Assembly (NCBI RefSeq): GCF_006538885.1
Contig: NZ_BJLY01000001.1
Span: 434,001-498,000, forward strand
DNA: 64,000 nucleotides
Source of the DNA: Gluconobacter roseus NBRC 3990
GTDB lineage: Bacteria > Pseudomonadota > Alphaproteobacteria > Acetobacterales > Acetobacteraceae
Direction of reading: 5' to 3'
In this document: positions 1 to 64,000 of the stretch, piece after piece
Layout of the letters: each line of letters starts with the position of its first letter
Numbering within the stretch: position 1 is the stretch's first letter
The notes under the pieces: generated by a model
The model's input: the letters and a program-made list of their open reading frames with translations, nothing else
What the model was told of the DNA's origin: nothing
Database searches by the model: none
Made by a program: the position numbers and the translations under genes

Positions 1-1373
1 TCATGGGCTATATTTCCTGGGGGCATGCCACCAGCCGCGACCTGCTGCACTGGGAAGAGCAGCCGATTGCCCTGCCGTCCACGCCGCAGGAGCAGATCTA
101 TTCGGGTACGGTGATTTATGACCGTGACAATCGCAGCGGGTTGGGCACGCTGGAAAAGCCGCCGCTTCTGGCGCTTTATACCAGCGTGTTCCGGGACATG
201 CCCGGGGTGCAGGAAGACGGGACACAGGCGGTTTCGGTGGCTTTCAGTCTGGATGGTGGGGCGAACTGGGTCCGCTATGGGCATAACCCGGTTCTGACGC
301 TTGATCCGGCCTCGCAGAATTTCCGTGACCCGGCGCTGTGCTGGTACGAAGAGGGTGGATACTGGGTGCTGACGGCGGTTGAAGCCGAGCAGCAGGTGGT
401 CAAGCTTTTCCGCTCCACTGATTTCCTGAACTGGGAGTTCCTGAGCGATTTCCGTCCGCCCGGCTATCATACGCCGGATATGCTCTGGGAAGTGCCGGTT
501 CTGGTGCGTCTGCCTATTGAGGGTAAGGGCGGGCGTACCGGTTGGGTGATGATCGTCAGTGTCAATCCTGGAGGCCTGACGGGCGGATCGGGCACGTTCT
601 ATTACGTGGGTGACTTTGACGGTACGGTCTTCACGCCTGCTCACCAGCCAGCGGCGACGGATGATCCCTGGCAGTATCGCTGGATGGATTACGGGCCGGA
701 CAATTATGCGATCGTCTGCTTTGCGGGTACGCCCCAGCCGCTCAGCATCGGCTGGATGGGAAACTGGAACTACGCCAACCACGTGCCGACGTCGCCCTGG
801 CGCGGACAGATGACCCTGCCGGCACATCTGTCTCTGGCCCGGCAGTCGGATGGCACGCTGGTCGTGAGACAGCAGCCGATCAGTCTGGGTACTCCGGAAG
901 AAGTCTTTGCGGCAGGTGAAATCCGTCCCGAGGCGGGGAAACCCTGGGTTCTGCCTGATGGTGTCATGGGCTGTACGGCTTTCGCAAATGCCGTTCTCGA
1001 CCTGCAACTGGTCATTGAGCCAGGGACGGATGTGGCGGTCCTGACTGTCGCGGCAACCGGGGACGGCCGGTTTGGTACGGAAATTCTTTACGATCCGGGG
1101 CGGCAGGAACTGGTCGTGGATCGTAGTCGTTCCGGCGTTCCGGTGCCTGACGAAACCTTTACGACGCGGCATGTCGCACCCCTTTCAATGGTGGAGGACC
1201 GGGTGCGTCTGCGGGTGATCGTGGATCGGAGTTCCGTCGAAGTTTTTGCCAGTGATGGCCTTGTGAGGATGACGGAGGTCATCTTTCCGCCGTCCCATGC
1301 CACGACCGTGACGCTGGGCTGCTACGCAGGCAGCGCATGTTTCAAAGGTGTGAAAGCGCAATGGTTCCGATGA
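1..1373 (+). CDS. GH32 fructan/sucrose hydrolase, 5' truncated by window edge
   Basis: Hydrolyses beta-fructosidic bonds in sucrose, levan or inulin. The visible part opens at WGHATSRDLLHWE, a GH32 core motif, so the N-terminus with the nucleophile-bearing NDPNG motif lies outside the window, and so would any signal peptide. The RDP transition-state motif is visible (nt 324-332). The general acid/base Glu codon is at nt 489-491 in a WEVP context, where the family more often has ECP. The C-terminal 150 residues look like the usual GH32 beta-sandwich, including RSSVEVFASDG. About 456 residues remain. Levanase, inulinase and sucrase cannot be separated from sequence alone. It sits just upstream of pal, with about 290 bp between. 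Confidence 0.9.
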   Translation, partial: MGYISWGHATSRDLLHWEEQPIALPSTPQEQIYSGTVIYDRDNRSGLGTLEKPPLLALYTSVFRDMPGVQEDGTQAVSVAFSLDGGANWVRYGHNPVLTLDPASQNFRDPALCWYEEGGYWVLTAVEAEQQVVKLFRSTDFLNWEFLSDFRPPGYHTPDMLWEVPVLVRLPIEGKGGRTGWVMIVSVNPGGLTGGSGTFYYVGDFDGTVFTPAHQPAATDDPWQYRWMDYGPDNYAIVCFAGTPQPLSIGWMGNWNYANHVPTSPWRGQMTLPAHLSLARQSDGTLVVRQQPISLGTPEEVFAAGEIRPEAGKPWVLPDGVMGCTAFANAVLDLQLVIEPGTDVAVLTVAATGDGRFGTEILYDPGRQELVVDRSRSGVPVPDETFTTRHVAPLSMVEDRVRLRVIVDRSSVEVFASDGLVRMTEVIFPPSHATTVTLGCYAGSACFKGVKAQWFR

Positions 1374-1483
1374 TATGGCAGAATTCTGCCACATTCGTCA
1401 GGACAGCTGTGACATTTATGCCGAAATTTCTGGTTCCGAATCTGAATCGAACTTTCCGTGCCTGAGCGGCGTTAACACGACAC

Positions 1484-1513
1484 TTGACCCATGATTTGAG
1501 TCATGAGTATGGG
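1484..1513 (+). promoter_or_regulatory. Possible promoter and inverted repeat before pal
   Basis: A TTGACC hexamer (1484-1489) is followed after 18 bases by TATGGG (1508-1513), a weak sigma70-like arrangement. The spacer holds the inverted repeat CATGA-N6-TCATG (1490-1505), which could be an operator. The 286-bp gap between the GH32 gene and pal shows nothing else recognisable. Call made by eye only. Confidence 0.3.
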
Positions 1514-1659
1514 CGCTTATGGCCACTGTTTTTCAGGGGATGCACCGCAGGATCGCAACCGATTCCTGAGTGTTCCGATCTGAAGGGGAGTGGTCCGGAA
1601 TAACGCGGCATTTTCCGCATTCGGTTCCAGTTGTGGGGCCGTTCTCAGGATTGAGACAC

Positions 1660-2139
1660 ATGAAGTTCAAGGTATTTGGCGCGCTCGGTCTGGCGCTTGT
1701 TCTCGCAGCCTGTTCCAACGGCAACACCAACAAGGGTGACAGCAACGGCGCAGGCGCCGTCGCTCAGGAAGCTGGCCCGACGCCCGGCAGCGAAGCCGAT
1801 CTGGTCGCCAATGTCGGTGACCGCGTCTTCTACGAGCTGAACCAGTCCCAGCTCACTGAAGAAGCCCGCGCAACGCTGGACAAGCAGGTTGCATGGCTCG
1901 CCAAGTACCCGCAGGTCAGCATCCAGGTTGCTGGCAACTGCGATGACCGCGGCACGGAAGAGTACAATATTGCTCTCGGCCAGCGTCGTGCAAACGCAGC
2001 CCGCGACTATCTGGTCGCCAAGGGCGTGAGCGCTTCGCGCATCACCACGATCTCTTACGGCAAGGACCGTCCGACCGCCGATGGCGATGACGAGCAGTCC
2101 TGGTCGCAGAACCGTAACGCCATCACGTCCGTTCGCTGA
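1660..2139 (+). CDS. pal: Peptidoglycan-associated lipoprotein Pal
   Basis: Outer-membrane lipoprotein of the Tol-Pal complex that tethers the outer membrane to peptidoglycan. It has 159 residues. The signal peptide ends in the lipobox LAAC with the lipidated Cys18. The C-terminal half is an OmpA-like peptidoglycan-binding domain, with GNCDDRGTEEYN followed by LGQRRANAARDYL, as expected for Pal. The open frame extends 30 codons further upstream, but only the ATG at 1660 gives a lipoprotein signal. cpoB follows after a terminator. tolB, which usually precedes pal, is not next to it; the gene before is a GH32 hydrolase. Confidence 0.95.
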   Translation: MKFKVFGALGLALVLAACSNGNTNKGDSNGAGAVAQEAGPTPGSEADLVANVGDRVFYELNQSQLTEEARATLDKQVAWLAKYPQVSIQVAGNCDDRGTEEYNIALGQRRANAARDYLVAKGVSASRITTISYGKDRPTADGDDEQSWSQNRNAITSVR

Positions 2140-2173
2140 ACCGACGTTTCGGCCCATACGGACTGAGATGATG

Positions 2174-2210
2174 AACGGCCGGGGGATTATCCCCCGGCCG
2201 TTTCTGTTTT
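2174..2210 (+). terminator. Rho-independent terminator after pal
   Basis: Perfect 12-bp stem AACGGCCGGGGG (2174-2185) with CCCCCGGCCGTT (2191-2202), loop ATTAT, then a T-rich tail. It separates pal from cpoB, so cpoB probably depends on read-through or its own promoter. Confidence 0.85.
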
Positions 2211-2282
2211 ATGACTGGGCCATGTTGCGCGCAAAACCTGCCTGCGTGCCCGTGACTGCGAGTCTGTCTCAGGAGATCCGTT

Positions 2283-3152
2283 ATGGTGCTGTCCCGTTCC
2301 CTGCGTGCCGTCTTTCTGGGCACGGCTCTTTCCGTTCTGTCGCCTGCGGTTTCGGTCCTGGCTCAGGACGCGCCTGACAGCGGGGAAATCTCCTCACGCG
2401 AAGCCATCGCCCTGCAGGACCAGATTGCTTCCCTTCGGCAGCAGCTTTCGCAGGTTCAGAACGGAGCTGGCAATCTGGGCGCACCGAGTGCAACGGCACT
2501 GCCTCAGGTTTCTGTCGGAGACGGCAACCTGACGGCGCAACTTCTGGAACGTGTTTCGGCTCTGGAAGAGCAGAACCGCCAGATGCGCGGCGAACTTGAT
2601 CAGCTCAGCAATTCGGTTCGCGACAACCAGGCCAGCGTGTCCAAGCAGATCTCTGACATGCAGTTTGCATCGCAGAATGGTGGTGGTTCGGCACCGGCCG
2701 CTCCAGCCAAGGTGGCGGCACAGGACAAGGCTCCTGCCACTGTGTCGGAGACACCGGAACAGCCGAAAACGGCCTTGGATGCTCTGAAGAGCGGAAATGC
2801 GGCTCTCAAATCCGGCAACTATACGGATGCAGAGAGCAATGCGCGCTTTGCTGTCAAAACAGCGCATAGTGTGTCCGGCAAGATGGATGCCCAGTTCCTG
2901 CTGGCACAGTCTCTGGCGGGGCAGAAGCAGTACCGTCAGTCAGCTGTGGCCTATTATGATGCCTATACGAAGGCTCCCAAATCCCTGAAAGCTCAGGATT
3001 CGCTTCTGGGTGTGGCCGCTTCAATGCTGGCGCTTGGGGACAAGGGATCGGCCTGTCAGGCTCTGGACAAACTCAAGACGGAATTTCCGACGCCAGCCCC
3101 GCGGGTCAAGACGGCCGAAAGGACGTTCCGGAGCCGTGCTGCCTGTCATTGA
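2283..3152 (+). CDS. cpoB: Cell division coordinator CpoB (YbgF family)
   Basis: Periplasmic partner of the Tol-Pal system that links outer-membrane constriction with septal peptidoglycan synthesis. It has 289 residues: a signal peptide of about 27 residues, an Ala/Gln-rich predicted coiled coil at roughly 35-120, a low-complexity Pro/Ala linker, and a C-terminal TPR-like region from about 160, with [18 protein letters not shown] and repeated [15 protein letters not shown]-type helices. A good ribosome-binding site (AGGAG) precedes the ATG. The stop codon overlaps the probable TTG start of tilS by four bases. Position next to pal supports the call. Confidence 0.9.
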
Positions 3153-4396
3153 CGTCCGTTCCAATAGGGTCTGATCCCGCTCTGCCTGTTGGAGAACGGG
3201 AATTCGCCGGGTTAATGGCAGTTCTGGGGCCTTGGGTTCCGGATATGGCGGAGGCACCGGTCGGTCTGGCCGTCTCTGGCGGTGCCGATTCCATGGCGCT
3301 CGCGTTTCTGGCCCGACGCTGGCGGCGCAATGTCGTGGCCTTCGTGGTCGATCATGCGTTGCGGCCTGAATCAGACGCCGAAGCCCGTCTGACAGTTGGG
3401 CGCCTCGCTAAAATGGGTGTGGCAGCGCGGCTCCTGACGCTGGCACCGTTTCCCAAAAGTCGGTTACAGGAGCGGGCGCGGCAGGCCAGGTTCGAGGCGC
3501 TGGAAGAGGCCTGTGTCGTTGCGGGATGTCTGGATCTGCTTGTCGCGCATCATGCCGGTGATCAGGATGAGACGGTATGGATGCGGAGCCTGCGTGCGAG
3601 CGGGCCGGCGGGTCTGAGCGGTATTCAGCCTGTTTCCATACGCGGACGGATCAGGCTTGTGCGACCGCTTCTGTCGCTGTCCAAGGATCGGTTGCGTCAG
3701 ACACTGAAAGCGGAAAACCTGCCCTGGATCGAGGATCCGTCGAATGCCAACCGGCGGTTCGAGCGTGTGCGCTGGCGGCAGGATCTGACGTCTGAGCAGC
3801 GACGTGAGGCTGCGTTGCTGCGGACCAGCGCTATCCGAGAGCGCCAGCGGATTGAAGCGGAACTGGCCATCAGCCTTGCACATCATGCCGTCTGGCACCC
3901 TGAGGGCTGGGTGTTTCTGGAGCGAAGCGGAGTTCGTGAAGAGACGCTGGCGGCGCTGGTCCGTCTGGTTTCCGGCAGTTCCTATCGCCCGGCCCGCGAG
4001 GCCCTGCTGCGGCTGATGGAACAGGGTGAGGGCACATTATCGGGCGTGCACGTAAGGCCAGCGGGGCGTTTCGGCGACGGGGTAATTCTGGTTCGGGAAG
4101 AAAAAGCGATGGGGGGGGCGATCGATGCCAAGGCAGGCGTAGTCTGGGATGGACGCTGGCGCCTGTTGACGCCGGATGTCCCGAGCGGAAGTCTGGTCGG
4201 GGCTCTTGGAGATGCGGTCCATGCGCTTGATCTGCGCAGGCTGGGAGTTCCGTCTGCGGCCGCACGGTGTCTTCCGGGCGTGTGGCATGAGGGCCGGCTG
4301 GTTTTATGGCCCCGGATCGGCGAAAAGGCCGGGGAAGCCGGGTTTGTCTGGGCGGCCGGGGTGCCTGTGACCGGAGAAAATCGTTTGCAGACGTAA
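3149..4396 (+). CDS. tilS: tRNA(Ile)-lysidine synthase TilS
   Basis: Attaches lysine to C34 of the CAU-anticodon tRNA-Ile so that it reads AUA; an ATP-dependent N-type PP-loop enzyme. The PP-loop signature SGGADS lies at about residues 44-49 and the family motif VDHALRPES near 70. A conserved IEDPSNAN stretch follows near residue 190. The 415-residue reading uses the TTG at 3149, which overlaps the cpoB stop; an ATG at 3215 is an alternative start. An eight-G run near 4111 stays in frame here. Confidence 0.93.
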
Positions 4397-4567
4397 AAAG
4401 AGCCTCAAAAATGCAAGAAATGCGTTTTCCTGCCTGTGATGGGGTAGGATCGTGGACGCGGAAGCTTATGTTATGAAGTCAACGCAGAATGTGACCGGTC
4501 GGCCAGTTGTGACGGGGGATCCCGGACTGCATCTGACGGAACAGTCTGAAGGACGACAGAGAGCGAG

Positions 4568-6472
4568 ATGAACAATTTAGGCCGTAACGTTGCGATCTGG
4601 GTGGTCATCATCGTGGTCGGAATGGCAGTGCTGACAGCCTTCCAGCCCGGTGGCGGCCAGCATGCAGCCCAGCAGATCGCCTATTCCGATTTCATTCATG
4701 ACGTGGATCAGCATCAGGTCCGTTCGGTCGTGATTCAGGAGCAGAATGTTTCCGGGACGCTGACGAACGGGACGTCTTTTGATACCTATGCGCCGCTTGA
4801 TCCGAGCCTTCCGGCCCGTCTGACATCTGCAGGCGTCGAAGTGACGGCCAAGCCGATGGAGAGCGGGGAAAGTCCGATTCTGCGTTATGTCGGAGCTTAC
4901 CTGCCGGTTCTGCTGCTGGTGGGACTGTGCTTCATGGTCTTCCGTCAGATGCAGGGCGGGGGTGGCCGGGCCATGGGCTTCGGCAAGTCCCGTGCCAAGC
5001 TGCTGACGGAGAAGACCGGCCGTGTGACGTTCGAAGACGTCGCCGGAATTGACGAAGCAAAATCCGAACTTCAGGAAATTGTCGAGTTCCTGCGTGACCC
5101 GCAGAAATTCACCCGTCTGGGCGGCAAGATCCCCAAGGGCGCACTGCTGGTCGGTCCTCCGGGTACCGGTAAGACGCTGCTGGCGCGCGCCATTGCAGGT
5201 GAGGCCAACGTCCCGTTCTTCACGATTTCCGGTTCGGACTTCGTGGAGATGTTCGTCGGTGTCGGTGCATCCCGTGTGCGTGACATGTTCGAACAGGGTA
5301 AGAAATCCGCGCCCTGCATCATCTTCATTGACGAAATCGATGCCGTGGGTCGCCATCGTGGCGCCGGTCTTGGTGGCGGCAATGATGAGCGTGAGCAGAC
5401 CCTGAACCAGATGCTGGTCGAGATGGATGGCTTCGAGAGCAATGAGGGTGTGATCCTGATTGCCGCGACCAACCGTCCGGACGTTCTGGATCCGGCTCTG
5501 CTGCGTCCTGGCCGTTTTGACCGTCAGGTTGTCGTGCCGAACCCCGATGTTGCCGGGCGTGAAAAGATCCTGCGTGTTCACATGAAGAAAGTGCCGCTGT
5601 CTTCGGACGTGGATCCCAAGGTTATTGCGCGCGGAACGCCGGGCTTTTCGGGTGCGGATCTGTCCAATCTTGTGAACGAGGCTGCTCTGATGGCCGCCCG
5701 TCAGGGACGTCGCACTGTCAACATGGCGCAGTTCGAGGAAGCCAAGGACAAGGTCATGATGGGGGCGGAGCGCCGTTCCATGGTCATGACCGAAGACGAA
5801 AAGCGTTCCACGGCCTATCACGAGTCCGGTCACGCCATCTGCGCCATCTTCACGCCGGGTAGCGATCCGATCCACAAGGCGACCATTGTGCCGCGTGGGC
5901 GTGCGCTTGGTCTGGTCATGACGCTGCCGGAGAAGGATAATATCTCCTACAGCCGCAAATGGTGCCTGGCGCGTCTGGTCATTGCTATGGGTGGTCGTGT
6001 TGCCGAGGAGATCATCTTCGGGCGTGAGGAAGTCAGCGCCGGTGCTTCGGGTGACATCAAGAGCGCGACGGATCTTGCGCGCCGGATGGTCACTGAATGG
6101 GGCATGAGCGACAAGCTTGGCATGATCGCTTATGGCGATAACGGGCAGGAAGTGTTCCTTGGCCACTCGGTCACACAGAGCAAGAACATTTCTGAAGAGA
6201 CTGCGCGGGAGATCGACAAGGAGGTCAAGGTCCTGATCGATACGGCCTACAAGCAGGCCCATGATCTGCTGACGGAACACCTTGACGATCTGCATCGCCT
6301 GACAGCGGCGCTTCTCGAATATGAGACGCTGACGGGTGATGACGTAGGACGCATCATGCGCGGTGAAGCGATCGAGCGGACGTCGGATGATGAGCAGATG
6401 CCGGATAACCGTCGCGCATCTGTCCCGACGACGCGTCCCGGAGCGTTTGATCCGGCGCCTCAGGCGGGTTAA
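4568..6472 (+). CDS. ftsH: ATP-dependent zinc metalloprotease FtsH
   Basis: Membrane-anchored AAA+ protease that degrades misfolded membrane proteins and some short-lived regulators. It has 634 residues. Two membrane segments lie near residues 8-25 and 108-125 with a small periplasmic domain between. Walker A GPPGTGKT is at 196-203 and Walker B IIFIDEID at 251-258, followed by an SRH region with an arginine-rich RPGRFDR. The zinc site HESGH is at 418-422. The C-terminal tail is low-complexity. The order tilS-ftsH is common in bacteria. A terminator follows. Confidence 0.98.
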
Positions 6473-6494
6473 TTAGGCAGCAAATCGCACCAGT

Positions 6495-6538
6495 GGGCGC
6501 GTCATTGAGGAGATTATCCTCGGTGCCGCGCCCTTTTT
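6495..6538 (+). terminator. Terminator between ftsH and glmM
   Basis: GGGCGCG (6495-6501) pairs with CGCGCCC (6527-6533), with an inner GAGGA/TCCTC stem, followed by TTTTT. It lies 22 bp after the ftsH stop. Confidence 0.85.
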
Positions 6539-6568
6539 ATTTCTGGCAGACAGGCAGGATACTTCATT

Positions 6569-7927
6569 ATGGCCACCAAAAGGTCTCTGTTCGGTACTGA
6601 TGGCATCAGGGGAACGGCCAATACTGCCCCCATGACGGTTGAGGTTGCGCAGAGACTGGGGCAGGCGGCCGGTCTGTACTTCATGCGAAGCCAGAACCGC
6701 CGCCACAGCGTTGTTCTGGGCAAGGACACGCGTCTTTCGGGCTATATGCTGGAATGTGCGCTGGTTGCAGGGTTCCTGTCTGCCGGAATGGACGTCATTC
6801 TGGTCGGGCCGCTTCCGACCCCGGCGATTGCCATGCTGACACGGTCTTTGCGGGCTGATCTGGGTGTCATGGTCTCGGCGTCTCATAATCCCTTCACGGA
6901 TAACGGAATCAAGCTTTTCGGGCCGGATGGCTTCAAGCTGTCCGATGAAGTCGAGGGTGAAATCGAAGACCTGATGGCGCAGGATCTGTCTGGTCGTCTG
7001 GCTTCTCCGGCGCAGATTGGTCGGGCTTCGCGTCTGACGGATGCGGCCGGGCGTTATATTGAGAATGCAAAGGCGTCTTTTCCGCGTGGCCTGCGTCTGG
7101 ATGGTCTGAAGATCGTCATCGACTGCGCCAATGGCTCAGCCTATCGCGTGGCACCCACGGCATTGTGGGAGCTGGGTGCGGAAGTCATCAAGATCGGCTG
7201 CTCGCCTGATGGACTGAACATCAACGACGGTGTGGGATCGACGCATCCGGAAACCCTGTGTGCAGCTGTCAGGGAACATGGTGCGGATTTCGGTATTGCG
7301 CTGGATGGTGACGCGGACCGTGTTCTGATCGCGGATGAGAATGGCGATCTTGTCGATGGAGACCAGATCATTGGTCTGATTGCGGCTTTCTGGAAGCAGC
7401 ACGACCGCTTGCGCGGCAATACCGTGGTGACGACCGTGATGTCCAATATGGGTCTGGAAAAGGCTCTGGCGGAAAACGGTCTTGAACTTCAGCGGACGGC
7501 GGTTGGCGACCGTTACGTCGTGGAGCGGATGCGCGAAATCGGGGCTAATCTCGGGGGCGAGCAGTCCGGGCATATGGTCCTGTCCGATTACGCCACTACA
7601 GGTGACGGTCTGATTGCAGCGTTGCAGGTTCTGGCGGTATCTGTTGAAACCAAGCGGCCGGCCAGTGAAGTCTGTCGCTTCTTTACGCCTTATCCGCAGC
7701 TTCTGAAGAATGTCCGTTATTCAGGAACGAGCCCGATGAGCAGTCCTGATCTCGCGGCAGCCAAGGCCTGGGCAGATGAGCGACTGGCTGGGAGTGGCCG
7801 TCTTGTCTTGCGTGCCAGTGGAACAGAGCCTCTGATCCGCGTCATGGCAGAGGCACAGGATGAAGCGCTGGTAAATGAAGTCGTGGACCATGTCTGTGAC
7901 GTCATTCGCGCTATCGCTCACGTCTGA
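6569..7927 (+). CDS. glmM: Phosphoglucosamine mutase GlmM
   Basis: Converts glucosamine-6-phosphate to glucosamine-1-phosphate on the route to UDP-GlcNAc, feeding peptidoglycan and lipid A. It has 452 residues, typical of the family. The N-terminus FGTDGIRG is diagnostic. The phosphoserine loop SASHNP holds Ser105. The metal loop DGDADR is in the middle of the protein and the substrate loop GEQSGH near residue 331. The phosphate-binding loop [12 protein letters not shown] is near the C-terminus. It is convergent with ctrA. Confidence 0.97.
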
Positions 7928-8000
7928 AGCGGGCCTGCTGCGCCCTGGCTGTGACGGGAGCTTTACGCGGGAGTGAAAGCCAGCCTGAGCAGATGCAGGC

Positions 8001-8747
8001 TCAGGCCGTGGCAGCAGACATGACAGAAGCAATATTTTGGGGCGCGCTGCCCGTGATTGCGGCGGTGGCTGTGATCTCGTCTTCGCGCAGGATATAGCCA
8101 CGGCCCCATACGGTGGCGATCAGGTTACCTGCACCAACGTTCTGCAGTTTGCGGCGCAGCTTGCAGATAAAGACGTCAATGATCTTCATTTCCGGCTCGT
8201 CGATACCACCGTAAAGGTGGTTGAGGAACGCATCCTTGGTCAGGACCGAGCCCTTGCGGATGACCAGAAGCTCCAGGATGGCATATTCCTTGCCCGTCAG
8301 ATGTAGCGGGGCCCCATCGACCGTGACGTTCTTGCCGTTCAGGTCCAGTTCTAGATTTCCAACGCGCAGTTTTGGTTCGGCAAACCCGCGGGAGCGGCGC
8401 ATGACGGCCTGAAGACGGGCGACCAGTTCGCCGGCATCATAAGGTTTTGTCATGTAATCATCCGCACCCATCGAGAAGGCCCGGATCTTAGCCTGGGGAC
8501 GAAGCAGGGCGGAGAGGACGAGGATGGGCGTCGTGATGCGGGCCGTCCGGACACGCCGGATGACTTCATATCCTTCAAGATCGTTCAGCATCAGCTCAAG
8601 TACAACAACGTCATAGTCGTAATGACGAAGCATCTCGATCGCTTCTTCACCGGATGGGGTGTGGTCCACGGTGAAAGACGCAGCCCGCAGGATCTGGGAC
8701 AGGCTGGCGGCGGCGGACTGATCGCTATCGACAAGAAGAATTCGCAT
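8001..8747 (-). CDS. ctrA: CtrA-type response regulator with Glu at the phospho-site
   Basis: OmpR-type two-domain regulator, 248 residues: receiver 1-120, winged-helix DNA-binding domain about 130-232. The C-terminal half is CtrA-like (LTGKEYAILELL, LNHLYGGIDEPEMKIIDVFICKLRRKL, VWGRGYILR, read in pieces). The receiver is unusual: residue 51, the phospho-acceptor Asp in Caulobacter CtrA, is Glu (codon GAG, 8595-8597), and residue 8, a metal-binding Asp, is Ser (8724-8726). Ser79 and the TKP lysine remain. In Caulobacter the D51E change mimics phosphorylation, so this protein may be active without a kinase. It is divergent from fliI, in line with flagellar control by CtrA in early-branching alphaproteobacteria. 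Confidence 0.88.
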   Translation of the reverse strand: MRILLVDSDQSAAASLSQILRAASFTVDHTPSGEEAIEMLRHYDYDVVVLELMLNDLEGYEVIRRVRTARITTPILVLSALLRPQAKIRAFSMGADDYMTKPYDAGELVARLQAVMRRSRGFAEPKLRVGNLELDLNGKNVTVDGAPLHLTGKEYAILELLVIRKGSVLTKDAFLNHLYGGIDEPEMKIIDVFICKLRRKLQNVGAGNLIATVWGRGYILREDEITATAAITGSAPQNIASVMSAATA

Positions 8748-8860
8748 GTTCTCAACTCCCGGCTTGGTGAACTAATGGTTACTACCCAAGGTTGTGCATG
8801 TCGATAGACATAGATCAAAAATCGTAAAATTGTCATTATTTTTCCCGTTAGGGGGGAACG

Positions 8861-8875
8861 TTAGGGATGCCTTAA
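8861..8875 (+). promoter_or_regulatory. Candidate CtrA box upstream of fliI
   Basis: TTAG (8861-8864), seven bases, then TTAA (8872-8875) followed by CC. The CtrA consensus is TTAA-N7-TTAA, so there is one mismatch. It lies 62 bp before the fliI start in the ctrA-fliI divergent gap. A second CGTTAGG copy begins at 8846, 13 bp upstream of the first-arm copy. Functional role is inferred. Confidence 0.45.
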
Positions 8876-8937
8876 CCGGCAGGTTGTAGGTTCTGAAGAT
8901 CGGATCAAACCGCAGAAAACGGTCGAAAACTGGCGTC

Positions 8938-10296
8938 ATGAGCGATTACGACAGACTTCTCGAGGCATTATCCAATCTTACCTGCACTTGGGTGACGGGC
9001 AGTGTGAGGGATGTTGTGGGTCTGTGTGTAACCGTTATTGGACTCGAGGGATTCGTTACGATTGGTGATCGAGTTGCCATCAAGGCACGGGATGGCCGAT
9101 CAGTGCAATCCGAGGTTGTGGGTTTTCAGGGGGCGGTAGCGCGTCTCATGTCTTTCGGCTCTCTGGAAGGGATCGGTCCCGGATGTGAGGCCAAAGTCCC
9201 GCTGAATCGCCGTGAGGGAGGGTTGAGCGTCAGTGAAGACTGGCTGGGGCGGGTTGTCGATCCGCTGGGACAGCCGATTGACGGGAAGGGACCGTTGCTG
9301 CCTTCGTTCAAACGGCAGCCAATCCAGTGCCCTCCACCAAATGCGGCCAGTCGTGCCCGTCTGGGTGAGCGTATTGATCTTGGGGTGCGCGCGCTGGATA
9401 CGTTCACGACCTGCCGTCGTGGTCAGAGGCTCGGACTTTTTGCCGGATCGGGCGTTGGAAAATCGACATTGCTGTCGATGCTGGCGAAAGGCGCGGAATG
9501 CGATGTTGCAGTAATTTCTCTGGTTGGGGAGCGCGGACGTGAGGTCCGCGAATTTATTGAGGATGATCTTGGGCCGGAAGGGCTGGCCCGTAGTGTTCTG
9601 GTGATTGCAACTTCGGACTCACCGCCTCTGATGCGTCGTGAAGCTGCATTGTCCGCTATGGCGATTGCTGAATATTTTCGGGACAGGGGCAAATCGGTCC
9701 TGCTGTTGATGGACAGCGTAACCCGCTTTTGCATGGCGCTGCGTGAAATCGGTCTGTCTGCGGGAGAGCCGCCCGCAACGCGTGGTTATCCTCCCTCGGT
9801 CTTTGCCGAGCTGCCACGACTTCTGGAACGAGCGGGCCCCGGCTATCCGGATCAGGGAATGATCACGGCGCTTTTTACGGTTCTTGTGGAAGGTGACGAT
9901 CAGAACGAACCGGTTGCGGATGCCGTGCGAGGCATTCTGGATGGCCATATCATTCTGGACCGCAAGATCGGTGAACAGGGACGCTATCCTGCCATTGATG
10001 TGTTGCGATCCCTGTCTCGTGCCGTGCCACGTTGTAACTCAGCAGAGGAAAATGACCTGACGCGGCGTGCACGGGCCGCCATGGCGACCTATCAGCGGAT
10101 GGCCGACATGATCCGGCTCGGAGCTTACAAGGCAGGTACGGATCATGAGGTGGATGAAGCCATCGCGCTGATGCCACGACTGAATGCGTTCCTGTCTCAG
10201 GGGCGGGACGAACGCTCCACGCGCGCAGAGGCTTTTGGGCAGCTGGCGCAGATCATGCAGACTCTTCCACAGAACGCTCCCGTGAAGGCAGCGTGA
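8938..10296 (+). CDS. fliI: Flagellar export ATPase FliI
   Basis: Hexameric F1-beta-like ATPase that unfolds and feeds substrates to the flagellar type III export gate. It has 452 residues. Walker A AGSGVGKST is at 169-177 and the Walker B-like strand LLLMDSVTRF near 255-264. ERGREVREFIEDDLG is typical of FliI/SctN ATPases. The pairing with fliJ 13 bp downstream favours the flagellar member over an injectisome ATPase. No other flagellar structural genes are in the window. Confidence 0.95.
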   Translation: MSDYDRLLEALSNLTCTWVTGSVRDVVGLCVTVIGLEGFVTIGDRVAIKARDGRSVQSEVVGFQGAVARLMSFGSLEGIGPGCEAKVPLNRREGGLSVSEDWLGRVVDPLGQPIDGKGPLLPSFKRQPIQCPPPNAASRARLGERIDLGVRALDTFTTCRRGQRLGLFAGSGVGKSTLLSMLAKGAECDVAVISLVGERGREVREFIEDDLGPEGLARSVLVIATSDSPPLMRREAALSAMAIAEYFRDRGKSVLLLMDSVTRFCMALREIGLSAGEPPATRGYPPSVFAELPRLLERAGPGYPDQGMITALFTVLVEGDDQNEPVADAVRGILDGHIILDRKIGEQGRYPAIDVLRSLSRAVPRCNSAEENDLTRRARAAMATYQRMADMIRLGAYKAGTDHEVDEAIALMPRLNAFLSQGRDERSTRAEAFGQLAQIMQTLPQNAPVKAA

Positions 10297-10309
10297 AGGA
10301 CACACCTCG

Positions 10310-10735
10310 ATGGAACGCTCACCTCTCGAAACACTGATCACCCTGCGGGAGCAGGAACTTAATGTTGTAGAACAAAGATTTGCGGAAGCCGTGGCGCGTG
10401 AAGCTGCTGCGGAGGAGAAACTGGCTGCTGCTCAGGACGAGATCCTGAACGAGCAGCGGGTCGCTTCCGGCCCCACGGCGGGAGACGGTGCTGTTGAAGC
10501 ATTCAGCCGCTGGCTTCCACTGGGGCGAAAGGCGGTGGCCGAGGCTCAGGCGCGCTGTCGTGAGGCTGCGCTGGACCGCGAAACCGTGCGCTCGGCACTG
10601 ATTGCGGCCAGAGCAGCCATGGAAGCCGTTAAGACATTGCGCGACGAGCAGAAGGAAGAGGAACGACAGGCCGATCTCAGGAAAGAACAGAATGTTCTGG
10701 ATGAACTCGCCGTCCGTCAGTTCGGCCGGGCTTAA
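10310..10735 (+). CDS. fliJ: Flagellar export chaperone FliJ
   Basis: Coiled-coil protein that inserts in the FliI ring like the gamma subunit of F1 and escorts export chaperones. It has 141 residues, nearly all charged Ala/Glu/Arg/Lys heptads, which fits FliJ size and shape. FliJ is poorly conserved in sequence, so the call rests on length, coiled-coil character and the fliI-fliJ order. Its stop overlaps by four bases the end of the convergent gene on the other strand. Confidence 0.8.
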   Translation: MERSPLETLITLREQELNVVEQRFAEAVAREAAAEEKLAAAQDEILNEQRVASGPTAGDGAVEAFSRWLPLGRKAVAEAQARCREAALDRETVRSALIAARAAMEAVKTLRDEQKEEERQADLRKEQNVLDELAVRQFGRA

Positions 10736-11148
10736 GGAGATTTATGTCCGCGTAAGGCTGCTTCAATCTGAGCAGCCGTGCCGATCAGGGCGCAGGCGAC
10801 AGGATGCGTATTGTCGCGGACGAAGGCCAGAACGAGATCCGGATCACTGGGAAAGAGATCGCTAGGCATCGTGAGGACCGGTGTCATTTCGCCATTGCGT
10901 AATGCGGCTTCGGCAGCGTGTGACAGGATACGTGCGGCGGCTTTCTCAAGTGCTGGGAGAAGCACCGTATGAGGCGCATCGTGATGCTCGGCATGTGTCG
11001 CGCTCAGTTCATCCCAACCGGCCCGGGTCACGAAGACCGGTATGCCATCCGGCGGCGTTTCGCGTTCGGCGCGCAGCAGGGCGCCTGACTGTGCCATGCC
11101 AAGAATATCCAGGGCAGGCAGGATTGCAAGGTCGAGTTTGATGGACAT
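10732..11148 (-). CDS. Protein of unknown function beside fliJ
   Basis: 138 residues, no family recognised. It reads as a soluble alpha/beta protein with no signal peptide or membrane segment. Visible stretches are an N-terminal hydrophobic helix (IKLDLAILPALDILG), an Ala-rich helix near 70-90, and a C-terminal helix ending in a basic tail. It is convergent with fliJ, overlapping it by four bases, so the reading frame is tightly packed against a real gene. A role in motility is only a guess from position. Confidence 0.6.
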   Translation of the reverse strand: MSIKLDLAILPALDILGMAQSGALLRAERETPPDGIPVFVTRAGWDELSATHAEHHDAPHTVLLPALEKAAARILSHAAEAALRNGEMTPVLTMPSDLFPSDPDLVLAFVRDNTHPVACALIGTAAQIEAALRGHKSP

Positions 11149-11175
11149 TCTGATCTTTGATTTGAGAAAGGAGAT

Positions 11176-11202
11176 GGCCGGATTTTTTTAAAAAGACCGG
11201 CC
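11176..11202. terminator. Hairpin between two minus-strand unknown genes
   Basis: GGCCGG (11176-11181) pairs with CCGGCC (11197-11202), with a loop made of T and A runs. Read on the minus strand it lies just after the stop of the next gene, a plausible terminator. Confidence 0.5.
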
Positions 11203-11213
11203 GTTGTCCGTGT

Positions 11214-11777
11214 TCAGTGTGGCGGGTTGCCCATGGCCTGCATCAGGGCCGAGACCTGCCCGGGCTGGGCTTTGAATAGCGCGACGTTAGCCGGATTGGG
11301 GGTGGGCATACCATTCGGGAGCTGACCGTTGCTGGCAGCGAGCGTCATGCCAAAGGCCGTCATGCCCATGACGAACGTTTCAGGCGTGAAGCCGTGGCTT
11401 TGCAGGACGGGCGCCAGACCTGGAACCTGACTGATCTGCCGGATCGTGTCTCCAAGGCTCGTGCCATGGGAGTTGGGCGGCTGGATGTTGCGGGCCTGGA
11501 GTTCAGCGATTGTCGCTGCGGCCCGGGTCATGAAGTCGGGCGGCAGCGGATAGTGCATGGCCCGTTCCGTATCGGCGCGAACCTGTGGTGAGACCTGCGG
11601 AGCCTGCTGGGCCGGGGCACCCTGAACGGGTGCACTTCCGTCGATCTGGGTCTGGCTCTGGCTCGGGACGCCACCCTGATAGGCGGGCGACGGATAAGAC
11701 TGTGCATGTGCCACCAGCGGCAGCATTGCAGCGGAAACGAGAAGGGCCGAGAGCCCTGTCATGCGGGGAAATGTCAT
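11214..11777 (-). CDS. Secreted protein of unknown function
   Basis: 187 residues from the ATG at 11777, which overlaps the stop of the upstream aminopeptidase gene in an ATGA, indicating translational coupling. An N-terminal signal peptide ends near VAHAQS. A Gln/Pro-rich linker follows, then a mostly helical domain (residues 65-180), with DFMTRAAATIAELQARNI and APVLQSHGFTPETFVMGM as recognisable segments. The family is not recognised. Probably periplasmic. Confidence 0.65.
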   Translation of the reverse strand: MTFPRMTGLSALLVSAAMLPLVAHAQSYPSPAYQGGVPSQSQTQIDGSAPVQGAPAQQAPQVSPQVRADTERAMHYPLPPDFMTRAAATIAELQARNIQPPNSHGTSLGDTIRQISQVPGLAPVLQSHGFTPETFVMGMTAFGMTLAASNGQLPNGMPTPNPANVALFKAQPGQVSALMQAMGNPPH

Positions 11778-13057
11778 GCCTGCACCCATTCGCCAGCGCG
11801 CATCAATGGCACGCGGTTGCCATTCTTGAGACCATCAAGATCGATCTTGTCCGAACCGATCATCCAGTCAATGTGGATGAGGGAGTCGTTGACGCCTCGC
11901 TCCAGCAGTTCTTCCGGCGTCAAGCCTTCGATATCGACCATGCACTTCGTATAAGCCTGACCGAGAGCGATATGGCTGGACGCGTTTTCGTCGAACAGCG
12001 TGTTGCGATACAGGATCTTGCTGGCCGAGATGGGCGAGGAGTGCGGCACGAGGGCCACTTCACCGATCCGAGCGGCGCCTTCATCGGTGCTGAGGATGCG
12101 CTTGAGCACGTCTTCGCCATGGCTTGCGGAGGCTTTGACAATCTTCCCGTTTTCAAAGCGGACCGCGATGTTGTCGATCAGCGTGCCCTGATGGAAAAGC
12201 GGCTTGGTGCTGCTGACCCGGCCATCGACCTTGCTGCGATGGGGCGTCGTGAAGATTTCTTCCGTCGGGATGTTCGGGTTGCAGACAATGCCGTTGCCCG
12301 ATTTTTCCGAGCCGCCCGCCCAGAGATGCCCGTCCGCAAGGCCGACCGTCAGATCGGTGCCGGGGCCGCTGAAATGCAGGGCCTCGAAGCGGCTGTCATT
12401 CATGTATTTCGCCCGGGCGTGCAGGCGGGCGTTATGGGCTTTCCACTCGGCGACCGGGTCGGCCACGTCGACGCGGGAGGCCTTGAAGATTCCATCCCAC
12501 AGGGCGGCGAGAGCTTCGTCGGCCGGAAATTCCGGGAAGACCTGTGCAGCCCAGGCCGGGGTGGCGCAGGCGATAATGTTCCAGTTCACGGCGAACTGCG
12601 TGATGATTTCCATCGCCGGGCGGTTGGCCTTGGAATTGGCACGGTTGGCCCGGGAAATGCGCTCGGGATCCTGACCTTTCAGAAGGGTCGGATTGGCACC
12701 CGTGATGGCCATGCGGGCTGCGCCTTCACGGAAAGCGCGGGCCATGCCGTCAGCGAGCCAGGTTGGGGCGACGTCGAAGGCGTCGTCCGGGGCGTGGATA
12801 AAGCGGGCCAGCGTGGTCTCGTCATCCGCATACAGCGTCGTCACCAGGGAGGCGCCAGCCTTGTAGGCGTGTTCCGTCACGCGACGGACCAGCGGAACGG
12901 CAGCCAGAGGTGCTGTGATGAGTAGCTGCTGGCCCGGCGCGATGTTCAGGCCAACGCGGACGGCAACCTCGCCCAGGCGATCAAGCAGCTGTTCGTGCGA
13001 AAAGGTGGAAGGAACGGACACGTTGGACTCTTTCGCAGTGATCATTCTGTCCGTCAT
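11774..13057 (-). CDS. M29 family metallo-aminopeptidase
   Basis: Cytosolic aminopeptidase of the AmpS/PepS (M29, thermophilic metalloprotease) type, 427 residues. The family's C-terminal signature is clear: NDSLIHIDWMIGSDKIDLDG, with metal-binding His and Asp. A central stretch GTDLTVGLADGHLWAGG is also typical. The open frame extends nine codons upstream, but MTDRMITAKES from 13057 is the better start. It is co-oriented with, and overlaps by four bases, the downstream secreted-protein gene. Confidence 0.9.
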   Translation of the reverse strand: MTDRMITAKESNVSVPSTFSHEQLLDRLGEVAVRVGLNIAPGQQLLITAPLAAVPLVRRVTEHAYKAGASLVTTLYADDETTLARFIHAPDDAFDVAPTWLADGMARAFREGAARMAITGANPTLLKGQDPERISRANRANSKANRPAMEIITQFAVNWNIIACATPAWAAQVFPEFPADEALAALWDGIFKASRVDVADPVAEWKAHNARLHARAKYMNDSRFEALHFSGPGTDLTVGLADGHLWAGGSEKSGNGIVCNPNIPTEEIFTTPHRSKVDGRVSSTKPLFHQGTLIDNIAVRFENGKIVKASASHGEDVLKRILSTDEGAARIGEVALVPHSSPISASKILYRNTLFDENASSHIALGQAYTKCMVDIEGLTPEELLERGVNDSLIHIDWMIGSDKIDLDGLKNGNRVPLMRAGEWVQA

Positions 13058-13147
13058 GGTGTGCCCTGGAGCGCCGAAGTGCAAGAGAGCAGCGGAGGCT
13101 CAGGCTGTGACGTGACAGGTCTGCGGACGCGCAGTATCGTCGCCGAC

Positions 13148-13963
13148 ATGGAACCCGGACTTCACATTTTCGCCGATGCCGGCGAGCCAGACCAGCGGCC
13201 ATTCGATGTTGCGGTCGTCATGCCGAGCCTGCTGAGGCCGAGTATCGTCCGGGCACTTCAGTCCATCTTCGCGCAGCAGGGCGGATTGCGGGTCCAGATC
13301 ATGATCGGTCTGGACTGTGCTCCGGGAGAGGGTGCTGACGAACTGATGCAGCATGCTGTCGAAGGACGGCCATCCGGCTGGGTCGTCGAAGTGTTGTGGT
13401 CCGGCTATTCCACGTCCCAGCGGCATGGCGGATTTGGCCGTGCAAAGGATGGGGGCGTGTTGCGCAGTGTGCTCAGCCAGCTCTCGAACGCGCCGCGGAT
13501 CGCCTATCTCGACGACGACAACTGGTGGGCGCCGGATCACCTGTCTTCCCTGCTGACGGCGATCGAGGGGCAGGACTGGGCCTGGGCCGGGCGCTGGTTC
13601 GTACATCCGCGGACGCTGATGCCCATCTGCGAGGACCAGTGGGAGTCTGTCGGGATCGGGGGCGGGATTTTCCGGGAAAGCTATGGCGGGTTTGTCGATC
13701 CGAATTGCCTGATGATCGACCGGACGCGGGTGCCGGAAGCTCTGGATATGTGGAACCAGCCTCTGGCCGGAGACGGGACGCAGATGACAGCGGACCGGAA
13801 TGTTTTCAGACTGCTGAAGGACAGGCCGGGCAGGCCGACCGGCGAATATACGGCGTATTATGTCCTGACAGAGACCGACGGGCTTCATCCGGCACGGCTG
13901 CGGCTGATGGGGCCGGCGGCCTGGGATGCGGCATCCCGGGAAGCAGTCGAGCAGGACGCCTGA
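13148..13963 (+). CDS. GT-A type glycosyltransferase family 2-like protein
   Basis: 271 residues. It begins with a Rossmann-like strand (DVAVVMPSLLRP) and carries a DXD-like metal motif IAYLDDDNWW near residue 120, which defines GT-A glycosyltransferases. Trp-rich acceptor-side segments follow. There is no signal or membrane segment, so it is probably cytosolic. The frame extends 51 codons upstream, but the ATG at 13148 is preferred because the upstream part overlaps the divergent M29 gene. The acceptor is unknown. A strong hairpin follows. Confidence 0.75.
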   Translation: MEPGLHIFADAGEPDQRPFDVAVVMPSLLRPSIVRALQSIFAQQGGLRVQIMIGLDCAPGEGADELMQHAVEGRPSGWVVEVLWSGYSTSQRHGGFGRAKDGGVLRSVLSQLSNAPRIAYLDDDNWWAPDHLSSLLTAIEGQDWAWAGRWFVHPRTLMPICEDQWESVGIGGGIFRESYGGFVDPNCLMIDRTRVPEALDMWNQPLAGDGTQMTADRNVFRLLKDRPGRPTGEYTAYYVLTETDGLHPARLRLMGPAAWDAASREAVEQDA

Positions 13964-13967
13964 TGCA

Positions 13968-14006
13968 AAACGGCCGGTGCAGAAGGGAATTCTGCACCGG
14001 CCGTTT
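13968..14006. terminator. Bidirectional terminator
   Basis: 17-bp perfect stem from 13968-13984 to 13990-14006 with A and T flanks on both sides (AAACGG ... CCGTTT). It separates the glycosyltransferase from a convergent small gene. Confidence 0.85.
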
Positions 14007-14015
14007 AAGCCGCCA

Positions 14016-14270
14016 TTACATGGAGCGGATCGTGTTGCGACGCGGCGGGCGGCGCTGGCGGTCGGACTGGGCGTCCGGATTGGCGGCCTTGGCAGCCTTT
14101 TCACGCGCGATGGTGCGCAGTTCGACCTCCAGTTCGCGGATGCGGCGCTGGATGCTCTCCTTCAGTGTCGGAGAGGTGTGGGACTTCATGGACGCGATCG
14201 TCTCCTTTAGGTCCCGAAGCTGTTTTTCCTTTTCGGCCTGATTACGGCGAATAGGCTGATTGTCGGACAT
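14016..14270 (-). CDS. Small basic coiled-coil protein, unknown function
   Basis: 84 residues from the ATG at 14270, which has AGGGA just upstream. The middle part (residues 10-55) is a charged helix suited to a coiled coil, and the C-terminal 20 residues are Arg-rich (RQRRPPRR). The basic tail may contact nucleic acid or ribosomes, an inference only. The frame could start earlier, at 14336, but no better start signal is seen there. Confidence 0.6.
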   Translation of the reverse strand: MSDNQPIRRNQAEKEKQLRDLKETIASMKSHTSPTLKESIQRRIRELEVELRTIAREKAAKAANPDAQSDRQRRPPRRNTIRSM

Positions 14271-14429
14271 CTGTCCCTGGAATGCACGCATGTGTTCTGT
14301 CTTTCCGCATGAAACATTCACAGGCCTCCCGCTCATCCGGGGATGGCGGGATGGAGCACACGAAAGCGTGCCCGGCTGGCCCTGTCTGGCTCATGATTAT
14401 GGGGGACGGAGTATTACCGTCCGGTTAAT

Positions 14430-15497
14430 TCAGGATCGGGGAGAGAGGATGTCCCGCAAAGCGTCTGTCAGGCGTATGCAGGCCTCGTCCGTTCCGATCG
14501 AGATGCGCAGCCAGTCCTGGATGCGCGGGGTTGAGAGATGCCGGACCAGGATCGCCCGCTCGCGCAGTGCGGCGGCGATGTCTCCGGCCCTGTGCTCCGT
14601 ATGGTGCACGAGAACAAAGTTGGCACAGGATGGCAGGACTTGGAAGCCAAGATTTTCAAGCTCCGGGACCAGCCTGTCACGGCTGGCGATGACGCGCGCC
14701 GTGATGTCCGCAAGCCAGTCGGTATCCTGGATCGCGGCGATGGCCCCGGCCTGTGCCGGGCGGGAGAGGGGATAGGAATTGAAGCTGTCCTTGACCCGGA
14801 TGAGACCTTCGATCAGCTCCGGGGAGCCGATCGCAAAACCCACACGCAGCCCTGCCAGGGCATAGGACTTGGACAGCGTCTGGACTACCAGAAGATTGTC
14901 ATACCGGTGTGTCAGTTCAATGGCGGACTGCGCCCCGAAATCGACATAGGCCTCGTCGATGATAACGGTCCGGTCCGGATGGCGCTTCAGGAGCGTTTCG
15001 ATCTGCTCCAACGGCAGGGCGATGCCCGTATTCGCATTGGGATTGGCGACGATGATGCCGCCGCAGTCGCCGGTATAGGCGTCGATATCGATCGCAAAAT
15101 CGTCATTGAGCGGGATGTGGCGGAACGGCTGTTCGAACAGGCCGCAATAGACCGGATAGAAGCCGTAGGTCACATCCGAGAACAGGACCGGCGCGTCATC
15201 GTGAAACAGGGCACGGAAGGCATGGGCCAGCACTTCGTCCGAGCCGTTGCCGACGAAGACGCGGTCCGTCGTTGTGCCAAAGCGCGTGGCGATGGTGTCG
15301 CGAAGAACTGCCGCCGTCGGGTCCGGATACAGGCGCAGGTCGTCAGATGCGGCGTCCCGGATGGCATCGAGCACTTTCGGGCTCGGGCCGTAGGGAGACT
15401 CGTTGGTGTTGAGCTTCAGCAGATCCGCGACCTTGGGCTGTTCGCCCGGGACATACGGGTGCAGGTCACGGACGCGGCGGTTCCAGAAACGGCTCAT
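14430..15497 (-). CDS. hisC: Histidinol-phosphate aminotransferase HisC
   Basis: PLP-dependent fold-type I aminotransferase of histidine biosynthesis, 355 residues. Substrate-site motif LNTNESPYGPSP near 29-40, and the PLP-lysine motif TLSKSYALAGLRVG with Lys210. DEAYVDFG (181-188) carries the PLP-ring Asp. The start codon overlaps the stop of the ankyrin gene (ATGA). Some alphaproteobacterial HisC enzymes also act on aromatic amino acids; this cannot be decided here. Confidence 0.95.
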   Translation of the reverse strand: MSRFWNRRVRDLHPYVPGEQPKVADLLKLNTNESPYGPSPKVLDAIRDAASDDLRLYPDPTAAVLRDTIATRFGTTTDRVFVGNGSDEVLAHAFRALFHDDAPVLFSDVTYGFYPVYCGLFEQPFRHIPLNDDFAIDIDAYTGDCGGIIVANPNANTGIALPLEQIETLLKRHPDRTVIIDEAYVDFGAQSAIELTHRYDNLLVVQTLSKSYALAGLRVGFAIGSPELIEGLIRVKDSFNSYPLSRPAQAGAIAAIQDTDWLADITARVIASRDRLVPELENLGFQVLPSCANFVLVHHTEHRAGDIAAALRERAILVRHLSTPRIQDWLRISIGTDEACIRLTDALRDILSPRS

Positions 15498-15994
15498 GCG
15501 GGCGTTCCGGTGAACAGGCCGGTCATGAGCTGGCGTTCAGCGAGATCGCGGGCGGAGACACCATCTGCGTCCTTCAGGTCCGGGTTTGCTCCAGCCGCCA
15601 GAAGCTTTCTGGCCATGTCTTCACGGTTGAACATGATGGAGAACATCAGCGGCGTGCGACCGGCATGATTGGCGTGATCCACCTGCGCGCCGTGATCGAG
15701 CAGAAGTGTCGCGATGTCGGTCAGGCCCTTGAAGGCTACACCGGACAGGGCCGTGGCGCCCTTGAGATCGGTGGCTTCCGTATCGGCACCACGGTCCAGC
15801 AGCAGGCGCGTGGCGTCCGCGTGGCCGTTATAGGTGGCGACGATCAGCGCGGTGTAGCCGCGGCTGTCGGGCGTATCGATGGCCATGCCGGCGTCCAGAA
15901 ACTGGGTCAGGAGGTCGGTATCGCCTTCACGGGCCGCGTCGATGAACAGGGCGGTGATCTGGTCTGACGTGAAAGTGACGTTCTGGGCGTTCAT
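15494..15994 (-). CDS. Ankyrin-repeat protein
   Basis: 166 residues from the ATG at 15994. About four ankyrin repeats, with the TPLM / GADTEAT / LLLDHGA pattern repeated every 33 residues (for example DSRGYTALIVATYNGHADA, then LKGATALSGVAFKGLTDI). No signal peptide. Ankyrin repeats mediate protein contacts; the partner is unknown. Its stop overlaps the hisC start, so the two are probably co-transcribed. Confidence 0.85.
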   Translation of the reverse strand: MNAQNVTFTSDQITALFIDAAREGDTDLLTQFLDAGMAIDTPDSRGYTALIVATYNGHADATRLLLDRGADTEATDLKGATALSGVAFKGLTDIATLLLDHGAQVDHANHAGRTPLMFSIMFNREDMARKLLAAGANPDLKDADGVSARDLAERQLMTGLFTGTPA

Positions 15995-16045
15995 GACGGT
16001 TTCCACATGGCGGTGTCCCCTCGCGGGGTGTTGTCGGAGGAGAGG

Positions 16046-17080
16046 TTAGCTTTTTGTGTCAGCGGGCGGAAGGGCGAGGCTCTCACCGTTCTCCAAAGCC
16101 TGGAAAGGGCGTCCGGCTCCACGGCTGGCGAATTCCAGACGGGTCGGGGGTTCCAGAATGGCCTCGTCGGTGAGCTGGAAGGTTCCGAAATGAATGGGCA
16201 GCCCCTGTTTTGCCCTGAGCGTATCAAAGGCCATGAGGGCTTCTTCGGGCGACATGTGGACGCGACGCATGAGGTCGCGCGGGTCGTAGGCCCCGATGGG
16301 CAGGATGGCGAGATCGATGTCTGGCCAGCGGCGGTGGATCGCGTCGAAATGCTTACCCCAGGCCGTGTCGCCCGCGAAAAACACCGTGTGACCATCCGCT
16401 TCGATCGTGAAGCCGCCCCAGAGCGCACGGTTGGCGTCGAGCGGCGTGCGGGCGCTGCCATGCAGGGCCGGTGTGGCCGTGATGCAGGCACCATCATCGG
16501 TCATGCTTTCCCACCAGTCCAGCTCGGCAATGCGCGGCAGATCGGCCTTTTCCAGATGGCGGCGGTTGCCGGGCAGCGACAGGCAGAGCGGGTCGTCACG
16601 TTCGGCCAGGGCGCGCAGGCTCGGCAGGTCCATGTGATCGTAATGACAGTGCGAGACGAGGATAATGTCGATGCGGGGCAGGGCGTTAAGGGTGATGCCG
16701 GGCGGACGGACACGACGGGGACCGAAACTGCGGAAGGGGGAGCAGCGTTCGGAGAAGACCGGATCAGTGATGATCCGCAGGGGCGCGCGTCCTGTGCGGC
16801 CAAACTGGAGCAGAACGGTCGCATGACCGATGAACGTAACGCAGCATTCCCCCGGAGCGGGCGTAACCTGCGGATAGGCTTTCTGGGGCGGCAGGGCATC
16901 CGGCCAGCGGGGACGCAGCCCCACCTGCCATCTGAAGATGTTTCCGATCCGCTGGGATGTCTTGCGGGCTGTCCGTGTTTCGTCAGGACGCCAGGCCTCT
17001 GGGTTTCGGTAATGACGCCCGTCGAAATGTGGCAGGTTGTCATCAAGCACAAGAGCGTGTTTCACAATATGGTTTACCAA
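16046..17080 (-). CDS. Metallo-beta-lactamase-fold hydrolase (NAPE-PLD/UlaG-like)
   Basis: 344 residues. The dinuclear metal motif is HCHYDH (His144, His146, Asp148, His149), preceded by the beta-strand TFIGHATVLLQF and TDPVFSERCSP, typical of the NAPE-PLD-like/L-ascorbate lactonase-like branch. AGDTAWGKHFDAI carries a further metal ligand. No signal peptide is seen. Substrate is unknown. Divergent from tkt, with about 107 bp between. Confidence 0.8.
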   Translation of the reverse strand: MVNHIVKHALVLDDNLPHFDGRHYRNPEAWRPDETRTARKTSQRIGNIFRWQVGLRPRWPDALPPQKAYPQVTPAPGECCVTFIGHATVLLQFGRTGRAPLRIITDPVFSERCSPFRSFGPRRVRPPGITLNALPRIDIILVSHCHYDHMDLPSLRALAERDDPLCLSLPGNRRHLEKADLPRIAELDWWESMTDDGACITATPALHGSARTPLDANRALWGGFTIEADGHTVFFAGDTAWGKHFDAIHRRWPDIDLAILPIGAYDPRDLMRRVHMSPEEALMAFDTLRAKQGLPIHFGTFQLTDEAILEPPTRLEFASRGAGRPFQALENGESLALPPADTKS

Positions 17081-17187
17081 TCAGCCATTGCGTCCGGCGC
17101 GACTTCGCGTCATGCTGTGGCAGCAGAATGTGCGGGAGATATCGTTGCGTTTCTTCCCGTCAGTCACAAGCCGGAGACCCCATTCCG

Positions 17188-19245
17188 ATGAGTACGCTTC
17201 CCCAACTCGCCATCAATACGATCCGTACCCTTTCGATGGAAGGTGTCGAACGCGCCAATTCCGGCCATCCCGGCACAGCCATGGCGCTTGCACCGGCAAT
17301 GTATGCGGTGTGGCAGCATGACCTGAAATATGATCCGGCCGATCCGTGCTGGCCGGCGCGTGACCGTTTCGTCCTTTCGGTTGGTCATGCTTCCATGCTG
17401 CTGTACTCCACCCTGTTCCTGACGGGCGTGAAGGACATCCAGGACGGCAAGGTTGTCGACGCCCCCTCGCTGACGGTGGAAGATCTCTCCCAGTTCCGCC
17501 AGCTGAACTCCAAGACGCCGGGCCATCCGGAATACCGCTTTACCGCTGGAGTCGAGACCACGACCGGTCCGCTCGGACAGGGTTGCGGCAATTCTGTCGG
17601 CATGGCCATCGCGCAGAAATGGATGTCCGCGCGTTATGACCGTCCGGGCTTCAAGCTGTTCGACTACCATGTAACAGTGTTCTGTGGTGACGGCGACATG
17701 ATGGAAGGCGTGGCCTCTGAAGCCGCTTCCACCGCCGGGCATCTTGCGCTGGGCAACCTGACCTGGATCTATGATTCAAACCAGATTTCCATCGAAGGCT
17801 CGACGGATCTGGCCTTCACGGAAAATGTGGGCAAGCGCTTCGAGGCCTATGGCTGGCATGTGCAGACCTTGACGGATGGCAATGACGTCGACGCTATTAT
17901 CGCTGCGCTGAAGGCCGCCCGTGCGGTGACGGATCGCCCGAGCATGATCGTTCTCAAGACGGTCATCGGTTATGGCGCGCCCAAGAAAGCCGGTACGGCT
18001 TCAGCACATGGCGAGCCGCTGGGTGCGGAAGAACTCAAGGGTGCGAAGAAGGCCTATGGCTGGCCGGAAGACGCTCCGGACTTCTACGTGCCGGACGGCG
18101 TGAAGGAGCACTTCGCCGAGGGTCTCGGCAAGCGTGGCGCGGAAGCCCATGCGGAATGGCGCGAGCTGTTCTCGTCCTATCGCGAGGCGCATCCGGAGCT
18201 TGCGGCTGAAATCGACTGCATCATCGAGCATCGTCTGCCGGAAGGCTGGGACAAGGACATCCCGACCTTCGATGCGGATGCGAAGGGCATTGCCTCACGT
18301 GCAAGCTCGGGTCAGGTGCTGAACGCGGTTGCGAAGAACCTGCCCTGGATGATCGGTGGCTCTGCTGACCTGACGCCGTCCACCAAGACGGACATCAAGG
18401 GCGGTGGCTCCTTCCAGCCGGAAAAATGGAATGGCAACTATGGCGGCCGGAACATCCATTTCGGTGTGCGCGAACATGCGATGGGCTCCATCTGCAACGG
18501 CATCGCGCTGTCGGGTATCCGCGCTTACGGTTCGGGCTTCCTGATCTTCTCTGATTACATGAAGGCCCCGATCCGTCTGTCGGCCATCATGGAGCTGCCG
18601 GTTCTGTACATCTTCACGCATGACTCCATCGGTGTGGGTGAAGACGGACCGACGCATCAGCCGATCGAGCAGCTTGCCCAGCTGCGCGCCACGCCGGGTA
18701 TCATGACGATCCGTCCGTCCGACGCCAACGAAGTGGCCGAAGCCTGGCGCACGCTGATCCCGATGACGCACAAGCCGGCTGTGCTGGCCCTGAGCCGTCA
18801 GAACCTGCCGACGATCGACCGCACGAAATATGCGTCCGCCGCCGGTCTGGCGAAGGGTGGCTATGTGCTGGCGAGCTGTGACGGCAAGCCGGACGTGATC
18901 CTGATCGCTTCGGGTTCGGAAGTCGGCCTCGTGGTCTCTGCTTACGAAAAGCTCACGGAAGAGGGCGTCAGGGCCCGCGTCGTGTCCATGCCGAGCTTTG
19001 ACCTGTTCGAAGAGCAGAGCCAGGAATACCGCGATTCCGTGCTGCCGCCTGATGTGATCGGTCGTGTTGCGGTCGAGCAGGCCGCGGCTTTCGGCTGGGA
19101 TCGTTATGTCGGTCTGGGTGGTGCGATCATTGCCATGAACACGTTCGGTGCGTCGGCTCCGGCCTCTGCACTTCTTACGAAATTCGGTTTCACGCCGGAA
19201 GCAGTCTATGACGCGGCAAAGCGTCAGGCTCTGCGCGGCAAGTAA
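17188..19245 (+). CDS. tkt: Transketolase
   Basis: TPP-dependent enzyme moving two-carbon units between pentose-phosphate sugars. It has 685 residues from the ATG at 17188; upstream codons in the same frame are not convincing. Thiamine-binding motif VFCGDGDMMEGVASEAAS, N-terminal GHPGTAMALAPAMYAVW, and the catalytic-side GVREHAMG are clear. First gene of a run of carbohydrate genes; the next starts 12 bp on. Confidence 0.97.
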   Translation: MSTLPQLAINTIRTLSMEGVERANSGHPGTAMALAPAMYAVWQHDLKYDPADPCWPARDRFVLSVGHASMLLYSTLFLTGVKDIQDGKVVDAPSLTVEDLSQFRQLNSKTPGHPEYRFTAGVETTTGPLGQGCGNSVGMAIAQKWMSARYDRPGFKLFDYHVTVFCGDGDMMEGVASEAASTAGHLALGNLTWIYDSNQISIEGSTDLAFTENVGKRFEAYGWHVQTLTDGNDVDAIIAALKAARAVTDRPSMIVLKTVIGYGAPKKAGTASAHGEPLGAEELKGAKKAYGWPEDAPDFYVPDGVKEHFAEGLGKRGAEAHAEWRELFSSYREAHPELAAEIDCIIEHRLPEGWDKDIPTFDADAKGIASRASSGQVLNAVAKNLPWMIGGSADLTPSTKTDIKGGGSFQPEKWNGNYGGRNIHFGVREHAMGSICNGIALSGIRAYGSGFLIFSDYMKAPIRLSAIMELPVLYIFTHDSIGVGEDGPTHQPIEQLAQLRATPGIMTIRPSDANEVAEAWRTLIPMTHKPAVLALSRQNLPTIDRTKYASAAGLAKGGYVLASCDGKPDVILIASGSEVGLVVSAYEKLTEEGVRARVVSMPSFDLFEEQSQEYRDSVLPPDVIGRVAVEQAAAFGWDRYVGLGGAIIAMNTFGASAPASALLTKFGFTPEAVYDAAKRQALRGK

Positions 19246-19257
19246 GGGAGAGATCCT

Positions 19258-22131
19258 GTGGCAGACACAATCTCCAATACCGGTCTGAACGAAGTCGGCA
19301 GCGTGCTGCGCGACCTTGAGAATTACGGTCAGTCTCCCTGGCTGGACTTCATCCAGCGCAGCTTCACGGAGAATGGCAGTCTCCGTAAACTGGTTGATGA
19401 TGACGGCCTGCGTGGTGTGACATCCAACCCGGCCATCTTCGAGAAGGCCATCGGTCACGGTACGGAATACGATCCGCAGATCCGCAAGCTGCTCGAAGGC
19501 GAGGGGCTGTCTCCGGGCGAACTGTACGAGCATCTGGCAATCGACGACATCCGTGCGGCCTGTGCAGTGCTCGATCCGGTATTTGAAAAGACCAAGGGGC
19601 TGGACGGCTATGTCAGCCTCGAAGTCTCCCCCTATCTGGCCTTTGACGCCCACGGGACCATCACCGAAGCGCGCCGCCTGTGGAAAGCAGTCGGACGTCA
19701 CAACCTGATGATCAAGATCCCGGGGACGGCAGAGGGTACGGGTGCGATCCGCGAAGCCATCGCGGACGGCATCAATGTCAATGTGACGCTGCTGTTCTCG
19801 CTGGACGCATACAAGGCGGTTCTGGAAGCCTATATTTCCGGTCTCGAGGCCCGTGTGGCCCGTGGCGAAGAAATCTCGCGCATTTCCAGCGTAGCCTCGT
19901 TCTTTGTCAGCCGTATCGACGGCAAGATCGACGCGGAAATCGACCGTCGCGTTGCAGCGGGTGATCCGGAAGCCGAAGCCCTGAAGGCCATTCGCGGCAA
20001 GGTGGCGATCGCCAATGCCAAGATGGCCTATCAGTATTATCTGGAAGTCCGGAACAGTCCGCGCTGGAAGGCGCTGGCCGAGAAGGGCGCGAACCCGCAG
20101 CGTCTGCTGTGGGCCAGCACCGGTACCAAGGACAAGGCCTATTCCGACGTCCTGTATGTCGAGGAGCTGATTGGTCCTGAGACGGTCAACACCATCCCGC
20201 CCGCAACCTTCGACGCCTATCGCGATCACGGCAAGTCCCGTGCGAGCCTGACGGAAAATGTCGATCAGGCGCGGCATGTGATGGCCGAAGCCGAGCGGCT
20301 TGGACTGGGGCTGGACGCGATCACGGCCAAGCTGGTCAAGGATGGCTGTGCGGCGTTCAGCGTGTCCTTCGATACGCTGCTGACAGCCGTTGCCACCAAG
20401 CGCGAGGCCGTGCTGGGCGACCGTCTTCTGCGGGTTAGCGCGGATCTTCCGCCGGACCTGCGTGACGATGTGGCCGGAGCGGAAAAGGACTGGAGCCATA
20501 GTGGCGGTCTGCGTCGTATCTGGAAGAAGGACCCGTCCGTCTGGACGAATGGTCCGGAAGCCGGGTGGCTGAACTGGCTGACGGTTGTGCAGGATCGTCT
20601 GTGGCATATTGAGGAGCTGGAAGTTCTGGCCCGCGATGTCCGCAGTCGCGGCTTCAAGGATATCCTGCTTCTGGGCATGGGCGGTTCGAGCCTTGGTCCC
20701 GAGGTGCTCGCTGAGACTTTCGGACAGCGCGAAGGCTGGCCGAAGCTGCATGTGCTCGACAGCACGGATCCGCAGCAGGTCACGGCCTTCGAGAAGGCTA
20801 TCGATCCGAAGAACACGCTGTTCATCGTGGCCAGCAAGTCCGGCGGAACACTGGAGCCGAACATCCTGTTCGCGCATTTCTGGCAGGTGGCAGGGCAGGC
20901 TCTCGGCAAGAAGCCCGGTGACAGCTTCATCGCCATCACCGATCCGGGCTCGCACATGCAGAAAGTGGCCGAGGAAAACGGCTTCTGGCGTGTGTTTTAC
21001 GGCGATCCGAAGATTGGTGGCCGTTACTCGGTCCTGTCCAACTTCGGTCTTGTCCCGGCGGCTGCGAGCGGCATCGACGTCCGCAAGCTGCTGACGGTGA
21101 CGCGCCTGATGGTGGAATCCTGTGATGGAAGTGCTCCGCCGTCGTCCAATCCGGGTGCGGTTCTGGGTCTGATCCTGGGACATGCCGCGCATTGCTTCGG
21201 TCGTGACAAGGTCACGATCCTGGCGTCCGAAGGCATTGCCTCGCTGGGTGCCTGGCTGGAGCAGCTGATCGCCGAGAGCACGGGCAAAAAGGGCGTTGGC
21301 CTTATTCCCATCGACGAGGAAGAACTCGGCACGCCGGACGTGTACGGCACCGATCGCATCTTCGTGGATCTGCTGCTGGGTGATGACGTTCCCGACAGTC
21401 GCCTTGGTGCCCTTCGTGCCGCAGGTGCACCGGTGGTCACCATCCGTCTGGCAGACAAGGCCCAGATCGGACAGGCTTTCTTCCTGTTCGAATTCGCTAC
21501 GGCTGTGGCAGGCGCAGTTCTGGGGATCGACCCGTTCGATCAGCCGGACGTGGAGTTCAGCAAGCTCGAGACGCGCAAGCTGACTTCGGCCTATGCCGAA
21601 ACGGGTTCTCTGCCGGAGGAAACGCCGTTCGCAAAGGATGGTCCGCTGTCCTTCTATGCAGATCCGAAGAACACCGAAGTCTTTGAAAACAAGGGCGATG
21701 CCGTCTCCATCCTCAAGGCGCTCTTCGATCGCGTGAAGGCTGGTGACTATGTCGGGCTGCTCGCCTATATCAGGCGCGACCAGCAGACACGGGACTGGGC
21801 ACAGTCCGTTCGCATGGAACTTCGGGACGCACTGAAGGTGGCGACAGCTGCCGAATTCGGGCCCCGGTTCCTGCACTCGACAGGCCAGGCCTACAAGGGC
21901 GGCCCCGACAGTGGCGTGTTCCTGCAGGTCACGGCAACGGATGCGGCGGATGTGCCGGTTCCGGGCCATGGCTTCAGCTTCAGTGTCGTGAAAGCGGCAC
22001 AGGCGCGAGGCGATTTCGAGGTGCTCGCGGCCCGTGGTCGTCGTGCCCTCCGCGTTCATATCGATGGACCGCTGGAGGACGGGCTGAAGGCTCTGGAAAC
22101 GGCGATCCATAAAGCACTGGCAGGAGCATAA
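19258..22131 (+). CDS. tal-pgi: Fused transaldolase / glucose-6-phosphate isomerase
   Basis: One 957-residue protein. Residues 1 to about 370 are transaldolase: DGLRGVTSNPAIFEKAI, then LMIKIPGT with the Schiff-base Lys153. From about 380 the protein is a phosphoglucose isomerase, with the sugar-phosphate site GMGGSSLGPEVL and VASKSGGTLEPN and the C-terminal HSTGQAYKGGPDSG. It converts sedoheptulose-7-P plus glyceraldehyde-3-P to erythrose-4-P and fructose-6-P, and then fructose-6-P to glucose-6-P. The fusion is known from acetic acid bacteria. The start is GTG, after the RBS GGGAGAG. No frameshift. Confidence 0.96.
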   Translation: MADTISNTGLNEVGSVLRDLENYGQSPWLDFIQRSFTENGSLRKLVDDDGLRGVTSNPAIFEKAIGHGTEYDPQIRKLLEGEGLSPGELYEHLAIDDIRAACAVLDPVFEKTKGLDGYVSLEVSPYLAFDAHGTITEARRLWKAVGRHNLMIKIPGTAEGTGAIREAIADGINVNVTLLFSLDAYKAVLEAYISGLEARVARGEEISRISSVASFFVSRIDGKIDAEIDRRVAAGDPEAEALKAIRGKVAIANAKMAYQYYLEVRNSPRWKALAEKGANPQRLLWASTGTKDKAYSDVLYVEELIGPETVNTIPPATFDAYRDHGKSRASLTENVDQARHVMAEAERLGLGLDAITAKLVKDGCAAFSVSFDTLLTAVATKREAVLGDRLLRVSADLPPDLRDDVAGAEKDWSHSGGLRRIWKKDPSVWTNGPEAGWLNWLTVVQDRLWHIEELEVLARDVRSRGFKDILLLGMGGSSLGPEVLAETFGQREGWPKLHVLDSTDPQQVTAFEKAIDPKNTLFIVASKSGGTLEPNILFAHFWQVAGQALGKKPGDSFIAITDPGSHMQKVAEENGFWRVFYGDPKIGGRYSVLSNFGLVPAAASGIDVRKLLTVTRLMVESCDGSAPPSSNPGAVLGLILGHAAHCFGRDKVTILASEGIASLGAWLEQLIAESTGKKGVGLIPIDEEELGTPDVYGTDRIFVDLLLGDDVPDSRLGALRAAGAPVVTIRLADKAQIGQAFFLFEFATAVAGAVLGIDPFDQPDVEFSKLETRKLTSAYAETGSLPEETPFAKDGPLSFYADPKNTEVFENKGDAVSILKALFDRVKAGDYVGLLAYIRRDQQTRDWAQSVRMELRDALKVATAAEFGPRFLHSTGQAYKGGPDSGVFLQVTATDAADVPVPGHGFSFSVVKAAQARGDFEVLAARGRRALRVHIDGPLEDGLKALETAIHKALAGA

Positions 22132-22134
22132 GTC

Positions 22135-23133
22135 ATGCGGATCGGAATCATCGGACTGGGACGGATGGGCGGCAATATTGCCGTCCGTCTGACCCGCCAT
22201 GGACATGATGTCGTCGTGCATGACCGCACGCCGGAAGTGACCACCTCCGTCGTCGGACGGTGTGAAGCCGGGCGTGCAACGCCTGCCGACACGCTGGCCG
22301 ACATGGCAAAGCTCCTTGAAGGCGATGAACACCGCGTGGTGTGGGTCATGCTGCCGGCGGGCGCCATCACTGAAGACTGCGTCCAACAGCTTGGAGGCCT
22401 TCTGGGTCGTGGCGATATCATCATTGATGGCGGCAATACCTACTACAAGGACGATGTCCGCCGTTCGGCCGAACTGGCTGAAAAGGGCATTTCCTATGTC
22501 GATGTCGGGACTTCAGGCGGTGTCTGGGGTCTGGAACGCGGCTACTGCATGATGTTCGGCGGCACGAAAGAGACCGCCGAATACATTGATCCGATCCTCA
22601 ACGCGCTAGCGCCGGGCATCGGGGATGTGCCGCGCACGCCTGGGCGTGACGAGGCAGGGCATGATCCGCGGGCCGAGCAGGGCTATCTGCACTGTGGTCC
22701 CGCCGGTTCGGGCCATTTTGTGAAGATGGTCCATAACGGCATCGAATACGGCATGATGCAGGCCTTTGCTGAAGGCTTCGACATCATGAAGAGCAAGAAC
22801 TCTCCGATCCTTGCGGAAAAGGACCGGTTCGAGCTCAACATGGGCGACATTGCGGAAGTCTGGCGTCGCGGCAGTGTCGTGTCGTCCTGGCTGCTCGATC
22901 TGACGGCCGAGGCCCTGACCCGTTCAGAGACCCTCAACGAGTTCTCCGGTGAAGTCGCGGATTCCGGTGAAGGTCGCTGGACGATCGAAGCCGCCATTGA
23001 GGAAGACGTGCCGGCCCCGGTCATGACGGCCGCGCTGTTCACGCGCTTCCGTTCGCGGTCGGGTAATAATTTTGCCGAGAAGGTTCTCTCGGCACAGCGT
23101 TTCGGTTTCGGCGGACACGTCGAGAAGAAATAA
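22135..23133 (+). CDS. gnd: 6-Phosphogluconate dehydrogenase, short decarboxylating type
   Basis: Oxidises 6-phosphogluconate to ribulose-5-phosphate and CO2. It has 332 residues, so it belongs to the short form rather than the 470-residue E. coli type. The Rossmann motif is [20 protein letters not shown], and the following strand VVVHDRTPE carries an Asp, typical of NAD preference over NADP (an inference). Substrate motif [19 protein letters not shown] is present. Three bases after tal-pgi and clearly co-transcribed. A terminator follows before the next gene. Confidence 0.95.
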
Positions 23134-23197
23134 GCCTGCGCCCCTCATGGGCAATGACTGGCTGGCAGGGTATGGTTTTGCCATTGATGACCAGCCA

Positions 23198-23227
23198 GCC
23201 CCCGCAAAGACTCTGACGGGGGTTTTT
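23198..23227 (+). terminator. Terminator-like hairpin after gnd
   Basis: CCCCCG (23198-23203) pairs with CGGGGG (23216-23221), followed by TTTTT (23223-23227). A larger CTGGCTGG/CCAGCCAG stem (23159-23166 with 23190-23197) lies just before it. It could lower expression of the genes downstream. Confidence 0.65.
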
Positions 23228-23239
23228 ACAGGGGCTCCT

Positions 23240-24100
23240 ATGTCCGTTGACCTCGACGCCATCCATGCGGCTCTCCCGCCACTGCCACAGATCATCAAGA
23301 TGGTCGTGTCCGACATGGATGGGACACTTCTGACGCCGGACAAGACCATCGCGCCTTCGACGCTGGCCATGGTGAGGGCGCTTCAGGAGCGCGGAATTCC
23401 CCTCTGTCTGGCCAGTGCGCGCCCTCCCGCTGCCATGGTTCCCTATATCGAGCAGCTCGGCCTGACCGGGCAGAATGCCGGCTTCAATGGCGGCATCATT
23501 TTCAAACCTGACGGCACCACGTCCGTCAGCCGTGTTCTGTCTCCGGATGTGCTGTCGATCGTGCATGACATGCTGCATCTGCACGGGATCGAAACGTGGT
23601 TCCTGCGGCAGTCCTACTGGATGGTGAAGGACGCCTATACGCCCTTCGTGCAGCACGAACAGGGCATTACCGGCCTGACGCCGCATCAGGTTCCCGATCT
23701 TCGCAAGGAGTTCGAAGGGATCGGCAAGGTGATGGGCGTGAGCAGCGATACCAGCCTGCTTCAGGACGTCGAGACCGAGCTTGGTGCCATGCTTCAGGGC
23801 GATGCGAGCGTGCGCCGTTCTTCCGATATTCTTCTCGACGTGACCCCGGCCCTTGCCAACAAGGGGGAGGCCGTTCGTGAACTGGCGCTTGCCCATGGCA
23901 TTGCGCCGCATGAGGTTGCCTGTCTTGGCGATGCCCATAATGACCTGCCGATGTTTTCGGTCGCGGGCCTGGGCATTGCGATGGGACAGGCCGAAGACGA
24001 TGTGAAAGCCGCCGCGCAGGTTCTCACAGACACCAACGAGCGCGATGGCTGGGCCAAGGCCGTCGAGCGCTACATCCTGCCGAGAGTTCCCAATCCATGA
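23240..24100 (+). CDS. HAD-superfamily (Cof-type) sugar phosphatase
   Basis: 286 residues. HAD motif I is VVSDMDGTLLTPD (nucleophile Asp in DMDGT), with Cof-type cap domain and motif III/IV GDAHNDLPMF. Enzymes of this type dephosphorylate small sugar or coenzyme phosphates. Its place inside the pentose-phosphate cluster suggests a sugar-phosphate substrate, but this is inference. The stop overlaps pgl by four bases. The ATG at 23240 is chosen because the upstream part contains the terminator. Confidence 0.85.
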   Translation: MSVDLDAIHAALPPLPQIIKMVVSDMDGTLLTPDKTIAPSTLAMVRALQERGIPLCLASARPPAAMVPYIEQLGLTGQNAGFNGGIIFKPDGTTSVSRVLSPDVLSIVHDMLHLHGIETWFLRQSYWMVKDAYTPFVQHEQGITGLTPHQVPDLRKEFEGIGKVMGVSSDTSLLQDVETELGAMLQGDASVRRSSDILLDVTPALANKGEAVRELALAHGIAPHEVACLGDAHNDLPMFSVAGLGIAMGQAEDDVKAAAQVLTDTNERDGWAKAVERYILPRVPNP

Positions 24101-24837
24101 CCACCGACATCCGTGCCGCCACGCTGGAAACCCTCCCTGATTCAGAAGCAGTTGCCCTGCGGATGGCCGATCTTCTCGTTGAAGGGATCCTGGCCAAGAC
24201 GGATGGCCCGTTCCGGGTTGCCCTGTCCGGCGGTTCCACGCCCAAGCGCCTGTTCGAGATCCTGGCCACGCCGTCCCGCGCAAAGCTGATCCCGTGGGAA
24301 CGTGTCGAGATTTTCTACGGCGACGAGCGTCACGTGCCGGAAGGTCATGCCGACAGCAATCACACGGTCGGTCAGTCTGTCCTGCTGTCCCGCGTTCCGG
24401 TGCCGGCGCAGAACGTCCACGCCATTCCGACCGGTGGCACGGCGGAAGAAGATGCGAAGGCTTACCAAAAGACCCTTCAGACCGCCTATGGGGCAACCGC
24501 GCTCGATCCGCAGCGCCCGCTGTTTGATCTGGTCATGCTGGGTCTGGGCACTGATGGTCACACGGCGTCACTGTTTCCGGGACAGCCGGTTTTGAAGGAG
24601 CGGAAGGCCTGGGTCGGAACGGCTGCACCGTCCACAGCACCTTATGAACGTATCACGCTGACCTATCCCGCCATCCAGTCCAGCGCGTTGGTCGTGTTCC
24701 TCGTGACGGGCGCCTCCAAGGTCGAGATGCTGGAGCGTCTGGTCGAAGGCGACAGTTCCATCCCGTCCGCACGGGTGACGAGCGAAGGACGGATCGTCAT
24801 TCTTGCAGACCGCGCTGCGGTGGGAGAGGGCGCATGA
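24097..24837 (+). CDS. pgl: 6-Phosphogluconolactonase
   Basis: Hydrolyses 6-phosphogluconolactone to 6-phosphogluconate. 246 residues, DevB/Pgl type: LSGGSTPKRLFEIL near 45-58, VEIFYGDERHVPEGHADSNH near 68-87, and LGLGTDGHTASLFPG near 147-161. The gene overlaps the HAD gene before it and rpiA after it, each by four bases, so translation is probably coupled. Confidence 0.96.
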   Translation: MTTDIRAATLETLPDSEAVALRMADLLVEGILAKTDGPFRVALSGGSTPKRLFEILATPSRAKLIPWERVEIFYGDERHVPEGHADSNHTVGQSVLLSRVPVPAQNVHAIPTGGTAEEDAKAYQKTLQTAYGATALDPQRPLFDLVMLGLGTDGHTASLFPGQPVLKERKAWVGTAAPSTAPYERITLTYPAIQSSALVVFLVTGASKVEMLERLVEGDSSIPSARVTSEGRIVILADRAAVGEGA

Positions 24838-25529
24838 GCGGGACGGATATGAACGTTCACAAGCGCACGGCTGCGCGTGAAGCCGCGGACATGGTCAAGA
24901 GCGGCATGGTCGTGGGGCTCGGGACGGGCAGCACGGCGGCTTACATGATCGAGCGTCTGGGCGAGCGTGTTAAGGAGGGTCTGGAGATCTTCGGCATCCC
25001 CACCTCCGATGACAGTGAGGACAAGGCGCTCAAGGCCGGGATTCCGCTGACCGATTTCGGGGCGCATCGCCGGATTGATATTGCCATTGATGGTGCGGAC
25101 GAGGTCCAGCGCGGTTCGCTCAACCTCATCAAGGGGCTGGGCGGGGCATTGCTGCGCGAGAAGATCGTGGCGCAGGCGGCCAAGCGGTTCGTGGTGATCG
25201 TGGACGGCACCAAGCCCGTGGACCTGCTGGGCGAACGGGCGCCAGTGCCGGTGGAAGTCATTTCCTTCGGCTGGGAATGCACGGCGGAACGTCTGGCGGC
25301 CTGTGGCGCACGCGGCGTGAAGCCGAGGACGGACCGGGCCGGATCGCTGTTTGTAACCGATACCGGCAACATGATTCTGGACTGCCATTTCGGTCCGATC
25401 GAGGAGCCCGAAAAGCTGGCCGAGAAAATCGACCGGATTGTGGGTGTCGTGGAGCACGGCATGTTTCTCAACATGGCGTCCGAAGTCCTCGTGGCGACGC
25501 CGGATGGTGTGGAGCACTGGGAGCCATGA
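24834..25529 (+). CDS. rpiA: Ribose-5-phosphate isomerase A
   Basis: Interconverts ribose-5-P and ribulose-5-P. 231 residues. Motifs GLGTGSTAAYMIERLGE (residues 24-40), DIAIDGADEV (about 81-90), and KGLGGALLREKIV. It overlaps pgl and gntK by four bases on each side. An alternative start is the in-frame ATG five codons downstream (MNVHKRTAAREA), which would not overlap pgl. Confidence 0.96.
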   Translation: MSGTDMNVHKRTAAREAADMVKSGMVVGLGTGSTAAYMIERLGERVKEGLEIFGIPTSDDSEDKALKAGIPLTDFGAHRRIDIAIDGADEVQRGSLNLIKGLGGALLREKIVAQAAKRFVVIVDGTKPVDLLGERAPVPVEVISFGWECTAERLAACGARGVKPRTDRAGSLFVTDTGNMILDCHFGPIEEPEKLAEKIDRIVGVVEHGMFLNMASEVLVATPDGVEHWEP

Positions 25530-26068
25530 AGATGACGGAACACGAAACGCAAATGGGTCTGAAACCGCGTTTTCTCGTGGTCATGGGGGTGTCCGGAACA
25601 GGCAAGACGACGGTTGCAACCGGTCTGGCCACGCGTCTGGGCTGGCATTTTCAGGAAGGCGATGCACTGCACCCGCCGGCTAATGTCGAGAAGATGAGCA
25701 CTGGTCAGCCGCTGACCGATGCGGATCGTGCCCCCTGGCTTGCGCTCTGTCATGACTGGCTGCGCGAACAGGTGAAAGCCGGACATGGTGCGGTGCTGAC
25801 CTGTTCCGCGCTCAAGCGCTCCTATCGCGAGCAGCTTCGCGGGGAGGACCTACCAATCGAGTTCGTACATATCGACACGTCAGCCGGGGAACTTGCGGAC
25901 CGCTTGCAGCGCCGGGAAGGGCATTTTATGCCAGCAAGCCTGCTGCCCAGCCAGCTTGCAACCCTTGAAGTACCTGGCGACGACGAGCCCGTGATCCGGG
26001 TCTCGGGCGAGAAGCACCCCGATGTGGTGCTGGAGGAACTGATCCGTCATTTTCAGACGGAGGACTGA
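25526..26068 (+). CDS. gntK: Gluconokinase
   Basis: Phosphorylates gluconate to 6-phosphogluconate, the entry of gluconate into the pentose-phosphate route. 180 residues, GntK/IdnK type. P-loop MGVSGTGKTTVA at 20-31, and EGDALHPPANVEKMSTGQPLTD with the substrate-contact region near 44-65. RREGHFMPASLLPSQLATLE is another family signature. The ATG at 25526 overlaps the rpiA stop. Last gene of the coupled run. Confidence 0.95.
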   Translation: MKMTEHETQMGLKPRFLVVMGVSGTGKTTVATGLATRLGWHFQEGDALHPPANVEKMSTGQPLTDADRAPWLALCHDWLREQVKAGHGAVLTCSALKRSYREQLRGEDLPIEFVHIDTSAGELADRLQRREGHFMPASLLPSQLATLEVPGDDEPVIRVSGEKHPDVVLEELIRHFQTED

Positions 26069-26071
26069 TCC

Positions 26072-26599
26072 ATGGCCGAGACCACCCGGCTTCTGGTGGA
26101 TGCCGATGCGTGCCCGGTCAAGGACGAGATTTACCGCGTCGGGGCACGCTACGGCCTTAAGACGGTCATTGTTGCCAATAGCTGGATGAACATTCCGCAG
26201 TCTCCGCTTATCGAACGCGTCGTGGTGCCGGAAGGGCCGGACGTGGCGGATGACTGGATTGCGGAACAGGCAACGCCTGCGGATATCGTCATCACCAATG
26301 ATGTTCCGCTCGCCGTGCGCTGTCTGGCGAAACAGGCTTCCGTCCTGCGTCCTAATGGCGAGGAAATTGACGAACGCTCTGTCGGCATGGTCTCGGCCAT
26401 GCGCGATCTGATGCAGGGTCTGCGCGAGACGGGGGCGGTCACGACCTATAATCCGTCCTTCGGCAAAGCCGACCGGAGCCGGTTTTTATCCGCACTCGAT
26501 ACACTCATCGTGCGACTCCGCAGGAAAGCTGCCTTGGCCAGAACGGTCCCCAGTTCTTCCCAAACAATCCACAGGCCCTTCCCCGGAGATGTTCCCTGA
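26072..26599 (+). CDS. YaiI/YqxD family protein (UPF0178)
   Basis: 175 residues. N-terminus LLVDADACPVKDEIYRVG and later VITNDVPLAVRCLAKQA are typical of this family, which has a PIN/5'-nuclease-like Asp-rich fold of unknown function. Three bases after gntK, so it may be co-transcribed with it, although it has no known metabolic link. Confidence 0.85.
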   Translation: MAETTRLLVDADACPVKDEIYRVGARYGLKTVIVANSWMNIPQSPLIERVVVPEGPDVADDWIAEQATPADIVITNDVPLAVRCLAKQASVLRPNGEEIDERSVGMVSAMRDLMQGLRETGAVTTYNPSFGKADRSRFLSALDTLIVRLRRKAALARTVPSSSQTIHRPFPGDVP

Positions 26600-26650
26600 T
26601 TCTGGGGATATGTTTTTCCGGCGGATGACTTTTCCCGCTGAGGACTTCCC

Positions 26651-27523
26651 ATGAATCCGCTCCGCCTTGCCCAGATTGAAATGTTCTGCGCCGTTGTGGA
26701 GGAGGGGACGGTTATTGCGGCCTCCCGCCGGCTGAACTGCGTGGCATCCAACGTGACGGCACGGCTCAAGGAACTGGAACTTCTGGTCGGGCAGGAGCTG
26801 TTCCTGCGTGAAAAGGGGCGTCTGATCCTCACACCGGAAGGGCGGCTCTTTTACCGGCAGGCTCTGCCGGTCGTCTCCGGGGCGCAGTCCCTGACGGATC
26901 TGTTCGCTGAGGGCAGTCCCCGCGGGATCCTGAATATCGGCGCGCTGGATGTGGCGCTTGAAGGCTATCTGCCGAAGATCGTACCGGATTTCCTGACAGC
27001 CTGTCCCGGCGTGGAACTCAAGATGTTCCTGCGCCCGACCTACACGCTGGAGCGGATGCTGGCAGATGGGGAGATTGATCTTGCGCTGACGGACGGGCCG
27101 ATCGTTCATCCCCTGATGGAAAGCCGCTTTGCCTTTCGCGAGAAACTGGCGCTCGCCATGCCGGAAGGACAGAAGGGTGCACGGGACGGGCAGCACGTTT
27201 TCCTGTTCAACACCGACTGCTTTTACCGGCGCTATTTCGAGACCTGGCTTGAGCGGCATGGCGTCTCGAATGCGATTATCCACACGGTCGAATCCTATGA
27301 CGTCATTCTTGCCTGCGTTCAGGCTGGACTGGGCATTTCCTGCGTTCCGCACAGTATCCACTCGCAGGTGAAAAGACGGCGCCGTGAAGGAATTGTGTTT
27401 ACGTATCCGGAAGATCTGAAAGGCAGTGAAGTCTATTTCATCTGGCGTGAGCCGGGACTGAATGATCTGGGGCGGAGATTTCTGGACCATGCGCCAACAC
27501 ATCCGGACACTCACAAAAAGTGA
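26651..27523 (+). CDS. LysR-family transcriptional regulator
   Basis: 290 residues. N-terminal winged helix-turn-helix (MNPLRLAQIEMFCAVVEEG onward, with ASRRLNCVASNVTARLKELE as recognition region) and a periplasmic-binding-like effector domain from about 90. Same strand as the aldehyde dehydrogenase gene 140 bp downstream, which could be a target; LysR regulators more often control divergent neighbours. Confidence 0.93.
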   Translation: MNPLRLAQIEMFCAVVEEGTVIAASRRLNCVASNVTARLKELELLVGQELFLREKGRLILTPEGRLFYRQALPVVSGAQSLTDLFAEGSPRGILNIGALDVALEGYLPKIVPDFLTACPGVELKMFLRPTYTLERMLADGEIDLALTDGPIVHPLMESRFAFREKLALAMPEGQKGARDGQHVFLFNTDCFYRRYFETWLERHGVSNAIIHTVESYDVILACVQAGLGISCVPHSIHSQVKRRRREGIVFTYPEDLKGSEVYFIWREPGLNDLGRRFLDHAPTHPDTHKK

Positions 27524-27662
27524 GTCCTGAGCTTACGAATCATCACTTTTTATTATGAGAGAATGCCTGCACCTTACGGTCATCGAATGAACTGCTGGTT
27601 GGCTGATGCGTCTGTTTCATCACGGAGCGCATGGTCGCCACACAGAAAATGCAGGAACCTTC

Positions 27663-29105
27663 ATGACTGAAAAAAACAATCTCTTCATCAATGGAAGCTG
27701 GGTCGCACCGAAGGGCGGAGAATGGATCAAGGTTGAAAACCCGGCCACCAAAGCTGTCGTCGCCGAAGTCGCCAAGGGCGGTCAGGCTGATGTGGATGCG
27801 GCTGTCTCTGCCGCGAAATCGGCCTTCATTGGCTGGAGCCGCCGTACGGCCACCGAGCGTGCCGATTACATCCACGCGCTCAAGGATCTGGTGAAGCGCG
27901 ACAAGGAAAAACTGGCCGCCATCATCACGTCCGAAATGGGCAAGCCGCTGAAGGAAGCCCGGATCGAGGTGGATTTTGCAATCGGTCTGCTGCGTTTCTC
28001 GGCTGAGAACGTGCTGCGCCTTCAGGGTGAGATCATCCCGGGCAGCTCTCCGGAAGAGAAGATCCTGATCGACCGTGTGCCGCTGGGCGTTATCGGCGCG
28101 ATTACGGCCTGGAACTTCCCGCTGGCTCTGTGTGCCCGCAAGATCGGCCCGGCTGTGGCCGCGGGTAATACGATTGTCGTCAAGCCACATGAACTGACAC
28201 CGCTGGCCTGCCTGCATCTGGCAAAGCTGGTCGAGGAAGCCAAGATTCCGCACGGTGTCATCAACGTCGTGACGGGTGATGGCAAGGATGTCGGTGTGCC
28301 GCTGGTGGCGCATAAGGACATCAAGCTCATCACGATGACGGGCTCGACCCCGGCCGGTAAGAAGATCATGGCCGCTGCGTCCGAGACGCTGAAGGAAGTC
28401 CGGCTTGAACTGGGCGGCAAGGCACCGTTCATGGTCATGGAAGATGCCGATATCGACCGTGCGGCTGATGCCGCAGTCACGGCGCGCTTCAACAATGCCG
28501 GTCAGGTCTGCACCTGCAACGAGCGCACCTATATCCACGAGGCCGTTTACGACAAGTTCGTTCAGAAGGTCCGCGAGAAGATCGAGGCTCTGAAGGTTGG
28601 TCTGCCGACGGACCCTTCCACGGATATGGGCCCGAAGGTGAGCGAGGACGAACTCAACAAGGTGCATGAAATGGTCGAGCATGCTGTCCGTCAGGGCGCA
28701 CGTCTCGCCATTGGCGGCAAGCGTCTGACAGGCAGCGTGTATGACAAGGGCTATTTCTATGCCCCGACGCTGCTGACGGATGTCACGCAGGACATGGACA
28801 TCGTTCATAACGAGGTGTTCGGTCCGGTCATGTCGCTGATCCGCGTGAAGGATTTCGATCAGGCGATCGCCTGGGCCAATGACTGCCGCTACGGTCTGTC
28901 TGCCTATCTTTTCACAAACGATCTGAGCCGGATCCTGCGTATGACCCGCGATCTGGAATTCGGTGAGGTCTATGTGAACCGTCCGGGTGGTGAAGCGCCA
29001 CAGGGCTTCCATCACGGCTACAAGGAAAGTGGCCTGGGCGGCGAGGACGGACAGCATGGCATGGAAGCTTACGTCCAGACCAAGACCATCTATCTCAACG
29101 CATAA
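27663..29105 (+). CDS. NAD(P)-dependent aldehyde dehydrogenase
   Basis: 480 residues from the ATG at 27663 (the frame could run 19 codons upstream). Cofactor motif GAITAWNFPLALCARKIGPA near 145-164. The base Glu249 lies in RLELGGKAP, and the catalytic Cys283 in NAGQVCTCNE. A motif near 375-400 (GYFYAPTLL, HNEVFGPVM) is also family-typical. It resembles the lactaldehyde/glycolaldehyde dehydrogenase branch (AldA). Cytosolic. Next gene is a DJ-1/PfpI protein 57 bp on, possibly acting on aldehyde stress. Confidence 0.92.
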   Translation: MTEKNNLFINGSWVAPKGGEWIKVENPATKAVVAEVAKGGQADVDAAVSAAKSAFIGWSRRTATERADYIHALKDLVKRDKEKLAAIITSEMGKPLKEARIEVDFAIGLLRFSAENVLRLQGEIIPGSSPEEKILIDRVPLGVIGAITAWNFPLALCARKIGPAVAAGNTIVVKPHELTPLACLHLAKLVEEAKIPHGVINVVTGDGKDVGVPLVAHKDIKLITMTGSTPAGKKIMAAASETLKEVRLELGGKAPFMVMEDADIDRAADAAVTARFNNAGQVCTCNERTYIHEAVYDKFVQKVREKIEALKVGLPTDPSTDMGPKVSEDELNKVHEMVEHAVRQGARLAIGGKRLTGSVYDKGYFYAPTLLTDVTQDMDIVHNEVFGPVMSLIRVKDFDQAIAWANDCRYGLSAYLFTNDLSRILRMTRDLEFGEVYVNRPGGEAPQGFHHGYKESGLGGEDGQHGMEAYVQTKTIYLNA

Positions 29106-29162
29106 TTTTCTGACGGGCGGCGGCGTCTTTCGTCGCCCGCATTCTCTGAAAGGACCGGAACC

Positions 29163-29690
29163 ATGGTAAAAGTCGCTGCACTGGCCACTGACGGCCTCGA
29201 AGAAATCGAACTGACGGGCCCGCAGGAAGCGCTGGAAAAAGCCGGTGCGACCGTCACGGTCATTTCCCTTAAGGCAGGGGAATTCCAGGCCGTGAACAAG
29301 GATATCTATCCGTCCAATAAGATCCGCGCCGATCTGGCGATTGCTGATGCAAAGGCCGAGGATTACGATGCGCTGCTGCTTCCAGGCGGTCTGGCTTCTC
29401 CGGATGCGCTGCGGATGAACAAGGATGTCGTGGCATTCGCCCGCGCTTTCGTGAAAGCGAACAAGCCGATCGCCGCTATCTGCCACGGCGCGCAGACGCT
29501 GATTGAAGTAAACGAACTGAAAGGCCGGACTGTCACGTCCTGGCCGGCCATCCGGACGGATCTGGAAAATGCCGGTGCATCCTGGGTGGATAATGAGGTC
29601 GTGGTTGACGGACCTTATGTCTTCTCACGCTGCCCGGATGATATTCCGGCTTTCAACAAGGCAATCATCAAGCATTTCAAGATCGCCTGA
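29163..29690 (+). CDS. DJ-1/PfpI family protein
   Basis: 175 residues. Nucleophile-elbow motif AICHGAQTLIE (Cys near residue 107) and LLPGGLASPDALR near 74-87, as in YhbO/PfpI-type enzymes. Family roles include glyoxalase, deglycase-like and stress functions; peptidase activity is doubtful for many members. Downstream of an aldehyde dehydrogenase, which suits detoxification of reactive carbonyls (inference). A bidirectional terminator follows. Confidence 0.9.
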   Translation: MVKVAALATDGLEEIELTGPQEALEKAGATVTVISLKAGEFQAVNKDIYPSNKIRADLAIADAKAEDYDALLLPGGLASPDALRMNKDVVAFARAFVKANKPIAAICHGAQTLIEVNELKGRTVTSWPAIRTDLENAGASWVDNEVVVDGPYVFSRCPDDIPAFNKAIIKHFKIA

Positions 29691-29708
29691 AACATCTGTC
29701 AGGCCACA

Positions 29709-29748
29709 AAAAAAGGAGGCTCTCCCGGTCAGGGAGGCCTCCTTTTTT
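29709..29748. terminator. Bidirectional terminator
   Basis: A run of A, then GGAGGC (29715-29720), pairing with GCCTCC (29737-29742) followed by TTTTTT, with an inner TCCC/GGGA stem. It serves the DJ-1 gene on one strand and the GDPD gene on the other. Confidence 0.85.
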
Positions 29749-29763
29749 GTTGGGCAACGGCTT

Positions 29764-30872
29764 TCAGATCATGCCCTTCACGGCAATGCGTCCCAGTGCG
29801 GGATCATCCGTGAAGAAGCCGTCGATCCCCATATCCAGATAGCGGCGAACTTCCGCGATCATGCCTCTGGGGTTGCGGGCGGCATCTCCGGCATCGCTGC
29901 GCAGCTGGGCCGGCAGGAAGTGGTTTTCCGGCCGTGCCGTATAGGAATGGACCAGCAGTCCGGCCTTATGGGCATCGGTTACGAGCGTGGAGGGCTCAAG
30001 CCAGGCGCCCTTGCTGTCACGCGGGATCAGGTCCGTGTTAGAGGGGCCGATCACGTCGGCATAGCGACGGATTTCCTTGAGGCCTTCCGGCGTCATGAGG
30101 TCGCCAAAGGTCGTGGTCTTGCCGGCTGCCAGAAGATCCGGCGGGACGTCCTTGCGCTCGCCCATGAGCAGCATCAGACGTGCCTGCGGATTTATGGACA
30201 GAACGTCCGTCCGGATGCGGCCCACAGATTGCCGGTCTCAAAAGACTGGAGTTCCAGTGGGGCCTGCCGGGTGTAGTCGTGGGCGGCGATGGTCCGCAGG
30301 AACGCGGCTTCAGGGTTCAGGCCGAGGCTGTTGAAATGCGTGGAATGCTTGATTTCCGGCACGAGGCCAAAGACCTTGCCTGTCGCGGCCGACTGGGCTG
30401 CGACCTGCTCGATGACTTCCTCGAAGGTCGGGATTTCGAAATGGTCGTCATAGCGGGTGTTGTGGACCCGGATCGTGGAAAGACGCTCACGGGCCCGGAG
30501 GGTCTTGAGTTCGGCCAGTGTGAAATCGGTGGTGAACCAGCCGGTTTCGTTCTTGCCATCGATCTTCAGTGTGCGATGACGGGACGCGAATTCCGGATGG
30601 TCCGCCACGTTCGTCGTGCCGGCAATATTGCTCTCATGGCGGACGACCAGATGGCCGTCCTTTGTCATGACAAGATCAGGCTCGATGAAATCCGCACCGT
30701 CCATCATGGCGCGGGCATAGGAGGCCAGCGTGTGCTCCGGACGCAGGGCCGAGGCCCCGCGATGGGCGAATACGAGAGGTTGGGGAGCCAGTGACGGCGC
30801 CGCCTTTGCCCGGAGGTGAAGAGCGGGAACTCCGGCAGCCAGCAGGCCCAGTGCGTGGCGGCGTGACAGCAT
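29764..30872 (-). pseudogene. Glycerophosphodiester phosphodiesterase, split by a frameshift
   Basis: GlpQ-type periplasmic enzyme releasing glycerol-3-phosphate from glycerophosphodiesters. From the ATG at 30872 a Tat-like signal (SRRHALGLLAAG) leads to the catalytic HRGASALRPEHTLASYARA and PDLVMTKDGHLVVRHE. The frame runs to a stop at 30192. The C-terminal half (SINPQARLMLLMGERKD to FFTDDPALGR) continues in another frame to 29764. One extra base near the GGG at about 30222 would rejoin them. It may be a real pseudogene or a sequencing error. It starts 11 bp after the TonB receptor, so one operon. Confidence 0.85.
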
Positions 30873-30883
30873 GACGGAACTCC

Positions 30884-33265
30884 TTACAGGGCGGCGCTGA
30901 TGCTCAGGAAGAACATGCGCGGCGCGATGGGATAGGCCGAGAACTGACCCGAAGTCTGGGTCGCGTTGATCGTGGACCATCCCTTGGTGTTTGTCAGGTT
31001 GGTAATGTTGCCCTGCACCTTCAGGGACGCCAGATGCGGAATGTTGCGGAAGGTATAGCCCGCGTTCAGGTTGAACTGGGCGTAAGGCGCGGCCCACATG
31101 TCGTTGGTGTAGGTCGCATAGCGCTTGCCAATGACGTCACCGGTGAACTGGCCGTAAGCGTTGCCCCAGTTGGTGGTGAAGACGAACTTCTCCGACCAGT
31201 CCGGCATGCCGACGACGTTCTTGCCTGCGGTATGGATGACGCTCGAACCCGTGCTGTAGTTATCGTTGTAAACGGACTTGTTGTAGGACAGCGCGTTATA
31301 CAGCGAGAAATGCGGGCCGAAATGGGTGGTGAAGGAGAAGTCCATACCATCCGTCGTGACCGAGCCCACATTTGCAAGCGTGGTGGCCGACCCGATGATG
31401 GACGACAGGGTCTGCGTCGTCGCAACAGCCAGAAGGCGGTTCGAGAAGTGGACGTGATAGTACTCGACCTGACCTTCAATAGCCGTCAGCGGGCCAAGAT
31501 GGATCTGACGGTGCTCACGCAGACCGGTCTCATACGTCCATGAGGTTTCGGGCTTGCCGTTCTTCTTGAACTCTTCGAAGGCCGCCTGGCTGGTGGCGCC
31601 CCAAGGGGTCGCGTTGCCGTAACCTGCGTCCTGGAAGGAGCGCATGTTTTCCTGAATGTTGGCAAACCACTGTTCATGCTTCGTGATGTCCCAGACCGCG
31701 CCGAAAGCGGGGAGGAACGGCTTGGCGGCATCGATTTCGCCACCCGGTGCTGTTACGGCATACGACGGGGAGAGCGAGCCTGGTTTTGCAGCGACCGGCA
31801 GGGTGCCGTTCGTATAGACCAGCTCGGACTTGAAGCCCGCCATCAGGGAGAACTTCTTCGAGATCTGCCAGTTGTCCTGCAGATGCGTGACGAATGTGTT
31901 GGTGTAGAAATTGTTGGTGTACTGGTCGATCAGCGCGTTCTGCTGGCGCTCGTACGGCGTGGTCGGGTTGTTGGCGTCCAGCGGATACCAGCGACGGGCC
32001 TGCGTGTTGTTGTTGCGCTCATACCAGCCACCCAGTTCGATCGAGTGCTTGCCGAGATGGTAGCGCAGCGTGGACATCAGGCCGCCGCGGTTGTCCCAGT
32101 ATTCGGTCGTGCGGGTTGCATAGCCCGAGCCACCGAAGACGGTGTTCAGATCCTGACCCGGATAATAGGCAGCGAACAGCGTCGGCAGACCGGCGGCAGA
32201 AATCGGACCGGCCACGACACCTTCACCCAGATCATGGTGATAATAGATGCTGTTGTCCCAGTGCAGGTTCTCGCTGAAATCATGCGTCCACTTTGAATAG
32301 GCGAGGAAATCCTCACGCTGGGCCGCTGAATAGTAATTGCGATAGTTCAGGCCGACCGCATTGGCGTTGGCCTTGGCATAGTTGAAATTCGGATAGGTGA
32401 ACGGACGGACATAGATGCCGTAACCCTGTGGCAGCGTAACGCTGTCTTCATTGGGCTCAACCTTCTGGGACCAGTCGAAGAAGGTCGAGAAATGGTCGTG
32501 CTCGCTGTTGTGGACGAACTTCGCATTGACCTGATAGCCGCCCTGATGACCGGCGAAGTCCCAGGCGCGGGCATCCTGACGGGAGAAGGACACATAGGCC
32601 GAGTTGCCGTGGCCGAACTCACCCGTATCGAGGCGGGCGAAGGTCCGGAACGTGGACCAGCTGCCGAAAACCTGTTCGATCTGCGCACCGCGCTTCTTCA
32701 GCGGGTCCTGCGTCGTGAACTGGAGCGTACCGCCAAGGTTGGACGTTGACGCTGTGCCCAGCGCACCGGCACCCGAGGAGACCGACGCCGAGCCGATGTT
32801 CTCGCTGATGGCCGCGCGCTGCGGGGACAGGCCGTTATAGTTGCCATAGGCCTGATCGCCGAGGGGGATGCCGTCGAGCGTATAACCAAGCTGGTTCTGG
32901 TTGAAGCCGTGGACGTAGAGCGAGGAGTTCTGCTCGTTGTTGCCCCATGGATCAGCGTTGTTGAACACGACGCCCGGCAGGATTTCGAGCGCCTTGACCG
33001 GGTTCACGCCCGGCAGGATCCGCTGGAGCTGAACGCGACCCAGAGCCTGTTCGGAACGGGTGCGGCGCGCAGTGATGACGAGCTGTTCGCTGCCACCGGC
33101 GACGGCTTCAGCCTTGGCCTTGTGTTTGGCGTCATGCCGGGCGGCTGTGGTTTTCTTTGTGGCTGCCGGTGCTGCATCGGCAGAGTGGGGCAGAGCTGCG
33201 GCCAGCGCAAATGGCGAGCAGAAAACGGTCAGAAGCAGTCGGGAACGCAGCAGGTTGCGCGGCAT
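30884..33265 (-). CDS. TonB-dependent outer-membrane receptor
   Basis: 793 residues. Signal peptide to about residue 31, then an Ala/Lys-rich stretch. The plug domain is recognisable (ALEILPGVVFNNADPWG, TLDGIPLGDQAYG, NLGGTLQFTTQDP). The rest is a 22-strand barrel ending in a short beta signal with a hydrophobic C-terminus (MFFLSISAAL). It moves scarce nutrients through the outer membrane with TonB energy. The Pho-like repeats upstream and the GDPD downstream suggest a phosphorus-containing substrate such as glycerophosphodiesters or phosphate esters (inference). Confidence 0.93.
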   Translation of the reverse strand: MPRNLLRSRLLLTVFCSPFALAAALPHSADAAPAATKKTTAARHDAKHKAKAEAVAGGSEQLVITARRTRSEQALGRVQLQRILPGVNPVKALEILPGVVFNNADPWGNNEQNSSLYVHGFNQNQLGYTLDGIPLGDQAYGNYNGLSPQRAAISENIGSASVSSGAGALGTASTSNLGGTLQFTTQDPLKKRGAQIEQVFGSWSTFRTFARLDTGEFGHGNSAYVSFSRQDARAWDFAGHQGGYQVNAKFVHNSEHDHFSTFFDWSQKVEPNEDSVTLPQGYGIYVRPFTYPNFNYAKANANAVGLNYRNYYSAAQREDFLAYSKWTHDFSENLHWDNSIYYHHDLGEGVVAGPISAAGLPTLFAAYYPGQDLNTVFGGSGYATRTTEYWDNRGGLMSTLRYHLGKHSIELGGWYERNNNTQARRWYPLDANNPTTPYERQQNALIDQYTNNFYTNTFVTHLQDNWQISKKFSLMAGFKSELVYTNGTLPVAAKPGSLSPSYAVTAPGGEIDAAKPFLPAFGAVWDITKHEQWFANIQENMRSFQDAGYGNATPWGATSQAAFEEFKKNGKPETSWTYETGLREHRQIHLGPLTAIEGQVEYYHVHFSNRLLAVATTQTLSSIIGSATTLANVGSVTTDGMDFSFTTHFGPHFSLYNALSYNKSVYNDNYSTGSSVIHTAGKNVVGMPDWSEKFVFTTNWGNAYGQFTGDVIGKRYATYTNDMWAAPYAQFNLNAGYTFRNIPHLASLKVQGNITNLTNTKGWSTINATQTSGQFSAYPIAPRMFFLSISAAL

Positions 33266-33333
33266 TGAAAGTCTTTCCGGATGGAGAAGAGATCGAATGC
33301 GGCGAAACCTAATCTTTCCTTAAAGAACTGCGT

Positions 33334-33373
33334 GTGAAGCTCCTGTGAACGTGACGTGACAGAACGATGACAG
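33334..33373 (-). promoter_or_regulatory. Four tandem Pho-box-like repeats upstream of the TonB receptor
   Basis: On the minus strand four 7-mers recur every 11 bases: CTGTCAT (33373-33367), CTGTCAC (33362-33356), CGTTCAC (33351-33345), GCTTCAC (33340-33334). The first two with their 4-base gap match the canonical PhoB box, CTGTCAT-N4-CTGTCA. The block ends about 70 bp before the receptor start. A TTTAAG about nine bases further could be the -10. This predicts induction under phosphate limitation. Confidence 0.75.
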
Positions 33374-34814
33374 TCAGGCGGTCTGCCATCCTAGCCCGAC
33401 GATGGCGACGCGACGGCCAAGCGGCGTGTCCTGAAGGACGATGACTTCGCGCTCTTCCAGATAGTTCAGCTGCCGCCGCGCACGGCCCAGCGAGTGCGTG
33501 CCATAGGCGCGCGCCAGAGCTTCGTCACCCGGACAGGTTTCGCCGTCCAGCGCCGTACGGGCGAGGAGCAGGAAGACGCCCTGCACGTCCTCAGGCAGGG
33601 TCGCGGCGATGGCCTGCGCCTGCTTCCAGTCCTCGCTTTCGGAACGCTCGCGGTTCAGCCCGGCGCGGATGGTGGCCAGCATCCGGTGGAATGGCCCCAG
33701 TTCCAGAACATTGCGTGACAGACCCTGAATCCGGGCCCGGAGCTGGAAGTCCTGATACAGGGTGGCCAGCGGCTTATAGTCCGAGCCTTCACCGGCCACG
33801 ACCTCGGCCACCAGTTCCCAGAGCTGATCGGGATCAGCCTCTATTGCGGCTGCTGCGGGAGCGGGCTCTTCGGCCTCGCGCTCGGCTCCATAGGCGTCGA
33901 GCTGTGCCAGAAGGTCCGGCGGGGGCGGGCGGGAGTCCCGGCGGGGACGGGGTGTAAATTCCTGAACCGGTTCGAGGATGATATCCCTCAGGTCTTCAGC
34001 CGAGACGGGCTCAAGTGGCACGAGAACCGGGCCGGTAGCATGGCTTGCTGTCGTGACGGGACCGATGGTTACGAGCTTCGGGCGACGGCTCAGGGCCGGG
34101 CCGAGCGCCATGAACTGACCGCGCGCCAGATCCCGGAAAGATTCCGCCGCCCGGCGCTCCATGCCCAGAAGATCGGCAGCGCGCGCCATGTCGATATCAA
34201 GGAAGGTCCGGCCCATCAGAAAGTTGGACGCCTCGGCCGCGACGTTCTTGGCCAGCTTGGCAAGACGCTGTGTTGCGATGACACCAGCCAGACCGCGCTT
34301 TCGGCCACGGCACATGAGGTTCGTCATGGCGCCGAGCGACAGACGCCGGGCTTCATCGGATGTATCGCCCCCCCGCCACAGGCGCGAAAAGCTGGGCTTC
34401 ATCGACCACGACAAGAACGGGATACCAGTGCGCGCGGGGGGCCTCGAACATACCGTTGAGGAACGCGCCGGCCGCCCGAAGCTGCATTTCGGCTTCGACC
34501 TGTTCGAGGTTTAGCACGACGGAGGCGCGATGAGCACGCACGCGCTCGCCCGCTGCGCGCAGGCTGGCTTCGGACTGGTCTTCAACGTCGATCACCAGAT
34601 GGCCGTAATGGTCGGCCAGGGTGACGAAATCGCCCTCCGGATCGATCATGACCTGCTGGACGAGGGTGGCTGTCTGCTCCAGCAGGCGCCGCAGAAGATG
34701 CGATTTTCCCGAGCCGGAATTGCCCTGGACCAGCAGGCGCGTGGCCAGGAGTTCCGGCAGATCAATGCAGGTGTCGGAGCCGTCGCGGCCCTGTCCGAGA
34801 ACGATGGATGTCAT
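33374..34814 (-). pseudogene. HerA/FtsK-like ATPase, split by a frameshift in a G run
   Basis: N-terminal part (from 34814, 153 codons): Walker A GNSGSGKSH near residue 33 and Walker B LVVVDEAQLF near 136. The frame then ends at 34353. The C-terminal part reads in another frame (DEARRLSLGAMTNLMCRGRKRG and GVIATQRLAKL, the arginine-finger side) to 33374. The break is at a run of seven G on the coding strand (34368-34374); eight G would restore one frame. HerA-like ATPases act in DNA repair with NurA; no NurA is seen here. C-terminal domain is a winged helix-like region. Confidence 0.8.
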
Positions 34815-34818
34815 GGCG

Positions 34819-36042
34819 TCAGGCGATAGCGGAATTGGACGATTCTAGCCACCCAAGGACGCCATTTGCCGCAGCATGGGCCGTGGAAAAACACCCCTGA
34901 AGTAGATAACCGCCCGTGGGCGCCTCCCAGTCCAGCATTTCCCCCGCCACGAAAACACCGGGGCGGGATTTCAGCATGAACCGCTCGTCCACGGCATCCT
35001 GACGCACGCCGCCAGCTGTCGAGATGGCGCGATCAAGCGCGTCCATACCGATCAGTGGCAGGGGAAGGGCCTTGATTGTCTGGGCAAGCTGGAGCGGGGT
35101 GGCGTCTTTCGGGGTGGCGAATTTCAGAAAGTCGCGGGAGGGGGCATCCAGCGACAGGGCCTTGCGTAGCCGGTTGCTCTGGCTTTCGCGTTCCCGCTGG
35201 GCCAGCAGGCGTTTGAGGACGTCATTGACTGAAAGCGTTGGGCGCAGGTCGAGCGTAAGGATTGCGCGTCCTTCGGCTGTGATCCTGTCCCGCAGATCCG
35301 CCGAGAGCGCGTAGAGCGCCGAGCCTTCCAGTCCGCGGGATGTGATGGTCAGGTCGCCGCGGGTCTGACGCGTACCAAAGCTTAAACCCACGGAATGAAG
35401 CACGCTGCCTTCGTGTCGGGTCGCGAAATCGGCGGGCCAGTCGGGCAGGAAACCACAATTCGCGGGAGCGAAAGGCGCTGTCTCATCCGTCATGAAATCC
35501 GCCCAGCGGCCGTTCGAACCCAGCCGGGACCAGCTTGCCCCGCCCATTGTCAGAACAGTCGCATCGGCTTTGACAGATCTCTGTCCGTCCGCCGTCTCGA
35601 AGTGCAGTGTCGCGCCCTCCCAACCTATAAAGCGATGCCGGGTGTGGATCTGAACGCCCTTTTCCACCAGCCGCTGGAGCCAGGCACGCAGCAGGGGAGA
35701 GGCTTTCATGGCCGTGGGGAAGACGCGCCCTGAGGAGCCGGAAAAGCAGGTCTGTCCCAGTCCCTCGGCCCATTCTGTCAAAGCGGAGGGCGGAAACGCG
35801 CGGATGGCGGGTTCGAGCCAGTTTCGTGCTTTGCCATAGCGGCTCAGAAAACGGTCCAGTGGCTCCGAATGTGTCAGGTTCAGGCCGCTGCGACCGGCCA
35901 TGAGCAGCTTGCGCCCCACGCTCGGCATCCGGTCGAAAACCTGCACCCTGCATCCCCGCGCGGACAGGATTTCTGCCGCGAATAATCCGGCGGGACCGGC
36001 TCCAATAATGGCGACGGATGGAGAAGGGGGCGCAGCATTCAT
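34819..36042 (-). CDS. FAD-dependent flavoprotein, HI0933/TIGR03862 type
   Basis: 407 residues from the ATG at 36042 (a longer frame exists). Rossmann FAD motif VAIIGAGPAGLFAAEIL at about 10-26, then GRKLLMAGRSGLNLTHSE, specific to this family. The C-terminus has TAGGVRQDAVDERFMLKSRPGVFVAGEMLDWEAPTGGY (read in pieces), where the FAD ring contacts lie. Function unknown; often called an NAD(P)/FAD-dependent oxidoreductase. Four bases before the HerA-like gene, so probably co-transcribed. Divergent from panC. Confidence 0.85.
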   Translation of the reverse strand: MNAAPPSPSVAIIGAGPAGLFAAEILSARGCRVQVFDRMPSVGRKLLMAGRSGLNLTHSEPLDRFLSRYGKARNWLEPAIRAFPPSALTEWAEGLGQTCFSGSSGRVFPTAMKASPLLRAWLQRLVEKGVQIHTRHRFIGWEGATLHFETADGQRSVKADATVLTMGGASWSRLGSNGRWADFMTDETAPFAPANCGFLPDWPADFATRHEGSVLHSVGLSFGTRQTRGDLTITSRGLEGSALYALSADLRDRITAEGRAILTLDLRPTLSVNDVLKRLLAQRERESQSNRLRKALSLDAPSRDFLKFATPKDATPLQLAQTIKALPLPLIGMDALDRAISTAGGVRQDAVDERFMLKSRPGVFVAGEMLDWEAPTGGYLLQGCFSTAHAAANGVLGWLESSNSAIA

Positions 36043-36116
36043 AAGCGCCTGATTGCCATGTGGAACGGGGTTTGTCAGGCTCCGCGCCCGCAGTTTCAGC
36101 CGGGAAGGGACATGAC

Positions 36117-36953
36117 ATGCAGGTTTTTGAGACAATCGAGGCATTTCGGGCAGCGCGGACGGCTTATCCGACCCTCGGTTTCGTTCCGACCATGGGATTT
36201 CTGCATGAAGGCCATCTCGGACTGGTCCGGCGGGCGAAGGCGGAAAATGGCGCGGTGGCCGTCAGTATTTTCGTCAATCCCACGCAGTTTGGGCCGAATG
36301 AGGACTATGCCTCCTATCCGCGCGATCCCGAGCGCGATCTGGCGCTTCTGAAAGAGGCCGGGGCCGATCTGGTGTTTCTGCCGACGCCCGATGTGCTTTA
36401 TCCGTCCGGTGCAGTCACCCGGATTGAAGTCGGCGGCGTTGCGGAAGAACTCGAAGGCCAGTCCCGTCCCGGACATTTCTCCGGTGTGGCGACGGTGGTG
36501 ACCAAACTGTTCAACATCGTTCAGCCGCAGCGGGCCTATTTCGGGCAGAAGGATGCCCAGCAATGCGCGGTTGTGCGCCGCTTTGTGGCGGATCTGGATA
36601 TTCCGGTTGAAATCGTGGTCTGCGAGATCGCGCGGGAAGCGGATGGTCTGGCCCGTTCCAGCCGTAATGTGCGTCTGACGACCGAAAACCGCCAGAAAGC
36701 GCCAGCCCTGTTTCAGGCTTTGCAGGAAGCCGCAGGGCTGTTCCGCAATGGCGAGCGGGATGTGGACGTTTTGGAAAATGCCATGCGCGCGGTCCTGACC
36801 GAAGCCGGACTTCCGGATATCGACTATGCGACGGTTGTGAACGCAGACACGTTCCGCCGCGAACAGCCCTGTTCTGATAACGCGCTGGCGCTTCTGGCGC
36901 TTCTGGCCGTGCGGGCCGGGGAGGTCCGGCTGATCGACAACATGCCGCTTTGA
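36117..36953 (+). CDS. panC: Pantothenate synthetase PanC
   Basis: Joins pantoate and beta-alanine using ATP, the last step to pantothenate. 278 residues from the ATG at 36117, with AGGGA upstream; the frame could run 19 codons more. Nucleotidyltransferase signature PTMGFLHEGH (His30, His33), then FVNPTQFGPNEDY, FGQKDAQQCAVV, and the C-terminal SSRNVRL. panB and panD are not in the window. Confidence 0.95.
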   Translation: MQVFETIEAFRAARTAYPTLGFVPTMGFLHEGHLGLVRRAKAENGAVAVSIFVNPTQFGPNEDYASYPRDPERDLALLKEAGADLVFLPTPDVLYPSGAVTRIEVGGVAEELEGQSRPGHFSGVATVVTKLFNIVQPQRAYFGQKDAQQCAVVRRFVADLDIPVEIVVCEIAREADGLARSSRNVRLTTENRQKAPALFQALQEAAGLFRNGERDVDVLENAMRAVLTEAGLPDIDYATVVNADTFRREQPCSDNALALLALLAVRAGEVRLIDNMPL

Positions 36954-37011
36954 GTTGCTCCCCCTTCGTGCGGTATAAGCATGAACTGCTGACGTACGGA
37001 GGATTTCAGGC

Positions 37012-38709
37012 ATGCAGAAAACCATCATGCGTCGCGTGGCCCAGGGTCAGGGCCACGAACCCGCCGATCTGGTCATTAAGAACGTCCGGCTGTTCGATCT
37101 GGTCACGGGTGATCTCATTCCGACCGATATCGCCATCTGCGGTGACAGGATCGTCGGGACCTATGGTGAATACGAAGGGGTAGAAACGATCGATGGTGCA
37201 GGCCGGATCGCCGTTCCGGGCTTCATCGATACCCATCTCCACGTGGAATCCTCGCTCGTCACACCCTTCGAGTTCGATCGCTGCGTCCTGCCGCATGGCG
37301 TGACGACAGCCATCTGCGACCCGCATGAAATGGCCAATGTGCTGGGACGTGCGGCATTCGATTATTTTCTGGCCGCTGCCGAGCGGACCATCATGGATCT
37401 GCGCGTCAATCTCTCAAGCTGCGTGCCAGCCACCTCCATGGAGACATCGGGCGCGGTTCTGAACGTGGATGATCTGCTGGCCTATCGGGACCATCCGAAA
37501 GTGATCGGTCTGGCTGAATTTATGAACATTCCGGGCGTTCTGAACGGCGATCCGGGCTGCGTGGACAAGCTGGCCGCTTTTGCGGACGGGCATATCGACG
37601 GTCACGCACCGCTCATGCGCGGCAAGCCTCTGAACGGTTATCTGGCGGCCGGCATTTCAACCGATCATGAAGCCACCGCTGCTGATGAAGCGCTGGAAAA
37701 AGTGCGCAAGGGCATGACGGTTCTGATCCGGGAAGGATCGGTCTGCAAGGATCTTGAGGCGCTGGTGCCGTTGCTGAACGTCGCGACCTCGCCGTTCTTC
37801 GCGTTCTGCACCGATGACCGCAATCCGCTTGAAATCTCCCATGAGGGCCATCTGGATTTCCTGATCCGCCGGGCGATCGAGCTTGGCGTTGAGCCGCTGG
37901 CTGCATACCGTGCCGCATCACTGTCCGCAGCCACGGCTTTTGGCCTGAAGGATCGTGGACAGATCGCGCCGGGCAAGCGCGCGGATATTGTCTTGCTCTA
38001 TGATCTGGAACGCTGTCAGGTTTCAGACGTCATTTCGGCCGGGCGCCTTGTGAATGACGCGCTATTTTCCAGCCGCGAGATCGTATCGCCCGTCGGGCTT
38101 GAAAGCGTGAAGCTGCCTCATCCTGTTACTGCACAGGACATGCGTATCCAAGGAAACGGTGCAAATCGCCCGGTTATGGGACTGATTCCGGGGCAGATCA
38201 TTACGGATTTCCTGCATCTGGATCTGCCGGAAAAAGATGGGTGTGTGCTTTCTGATTCCGTTCAGGATGTCGTCAAGGTCTGCGTCGTGGCGCGGCATGG
38301 ACATAATGACAATATCGGACGCGGTTTTGTGCGGGGTTTTGGCCTGACAGATGGGGCGCTGGCCTCGTCCGTAGGCCATGACAGCCATAACATCTGCGTC
38401 GTTGGAACCAATGATGGGGACATGGCCTGTGCGGTGAACCATCTGGAGAAAACCGGTGGCGGTTTCGTCGCGGTTCGCGCGGGTAAGATACTGGCGGAAC
38501 TGTGTCTTCCGGTTGCTGGTCTGATGAGTGATGCACCTTACGAACAGGTACGGGACGATCTCATCGTTCTGCGGAAAACGGCTAGGGACATGGGGGTGGT
38601 TCTGGAAGAACCATTCCTGCAACTGGCCTTCCTTCCACTGCCTGTCATTCCCTATCTCAAGATCACGGATTTCGGGATGATTGACGTCCGGACCATGACT
38701 GTCGTGTAG
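37012..38709 (+). CDS. ade: Adenine deaminase (amidohydrolase superfamily)
   Basis: Converts adenine to hypoxanthine and ammonia. 565 residues, as in the E. coli/B. subtilis Ade group. Metal motif [13 protein letters not shown] near 66-78. Later regions FSTDDRNP-like [10 protein letters not shown] near 267-276 and [14 protein letters not shown] near 452-465 are Ade-specific. The same family can deaminate related substrates, but the two C-terminal regions support adenine. Last core gene before the phage-like region. Confidence 0.9.
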
Positions 38710-38724
38710 ACGAAGCCGTGCGCG

Positions 38725-38767
38725 GGTCAGGGCTCATGATCGGAAGATGCCGGTTGGAGCCCTGACC
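38725..38767 (+). terminator. Possible terminator after adenine deaminase
   Basis: GGTCAGGGCTC (38725-38735) pairs with GAGCCCTGACC (38757-38767) with a 21-base loop and only a short T run after it. Structure is clear, termination less so. Confidence 0.5.
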
Positions 38768-38827
38768 TTTCGGGCATCCATACCCTGTCTTAATAGGGCG
38801 CCGGCTTATCCGGTTTGCCGTCCAGCT

Positions 38828-38937
38828 TTAGACATCGGATACGCTAACCACGCCAGCTTTTGGCTGATCGTGACGGGCGCGACGGATCCGGCCGAGCGCG
38901 CCGAGAAGGCACAAGAAGCCCCCTAACGTGCCAACGC
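38828..38937 (-). other. Possible end of a small membrane protein, no start
   Basis: After the tail-protein stop, the minus strand stays open as GVGTLGGFLCLLGALGRI then a basic tail, stopping at 38828. It looks like the end of a small membrane-anchored phage protein (hydrophobic then basic), but no ATG, GTG or TTG start in frame can be found before the last short part. Probably a remnant. The rest of 38768-38939 shows nothing. Confidence 0.25.
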
Positions 38938-38939
38938 CC

Positions 38940-40589
38940 TCATGTCAGCGTCTCCCCGCTCAGGCCAGTCCATGCTTTCGCATTCGGGTTCCACATTGCC
39001 ATGACGCCCTGCGCCCCACCGTTGATAGATTTGTCCGTCACGAGTGCCCGCTGCCACGCGGTTGGGTTCGCCGGAAGAGTTGCGAAAGTGTAGGTGGTGG
39101 ACACTTGCGGCTCATTGGCGAAAACCGCTACGCTTTCCTGCGACTTGAATGAGACAAGCGGCGTTTCCTGCCATGCGGAATTGTCGCTGTTGCCAGCAAT
39201 AAGCTGAATGTCTCTCGGCCATCCGTTTCCGCCGGATGTATCGCACTGGATCTTCCAATATGCGCCGTTTGTGTACCCATTTACAAACATGAAGCCACAA
39301 GCGCCGCCCTGGCCGTCAGCACCTTGCCATTGCGAAGTGCTGACCCAGGTACCGTCCTGATATCTGGTGGCGTTTATACTTACACCGTAACCATCGTTTC
39401 CCAGAAGTGATAAGGCTGGTTTCTGGCTATTCGATGAGCGGATCGTGAAAAAGTTTGTGTTGAAATAATTGCTTTCAAGCCCGATTTGCAGAATTGGTCC
39501 GGACGTCGGACTATCATTTATCGTAAACAGCCCCCCACTGTTCTGGTTTGTGGATTCCGAACGACAGATTGCAGGCAATGCAGGGGTGGATCCATCTGCA
39601 TTTGGTGTCACGTTAATCGACAGCGGGAAGTAATTCTTCCCGGCAGCAGGTGTGTAGCCGAGGGCTGTTTCTATAGTCGCAGCCGTCACATCCGCATCTG
39701 ACCCTGCCGGGCCCGTAGCACCAGCCGGTCCAGTCTCGCCGACATCGCCCTTGGGACCCTGAGGCCCGGTCAGGCCTGTCTCGCCTTGTGCGCCCGTCTC
39801 GCCTTTTGCACCGGTTGCACCTGCTGGGGCCTCAAAGGTCGTCTGTGATGTCGTTCCGTCCGTAAGTGTCGCAGTCAGCGTAACAGTAGAAGGCTGGCCC
39901 GCTGTCACTGTGCCTTGCGTCGCTGTAATGGACTTGACGCCAACGCCATTTGTGCTGCCCGACAGGGACGCGACCCATTCTGCAATCGTCTGCGTCTTTG
40001 CGGCGGCTGTGACATTCAGGCCCGAACCGTCTCCAGAATAGGATTCCGCTGCGACGCTCTCAAATGATGGCGTGCCGACGGGGGCTTCATCCTCCGTCAC
40101 CATCACCACCTGTCCGTTGGACGAATACCCGGTCGGCAGCGCCTCAACGCCTGCAATCAGCACCTTGCCGTTTGTCAGGGTATCGACTGGGACGTCTGAT
40201 GGCAGAGCCGTTGCTGGCGTTAAGGTTGTGATCTGGAGAACCGCCATCACAGAATAGACGCGGCCCTGTGCAGTCTCAACCTCGATCAGGATCTTCTGGG
40301 TGGTGTTTGGCTGACCACTGGCGAGGAACGTCACCAACTGCGTGCCCGCTACGGCACTCCACACGATCGTGAGGGCGTAGTCTTCGCTCGCGGCCGTCAT
40401 GACCGTTGCTGACCTGATTGCGGTCAGCGTGTCGCCCGTTCCGGACAGAAGTGCCGAGAAATCCAGCGTATAATCCAGACATTCAGCGGAAGATTTTGGA
40501 CAGAAAGTAACTTGAGAGACTGTCCCGTTGCATCCCTGCAGAACGATCGTCCGCAGCGGGGATGGTGTCAGATTGTGAACCGTAGTCAT
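38940..40589 (-). CDS. Phage tail-fibre-like protein with collagen-like stretch
   Basis: 549 residues. Beta-rich N-terminal part, then 14 consecutive Gly-X-Y triplets at residues 257-298 (GATGAKGETGAQGETG and onward, then GPAGSD), a trimerising triple helix found in phage and other host-binding fibres. The C-terminal domain has a ATLPANPTAWQRALVTD motif seen in tail-fibre tips. No signal peptide. The start overlaps the papain-like gene's stop in ATGA, so the two are translationally coupled. Confidence 0.75.
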   Translation of the reverse strand: MTTVHNLTPSPLRTIVLQGCNGTVSQVTFCPKSSAECLDYTLDFSALLSGTGDTLTAIRSATVMTAASEDYALTIVWSAVAGTQLVTFLASGQPNTTQKILIEVETAQGRVYSVMAVLQITTLTPATALPSDVPVDTLTNGKVLIAGVEALPTGYSSNGQVVMVTEDEAPVGTPSFESVAAESYSGDGSGLNVTAAAKTQTIAEWVASLSGSTNGVGVKSITATQGTVTAGQPSTVTLTATLTDGTTSQTTFEAPAGATGAKGETGAQGETGLTGPQGPKGDVGETGPAGATGPAGSDADVTAATIETALGYTPAAGKNYFPLSINVTPNADGSTPALPAICRSESTNQNSGGLFTINDSPTSGPILQIGLESNYFNTNFFTIRSSNSQKPALSLLGNDGYGVSINATRYQDGTWVSTSQWQGADGQGGACGFMFVNGYTNGAYWKIQCDTSGGNGWPRDIQLIAGNSDNSAWQETPLVSFKSQESVAVFANEPQVSTTYTFATLPANPTAWQRALVTDKSINGGAQGVMAMWNPNAKAWTGLSGETLT

Positions 40590-41335
40590 GCTGCCCTCAC
40601 TTCAGCCAGAAGCGCGTCGAAGTCTTCACCGGTCGGAGCCGTGCCGGGAACGCCCAGCCAGTTCTCCCGCGACAGCAGGCCGTAAGCCTCGTCCGCAATC
40701 CGCGTGAAGGTCGCCCAGGGCATGAAGGTGCGCGTGCCCCAAGTGTTGAAGAACACGCCTTCTGGATTGTAGCCCACGAGGGCGATGGCATGGCCACCGG
40801 CTGGCGTATGGTCTGAGATGGCATCCCAGTCCCAGGTTTCACCAAGGCCCAGATCCAGAAAGCCCTGTGGCACCTGCACGCCCGCCAGCACGCCGCCGAG
40901 ATAGGCAATGGCACGGCGAATGCCGACCACGTCAGTAGGAACGATCGAGCCGTATGCGGTCAGGTAGTCACATGTCTGCCCGGGCCGCAGCAGCCCGTCA
41001 CGCCGCCAGGCATTCAGCTCGTCCAGCAGGATGGTGCCGTTGTCATTGGCCCCGGTCGCAGGGTCGAAGCCCGTGAGCGCCGCATAATTCGCCAGCACGA
41101 TCTCGGTCGAGAGCATGACCAGACCCTGCGCGGCCTTTGTCCAGGTCGCTACCAGAGCGGCATGCGCTGCGAAAGCGCAGCAGCCGAAGCGGTCATTGCC
41201 CCACATCTGATAGGGCACAGTCTGCGACCAGTCGCGTTCGGCCGGCACAGCCGGCAGACGCACGGCCAGCACCCGGCCGAGGCGATAGGTGCGCGGGTCA
41301 TGTTTGGGCGCGCGCTTGCCGAGTTTGTAGGTCAT
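40586..41335 (-). CDS. Papain-like (C1-type) protein in the phage region
   Basis: 249 residues from the ATG at 41335. A candidate catalytic triad is visible: Cys in WGNDRFGCCAFAAHAAL, His in TPAGGHAIALVGY, and Asn in VFFNTWGT. This order and spacing fit a papain-fold cysteine peptidase. N-terminus is basic (KLGKRAPKHDPRTYRLGR). No signal peptide. It precedes and overlaps the tail-fibre gene. Role could be processing of virion protein or a host-acting enzyme; not known. Confidence 0.65.
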   Translation of the reverse strand: MTYKLGKRAPKHDPRTYRLGRVLAVRLPAVPAERDWSQTVPYQMWGNDRFGCCAFAAHAALVATWTKAAQGLVMLSTEIVLANYAALTGFDPATGANDNGTILLDELNAWRRDGLLRPGQTCDYLTAYGSIVPTDVVGIRRAIAYLGGVLAGVQVPQGFLDLGLGETWDWDAISDHTPAGGHAIALVGYNPEGVFFNTWGTRTFMPWATFTRIADEAYGLLSRENWLGVPGTAPTGEDFDALLAEVRAA

Positions 41336-41448
41336 TGATATCCCAATAAAAAAAGCCACACGGTCAGTGAATGCTGGGGATTTTGCAATCACGGTTGTGT
41401 ATTAAGTAGTAAAAATTATAGATTTTATGTTAAAAATTAGATATTAAC

Positions 41449-41477
41449 TTGAAGATAAAAATATTTACTCTTATAAA
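41449..41477 (+). promoter_or_regulatory. Near-consensus sigma70 promoter of the AT-rich gene
   Basis: TTGAAG (41449-41454), a 17-base spacer, TATAAA (41472-41477). AGGA at 41484-41487 is the ribosome-binding site, seven bases before the ATG at 41495. The stretch 41393-41494 is very AT-rich compared with the chromosome. Confidence 0.75.
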
Positions 41478-41494
41478 TCTTACAGGATGTTGAT

Positions 41495-42088
41495 ATGAAA
41501 TCTGAACCGTCAGAATATTGTTTTTGTGTTATTAATGCACGTAAAAGTCTTAAAAAATTAGAAAATAATTTTTATTCTGCTCTAGTTTTATTTGATTATT
41601 TCAGGTCAAAAATGGGGTTAGAAAATTTTAATGACCCAAAATCAAATTATCAACTTTCCGAAGTTGCAGCGCGAGACGCTATCTCGACCGTTTATTATTT
41701 CAAAAAAAGTTTAATACAATTGGCGAATAATGTTTCTCTATGTAATGATACGAATGGAATAGTCAAAATTGATCTAATTCATAGAGCACAAGAATTGTAC
41801 GAAGAATATTTCCCAGAAGCAGAATTTGTGCGTCACGGTATAGCGCATGCAAGTCAAGCTATGGCTACTCCCGGTCGATCTAGAAGCACTTCACTGAATG
41901 ACAACAATATTAATACAGATAGCCAAGGGCCGCAGGTAATTATAAGATCAAGCTTCCACGGATCTGTAGTAACAGTAACCTACCAAGGAAAAGAGTATAG
42001 CGCCGATATCAGTAAGAAGAGTCTAAAAAATTTGCAGGAGATCAGACAAATGACAGTGGATGCTTTTGGGTTCGACGTTAATGTTTGA
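41495..42088 (+). CDS. AT-rich gene for a HEPN-like protein, unknown function
   Basis: 197 residues. No family recognised with certainty. A helical first 120 residues (ARKSLKKLENNF, AARDAISTVYYFKKSLI, HRAQELYEEYFPEAEF) end in VRHGIAHAS, an RX4H motif (Arg113, His118) like the active site of HEPN ribonucleases, which act in toxin-antitoxin and abortive-infection systems. A short strand-rich tail follows (VIIRSSFHGSVVTVTYQG). Base composition is far lower in GC than any neighbour, so a transferred gene. It is on the opposite strand to the phage genes and has its own promoter. No antitoxin partner is visible. Confidence 0.6.
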   Translation: MKSEPSEYCFCVINARKSLKKLENNFYSALVLFDYFRSKMGLENFNDPKSNYQLSEVAARDAISTVYYFKKSLIQLANNVSLCNDTNGIVKIDLIHRAQELYEEYFPEAEFVRHGIAHASQAMATPGRSRSTSLNDNNINTDSQGPQVIIRSSFHGSVVTVTYQGKEYSADISKKSLKNLQEIRQMTVDAFGFDVNV

Positions 42089-42352
42089 TTGAGATCACAC
42101 CTCTATTGGAGATATCTAGCAGTTATCTCTAACAAAAATTTAATCTACGATGAAACTGTAAGTAGTATCCAAATTTCATTTGTATCTTGAGAATGTAAGC
42201 TATCGAAAAGTACCTGTTTCATCTTTTTATCGGACGATTGTTTCTTTCCGCTCGCCTCGTCAACCCGCAACTCTTCGTTAGGATTTAAGAGTATCGTACC
42301 TGCAAAGGTGTAGCAATTGGCGGCAAGGAATTGCCTCGAAAGGCGGCTCTTG
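42089..42352. other. Gene-poor AT-rich tail of the island
   Basis: This stretch holds no complete gene. The minus strand stays free of stops from 42432 down to a TAG at 42145 in one frame, reading for example NCYTFAGTILLNPNEEL then KKMKQVLFDSLHSQDTNEIW. This looks protein-like, but there is no start at the upstream end, so it is probably the 3' part of a gene cut by a rearrangement. Confidence 0.35.
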
Positions 42353-42433
42353 TCATCGGACGCAAAACCAGAACATGCTGGCCAGCCGCCAGACCGATGC
42401 GGCGACGAGAACGGCGTGCCAGATCCCGCGCAT
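42353..42433 (-). CDS. 26-residue hydrophobic peptide, possible remnant
   Basis: MRGIWHAVLVAASVWRLASM and six more residues. Its ATG overlaps the stop of the lipoprotein gene in TGATG, so it may be translated by coupling. It could be the cut-off start of a longer membrane protein, since the region downstream is disrupted. No function assigned. Confidence 0.3.
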   Translation of the reverse strand: MRGIWHAVLVAASVWRLASMFWFCVR

Positions 42434-42933
42434 CAGACGCCCTGATAGATGCGGGCGCGGATCAGCTCCGGAGACTGGAGCGGCGCGGCATACGGGGAGG
42501 CCGTTACGCCAGCCAGCGCCTCGACCAGCGGGATCATGGCCTGAACCGTGGTCATGTAGGTGCCAGCGGACGGCGAATAGACCTTCACGATCGGGGTGGC
42601 GATCGCTAGCAGGGTCTGGAGATCCGTGCCGAGAGACTTGGCCCAGTCCTTGCCGGTCGCAACTGTGATGGAACCGTTCGAGTTAGCTGCGACCTGCGCG
42701 GTCACGCTGCGGATCTGGGCAATCAGGTTGTCGAACTTTGCCTTGTCCGAGGCAGACAGATGGCTTTCCAGTTCGGGGATGCCCTCGATCGCCTGAACTG
42801 CATAGGCGATGGCCGTGGCGTCATTGTTGAGCGCGGCCGTGTCGAACGTGGCTGTGTTGGTTGTCGTGGTGCACGCCACCGTAGATCCGAGAAGGATGGT
42901 ACCGAGGCTGAGTGCGAGGAAGCGGTTACGCAT
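42433..42933 (-). CDS. Lipoprotein of unknown function in the phage region
   Basis: 166 residues from the ATG at 42933. Lipobox LLGSTVAC, then a Thr-rich linker and a mostly helical body (IAYAVQAIEGIPELESHL, NLIAQIRSVTAQVAAN). Small helical lipoproteins of this kind occur in phage lysis or morphogenesis modules, but nothing specific is recognisable here. A terminator just upstream of the start suggests a promoter within 20-30 bp or the loss of the former upstream gene. Confidence 0.65.
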   Translation of the reverse strand: MRNRFLALSLGTILLGSTVACTTTTNTATFDTAALNNDATAIAYAVQAIEGIPELESHLSASDKAKFDNLIAQIRSVTAQVAANSNGSITVATGKDWAKSLGTDLQTLLAIATPIVKVYSPSAGTYMTTVQAMIPLVEALAGVTASPYAAPLQSPELIRARIYQGV

Positions 42934-42948
42934 GACGTCTCCAGACAT

Positions 42949-42972
42949 GAAAAAACCGCCTCAGGGGCGGTC
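42949..42972 (-). terminator. Minus-strand terminator upstream of the lipoprotein gene
   Basis: On the minus strand ACCGCC, loop CCTGA, GGCGGT and a run of T. It lies immediately 5' of the lipoprotein gene, so it ends a transcript from a gene that is no longer there or is only the integrase-side remnant. Confidence 0.6.
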
Positions 42973-43042
42973 AGCAAGGGCGATGGCGCGGTTCGGAAAG
43001 CTTCCTCATAGGAAAGTAAAGTTGCGCGCACCCAGAAGAATG

Positions 43043-43234
43043 ATGTGTCAAGCTGCCGCTTTGAGTGGTTTTTGCGATTTCGGACGAGGGAAAGCCCGAT
43101 CCACCCCGCATGGTCTAAGAAAAGCCGCGACCCGAAGGCTCGCAGAAGCCGGCTACACAACCCACCAAATCGCCGCCATCGCAGGCCATCAGAGCCTCAG
43201 CGAAGTCGCCCGCTATATCCGCGCTGCTAAGTAA
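43043..43234 (+). pseudogene. Tyrosine-recombinase integrase, C-terminal fragment
   Basis: Only the last part of a phage integrase remains: STPHGLRKAATRRLAEAGY, TTHQIAAIAGHQSLSEVA and RYIRAAK. The HxxR box (HGLR), the GHQS box and the nucleophile Tyr in RYI are all present, but the catalytic first Arg and the arm- and core-binding domains are gone. It lies 115 bp from the 3' end of a tRNA-Arg gene, its probable integration target. Confidence 0.8.
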
Positions 43235-43347
43235 GCAGATGGAATTGGCACCTTTGGCGACGTTAAGGAAGGTCGACTGAAAAACCTGTCCCGGAAGGTG
43301 TCAAACCTGCCGAAAAACTGGCGGAAGATAGCGATTTTTGAAATTGG

Positions 43348-43424
43348 TGGTGGACCTGACGCGATTCGAACGCGTGACCTTTGCCTTCGGAGGGCAACGC
43401 TCTATCCAGCTGAGCTACAGGTCC
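43348..43424 (-). tRNA. tRNA-Arg (anticodon CCG)
   Basis: Read on the minus strand: acceptor arm GGACCTG pairs with CAGGTCC, D-arm AGCTCAGCTGGATAGAGC, anticodon loop CTCCGAA with CCG as anticodon, T-arm TTCGAATC. Discriminator A and encoded CCA at 43348-43350. The 3' end faces the integrase fragment, as expected for an island integrated in the tRNA 3' part. Confidence 0.95.
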
Positions 43425-43512
43425 ATGCGCCCTCAGATAACTGCTTCGGCGACAGATTGCCAGCCCTCTTTTTTGAAAGTTCGATCAAGCCGTTTTCCGC
43501 TCCGTGACGAGC

Positions 43513-44550
43513 TTACGGAAAAACCTGTGTCTGGGCCGTGGCCTGCCACGCGGCTGCGGCGACGTCGCCCCCCGAGGGTAGGAACTGGTCTGGGTCTGTC
43601 AGCCAGGCGACAGCGTCCTGCGCCGCGCCCCTGCGGTCCCGGCTGAGAAGATGATGGGCGCCGGGCAGTTCATCAATCCGGGTCCCTTGTGGAAGTTTCC
43701 GGAGCAGGCGGGCCGTAAAAGGCGGCAGGACGAACTGGTCTCTTCCGCCGAAAATAATGAGCAGCGGCAGACGGGCTTTTGGTGCGGAATCGTAGGCGGC
43801 CCGCATCAGAAGAGTCAGGCCGTAGAGCGGATGGATCGTCGAACTGTGCAGGGTGAGGGGATCGAAATACAGCCGCCGCAGTGCCTTGAGATTGTCGCTC
43901 GCAACCCGGTGGCCGGGCACAGCGGAGCCATCGAGCTTCCAGTGTGGGGCGAGCAGGTCCATGCCGCCCAGAATGGCTTCCCAGGGCTGGCCAATATCCA
44001 GGGCGGCGGGGGCAAGCAGGATCGTGCTGCTGATGCCGGGTGTGTCTGATGCCGCAAGGAGCAAGGCGATCGCGCCCCCCATGCTCTCTCCCATGACGTG
44101 GATGGGTGTGTCCGGATAGCGGGTACGCAACCAGAGAACCTCTTCACGTGCATCCTGCACCATTCTTGCCCTACCGGCCCAGCTTCCCCGTTCCGTTGTC
44201 TGTCCAAAGCCGCGAATATCCGGCGCGGCGAGCGTAAAGCCTGCGGAGGTGAAAGTTGGGGCAGCGAATTCGAAGGCATCCCGGCTGTCTCCATATCCAT
44301 GCAAGGCAAGGATGATGCCGCGTGGTTCGGGTGTGTCTGCGGGATACAGCCGCAGCGGAATATGAGCCCCGTCCGACATGGTGAGGGTAAGGGTTGGAGG
44401 AATAAGCGCTGTTTCCTGAGCTGTCGGGTGCAGGTCCGGCATATGTGGCGCCGTGCAGCCCCCAAGCAGAACCATGAGTCCCATAAGGCAGGTCAGTCCG
44501 AAGGAAAGACGTGCGAGGCAGTTTGAAACGGAGGGGAATGGGCCTATCAT
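43513..44550 (-). CDS. Alpha/beta-hydrolase lipoprotein (lysophospholipase-like)
   Basis: 345 residues from the ATG at 44550. Lipoprotein signal with LLGGC. Serine-hydrolase nucleophile elbow GESMGG, preceded by LALHGYGDSRDAFE and PDIRGFGQTTERG, typical of lysophospholipase/monoacylglycerol lipase type. Catalytic Asp and His are in FGGRDQFV and GAHHLL. Probably anchored in the outer membrane or facing the periplasm. Divergent from polA. Confidence 0.85.
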   Translation of the reverse strand: MIGPFPSVSNCLARLSFGLTCLMGLMVLLGGCTAPHMPDLHPTAQETALIPPTLTLTMSDGAHIPLRLYPADTPEPRGIILALHGYGDSRDAFEFAAPTFTSAGFTLAAPDIRGFGQTTERGSWAGRARMVQDAREEVLWLRTRYPDTPIHVMGESMGGAIALLLAASDTPGISSTILLAPAALDIGQPWEAILGGMDLLAPHWKLDGSAVPGHRVASDNLKALRRLYFDPLTLHSSTIHPLYGLTLLMRAAYDSAPKARLPLLIIFGGRDQFVLPPFTARLLRKLPQGTRIDELPGAHHLLSRDRRGAAQDAVAWLTDPDQFLPSGGDVAAAAWQATAQTQVFP

Positions 44551-44600
44551 CGCGAGGATTTTAGAACGTCCGCTCCTTCGGGGCGAGAAGGGAGACATTC

Positions 44601-47435
44601 GTGCCGCCAGAAAAACCTGATCTGGGAAAGCCTGATTCGGGCAAGCCCCATCTGGTACTGATCGACGGGTCCGGCTTCATCTTCCGCGCATTCCATGCCC
44701 TGCCGCCGATGAGCAGCCCCGAGGGCGTTCCGGTCAATGCGGTCTATGGCTTTACGAACATGCTGGCGCGTCTGCTGCGGGACCATGTGGGGACGCATCT
44801 GGCGGTGATCTTCGATGCCGGTCGCACGACGTTCCGCAACGAGATCTACCCGCAGTACAAGGCCCATCGCCCCGAGCCGCCGGAAGACCTGCGCCCGCAG
44901 TTCGGACTGATCCGCGACGCCACGGCGGCTTTCAACGTGCCGTCGATCGAGCTTGCCGGCTGGGAAGCGGACGATCTTCTTGCCGCTTATGCAAAAGCGG
45001 TCGTGGCGGATGGTGGGTGCTGTACCATCATTTCGTCCGACAAGGATCTGATGCAGCTCGTGCGTCCCGGCGTCGAGCTGATGGACCCGATGAAGCAGAA
45101 GCCGATCCGCGAGGCCGAGGTCGAGGCCAAGTTCGGTGTCCGTCCCGATCAGGTCGTGGACGTGCAGGCGCTGATGGGGGATTCGACCGACAACGTTCCC
45201 GGTGTACCCGGCATTGGTCCCAAGGGTGCCGCGCAGCTTGTGAACGAGTACGGCACGCTGGACCAGATCCTTGAAGCCGCGCCGGGCATGAAGGCGTCCA
45301 AACGTCGGGACAATCTGATCGAACATGCCGATGCCGCGCGCATGTCCCGCAGGCTGGTGCTGCTGGACGACAACGCGCCCATGCCGCAGCCGATCAGCGA
45401 ACTCGGCTGCCGCGAGCCTGTCCGCGAAACCCTGCGGGACTGGCTTGAGGAGATGGGCTTTCATTCCATCATCCAGCGCATGGGGTTGGGTCTGGCCGCA
45501 AAGCCGCGCCCGTTCACACGTCAGATCGTCCGGCCCGAGGACAAGGCTGCCGAACGTGAAGAAGCCGCGGCCGTCACGATCCCCGATGCGGCTTATGGTC
45601 CTTACGAGACCGTGACGGACATGGACGCGCTGGATCGCTGGATCGCGGAAGCTCGGGCTGCGGGCGTCGTTGCCGTCGATACCGAAACGGACAGCCTCAA
45701 TGCGCGGCAGGCCAATATGGTCGGGCTGTCGCTGTCGGTTGCGCCGGGGAAGGCCTGTTACGTGCCGTTCCTGCACGAAACCATGCTCGACCTGCTTGAA
45801 GAAGATTCGACCGGAAAAGCTTTTGTCCGTCAGTTGGACCGCGCCGCAGCACTGGAGCGTCTGAAGCCGCTGTTGCAGGATGCGTCCGTCCTCAAAGTGT
45901 TCCAGAACGCGAAATATGATCTGACCGTCTTTCGTGGCGCGGGCATTCCCGAAATCACGCCCATCGACGATACGATGCTGATTTCCTACGCCCAGTCCGC
46001 CGGTGAGCACGGGCAGGGCATGGGCGAGCTGTCGGAGCTACATCTGGGACACACGCCCGTCACCTATGATTCCGTAACGGGAACGGGGCGCAAACGCATT
46101 CCGTTTGCACGGGTGGCGATTGATACCGCGACCGCCTATGCCGCCGAGGATGCCGATGTCACGCTCCGTCTGTGGCAGGTGCTGCGTCCGCAGTTGCGGA
46201 TCCGGAAGGCGCTGGCGCTGTATGAGGAAATCGAACGTCCGCTGATCCAGATCCTGACGGATATGGAAGATGTCGGCATCAAGGTGGATGCCACCGAACT
46301 GCGCCGCATGTCCGCCGATTTTGCCGAACGCATGGCGACGATCGAGCAGGAAATCCACGCGCAGGTCGGGCGGAGCTTCAATGTCGGCTCCCCCAAGCAG
46401 CTTGGCGAAATCCTGTTTGATGAAATGGGGCTGCCCGGCGGCAAGCGGACGAAAAGCGGAAGCTGGGGCACGGATTCCGGGGTTCTGGAATCACTGGCCG
46501 AGCAGGGGCATGACCTGCCGCGCAAGATCCTGGACTGGCGTCAGCTGGCCAAGCTGAAATCCACCTATGCCGATGCGCTGGTCCAGCAGATGGATCAGGA
46601 CACGCAGCGGGTTCATACGTCCTTCCAGATGGCCATCACCACGACGGGGCGGCTGTCTTCGAACGAGCCGAACCTCCAGAACATCCCCATCCGCACCGAA
46701 GAAGGCGCGCGCATCCGCAAGGCCTTCGTGGCGGCACCAGGCTGTGTTCTGCTGTCGGCGGATTACAGCCAGATCGAACTGCGTCTTCTGGCGCATGTTG
46801 CGAAGATCGAGCCGCTGCTTGAAGCGTTTCGTCTGGGACAGGACATTCATGCCCGCACGGCGTCCGAAGTGTTCGGCATTCCGCTCGAAGGCATGGACCC
46901 GCTGACCCGTCGCCGGGCCAAGGCTATCAATTTCGGCATCATCTACGGTATTTCGGCCTTCGGTCTGGCGCAGCAGCTTCAGATTTCGGCAGGTGAGGCA
47001 CGCTCCTATATCGACGCCTATTTTGCCCGCTATCCCGGCATCCGCGCCTATATGGAGCGGACCAAGGAAGAAGCGAAGAAATACGGCTACGTCACGACGC
47101 CGTTCGGTCGCCGCTGCTATGTGCCGGGCATCACTGAAAAGAACGGTGCCCGTCGTGCCTATGCAGAACGTCAGGCCATCAACGCGCCGCTTCAGGGCGG
47201 GGCAGCGGACATCATCAAGCGCGCCATGGTCCATCTGGCGCGGCGTCTGCCAGCGACAGGTCTGAAGGCACGCACGGTATTGCAGGTGCATGACGAACTG
47301 CTCTTCGAAGTCGAGGAGCAGGACGCGACGGCGCTGGCGGAGTTCGTTCGCACCGAAATGGAAGGGGCCGCCAAACTCGATGTGGCCCTTGAGGTAGAAA
47401 CCGGTATTGGCCCAAGCTGGGCTGACGCACATTAA
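44601..47435 (+). CDS. polA: DNA polymerase I
   Basis: 944 residues, full-length. 5'-3' exonuclease (residues 14 to about 300) with GWEADDLLAAYAK and GDSTDNVPGVPGIGPKGA. 3'-5' exonuclease with DTETDSL, NAKYDLTVF and YAAEDADVT, so the DEDDy residues are kept and proofreading looks intact. Polymerase domain with LSSNEPNLQNIPIR, DYSQIELRLLAH, KAINFGIIYGI and the terminal VHDELLFEV. Acts in Okazaki fragment maturation and repair. The next gene starts 13 bp on. Confidence 0.97.
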   Translation: MPPEKPDLGKPDSGKPHLVLIDGSGFIFRAFHALPPMSSPEGVPVNAVYGFTNMLARLLRDHVGTHLAVIFDAGRTTFRNEIYPQYKAHRPEPPEDLRPQFGLIRDATAAFNVPSIELAGWEADDLLAAYAKAVVADGGCCTIISSDKDLMQLVRPGVELMDPMKQKPIREAEVEAKFGVRPDQVVDVQALMGDSTDNVPGVPGIGPKGAAQLVNEYGTLDQILEAAPGMKASKRRDNLIEHADAARMSRRLVLLDDNAPMPQPISELGCREPVRETLRDWLEEMGFHSIIQRMGLGLAAKPRPFTRQIVRPEDKAAEREEAAAVTIPDAAYGPYETVTDMDALDRWIAEARAAGVVAVDTETDSLNARQANMVGLSLSVAPGKACYVPFLHETMLDLLEEDSTGKAFVRQLDRAAALERLKPLLQDASVLKVFQNAKYDLTVFRGAGIPEITPIDDTMLISYAQSAGEHGQGMGELSELHLGHTPVTYDSVTGTGRKRIPFARVAIDTATAYAAEDADVTLRLWQVLRPQLRIRKALALYEEIERPLIQILTDMEDVGIKVDATELRRMSADFAERMATIEQEIHAQVGRSFNVGSPKQLGEILFDEMGLPGGKRTKSGSWGTDSGVLESLAEQGHDLPRKILDWRQLAKLKSTYADALVQQMDQDTQRVHTSFQMAITTTGRLSSNEPNLQNIPIRTEEGARIRKAFVAAPGCVLLSADYSQIELRLLAHVAKIEPLLEAFRLGQDIHARTASEVFGIPLEGMDPLTRRRAKAINFGIIYGISAFGLAQQLQISAGEARSYIDAYFARYPGIRAYMERTKEEAKKYGYVTTPFGRRCYVPGITEKNGARRAYAERQAINAPLQGGAADIIKRAMVHLARRLPATGLKARTVLQVHDELLFEVEEQDATALAEFVRTEMEGAAKLDVALEVETGIGPSWADAH

Positions 47436-47448
47436 AGACAGGAAGGTC

Positions 47449-48057
47449 ATGCAGACCAATCACGAACGCCGCAAGCGGGTCGGCAATCGCATCATCTGGA
47501 GCGTTCTCGCCGTTGCGGCCGTTCTGGGATATGTCGGCTTCCATCTTGCGTCCAATGGTGGTCCGGGCCTTCTGGTCCAGTCCAATGGTAATGAAGTCGG
47601 CGGCAGTTTCCGTCTGGACTCGCTGGGCGAGAGCACCGTCACCGAAGGTGATTTCCACAATACCTGGATGCTGGTCTGGTTCTTCGACGCCAACTGCCCC
47701 GAGGAAAAGTGCAAGCCCGTGCTGAAGAGCATGGAACAGGCGCTGGTCACGCTGCGTCCGGAAGGTATCCGCGTCTCACCGCTGGCCGTTTCTCTCAATC
47801 CGTTCGACGAGGCTGATCCGCTCAAGGAATATGTCCTTCCGGTCGCGCCGCATGTCATGCCGTTTACGGCCACGCCGAACATGATCAAGGCCATGACGGC
47901 CGAATATCATGCGCCGCTCCAGAAAGAGGGGGACCATTTTGTTCCCGCGCCACAGATCGTCATCATGGACCCGAACGCCCGCTATGCCGGCACCATTCCG
48001 GCTGATGGTAATGCCGATGCGCTGATCGCGCGTCTGCGTGAACTGGCGAAGCGCTGA
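47449..48057 (+). CDS. SCO1/SenC-like membrane protein with CX4C motif
   Basis: 202 residues from the ATG at 47449. One N-terminal membrane segment (IIWSVLAVAAVLGYVGF) and a thioredoxin-like periplasmic domain. In SCO proteins copper is held by CX3C and a distant His. Here the cysteines read DANCPEEKCKP, with four residues between, and the His is GDHFVPAPQIVIMDP. Copper handling for a heme-copper oxidase is likely by family, but the motif spacing is unusual. Followed directly by a solute-binding protein gene. Confidence 0.7.
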   Translation: MQTNHERRKRVGNRIIWSVLAVAAVLGYVGFHLASNGGPGLLVQSNGNEVGGSFRLDSLGESTVTEGDFHNTWMLVWFFDANCPEEKCKPVLKSMEQALVTLRPEGIRVSPLAVSLNPFDEADPLKEYVLPVAPHVMPFTATPNMIKAMTAEYHAPLQKEGDHFVPAPQIVIMDPNARYAGTIPADGNADALIARLRELAKR

Positions 48058-49713
48058 ATGAAGCGGGGGGCTGCGCTTCTTGCGATAGGAATGGCTCTGG
48101 GGCTGGGAATTTCTCAGGCCCGAGCCGGGGAGCAGACCCCGCCTGACTGGAACGGGATTACACTCGGCAGTCCCCATCGTGGCGGCACGCTGCACCTGAC
48201 AGCGGACGGTCCCGGCGGTACGTTGGACCCGCAGATCAATTACGGAACACAGTACATCCAGGTGTTCCTCAACATGTACGATCCGCTGCTGACGTTCCGC
48301 ATGGTTCCGGGAACGGCGGGGCTGGAAGTGGTGCCGGATCTTGCCGATGCCATGCCGCAGATCAGTCCGGACGGTCTGACATGGCGCATGCATCTGCGCC
48401 CGGGTCTGCGTTTTTCAGACGGTTCTCCCGTGCGGATTGAGGATGTTGTGGCGTCTTTCCGCCGCATCTATCGCGCGGGAAGCCCGACGGCAGCTTCCTT
48501 CTATGGCGGGATTGAAGGCGCGAAAGAATGTCTGGAAAAGCCTGACCTTTGTACGCTGCCAGGGGTGGAAGGGCATCCGGATACCGGCGAGATCGTCTTT
48601 CATCTGACAAAACCGGATGGCGAGTTTCTGTACAAACTCGCATTTCCTCATGCCGTGATCCTGCCGGCAGGCACTCCGCCACATGATCTGGGCGGGACAA
48701 CCGCTCCGGGGACAGGACCGTACCGGATTACGGAATATGATCCGGGCCACGGCATGGTGTTGGAGCGCAATCCGCACTTCCATGTCTGGAACCCGCAGGC
48801 TCAGACCGATGGCTTCGTGGATCGGATCGAATATGATTTCGGCCTTTCGGATGAAGCGCAGGTCACGGCCGTTGAACAGGGACGCTATGACTGGATGCTG
48901 GACGCCAAGCCAGCGGACCGTCTTGGTGAACTGGGCACGCAATATACGTCTCAGGTGCATATCAATACGCTTTTAGGTCTGTATTATCTGGCGATGAACA
49001 TCCATGAAAAGCCGTTCACGGATGTCCGCGTGCGCCGGGCGGTGAGCATGGCCGTCAACCGCCATGCCATGACGATCCTGTTTGGTGGGGACGCGATTTC
49101 CGAACCACTGTGCCAGATGGTGCCTCACGGTATTCCCGGTGCCGATCTGGGAATGAGCTGCCCGCAGGATGTGGAAGGGGCACGCCGCCTGATCCATGAA
49201 GCCGGTGCGGAGGGCGCCTCCGTCACGCTGGTGGTCCCCAATCGCGCCATGGAGCTCGGAATGGGCACCTATCTGCGCAATGCCCTTCAGTCCATAGGCC
49301 TGAACGCGCAGCTACGTCCGATTACGGCTGGTCTTGCGGAGTCCTATGAGCAGAACACTGCCAATCATGTCCAGATCGCACTGGCCTACTGGTTTGCGGA
49401 TTATCCATCGGCCTCAACCTTCCTCGACGACCTGTTCGGCTGTGATAATTACCACCCGAACTCGGCCGTCTCCCCGAACTTCACGGGCTTCTGCGACCAG
49501 CATGTCCAGTCCCTGTTCGGTCAGGCCATGGCACAGACCGATCCCGAAAAAGCAGCCCCGCTCTGGCAGGAGGCTGGACGTGCCATCATGGACCAGATGC
49601 CCGGCGCGCCGATGATCCAGATGCGCACCGTCGATTTCGTCTCCAAACGGCTCGGCAATTATTATTCGACGCTGCTGAACCACATGGTGTTTTCACATGT
49701 CTGGGTGCAGTGA
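48058..49713 (+). CDS. Family 5 ABC transporter solute-binding protein
   Basis: 551 residues. Signal peptide of about 23 residues. The ligand-binding fold of DppA/OppA type is recognisable (YDPLLTFRMVPGTAGLEVVP, DGLTWRMHLRPGLRFSDGSPV, GTGPYRITEYDPG). The start ATG is next to the stop of the SCO-like gene (TGAATG), so they are probably translationally coupled. No permease or ATPase gene of this transporter is near, so it may serve another permease. Substrate could be peptides. Confidence 0.85.
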   Translation: MKRGAALLAIGMALGLGISQARAGEQTPPDWNGITLGSPHRGGTLHLTADGPGGTLDPQINYGTQYIQVFLNMYDPLLTFRMVPGTAGLEVVPDLADAMPQISPDGLTWRMHLRPGLRFSDGSPVRIEDVVASFRRIYRAGSPTAASFYGGIEGAKECLEKPDLCTLPGVEGHPDTGEIVFHLTKPDGEFLYKLAFPHAVILPAGTPPHDLGGTTAPGTGPYRITEYDPGHGMVLERNPHFHVWNPQAQTDGFVDRIEYDFGLSDEAQVTAVEQGRYDWMLDAKPADRLGELGTQYTSQVHINTLLGLYYLAMNIHEKPFTDVRVRRAVSMAVNRHAMTILFGGDAISEPLCQMVPHGIPGADLGMSCPQDVEGARRLIHEAGAEGASVTLVVPNRAMELGMGTYLRNALQSIGLNAQLRPITAGLAESYEQNTANHVQIALAYWFADYPSASTFLDDLFGCDNYHPNSAVSPNFTGFCDQHVQSLFGQAMAQTDPEKAAPLWQEAGRAIMDQMPGAPMIQMRTVDFVSKRLGNYYSTLLNHMVFSHVWVQ

Positions 49714-50382
49714 CGTAGGGTTTGCGTGAAAACCTGTTTTGTCCCGAAGAAAAGCGGCCAGCCTGTCGGCATCATGACGGTTGATGCGACTGCCTGTGAG
49801 ATGTGCCACGCCAATGGCCGGAAAGCCCCAAATCTGGCCTTCCCGAGCAAGCACATCCGGCCGCCGCGAATGCTCTTTTCGTAAAACCGGCAGCCCCTGC
49901 GCCAAAGCCTTAAAAGTCCCAAGACCAATGACGAGGATCATGCGTGGGCACAGGACCTTCACAATCTCCTCGCATTTCTCCAGTGAGAAGCGCTCAAGCT
50001 CTTTGCGAACCGGGCGTGGGATCTGTCGCCATGCGGTCATTGAAGGCGCACGAAAGAAAACAAGATTCAACCCGGTGCATCGGTCCAGATCTTCGACGCT
50101 GAAGATTTTGCGGATTGCGCGCGCCAGCGGCCAGGGTGCTGCTGCAAATTCAAATCGGGATGGCCATGAGATATGCTGACCTTCGGCGAGCCCGTCCAGC
50201 GCATCCTGAGCGCGCCCGCCTGGCTGAAAGCCGATGAAAAGAATATCGGGACAGGGGCGCGGGGGACCGTAGAGAATACGGTAGCCCAGCGCAGCCTGTC
50301 CCATTTCGGGAGCAAACCTTGCATACAGGGCTTCGGTTTCCCGATAGATCTTCCGGACCAGCAGTGCCGGTCCATCCGTCAC
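49693..50382 (-). CDS. Uracil-DNA glycosylase-like protein
   Basis: 229 residues, using a GTG start at 50382 that overlaps the purD stop (GTGA). UDG-superfamily traits: ILFIGFQPGGRAQ as the first motif, an intermediate VLCPRMILVIGLGTFKALA strand, and a final VAHLTGSR loop. The catalytic residue assignment is not clear, so activity on uracil is unproven. The frame could start upstream at 50418 within purD. Confidence 0.55.
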   Translation of the reverse strand: MTDGPALLVRKIYRETEALYARFAPEMGQAALGYRILYGPPRPCPDILFIGFQPGGRAQDALDGLAEGQHISWPSRFEFAAAPWPLARAIRKIFSVEDLDRCTGLNLVFFRAPSMTAWRQIPRPVRKELERFSLEKCEEIVKVLCPRMILVIGLGTFKALAQGLPVLRKEHSRRPDVLAREGQIWGFPAIGVAHLTGSRINRHDADRLAAFLRDKTGFHANPTSLHPDM

Positions 50383-51608
50383 AGGCCGACATCGTTGCGG
50401 AAGATCTTGTCCTCCCACTGGATTGCGGACGCACCTTCATAGGCCAGCTTGCGGGCCTCTTCAGGCGTCGCGGCTTTTGCGCAGACGGTCAGGACGCGCC
50501 CGCCATCCGCGACCAGAACGCTATCAGCCAGCTTCGTCCCCGCATGGAAGACCGAGACGCCCGGAACGGCTTCGGCGCGTTCGATCCCGCTGATCCGGCC
50601 ACCCTTTTTCGGAGCGTCCGGATAGCCGTTCGCAGCCAGCACCAGCGAGATCGAGTGCTCGTCGGAAAATTCTGCCGCTGCGTGTTCGAGACTGCCCTGC
50701 GCCAGTGCGGCGAGGATCGGCAGCAGGTCCGATTTCAGGCGGATCAGCAGGGCCTGTGCTTCCGGATCGCCAAAGCGGACATTGTATTCAATCAGCTTCG
50801 GCCCTTCGGTCGTCAGCATCAGCCCGGCGAAAATCACACCCCGGAACGGGGTGCCACGACGGACCATCTCGGCCAGCATGGGGCGGACCATGATGTCGAG
50901 GGCCTTTTCCTGCATCTCGCGCCCGAAAGCGGGGGGCGGAGAAATCGCACCCATACCGCCGGTGTTCGGGCCGGTATCACCGTCACCGAGGCGCTTGTGA
51001 TCGCGCGCGGCACCAATGAGCACGGCCTTGTCATCCGAGCAGAACGCGAAGAGCGAGACTTCCTCGCCCACAAGGCATTCCTCGATCACGAGCGGCATAC
51101 CGAGCCTGCGGATGGCGTCTTCGGCTTCTTCCACGCTCTGGGCCACGACGACGCCCTTGCCGCCAGCCAGACCGTCCGCCTTGATGACGATCGGCGCGCC
51201 ACGACGACGTACGAACTCAATGGCCGGGGCTTCCTCGTCAAAACGCTCCCAGCGTGCCGTCGGAATGCCAGCCGCATCCGCCACGTCCTTCGTGAACGCC
51301 TTGCTGCCTTCCAGCAGGGCCGCAGCCTTCGTCGGACCCGCGCACGGAATACCGGCTTCGGCGCAGGCATCCGCCAGACCGGCCACCAGCGGCGCTTCCG
51401 GACCGGGCACGATCAGGTCGATCTTCTGCTCCTGCGCAAAACGCACCAGTCCCGCGACGTCATCGGCCTTGAGCGGAACGAGCGTTGCGACAGACGCCAT
51501 GCCGGGATTGCCCGGTGCCGCATAAAGGGCGGTCAGACCCGGTGAGCGCGCAAGACATGTAGCCAGGGCATGTTCACGCCCTCCGGACCCGACCAGCAAA
51601 ACGCGCAT
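50379..51608 (-). CDS. purD: Phosphoribosylamine-glycine ligase PurD
   Basis: ATP-grasp enzyme making glycinamide ribonucleotide from phosphoribosylamine, glycine and ATP. 409 residues. N-terminal VLLVGSGGREHALA, then PGNPGM, and the ATP-grasp part IVIKADGLAGGKGVVVA and DTGPNTGGMGA. C-terminal GRVLTVCAKA as expected. Divergent from xseA with a short intergenic region. Confidence 0.96.
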   Translation of the reverse strand: MRVLLVGSGGREHALATCLARSPGLTALYAAPGNPGMASVATLVPLKADDVAGLVRFAQEQKIDLIVPGPEAPLVAGLADACAEAGIPCAGPTKAAALLEGSKAFTKDVADAAGIPTARWERFDEEAPAIEFVRRRGAPIVIKADGLAGGKGVVVAQSVEEAEDAIRRLGMPLVIEECLVGEEVSLFAFCSDDKAVLIGAARDHKRLGDGDTGPNTGGMGAISPPPAFGREMQEKALDIMVRPMLAEMVRRGTPFRGVIFAGLMLTTEGPKLIEYNVRFGDPEAQALLIRLKSDLLPILAALAQGSLEHAAAEFSDEHSISLVLAANGYPDAPKKGGRISGIERAEAVPGVSVFHAGTKLADSVLVADGGRVLTVCAKAATPEEARKLAYEGASAIQWEDKIFRNDVGL

Positions 51609-51674
51609 TCCGCTTATCCTTTATTATGCAATCGTGGGCTTCGTTTGAGGGCGTGCGTAGCATAGACTGGCGGC

Positions 51675-53228
51675 ATGATGGAGAGTGATGGCGCATCGAT
51701 CCGCGGGAATGTTCCGCAATATTCGGTTTCCGAGATTTCCGGGGCGATCAAACGCACGCTGGAGAGCGGATTCGGCCGTGTCCGCGTGCGCGGTGAGATC
51801 ACGGAACTCAAGCGCTATCCGTCCGGCCATATTTACCTTTCGCTCAAGGATGAAGGCAGCAAGATCGCCGGTGTGATCTGGCGAGGGAGTGTCTCGCGGC
51901 TTGGTATGGCTCCGGAGAACGGCAACGAGGTCATCGCGACCGGCCGCGTCTCGGCTTATGGCGAGCGGTCCAGTTATCAGCTCATCATCGACCGCATGGA
52001 GTTCGCGGGCGAGGGGGCTTTGCTCGCCAATATCGAGCGCCTGCGCCGCAAGCTGCTTGAAGAGGGCCTGTTCGAGCCCGAGCGCAAAAAAGCCATTCCG
52101 TTCCTGCCGTCTTTGGTCGGCGTCATCACATCGCGCTCCGGCGCGGTGCTGCACGACATCATTACGACGATCAGTCGTCGCTTCCCGCGGGATGTGCTGC
52201 TCTGGCCGGTTCCGGTCCAAGGCGAAGGGGCGGCAGCCCAGATCGCAGCGGCCATCGAAGGCATGTCAGTCCGCCGTCCGCGCACGCCTGATGTGCTGAT
52301 CGTCGCGCGTGGCGGTGGCTCGCTTGAAGACCTGATGGCCTTCAATGACGAGCGCGTCCTGCGTGCTGTGGCGAACTGCCCGGTGCCGATCATTTCCGCT
52401 GTTGGCCATGAAACTGACACGACGCTGATTGATCTCGTCTCGGATCGTCGTGCGCCCACACCGACCGCCGCTGCCGAAATGGCCGTGCCTCTGCGCTCGG
52501 AAATGGTCGCGGACATGGCGCATCGCAATGCGCGTCTGACGGGTGCGCTCACCCGCATCATCCAGACGGCCCGCGCGCGACTGGATCAGGCCGCCGCCCG
52601 TCTGCCCGATCTGCCGGGTCTGCTGAATTCCGCCAGGATGCGTCTGGACGATCGCGGCCAGCGTCTCGATCTGGCGCTTCCGTCTTTCGTCATGCGCATC
52701 CGCAACCGGCTGGATGCGCCGGGGATGCACCTGCCATCGCCGGAGCTTCTGATCGGGCGCAGTCGGGCACGGTTGCAGGCTCTGCGTCTGCCCGCTCCAG
52801 AGCTTCTCGTCAGCCGTGCCCGCGCCCGCCTGACGGCGCCGACGACCCATCTTCCCAGTCTGGAACTGCTGATCGAACGTCGCCGGGCCGCGCTGCGCAT
52901 GGTGTCGGGCGAACTTGAAACGGCTTGGCAGCGCGCGCTCCAAACCTTCCAGCTCCGGACGGAGCGCCAGCGCCTGTCGCCCGATATTCTCAGAAGCGCC
53001 ATTCGCCTCCAGCAGGCCCGGCTTCAGGGACTGGGCAGCCATCTTGAGGCCGTCTCGCCCCGTGCTATTCTCAGTCGGGGCTATGTCCTGGTGCAGGATG
53101 TGAACGGGCAGCCTGTCACGAGTGCGGAGGCCCGTCCTGTTGCGGATCGCGTCGTTCTGTCTTTCGCCGACGGTGATCGTGGGGCAAGACTGGACAGCCT
53201 GTCGCCACAGGGCGATCTTGGACTGTAA
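51675..53228 (+). CDS. xseA: Exodeoxyribonuclease VII large subunit XseA
   Basis: Large subunit of the single-strand nuclease ExoVII. 517 residues. N-terminal OB-fold (GRVRVRGEITELKRYPSGHIYLSLKDEG read in pieces) and catalytic domain (GVITSRSGAVLHDI, ARGGGSLEDLMAFNDERV, SAVGHETDTTLID). The coiled-coil part has about four to five imperfect repeats of about 20 residues (LPSPELLIGRSRARLQA, LPAPELLVSRARARLTA, LPSLELLIERRRAAL). The xseB gene is not in the window. Confidence 0.96.
   Translation: MMESDGASIRGNVPQYSVSEISGAIKRTLESGFGRVRVRGEITELKRYPSGHIYLSLKDEGSKIAGVIWRGSVSRLGMAPENGNEVIATGRVSAYGERSSYQLIIDRMEFAGEGALLANIERLRRKLLEEGLFEPERKKAIPFLPSLVGVITSRSGAVLHDIITTISRRFPRDVLLWPVPVQGEGAAAQIAAAIEGMSVRRPRTPDVLIVARGGGSLEDLMAFNDERVLRAVANCPVPIISAVGHETDTTLIDLVSDRRAPTPTAAAEMAVPLRSEMVADMAHRNARLTGALTRIIQTARARLDQAAARLPDLPGLLNSARMRLDDRGQRLDLALPSFVMRIRNRLDAPGMHLPSPELLIGRSRARLQALRLPAPELLVSRARARLTAPTTHLPSLELLIERRRAALRMVSGELETAWQRALQTFQLRTERQRLSPDILRSAIRLQQARLQGLGSHLEAVSPRAILSRGYVLVQDVNGQPVTSAEARPVADRVVLSFADGDRGARLDSLSPQGDLGL
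52602..52912 (+). repeat. Imperfect tandem repeats inside XseA
   Basis: About five copies of an Arg/Leu-rich 18-25 residue unit beginning LPxxELL and ending RARLxA. They occupy the extended helical region of the large subunit. Length differences between units suggest expansion by duplication. Confidence 0.6.
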
Positions 53229-53264
53229 CTCTTTCATCCACCCGATCTGTGATCCGGAGTCTGC

Positions 53265-53627
53265 ATGCGTTCGTTCTGGTTGAGTCTCGTTGCCCTGCCG
53301 CTGCTTGCAGCCTGTGCCCAGCAGCCGACGGCGCCAGCGCGTCCTGCGGGCTCGCCTCTGACGCAGGCCAAAATCCCGCCGCAGGATTTTGCGCCCGGTC
53401 TGGTGGAAGAAACATCTGAGGATGGCAAGAAGAAGCTGTTCAACGATCCTTCAGCGCCGCTCAACACACCGCTTTGTGGAGCAGCCCTTCAGGAACAGGC
53501 CCAGGCAGCCGGAGCCATCTATCCGCAGAGCCTGGCCAGTACGAGTTCCTGCCCGCGCAATGCCTGTTTCCAGCCGCTGACCGGCACCTATATTGCGACA
53601 ACCGGAGCCCAGAGCGTCTGCCGCTAA
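53265..53627 (+). CDS. Small lipoprotein of unknown function
   Basis: 120 residues. Signal with lipobox LLAAC. Pro/Ala/Gln-rich linker, then a small domain with three Cys (LCGAAL, SSCPRNACF, QSVCR) that could pair as disulfides in the periplasm. The family is not recognised. Between xseA and a terminator. Confidence 0.7.
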   Translation: MRSFWLSLVALPLLAACAQQPTAPARPAGSPLTQAKIPPQDFAPGLVEETSEDGKKKLFNDPSAPLNTPLCGAALQEQAQAAGAIYPQSLASTSSCPRNACFQPLTGTYIATTGAQSVCR

Positions 53628-53655
53628 GGCACTCGCGGGGCTGACAGTCCCAAAT

Positions 53656-53691
53656 AAAAAGGCCGGTCGGGACATCCCGACCGGCCTTTTT
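53656..53691. terminator. Bidirectional terminator between lipoprotein and rne
   Basis: A run of A then GGCCGGTCGGGA pairs with TCCCGACCGGCC then a run of T. Suits both the lipoprotein gene (plus strand) and rne (minus strand). Confidence 0.9.
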
Positions 53692-53716
53692 CATGCTCGC
53701 GGAACGCGCTGACGGA

Positions 53717-56509
53717 TCAGCGCTTCCACCAGCCGACACGACGCTTCGGCGGTGCGACTTCGTCGATGTTCACCGGCTGAAGGACGTTCCCTTCATCAGT
53801 CGGGGCCTCGGCCTGCTTGGCCTTGGTGGTCCGACGGGTCCGGGTCCGCTTCGGCTTTGTGGCTTCCTCGGCAGCAGGCTCCGCCGGAGCAGCAGGGGCC
53901 GCCTCAGCAGCAGGCTCGGTAACGGAAGCCTCTGCTGCGTCAGCCTTTGCCTTCGATGTGCGGCGTGTCCGCGTCCGGCGGGGCTTTGGAGCCTCTTCGG
54001 CTACGGGCTCTTCAGCGACCGGGGCCGGGATGGCTTCGGCCGCAGGAGCTTCGGCAACCGTCTCGGCAGGAGCGGCTTCCACTTCCTTGGCGCGGGCGGG
54101 ACGACGTCCCCGACCGCGGCGCGGCTTGGGAGCTTCCTCAGCAGCCGGTTCCTCGACGACAACGGTCGTTTCAAGAGCGGGCGTATGCGCGATCTCGATT
54201 TCCGTCGGCGTGTTGATGCCGGTCTGGAGAGCCTGGGTCGTGCCCTCGAACTCCGCCTGCTCGATCACATCAAAGATGTCGAAGCTGCCACCGAACGGAT
54301 CGGCCGGGGTCGGGCCCGTATAGCGACGCTGTGCCGGACGCTCCTCACGTTCTTCCCGACGGCGCGGCGTGCGGTTTGCTGACGCAGGTGCAGTGTTGCG
54401 CTGGGGCTGGGGCGCCACATCCCGCGTCTCGGACACGGGCTCCGCAACGGCCGTGTCGGAGCCTTCGGTTTCCTTGACGATACGCTTGAAGCGGGTGCGA
54501 CGACGGCCCGGAATGATGCCGTTCTCGTCAGCCTGCTCCGGTGCAGGAGCATCGCGGCTTTCGGAAACCGGTGCGGCCTGCTGCGTCTCCGCTGCCGACA
54601 CATCCCCGTTCTGTTCCCGACGCCCACCGCGACGACGACGACGACGACGGCGACGGCCCCCATTGTTTTCCTCATCGCCTTCGGAGGCCACGACGTCTTC
54701 GATGATTTCCGCATCGACAACCGGCGTTTCCGTCCGCAGGGCGACAGGAGCGGGAGCCTGCTCTTCGATGATCTCAATCGTGCGGACGTTCTCCGGAGCC
54801 CGCTCGATCTGACGCTCGGGTGCAGCGGTCTGGGCCTTCAGGCGCTCGATGCGCATGTCAGCCGCGGCAAGGTTCTCTTCCGTGCGGAAAACCACCTGCA
54901 TGCGGTGATGGCGTTCGATATCCGCCAGCCAGGAGCGCTTGTGATTGAGGATGTAGAGCGCGATGTCCGAGCCCACATAGACTTCGATCTCGGCCGAACG
55001 CTGGCGTGCGCCTTCCTCGTCGATGGCGCGCAGGACGTGCAGGGCCGAGCTTTCCGTCCCACGAATGAATCCGGTGCCCTGACAGTGCGGGCAGGGGGTG
55101 AGAACGGATTCCGCAATGGACGGACGCAGGCGCTGGCGGGACATTTCCAGCAGACCGAAATGGGAGATATGTCCCACCTGGATGCGGGCGCGGTCGGAGC
55201 GCAGAGCTTCCTTGAGGCGCTTTTCCACCTGTCCGTTGTGACGGCGGCTTTCCATGTCGATGAAGTCGATCACGACCAGACCGGCAAGATCACGCAGACG
55301 CAGCTGGCGGGCGACTTCCTCGGCGGCTTCGAGGTTCGTGCGCAGGGCCGTTTCCTCGATGTTGCGCTGGGAGGTGGACTTGCCGGAGTTCACGTCGATG
55401 GCGACGAGGGCTTCGGTCTGGTTGATGACCAGATAGCCACCGGACGGCAGACGGGCCGTCGGCGAGAACATCGCATCCAGATGGCCTTCGACATTGTAGC
55501 GTGCGAACAGGCTCTGGCCCCGGTTCTGCCAGAGTTTCACCTTGTTGGCGTTGCTCGGCATCAGCAGGCGCATGAACTCGCGAGCGCTCTTCCAGGCTGC
55601 TTCGCCATCCACGAGGATGTCTTCGATGTCCTTGGAATACAGGTCACGGATAACGCGCTTGATGAGGCTTGCTTCCTCATAGACCAGCGTCGGCGCGACC
55701 GAGGACAGGGCGTGTGAGCGGATGTCGTCCCAGAGCTGCAGCAGATATTCGCAGTCGCGCGTCACTTCCGCAGCCGGACGGCCGGCACCGGCGGTGCGGA
55801 CGATCATCGCCATGGACTTCGGCAGGTCCAGCTCCGCGATGATGTCGCGCAGGCGACGACGATCGGAATCGGACGTGATCTTGCGCGAAACACCACCGCC
55901 ACGCAGGGCGTTGGGCATCAGGACACAGTAGCGGCCGGCCAGGGAGATGTAGGTGGTCAGGGCCGCGCCCTTGTTGCCGCGCTCTTCCTTGACGACCTGC
56001 ACCAGCAGCACCTGACGGCGGCGGATGACTTCCTGAATCTTGTAATTGCGCAGGAAACGGGCCGTGCGGCGCGACGATGCGCTTTCCTCACCCGTATCGT
56101 GCTCGCCACCGACGGTTTCGGGCGCGCGACGGTCATGGTTGTCGCCGTCTTCGCTGTCCGTGGCATCTTCAGCGACCGTTTCGGTCTCGGCATCATCGCC
56201 GGCATCACCGCGCTCGGCAATTTCTTCTTCCTGGAGCGCGATAAGCTTTTCGCGGTCTGCGACAGGGATCTGGAAATAGTCGGGATGGATTTCGCTGAAG
56301 GCGAGGAAGCCGTGGCGGTTGCCACCATATTCGACGAAAGCGGCCTGAAGGCTCGGCTCTACGCGAATGACCTTGGCAAGATAGATGTTGCCCTTGAGCT
56401 GCTTCTTGGTCGATGTCTCGACGTCGTAATCTTCGACGCGGTCACCATCCATGACCACAACACGCGTTTCTTCCGCGTGTGTGGTGTCGATGAGCATACG
56501 CTTGGTCAT
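53717..56509 (-). CDS. rne: Ribonuclease E
   Basis: Endonuclease that starts mRNA decay and processes rRNA. 930 residues from the ATG at 56509. Split S1 domain with an acidic insert of about 70 residues (EEEIAERGDAGDDAETE), typical of alphaproteobacterial RNase E. Catalytic Asp residues in VAIDVNSG and VVIDFIDMES. The zinc-link CPHC is present in LTPCPHCQGTG. The C-terminal half is disordered: a run of nine Arg in a GGRRRRRRRRRGG stretch and three Ala/Glu/Lys-rich repeats (EEAPKPRRTRTRRTSKAK-like). A 5' leader of hundreds of bases may allow self-regulation. Confidence 0.96.
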   Translation of the reverse strand: MTKRMLIDTTHAEETRVVVMDGDRVEDYDVETSTKKQLKGNIYLAKVIRVEPSLQAAFVEYGGNRHGFLAFSEIHPDYFQIPVADREKLIALQEEEIAERGDAGDDAETETVAEDATDSEDGDNHDRRAPETVGGEHDTGEESASSRRTARFLRNYKIQEVIRRRQVLLVQVVKEERGNKGAALTTYISLAGRYCVLMPNALRGGGVSRKITSDSDRRRLRDIIAELDLPKSMAMIVRTAGAGRPAAEVTRDCEYLLQLWDDIRSHALSSVAPTLVYEEASLIKRVIRDLYSKDIEDILVDGEAAWKSAREFMRLLMPSNANKVKLWQNRGQSLFARYNVEGHLDAMFSPTARLPSGGYLVINQTEALVAIDVNSGKSTSQRNIEETALRTNLEAAEEVARQLRLRDLAGLVVIDFIDMESRRHNGQVEKRLKEALRSDRARIQVGHISHFGLLEMSRQRLRPSIAESVLTPCPHCQGTGFIRGTESSALHVLRAIDEEGARQRSAEIEVYVGSDIALYILNHKRSWLADIERHHRMQVVFRTEENLAAADMRIERLKAQTAAPERQIERAPENVRTIEIIEEQAPAPVALRTETPVVDAEIIEDVVASEGDEENNGGRRRRRRRRRGGRREQNGDVSAAETQQAAPVSESRDAPAPEQADENGIIPGRRRTRFKRIVKETEGSDTAVAEPVSETRDVAPQPQRNTAPASANRTPRRREEREERPAQRRYTGPTPADPFGGSFDIFDVIEQAEFEGTTQALQTGINTPTEIEIAHTPALETTVVVEEPAAEEAPKPRRGRGRRPARAKEVEAAPAETVAEAPAAEAIPAPVAEEPVAEEAPKPRRTRTRRTSKAKADAAEASVTEPAAEAAPAAPAEPAAEEATKPKRTRTRRTTKAKQAEAPTDEGNVLQPVNIDEVAPPKRRVGWWKR

Positions 56510-57067
56510 GGAAAACTGAACTCCACGACGCTCCGCGATGGCTGCCTTGGCCGGGGGGAGCGTCAGATTGTGTGGGGTGGAGGGAACGGCGCAGTCCGAA
56601 CGCACAGCGGCGGGACACGTTGGGTCCCGTTCCGGTGAGGTTGCTGGCTGCGAGCACGTTGAGTGACATTCGTCCCCTGAACAGACGGCCGGTCCAGAGT
56701 CTGGAGCCGGATGAAAAACCTGATCCGGACGGGCAGCTGGCCTGTACCGGAATCCATAAGATCGCCAGTTCGGTCCGGTCAGGACAGGGTACGGAGGGCT
56801 AGTCGCGCATCTGTCAAACGACGGGACGTCGTGGCGGAGAGACATGGAAAGGCGGGAGCGGCACAGGAAAGGCTTGAGCCCGTGTCCGGTCGGACCGCAC
56901 TTTACAGGTCCCTGTCACGCAGGATGACCGAAACCGCCCCCCGTGGCAAGCGCGGCGTTTTTCATTTGCCCGTGCGTTGTTTTGCAGACGCTTCATGCCA
57001 TGTTCCTGACAGGGTTTTGTGCTGTATGATCGCCCCGTTATTCACCGCCGGACGCTGGGAACAAGGG
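56510..57067. other. Divergent gap between rne and the amidase gene
   Basis: 558 bp without a convincing gene. It should hold the rne leader (minus strand) and the amidase promoter. A hairpin is visible at 56689-56710 (CCGGTCCAG, loop AGT, CTGGAGCCGG), about 180 bases upstream of the rne ATG. In E. coli a long structured leader allows RNase E to control its own mRNA; the same could hold here. The open frames read by eye have no RBS or family traits. Confidence 0.4.
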
Positions 57068-57892
57068 ATGCTGACGCGACGCACACTGGTAAGTGGTCTT
57101 TCGGGGCTGCCGCTGCTGACGCCCGTTGCGGCATTCGGGCGCCATCCGCTGCATAAGAAACTGTCCGCCCCCGCCGTGCATCGCGGGGCCGCCCCTCCGA
57201 AGCCGCTCGTCATGCTGGATCCCGGACATGGCGGAAAAGATCCTGGCGCGATCGGGATTTCCGGTACTTATGAAAAGCATATCTCGGAAGCCGCAGCCTC
57301 CGAACTCAGCCGACAGCTTCTCGCATCGGGCCAGTACCGCGTTGCCATGACCCGCTCCGAAGACCGGTTCATCCCGCTGGAAGGGCGCGTTGAACTGGCC
57401 CAGCGGCATCAGGCGCATCTTTTCATCTCCATGCATGCCGATGCGCTGCATGACAGGGATGTGCGCGGGGCGAGTGTCTATACGCTCTCAAGCGGGGCCT
57501 CTGATGCGCAAACCGCGTCCCTTGCGCGCACGGAGAACAGTGCGGACCGCTTTGCCGGGCCAGCCTTTCACGGCATGTCTCCCGACGTACAGCAGATCCT
57601 GGCCAGTCTTGTTTCCGAAGAGACGCGTCGTGGCTCCGCGCATATGGCGGCAAGCGTCGTCAATTCGTTCCGTAACAGGATCGGTCTGCTGACCCATCCG
57701 TCACGTCATGCGGCTTTCGTAGTCCTGAAATCGTCTGAAATTCCATCGGTGCTGGTGGAAATGGGGTTCATGTCCAATCGACTGGATGAAGCAGCGCTGC
57801 GTCAGGCCGTGCATCGCACGCAGGTCGCCAGCGCCATGAAAACGGCCATAGACCGTTATTTTACCTCTCATCCGGGCATCATGACCGGCTGA
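57068..57892 (+). CDS. N-acetylmuramoyl-L-alanine amidase (AmiA/B/C type)
   Basis: Cuts the amide bond between MurNAc and L-Ala during daughter cell separation. 274 residues from the ATG at 57068 (an ATG at 57026 is an alternative). N-terminal TRRTLVSGLSGLPLL suggests a Tat signal, as in E. coli AmiA and AmiC. Zinc-amidase motifs: LDPGHGGKDPGAIG, SRADxx-like SMHADAL, and VEMGFMSN. No LysM or AMIN domain, so a short AmiA-like enzyme. Confidence 0.92.
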   Translation: MLTRRTLVSGLSGLPLLTPVAAFGRHPLHKKLSAPAVHRGAAPPKPLVMLDPGHGGKDPGAIGISGTYEKHISEAAASELSRQLLASGQYRVAMTRSEDRFIPLEGRVELAQRHQAHLFISMHADALHDRDVRGASVYTLSSGASDAQTASLARTENSADRFAGPAFHGMSPDVQQILASLVSEETRRGSAHMAASVVNSFRNRIGLLTHPSRHAAFVVLKSSEIPSVLVEMGFMSNRLDEAALRQAVHRTQVASAMKTAIDRYFTSHPGIMTG

Positions 57893-57968
57893 TCTGACAT
57901 TTCTGCAATGAAGGCTTCACGGTCATGCGGGTTGCGCATGACGAAAGAATCGGTCATTTAACGCAGCC

Positions 57969-58013
57969 ATGACGTTTCTTTCGATCCTCTCGCTTCGACT
58001 TATCGGCCCCTGA
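57969..58013 (+). CDS. leuL: Leucine-rich leader peptide upstream of leuA
   Basis: MTFLSILSLRLIGP, 14 residues with four Leu codons (CTT, CTC, CTT, CTT) and two Ile codons. It lies 87 bp before leuA and its end forms the left arm of a hairpin. This layout is that of a transcription attenuator sensing charged tRNA-Leu. No database support was available, so role is inferred. Confidence 0.6.
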   Translation: MTFLSILSLRLIGP

Positions 58014-58054
58014 ACGCCTTTCCAAGGCGGACAGCGCTCCGTTGCGTTCAGGGG
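58007..58054 (+). promoter_or_regulatory. Attenuator-like hairpin between leuL and leuA
   Basis: CCCCTGAACGC (58007-58017) pairs perfectly with GCGTTCAGGGG (58044-58054). Two smaller hairpins (GCCTT/AAGGC and CGGA/TCCG) fit in the loop, giving mutually exclusive structures. The T run of a classical terminator is missing, so control may act through translation instead. Confidence 0.55.
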
Positions 58055-58100
58055 ATGACAGACAAAAAACTTTCCTGAACCAGACGAGACGATCACAATC

Positions 58101-59672
58101 ATGAGCTTCCACCATCCGTCCTTCGGCACGATCGCCGACGACCGCGTCATCATCTTCGACACCACGCTGCGCGATGGCGAGCAGTCCCCCGGCTTTTCGA
58201 TGAATCTCGAAGAGAAGCTCCGCATGGCCCATGCGTTGAGCAATCTGGGCGTGGACGTGATCGAAGCCGGCTTCCCCGTGGCGTCCGAAGGCGATTTCGA
58301 GAGCGTGCGCCGCATTGCCGAGGAAGTTCGTGGATCGGTCATCTGCGGTCTGGCCCGCAGTGGTGGCAAGCGTGACATCGAATCCTGTGGCGAGGCGCTG
58401 AAGAAAGCCGAACGTCCGCGTATCCACAACTTCATTTCCACCTCGCCGCTGCACATGAAGTACAAGCTGCGGATGGAGCCGGAAACGGTTCTGGAAATCA
58501 TCGCATCGGGTAACCAGAAGGCGCGCCAGTTCACGGATGACGTGGAATGGTCCGCCGAGGATGGCTCGCGGACCGAACCCGATTTCCTGTGCCGCTGCGT
58601 GGAAATGGCGATCCGCAATGGCGCCAACACGATCAACATCCCTGATACGGTCGGCTTTGCCACGCCGGAAGAAATGCGCGCCATCTTCACCATGCTGCGT
58701 GAGCGTGTGCCGGGTGCGGATCAGGTAATCTTCTCGACGCATAACCATAATGATCTGGGTCTCGGCGTCGCCAATACGCTGGCCGCTGTCGAAGGTGGCG
58801 CGCGCCAGATCGAATGCACCATCAACGGAATCGGCGAGCGCGCAGGTAATGCGGCGCTTGAAGAAATCGTCATGGCGCTGCGTACGCGCCACGATCAGTA
58901 CGGCAAGACGACTGGCATTGAGACGACGAAGCTGCTGGGCATGTCCCGCATGCTGGCGACGATCACGGGCTTCGACGTTCAGCCGAACAAGGCGATCGTC
59001 GGCCGCAATGCGTTCGCGCATGAAAGCGGCATCCATCAGGACGGTATTCTGAAGAACGCCGCGACCTACGAAATCATGACGCCGGAGAGCGTAGGCTGGA
59101 ACAAGACCTCGCTGGTCATGGGCAAGCATTCCGGCCGCGCGGCGTTCCGCGACAAGCTGGCGCAGCTTGGCTACCCGCCGCTGGAAGACGAGGCCCTGAA
59201 CGCCGCATTCGCACGCTTCAAGGATCTGGCCGACAGCAAAAAGGTCGTGTTCGACGATGACATCCGTGCCCTCGTCGATGACGAGAGCCGCGATCATGAG
59301 CGCGTGCATCTGATCGCGCTGGAGCTGGCCTCCGGGACGAAGCAGAAGGCCCGTGCCAAGCTTGAAATCAGCGTCGATGGTGCCATCCAGTACGCCGAAG
59401 TCAGCGGCAATGGTCCGGTCGATGCGGCTTTCCGTGCCATTGGTGAAGCATTCCCACATACGGCTGAACTGGCCCTGTTCTCTGTGGCTAACGTCACGGA
59501 AGGCACGGATGCACAGGCCCGCACGACGGTCCGTCTGCAGGAGAACGGCAAGCTCGTGGACGGGCAGGGTGCTGATGCCGATACGGTGGTCTCGGCCGTC
59601 CGCGCCTATATCCACGCTCTGAACAAGCTCCTGACCAAGCGTGAGCGGACGGAGCCGGAAGCGCTTTCCTGA
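58101..59672 (+). CDS. leuA: 2-Isopropylmalate synthase
   Basis: First committed step to leucine: 2-oxoisovalerate and acetyl-CoA to 2-isopropylmalate. 523 residues. TIM barrel with [17 protein letters not shown] (about 17-33) and [12 protein letters not shown] (metal-binding His pair). C-terminal regulatory domain from about 400, which binds leucine for feedback inhibition. Preceded by the leuL leader. A terminator follows. Confidence 0.96.
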
Positions 59673-59699
59673 TCTTTCAGGCGCCCTGCTTTGTAGGAC

Positions 59700-59738
59700 A
59701 ACAGGCATGTGGAGACATCTACATGCCTGTTTTTTTTA
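59700..59738 (+). terminator. Terminator after leuA
   Basis: AACAGGCATGT (59700-59710) pairs with ACATGCCTGTT (59721-59731), ending in a run of T. Loop GGAGACATCT. Confidence 0.9.
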
Positions 59739-59752
59739 ACACAGCTATAAAT

Positions 59753-59769
59753 AACTATAATTAATAGTT
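59753..59769 (+). promoter_or_regulatory. AT-rich inverted repeat upstream of the TSUP gene
   Basis: AACTAT-AATTA-ATAGTT, a perfect 6-bp inverted repeat. The motif CTATAA occurs at 59745 and again at 59755. A TetR/MarR/LysR-type operator is possible. The region 59739-59837 is AT-rich and is the only promoter space for the permease gene. Confidence 0.35.
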
Positions 59770-59837
59770 TGTATAGACAGTAGACAAATATAGCACGATC
59801 GCTATGGTTCCCTTTCTGGCCGAGACAAGGGACCGTC

Positions 59838-60605
59838 ATGCCGCATTCATGGCTCTACACGCTTTCAGGACTGCTGGTAGGATTCCTGGTCGGAATGACC
59901 GGTGTGGGCGGCGGCTCCCTGATGACACCGCTGCTGATCCTGCTTTTTGGCGTTAAACCGCAATCGGCAGTGGGCACGGATCTGCTCTACGCTGCCATCA
60001 CCAAGATCTTTGGAACGGCGCTCAATCGTCACCATGGTGTTGTACGATGGAGGGTCGTGCTTTTGCAAATGGTGGGCAGCCTGCCTGCGGGCCTGCTGTG
60101 TCTGATCTTTCTGCATCATGCCGGTCCGAGTCCGTTTGTCTCGAAGCTGATTACCGAAGTGCTGGGCGTGGCGCTTCTGCTGACGGTTCCGGCCATTCTG
60201 TTCAAGCCCTGGCTCCAGAAATGGTCGACCGGCGCCGGAACACTGCGTCCGCAGACAGTCGATATCCTGACGGTCGTGCTGGGGGCGGTTCTGGGAACGC
60301 TGGTCACTCTGTCATCGGTGGGGGCGGGGGCCATCGGCATGGCGGCACTGACGGTGCTGTATCCACGGGTCAGCACGCGTGAACTCGTGGCGACGGATAT
60401 CGCACATGCCGTGCCGCTGGCGCTGCTGGCCGGTGGCGGTCACTGGCTTCAGGGCGCAGTGGATACCGTTGTGCTAGTGGAACTGCTGATGGGGTCCATC
60501 CCCGGCATTCTGCTCGGAACATTGCTGGCAGGACGCCTGCCAGAGAATGCCCAGAGATGGTTTCTGGGTATTCTTCTGGCAATCATCGGCCTGAGGATGG
60601 TCTGA
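59838..60605 (+). CDS. TSUP family (TauE/SafE) membrane permease
   Basis: 255 residues with about seven to eight hydrophobic segments. The N-terminal GFLVGMTGVGGGSLMTPLL is the family motif, repeated in the second half as VTLSSVGAGAIGMAAL, the internal two-fold repeat of TSUP permeases. Substrates in the family are sulfite, sulfoacetate, taurine or other small organosulfur anions; which one is not known here. Inverted repeat upstream. Confidence 0.85.
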   Translation: MPHSWLYTLSGLLVGFLVGMTGVGGGSLMTPLLILLFGVKPQSAVGTDLLYAAITKIFGTALNRHHGVVRWRVVLLQMVGSLPAGLLCLIFLHHAGPSPFVSKLITEVLGVALLLTVPAILFKPWLQKWSTGAGTLRPQTVDILTVVLGAVLGTLVTLSSVGAGAIGMAALTVLYPRVSTRELVATDIAHAVPLALLAGGGHWLQGAVDTVVLVELLMGSIPGILLGTLLAGRLPENAQRWFLGILLAIIGLRMV

Positions 60606-60630
60606 GCGGGACCACCCTGGCACTCAGGTC

Positions 60631-61119
60631 TCAGTAGCCGTAGCCGCCCTGATAGTTCTGGGGCTGGGGCTGCTGATAGCCGCCCTGCTGGGAATATCCG
60701 CTGTTGGGCGGATAGCCGTTGGGATATTGCGGCTGCTGGCAGTTGGTGTTGGGTGGGCACTGGTACTGCGGCTGCATGTACTGGCCCTGCTGCTGCGGAT
60801 AGGCCCCCTGCTGGTTTTGGTAGTAACCCTGCTGCTGGCCGTTGGGGTAACCACTCTGGTAGCCCGGACGGTTGGGCGTGGTCACAGCGCCGGCGCCTGC
60901 ACCGAGAACGCCACCGGCCAGAGCACCGATGGCCGCACCACGACCGCCGCCAGCAAGCGCGCCGATGGCCGCACCGGTTCCGCCGCCAAGAAGGCCGCCA
61001 CCCAGTGCGCGTGAGCCAGGGTCATAATTCCCTTCGCATCCACCCAGAGCCATGACTGTGGCGAATGCTCCGACCAGCGCCGTACCGCGCAGGGCAGAGT
61101 GGGAAAAAGCGGTCCTCAT
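60631..61119 (-). CDS. Glycine-zipper lipoprotein with Gln/Tyr/Pro-rich tail
   Basis: 162 residues. Lipobox-like LGGC. A glycine-zipper segment (residues 37-80, repeats of GAAIGALAGGG) is followed by a low-complexity tail rich in Gln, Tyr, Pro and Gly. Glycine-zipper domains sit in the envelope and oligomerise. It is probably paralogous to the neighbouring 84-residue gene, which shares the zipper and the same CG..YD.G.RA start. Function unknown. Confidence 0.65.
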   Translation of the reverse strand: MRTAFSHSALRGTALVGAFATVMALGGCEGNYDPGSRALGGGLLGGGTGAAIGALAGGGRGAAIGALAGGVLGAGAGAVTTPNRPGYQSGYPNGQQQGYYQNQQGAYPQQQGQYMQPQYQCPPNTNCQQPQYPNGYPPNSGYSQQGGYQQPQPQNYQGGYGY

Positions 61120-61167
61120 AGTCCGAATCCTTGATCGTCTCTAACGGAAGTGAGCTCTGCTTATAGC

Positions 61168-61422
61168 TCAATATCCGTTGCGTGGGCGGTTGGGTGTCGT
61201 CGCTGCACCCACTGCCGCACCTGTGCCGCCTCCGGCAAGGGCGCCAATGGCCGCACCTGACCCGCCGCCTGCGAGCGCACCGATTGCCGCACCGCCACCT
61301 GCGCCGATCAGGGCGCCCGAACCGGCACGGGCTCCACTGTCATACGGGCTGCCGCATCCGGCGAGAGCCACACCACAGAGAGTCAGAGCGGCCAGAAAGC
61401 GGGGAGTTGTGAAGGTCTTCAT
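61168..61422 (-). CDS. Short glycine-zipper lipoprotein, paralogue of the neighbour
   Basis: 84 residues from the ATG at 61422 (the frame opens earlier). Lipobox LAGC, then GGGAAIGALAGGGSGAAIGA repeated. It ends TTPNRPRNGY where the larger gene has TTPNRPGYQSGY, which supports origin by tandem duplication and later change of the tail. Both are on the minus strand and divergent from mreB. Confidence 0.7.
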   Translation of the reverse strand: MKTFTTPRFLAALTLCGVALAGCGSPYDSGARAGSGALIGAGGGAAIGALAGGGSGAAIGALAGGGTGAAVGAATTPNRPRNGY

Positions 61423-61499
61423 GACAAAACATCCTGTTGGGCGTTCCGGAAACTGTGATGGCCGGAACGGTTTTGCGGATTTAGACAGACACAACGTGA

Positions 61500-62756
<1,257 letters not shown>

Positions 62757-62773
62757 GGACTCGCTGACGCCGG

Positions 62774-63703
62774 ATGCTGTCCATCCATGCCCGGCAGGTG
62801 CTTGCAAAGGCTGTCCTGCCCATCCTGATCCTGCTGGCGGTCGGGCTTGTCCTTCTGGGGCTTGTCCGTCGTCCGGCGGTTGACGGGGTGCGACTGATGG
62901 CAACGGATTTCATGGCCCCGGCCTATCATGGTCTGGTCTGGCCGCAGGAGCGGGCAAAGGTCTGGTTGACGGATCTGCGTGGTGCGACGGATCTGGCGAA
63001 GGAAAACGCCCGTCTGCGTGATGAAAACCGCGCCCTGCGACACTGGTATGATGTCGCCGTGGCGCTCGCGGCAGAAAATGGCCGCCTCAAGAAAAGCCTG
63101 CACTGGATCCCCGAGACGGTACCCCAGTATGTGACCGGCCGCGTGACGCGTGACGATGGTGGGCCGTATTCACGCGCGGTCCTGCTGGATGTGGGCAGCG
63201 GCCATGATGTGCGGATCGGGGATGTTGCGCTGGATGCCGCCGGACTGCTGGGACGTGTGACGGAAGTCGGGCCTCATACGGTCCGCGTCCTGATGATCAA
63301 TGACGATGCGAGCCGTATTCCTGTTACACTCGGCAGCTCGCATAGCGATGCGATCATGGCCGGTGATGACACAGCTTCGCCCTGCCTGATCTTTTATCCG
63401 CAGGACCATCATCCCGTTGAAGGCGAGCGCGTGGAAACCCGCGGCCAGAGCACGATGCCGGCCGGACTGCCGGTCGGCACGGTCCATTACAGTGCGCCGA
63501 ACCGGCCGGTCGTGGTGCCGGATGCGGATCTGGACCGTCTGGATATCGTCCGCGTGTTCGATTACGGCGATGACGACTCGCATGCCCCGGACGCACCGGG
63601 CCGTGTGCGCGTGAAGAAACTGCCGCAGAACCCGCTGACCGGTCCGCTGCCGTTTTCATGGCTGCCCAACCTTCCGGACATGCCGGGACGGGGAGGGCAG
63701 TAA
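62774..63703 (+). CDS. mreC: Rod shape-determining protein MreC
   Basis: 309 residues. One membrane anchor near 12-34, a coiled coil (about 68-105, with LAKENARLRDENRALRHWYD), then the periplasmic beta domain (VLLDVGSGHDVRIGDVALDAAGLLGRVTEVGPHTVRVLMINDD read in parts). Contacts MreB, MreD and RodA/PBP2 in the elongasome. It lies 17 bp after mreB. Disordered C-terminal tail. Confidence 0.95.
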   Translation: MLSIHARQVLAKAVLPILILLAVGLVLLGLVRRPAVDGVRLMATDFMAPAYHGLVWPQERAKVWLTDLRGATDLAKENARLRDENRALRHWYDVAVALAAENGRLKKSLHWIPETVPQYVTGRVTRDDGGPYSRAVLLDVGSGHDVRIGDVALDAAGLLGRVTEVGPHTVRVLMINDDASRIPVTLGSSHSDAIMAGDDTASPCLIFYPQDHHPVEGERVETRGQSTMPAGLPVGTVHYSAPNRPVVVPDADLDRLDIVRVFDYGDDDSHAPDAPGRVRVKKLPQNPLTGPLPFSWLPNLPDMPGRGGQ

Positions 63704-63708
63704 GCGCC

Positions 63709-64000
63709 ATGGTTGCCGAGAACTCCACGCCGCATCTGCATTCCGCCGTCGAGCCGAAACAGACCTTCCGCCGTGCGCTCGACATGGCGGCGCGGGCGGC
63801 CATGCCGTCCCTGTTCATCATGTTTTCCGCGATCCTGCTCTCCGCACCGTTCGGCATTCCCGGACAGGCGCAGCTTCAGTTTGGGATTGCGATGTGCACA
63901 GTCTGGTTCTGGGCCTATAGCCGCCCGCGCTCCATGCCAGCTCTGGCAGTGTTCCTGTGCGGACTGGTGGTGGAGATCTTCAGCTTCGGGCCGCCGGGAA
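63709..64000 (+). CDS. mreD: Rod shape-determining protein MreD, 3' end outside window
   Basis: Starts at ATG 63709, five bases after the mreC stop codon. 97 residues are visible, with membrane segments beginning at about AMPSLFIMFSAILLSAP. Call rests on position after mreC and on the membrane-protein character; the family's central motifs would follow the window edge. Confidence 0.8.
   Translation, partial: MVAENSTPHLHSAVEPKQTFRRALDMAARAAMPSLFIMFSAILLSAPFGIPGQAQLQFGIAMCTVWFWAYSRPRSMPALAVFLCGLVVEIFSFGPPG

Follow-up and report, generated by a model that had tools for sequence, protein, structure and literature searches.

Glu51 in place of the phospho-acceptor aspartate of CtrA in Gluconobacter roseus and other acetic acid bacteria: a putative phosphorylation-independent regulator

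The ctrA-fliI locus and identity of the regulator

The DNA analysed here (the window) is a stretch of 64,000 nucleotides from the acetic acid bacterium Gluconobacter roseus NBRC 3990 (RefSeq assembly GCF_006538885.1, contig NZ_BJLY01000001.1, positions 434,001 to 498,000 of the forward strand). It carries a ctrA orthologue and, divergent from it, the flagellar genes fliI and fliJ; the stretch separating ctrA from fliI holds a CtrA-box-like site (Table 1). A preliminary description of this DNA had proposed that both the phospho-acceptor residue and a metal-pocket residue of the regulator are replaced, and this was borne out when the codons GAG and AGC were read on the minus strand from the ATG at 8747, which gives the motif D7-S8-D9. 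Because Asp7 and Asp9 are kept, the metal site is predicted to be altered rather than empty.

Table 1. Features of the ctrA-fliI locus, in window coordinates
Feature	Position	Strand	Support or remark
ctrA orthologue, 248 aa, OmpR/PhoB-type response regulator	8001..8747	-	Pfam and NCBIfam
ctrA domains: receiver about residues 1-118, DNA-binding domain about residues 128-222			
Codon 51, GAG, Glu	8595..8597	-	Replaces phospho-acceptor Asp51
Codon 8, AGC, Ser	8724..8726	-	Replaces metal-pocket Asp8; Asp7 and Asp9 kept
Codon 101, Lys	8445..8447	-	Conserved switch lysine retained
CtrA-box-like site TTAG-GGATGCC-TTAAC	8861..8876	+	TTAA-N7-TTAAC with 1 mismatch
fliI, flagellar export ATPase, divergent from ctrA	8938..10296	+	TIGR03498, 645.6 bits (cut-off 587.45)
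fliJ	10310..10735	+	TIGR02473, 54.4 bits (cut-off 50.45); Pfam

The identity of the protein is supported by several lines of evidence. Pfam matches both the receiver (84.4 bits) and the Trans_reg_C domain (72.9 bits), and the closest NCBIfam model is that of CtrA (NF045991), which scores 326.9 bits against a curated cut-off of 350, the next model reaching 163.8 bits. In a tree of 182 rows the protein groups with the CtrA proteins of the family, and no other CtrA was found in this genome (2.88 Mb, 99.95% complete). A second CtrA with Asp51, which would have contradicted the preliminary description, was looked for in this genome and not found; the next three matches are 36-38% identical, and all three have Asp51. 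The AlphaFold model of the protein (mean pLDDT 84.6) places helix 1 at residues 10-22, helix 4 at 84-92, strand 5 at 97-100 and helix 5 at 105-119, and its receiver superposes with 1.0 Å over 118 residues on that of CtrA in 4qpj, a complex with a phosphotransferase that we take to be ChpT. Fold matches of the model further include the solved structure of CosR, as well as an atypical orphan regulator. With a receiver fold (Pfam; AlphaFold model) in which Asp51 and Asp8 are both replaced, the domain is classed as a pseudo-receiver.

Distribution of residues 8 and 51

Alignment of residues 8 and 51 across related genomes, which the preliminary description had recommended, demonstrated that Glu51 is clade-wide and extends well beyond one genome. 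Each of the 26 genomes of the genus that were searched yielded one CtrA match at E<=1e-60, and all 26 proteins have Glu51, encoded by GAA in 23 and by GAG in 3, including this genome. Sequencing error as the source of Glu51 is ruled out by this constancy. Named matches reach up to 98% identity, and Glu51 was found in named loci of Gluconobacter, Neokomagataea, Tanticharoenia, Brytella, Acidomonas, Asaia and Acetobacter musti. Bombella is split, with Glu51 in two proteins (L069, L078) and Ala51 in two (L071, L083), and CtrA of Parasaccharibacter apium (L084) has Ala51; the residue 51 readings do not include Bombella dulcis (L080) or Asaia astilbis (L081). Both aspartates are kept in seven metagenome-assembled genomes (L061-L067), titled Acetobacteraceae, Rhodospirillales or, once, Acidobacteria. 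Intermediate combinations occur as well: Asp8 is retained together with Glu51 in Acetobacter musti and G034, and Asp51 is retained with Asp8 lost in four genomes of genus g56.

Outside the genus, residue 51 was read in 134 genomes (a 135th, G086, is a fragment), taken from 191 that matched at E<=1e-45; this sample consists mostly of one genome per genus, plus extra ChpT-negative genomes. The 182-row tree was built with columns 7-9 and 51 removed; its deep branches are weak, its long branches were flagged, and rows below 42% identity or 170 residues were excluded from it, among them G029, G113, G092 and G048. On this tree Glu51 is found chiefly among the acetic acid bacteria; it also occurs in g81 and in G171, which stand apart from the crown defined next, G171 on a flagged long branch. 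For the comparisons below, a crown of acetic acid bacteria was defined as 18 genera hand-chosen from the tree, to which 5 or 14 named rows were added; it excludes ChpT-less relatives with other residues (g2, g31, g41, g56, g71 and others). In ChpT-less relatives outside the crown, residue 51 is D, A, H, N, R, G or S, and several of those with other residues are less than 46% identical and perhaps not orthologues. Of three genomes of genus g60 (G084, G206, G158), two have Asp51 and the third has Glu51; all three have Pro8 and Asn9, and ChpT was not found in them. A CtrA-like protein from a metagenome-assembled genome of another alphaproteobacterium (L079, 46% identity) has Ser51 and Phe101 and is possibly an independent pseudo-receiver.

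Detection of the relay partners ChpT and CckA

In the family, the Pfam model of ChpT (PF10090) matched 137 of 220 genomes, 132 of them above the cut-off, and it also matched Caulobacter among 14 control genomes. A family-specific profile was built from ten Acetobacteraceae ChpT proteins and run on 79 genomes; it scored at least 93 bits in 12/12 controls outside the profile and also in G027, which is inside it. ChpT was not detected in the G. roseus genome by either model. With the family profile, G052 (weak by Pfam) and G187 (no Pfam match) turned ChpT-positive, and both have Asp51; the other ChpT-less genomes gave nothing above 33 bits, and their weak matches sit in long open reading frames of roughly 480-1350 aa, several of which are histidine kinases. 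That ChpT is merely too divergent for Pfam was thus considered and rejected: the profile rescued these two genomes and not the acetic acid bacteria.

Residue 51 and ChpT were compared in the 140 ChpT-searched genomes, a sample enriched for ChpT-negative ones. All 68 tabulated ChpT-positive genomes have Asp8 and Asp51. Where ChpT was searched for and not detected (n=72), residue 51 is Glu in 42, another residue in 6 and Asp in 24; counting the 14 unsearched genomes of the genus as well (n=86), the figures become 56, 6 and 24. Since only 12 of the 26 genus genomes were searched for ChpT (and 5 of the 26 for CckA), 42 of 72 is the tested figure. ChpT was detected in none of the tested genomes whose residue 51 is altered. 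Asp8 is lost in 13 of the 24 Asp51 rows without detected ChpT, and 11 genomes, only part of them also searched with the profile, keep both aspartates without detected ChpT. One row dropped from the tree, G029, combines a strong ChpT match with Asp51 and Pro8, and is 40% identical and perhaps not an orthologue. Phylogenetic independence of these rows is weak: only 6 supported pairs could be drawn, with 0 contradictory, and the underpowered sign test, into which the 14 ChpT-unsearched genus genomes were entered as negative, is not significant.

The search for a CckA-type kinase rested on one query, a hybrid kinase of the ChpT-positive relative G089, reached via a solved CckA fragment (5idj, which we take to be Caulobacter CckA); the G089 kinase is presumed, from its receiver motif, to be the CckA orthologue. 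With this query, 11 of the 14 ChpT-positive controls (one of them the query's own genome) reached 300 bits or more and the remaining three 209-246 bits, within background; all 32 genomes without strong ChpT stayed at 233 bits or less. The best match in the G. roseus genome scored 184 bits with this single query. The genome carries 13 HisKA matches, 11 above the cut-off, with hybrid kinases among them. Two closely spaced histidine kinases are found on contig C4 at about 344500-349000 (L164, L161), one with an N-terminal receiver and the other with a receiver-kinase-receiver arrangement; acetic acid bacteria repeatedly carry kinases of about this size, several of which are weak matches to the ChpT profile. 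A 597-aa PAS-kinase-receiver hybrid lies in the 184000 region of contig C2 (L168), and its PAS domain is LOV-like by eye.

Partial loss of the relay in the Rhodospirillales has been reported before. Brilli et al. (2010) described relay members as missing to a varying degree in a Rhodospirillales cluster, with no chpT found and cckA present, and proposed a substitute phosphotransferase for CtrA-bearing genomes without ChpT (PMC2877005). According to Tomasch et al. (2021), only 27-36% of Rhodospirillales genomes carry chpT, cckA and divL (PMC8116508). The reported presence of cckA differs from our failure to detect a CckA-type kinase with one query, and paralogues may be the cause. The statement of the preliminary description that this CtrA is not controlled by CckA and ChpT is supported by these data, as ChpT was undetected with two models, a CckA-type kinase was undetected with one query, and a second CtrA was not found. 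Loss of ChpT from part of the Rhodospirillales is therefore not new in itself; its tie to Glu51 was not met in the literature listed, and among the titles and abstract openings of the matches listed there, none concerned Glu51 of CtrA in acetic acid bacteria.

Evolution of the receiver domain

The receiver of the crown proteins has changed unevenly. Among 72 crown rows, some of them identical, site 51 is Glu in 64, Asp in 4 and Ala in 4, that is, acidic in 68, and it has undergone 4 changes against a receiver median of 7; in 61 distinct sequences the composition is E54, D4 and A3. Site 8 has undergone 12 changes (S45, N11, P6, T5, D2, G2, Y1). Position 79 is Ser or Thr in 72/72 rows, and position 101 is Lys in 56, Arg in 15 and Leu in 1. 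The dimer face is near-invariant, with D96, D97 and R111 in all 72 rows and E107 in 71. Because Ala51 occurs in 4 of the 72 rows, a negative charge at this site is not strictly required.

The ratio of receiver to DNA-binding-domain rate is 1.92 in the crown (61 sequences) versus 1.16 in ChpT-positive genomes (65 sequences). The extra crown rate falls in helix 1 and the active-site loops and not in the alpha4-beta5-alpha5 face (permutation p 0.0012), a contrast that persists without sites 7-9 and 51 (p 0.0057); helices 3 and 5 alone are also somewhat faster in the crown. These structural faces were assigned before the model was available, on what we assume from general knowledge of the fold, and the AlphaFold elements agree with them. 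Judged by these rates, the phosphotransfer face, on which the relay is expected to dock, is relaxed in crown CtrA.

Link to fliI and candidate CtrA box

In addition to the changes in the protein, the DNA between ctrA and fliI carries a candidate target. The box-like site of Table 1 lies upstream of both genes, at 61 bp from fliI and 113 bp from ctrA. The window holds 3 box-like matches versus 1.17 expected, two of them being the two strands of this one site, and since 13 of 100 shuffles also reach 3, the window count alone is not significant. The gene fliI adjoins ctrA in 26/26 genus genomes and in 20 of the 53 others with enough flank, and the pattern TT(A/C)(A/G)-N7-TTA between ctrA and fliI is kept in 26/26 genus genomes, the spacing being constant and the spacer sequence variable (alignment, by eye). 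Within 350 bp upstream of ctrA, 23/26 genus genomes have a box with at most one mismatch, and 21 of these 23 place it at -127 to -130. Such a box is absent from the same stretch in most of the ChpT-positive relatives with Asp51 that were examined. The suggestion of the preliminary description that ctrA is linked to the facing fliI gene is strengthened by this conserved candidate box.

One exact CtrA box stands 41 bp before an open reading frame that is followed by fliP. Genome-wide, exact boxes number 7 versus 7 in a backwards control, and no CtrA regulon is claimed, since exact boxes are no commoner than in that control. An exact CtrA-box-like site on both strands was noted at about positions 1501-1516 of L314 (C1:597038), with a GGDEF gene on one side and a dapD-like gene on the other. 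The curated FliI cut-off was met in only 47/220 genomes, and FliI was used only loosely as a marker of flagella because weak matches reach the level of ATP synthase. Some crown genomes (for example G033, G094 and G125) have no FliI-level match at all, and CtrA there must therefore do another job.

CtrA without its phosphate switch

Glu51 is the same substitution as the Caulobacter laboratory allele D51E. The preliminary description had named D51E as a Caulobacter phospho-mimic, and this is confirmed in print: Caulobacter papers term D51E phosphomimetic, or active in a stabilised form, and a 'stable and active' ctrA allele is described there as D51E plus a stabilised end. A D51E allele has replaced the chromosomal ctrA of Caulobacter, with ctrA mutants reported to grow more slowly than the wild type in soft agar; in a 2025 paper D51E was made by C153G, a change that would turn a wild-type GAC codon into GAG. 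In Rhodobacter capsulatus, CtrA D51E was reported to bind the ctrA promoter in vitro with low affinity, and the wild type not at all (PMC6363796). In contrast to the laboratory allele, Glu51 of Gluconobacter is natural, clade-wide and mostly found with Asp8 lost and the relay not found.

The regulator shares with CtrA of Caulobacter and other alphaproteobacteria its family, the receiver fold, the conserved DNA-binding domain and a box-like site at a flagellar promoter region, and it differs from the Caulobacter type in having Glu51 and Ser8, in a genome where ChpT and a CckA-type kinase were not found with the models used and in a genus without the C-terminal Ala-Ala. Pseudo-receivers are known from other atypical OmpR/PhoB regulators such as ChxR, HP1043 and CosR, and ChxR reportedly forms dimers and binds DNA in the absence of phosphate. 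Those regulators belong to other lineages, unlike the present case, in which the orthologue of a well-studied phospho-switch has changed and phosphorylatable orthologues exist for comparison. A review of pseudo-receivers notes that receivers without the Asp most often carry Glu in its place, and that an activating role of this Glu has been disproved in some cases (PMC12632262).

Taken together, these data suggest that the protein is the genuine CtrA of this acetic acid bacterium and now acts as a phosphorylation-independent pseudo-receiver regulator, a reading to which we assign a probability of roughly 0.7. The Glu51 trait is real, clade-wide and, from the genomes compared, tied to loss of the relay. 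Since the partners are undetected and the acceptor is replaced by a residue resembling its switched-on form, CtrA probably works without phosphate, and its phosphorylation-independent function is well supported by the comparative evidence. Loss of the relay would date to the common ancestor of the acetic acid bacteria or close to it, and the change of Asp51 to Glu and the decay of the metal site would have followed. Glu51, together with the conserved Ser79 and Lys101, would favour the active form of the receiver, so that CtrA would dimerise and bind its boxes without phosphate, and its output would then be set by the amount made and by other factors, not by CckA and ChpT. The most probable mechanism would be the 'permanently on' state put forward in the preliminary description, with Glu51 probably holding CtrA active. 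The odds seem about even for a broader scenario, in which acetic acid bacteria dismantled CckA-ChpT and fixed the D51E mimic in nature, CtrA being constitutively active and controlled by its level throughout the clade and serving other functions where FliI is undetectable.

A tentative alternative, which we regard as possible but the less probable course, is plain decay of the receiver once the relay had gone; Glu51 would then be near-neutral and tolerated, and activity would come from an intrinsic dimer. The Ala51 rows of the crown, the six residues A, H, N, G, R and S in ChpT-less relatives outside it, the change of the switch Lys to Arg and the faster evolution of the crown receiver all speak for decay, and the review mentioned above cites pseudo-receivers whose activity is independent of the residue at the Asp position (PMC12632262). 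However, site 51 has changed less than the receiver median and far less than site 8 while staying acidic in nearly all crown rows, residue 51 is Asp or Glu in 58 of the 67 non-genus genomes without strong ChpT, Glu51 persists through synonymous codon change in the genus, and it is also present in g81 and G171 (the latter the flagged long branch), apart from the crown.

Control may also have moved to protein stability. In Caulobacter, ClpXP needs the C-terminal Ala-Ala of CtrA. A reading in which the protein is always active in form and removed by regulated proteolysis, which we consider unlikely, would draw on ClpXP-dependent destruction, the second control of CtrA in Caulobacter (PMC2877005). 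Ala-Ala was found in 0/26 genus proteins and 2/12 other Glu51 proteins, versus 15 of the 28 ChpT-positive Asp51 proteins examined (3/9 in ChpT-less Asp51 proteins), and RcdA-CpdR was reported missing in the Rhodospirillales cluster (PMC2877005). The preliminary description had offered proteolysis as one means of control; that part of it is weakened, and Caulobacter-type proteolysis is disfavoured in the genus by the absence of Ala-Ala from all 26 members. Still less probable is phosphorylation of CtrA, at Glu51 or elsewhere, by another phosphotransfer protein or kinase in place of ChpT. The HisKA proteins of the genome, hybrid kinases included, offer candidates, and replacement of the phosphotransferase was proposed by Brilli et al. 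(2010; PMC2877005), but the acceptor Asp and Asp8 are gone, the expected docking surface is relaxed, and no kinase was seen by eye next to ctrA in the part of the window whose open reading frames were listed. Moreover, loss of ChpT accompanies a change in CtrA itself, and a hidden substitute is therefore not required.

Implications

CtrA is the textbook case of a phosphate-controlled master regulator, and here a natural clade keeps CtrA with a mimic residue while the relay is not found. The phosphorylation-independent reading offers a possible answer to the puzzle posed by the 2010 survey, in which CtrA was present in genomes that lack ChpT. It also makes several questions testable: the role of CtrA without its switch, the conversion of a related species' CtrA to a relay-free form by a change of one codon, and the order in which a phosphorelay is disassembled, for which Acetobacter musti and G034 (Asp8 with Glu51) and genus g56 (Asp51 with Asp8 lost) supply intermediates. 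Acetic acid bacteria are, in addition, industrial organisms.

Other open reading frames in the window

A 138-aa open reading frame after fliJ (10732-11148, minus strand) has no Pfam or NCBIfam match. Further along, a 957-aa open reading frame (19258-22131, plus strand) resembles, by eye, a transaldolase fused to glucose-6-phosphate isomerase.
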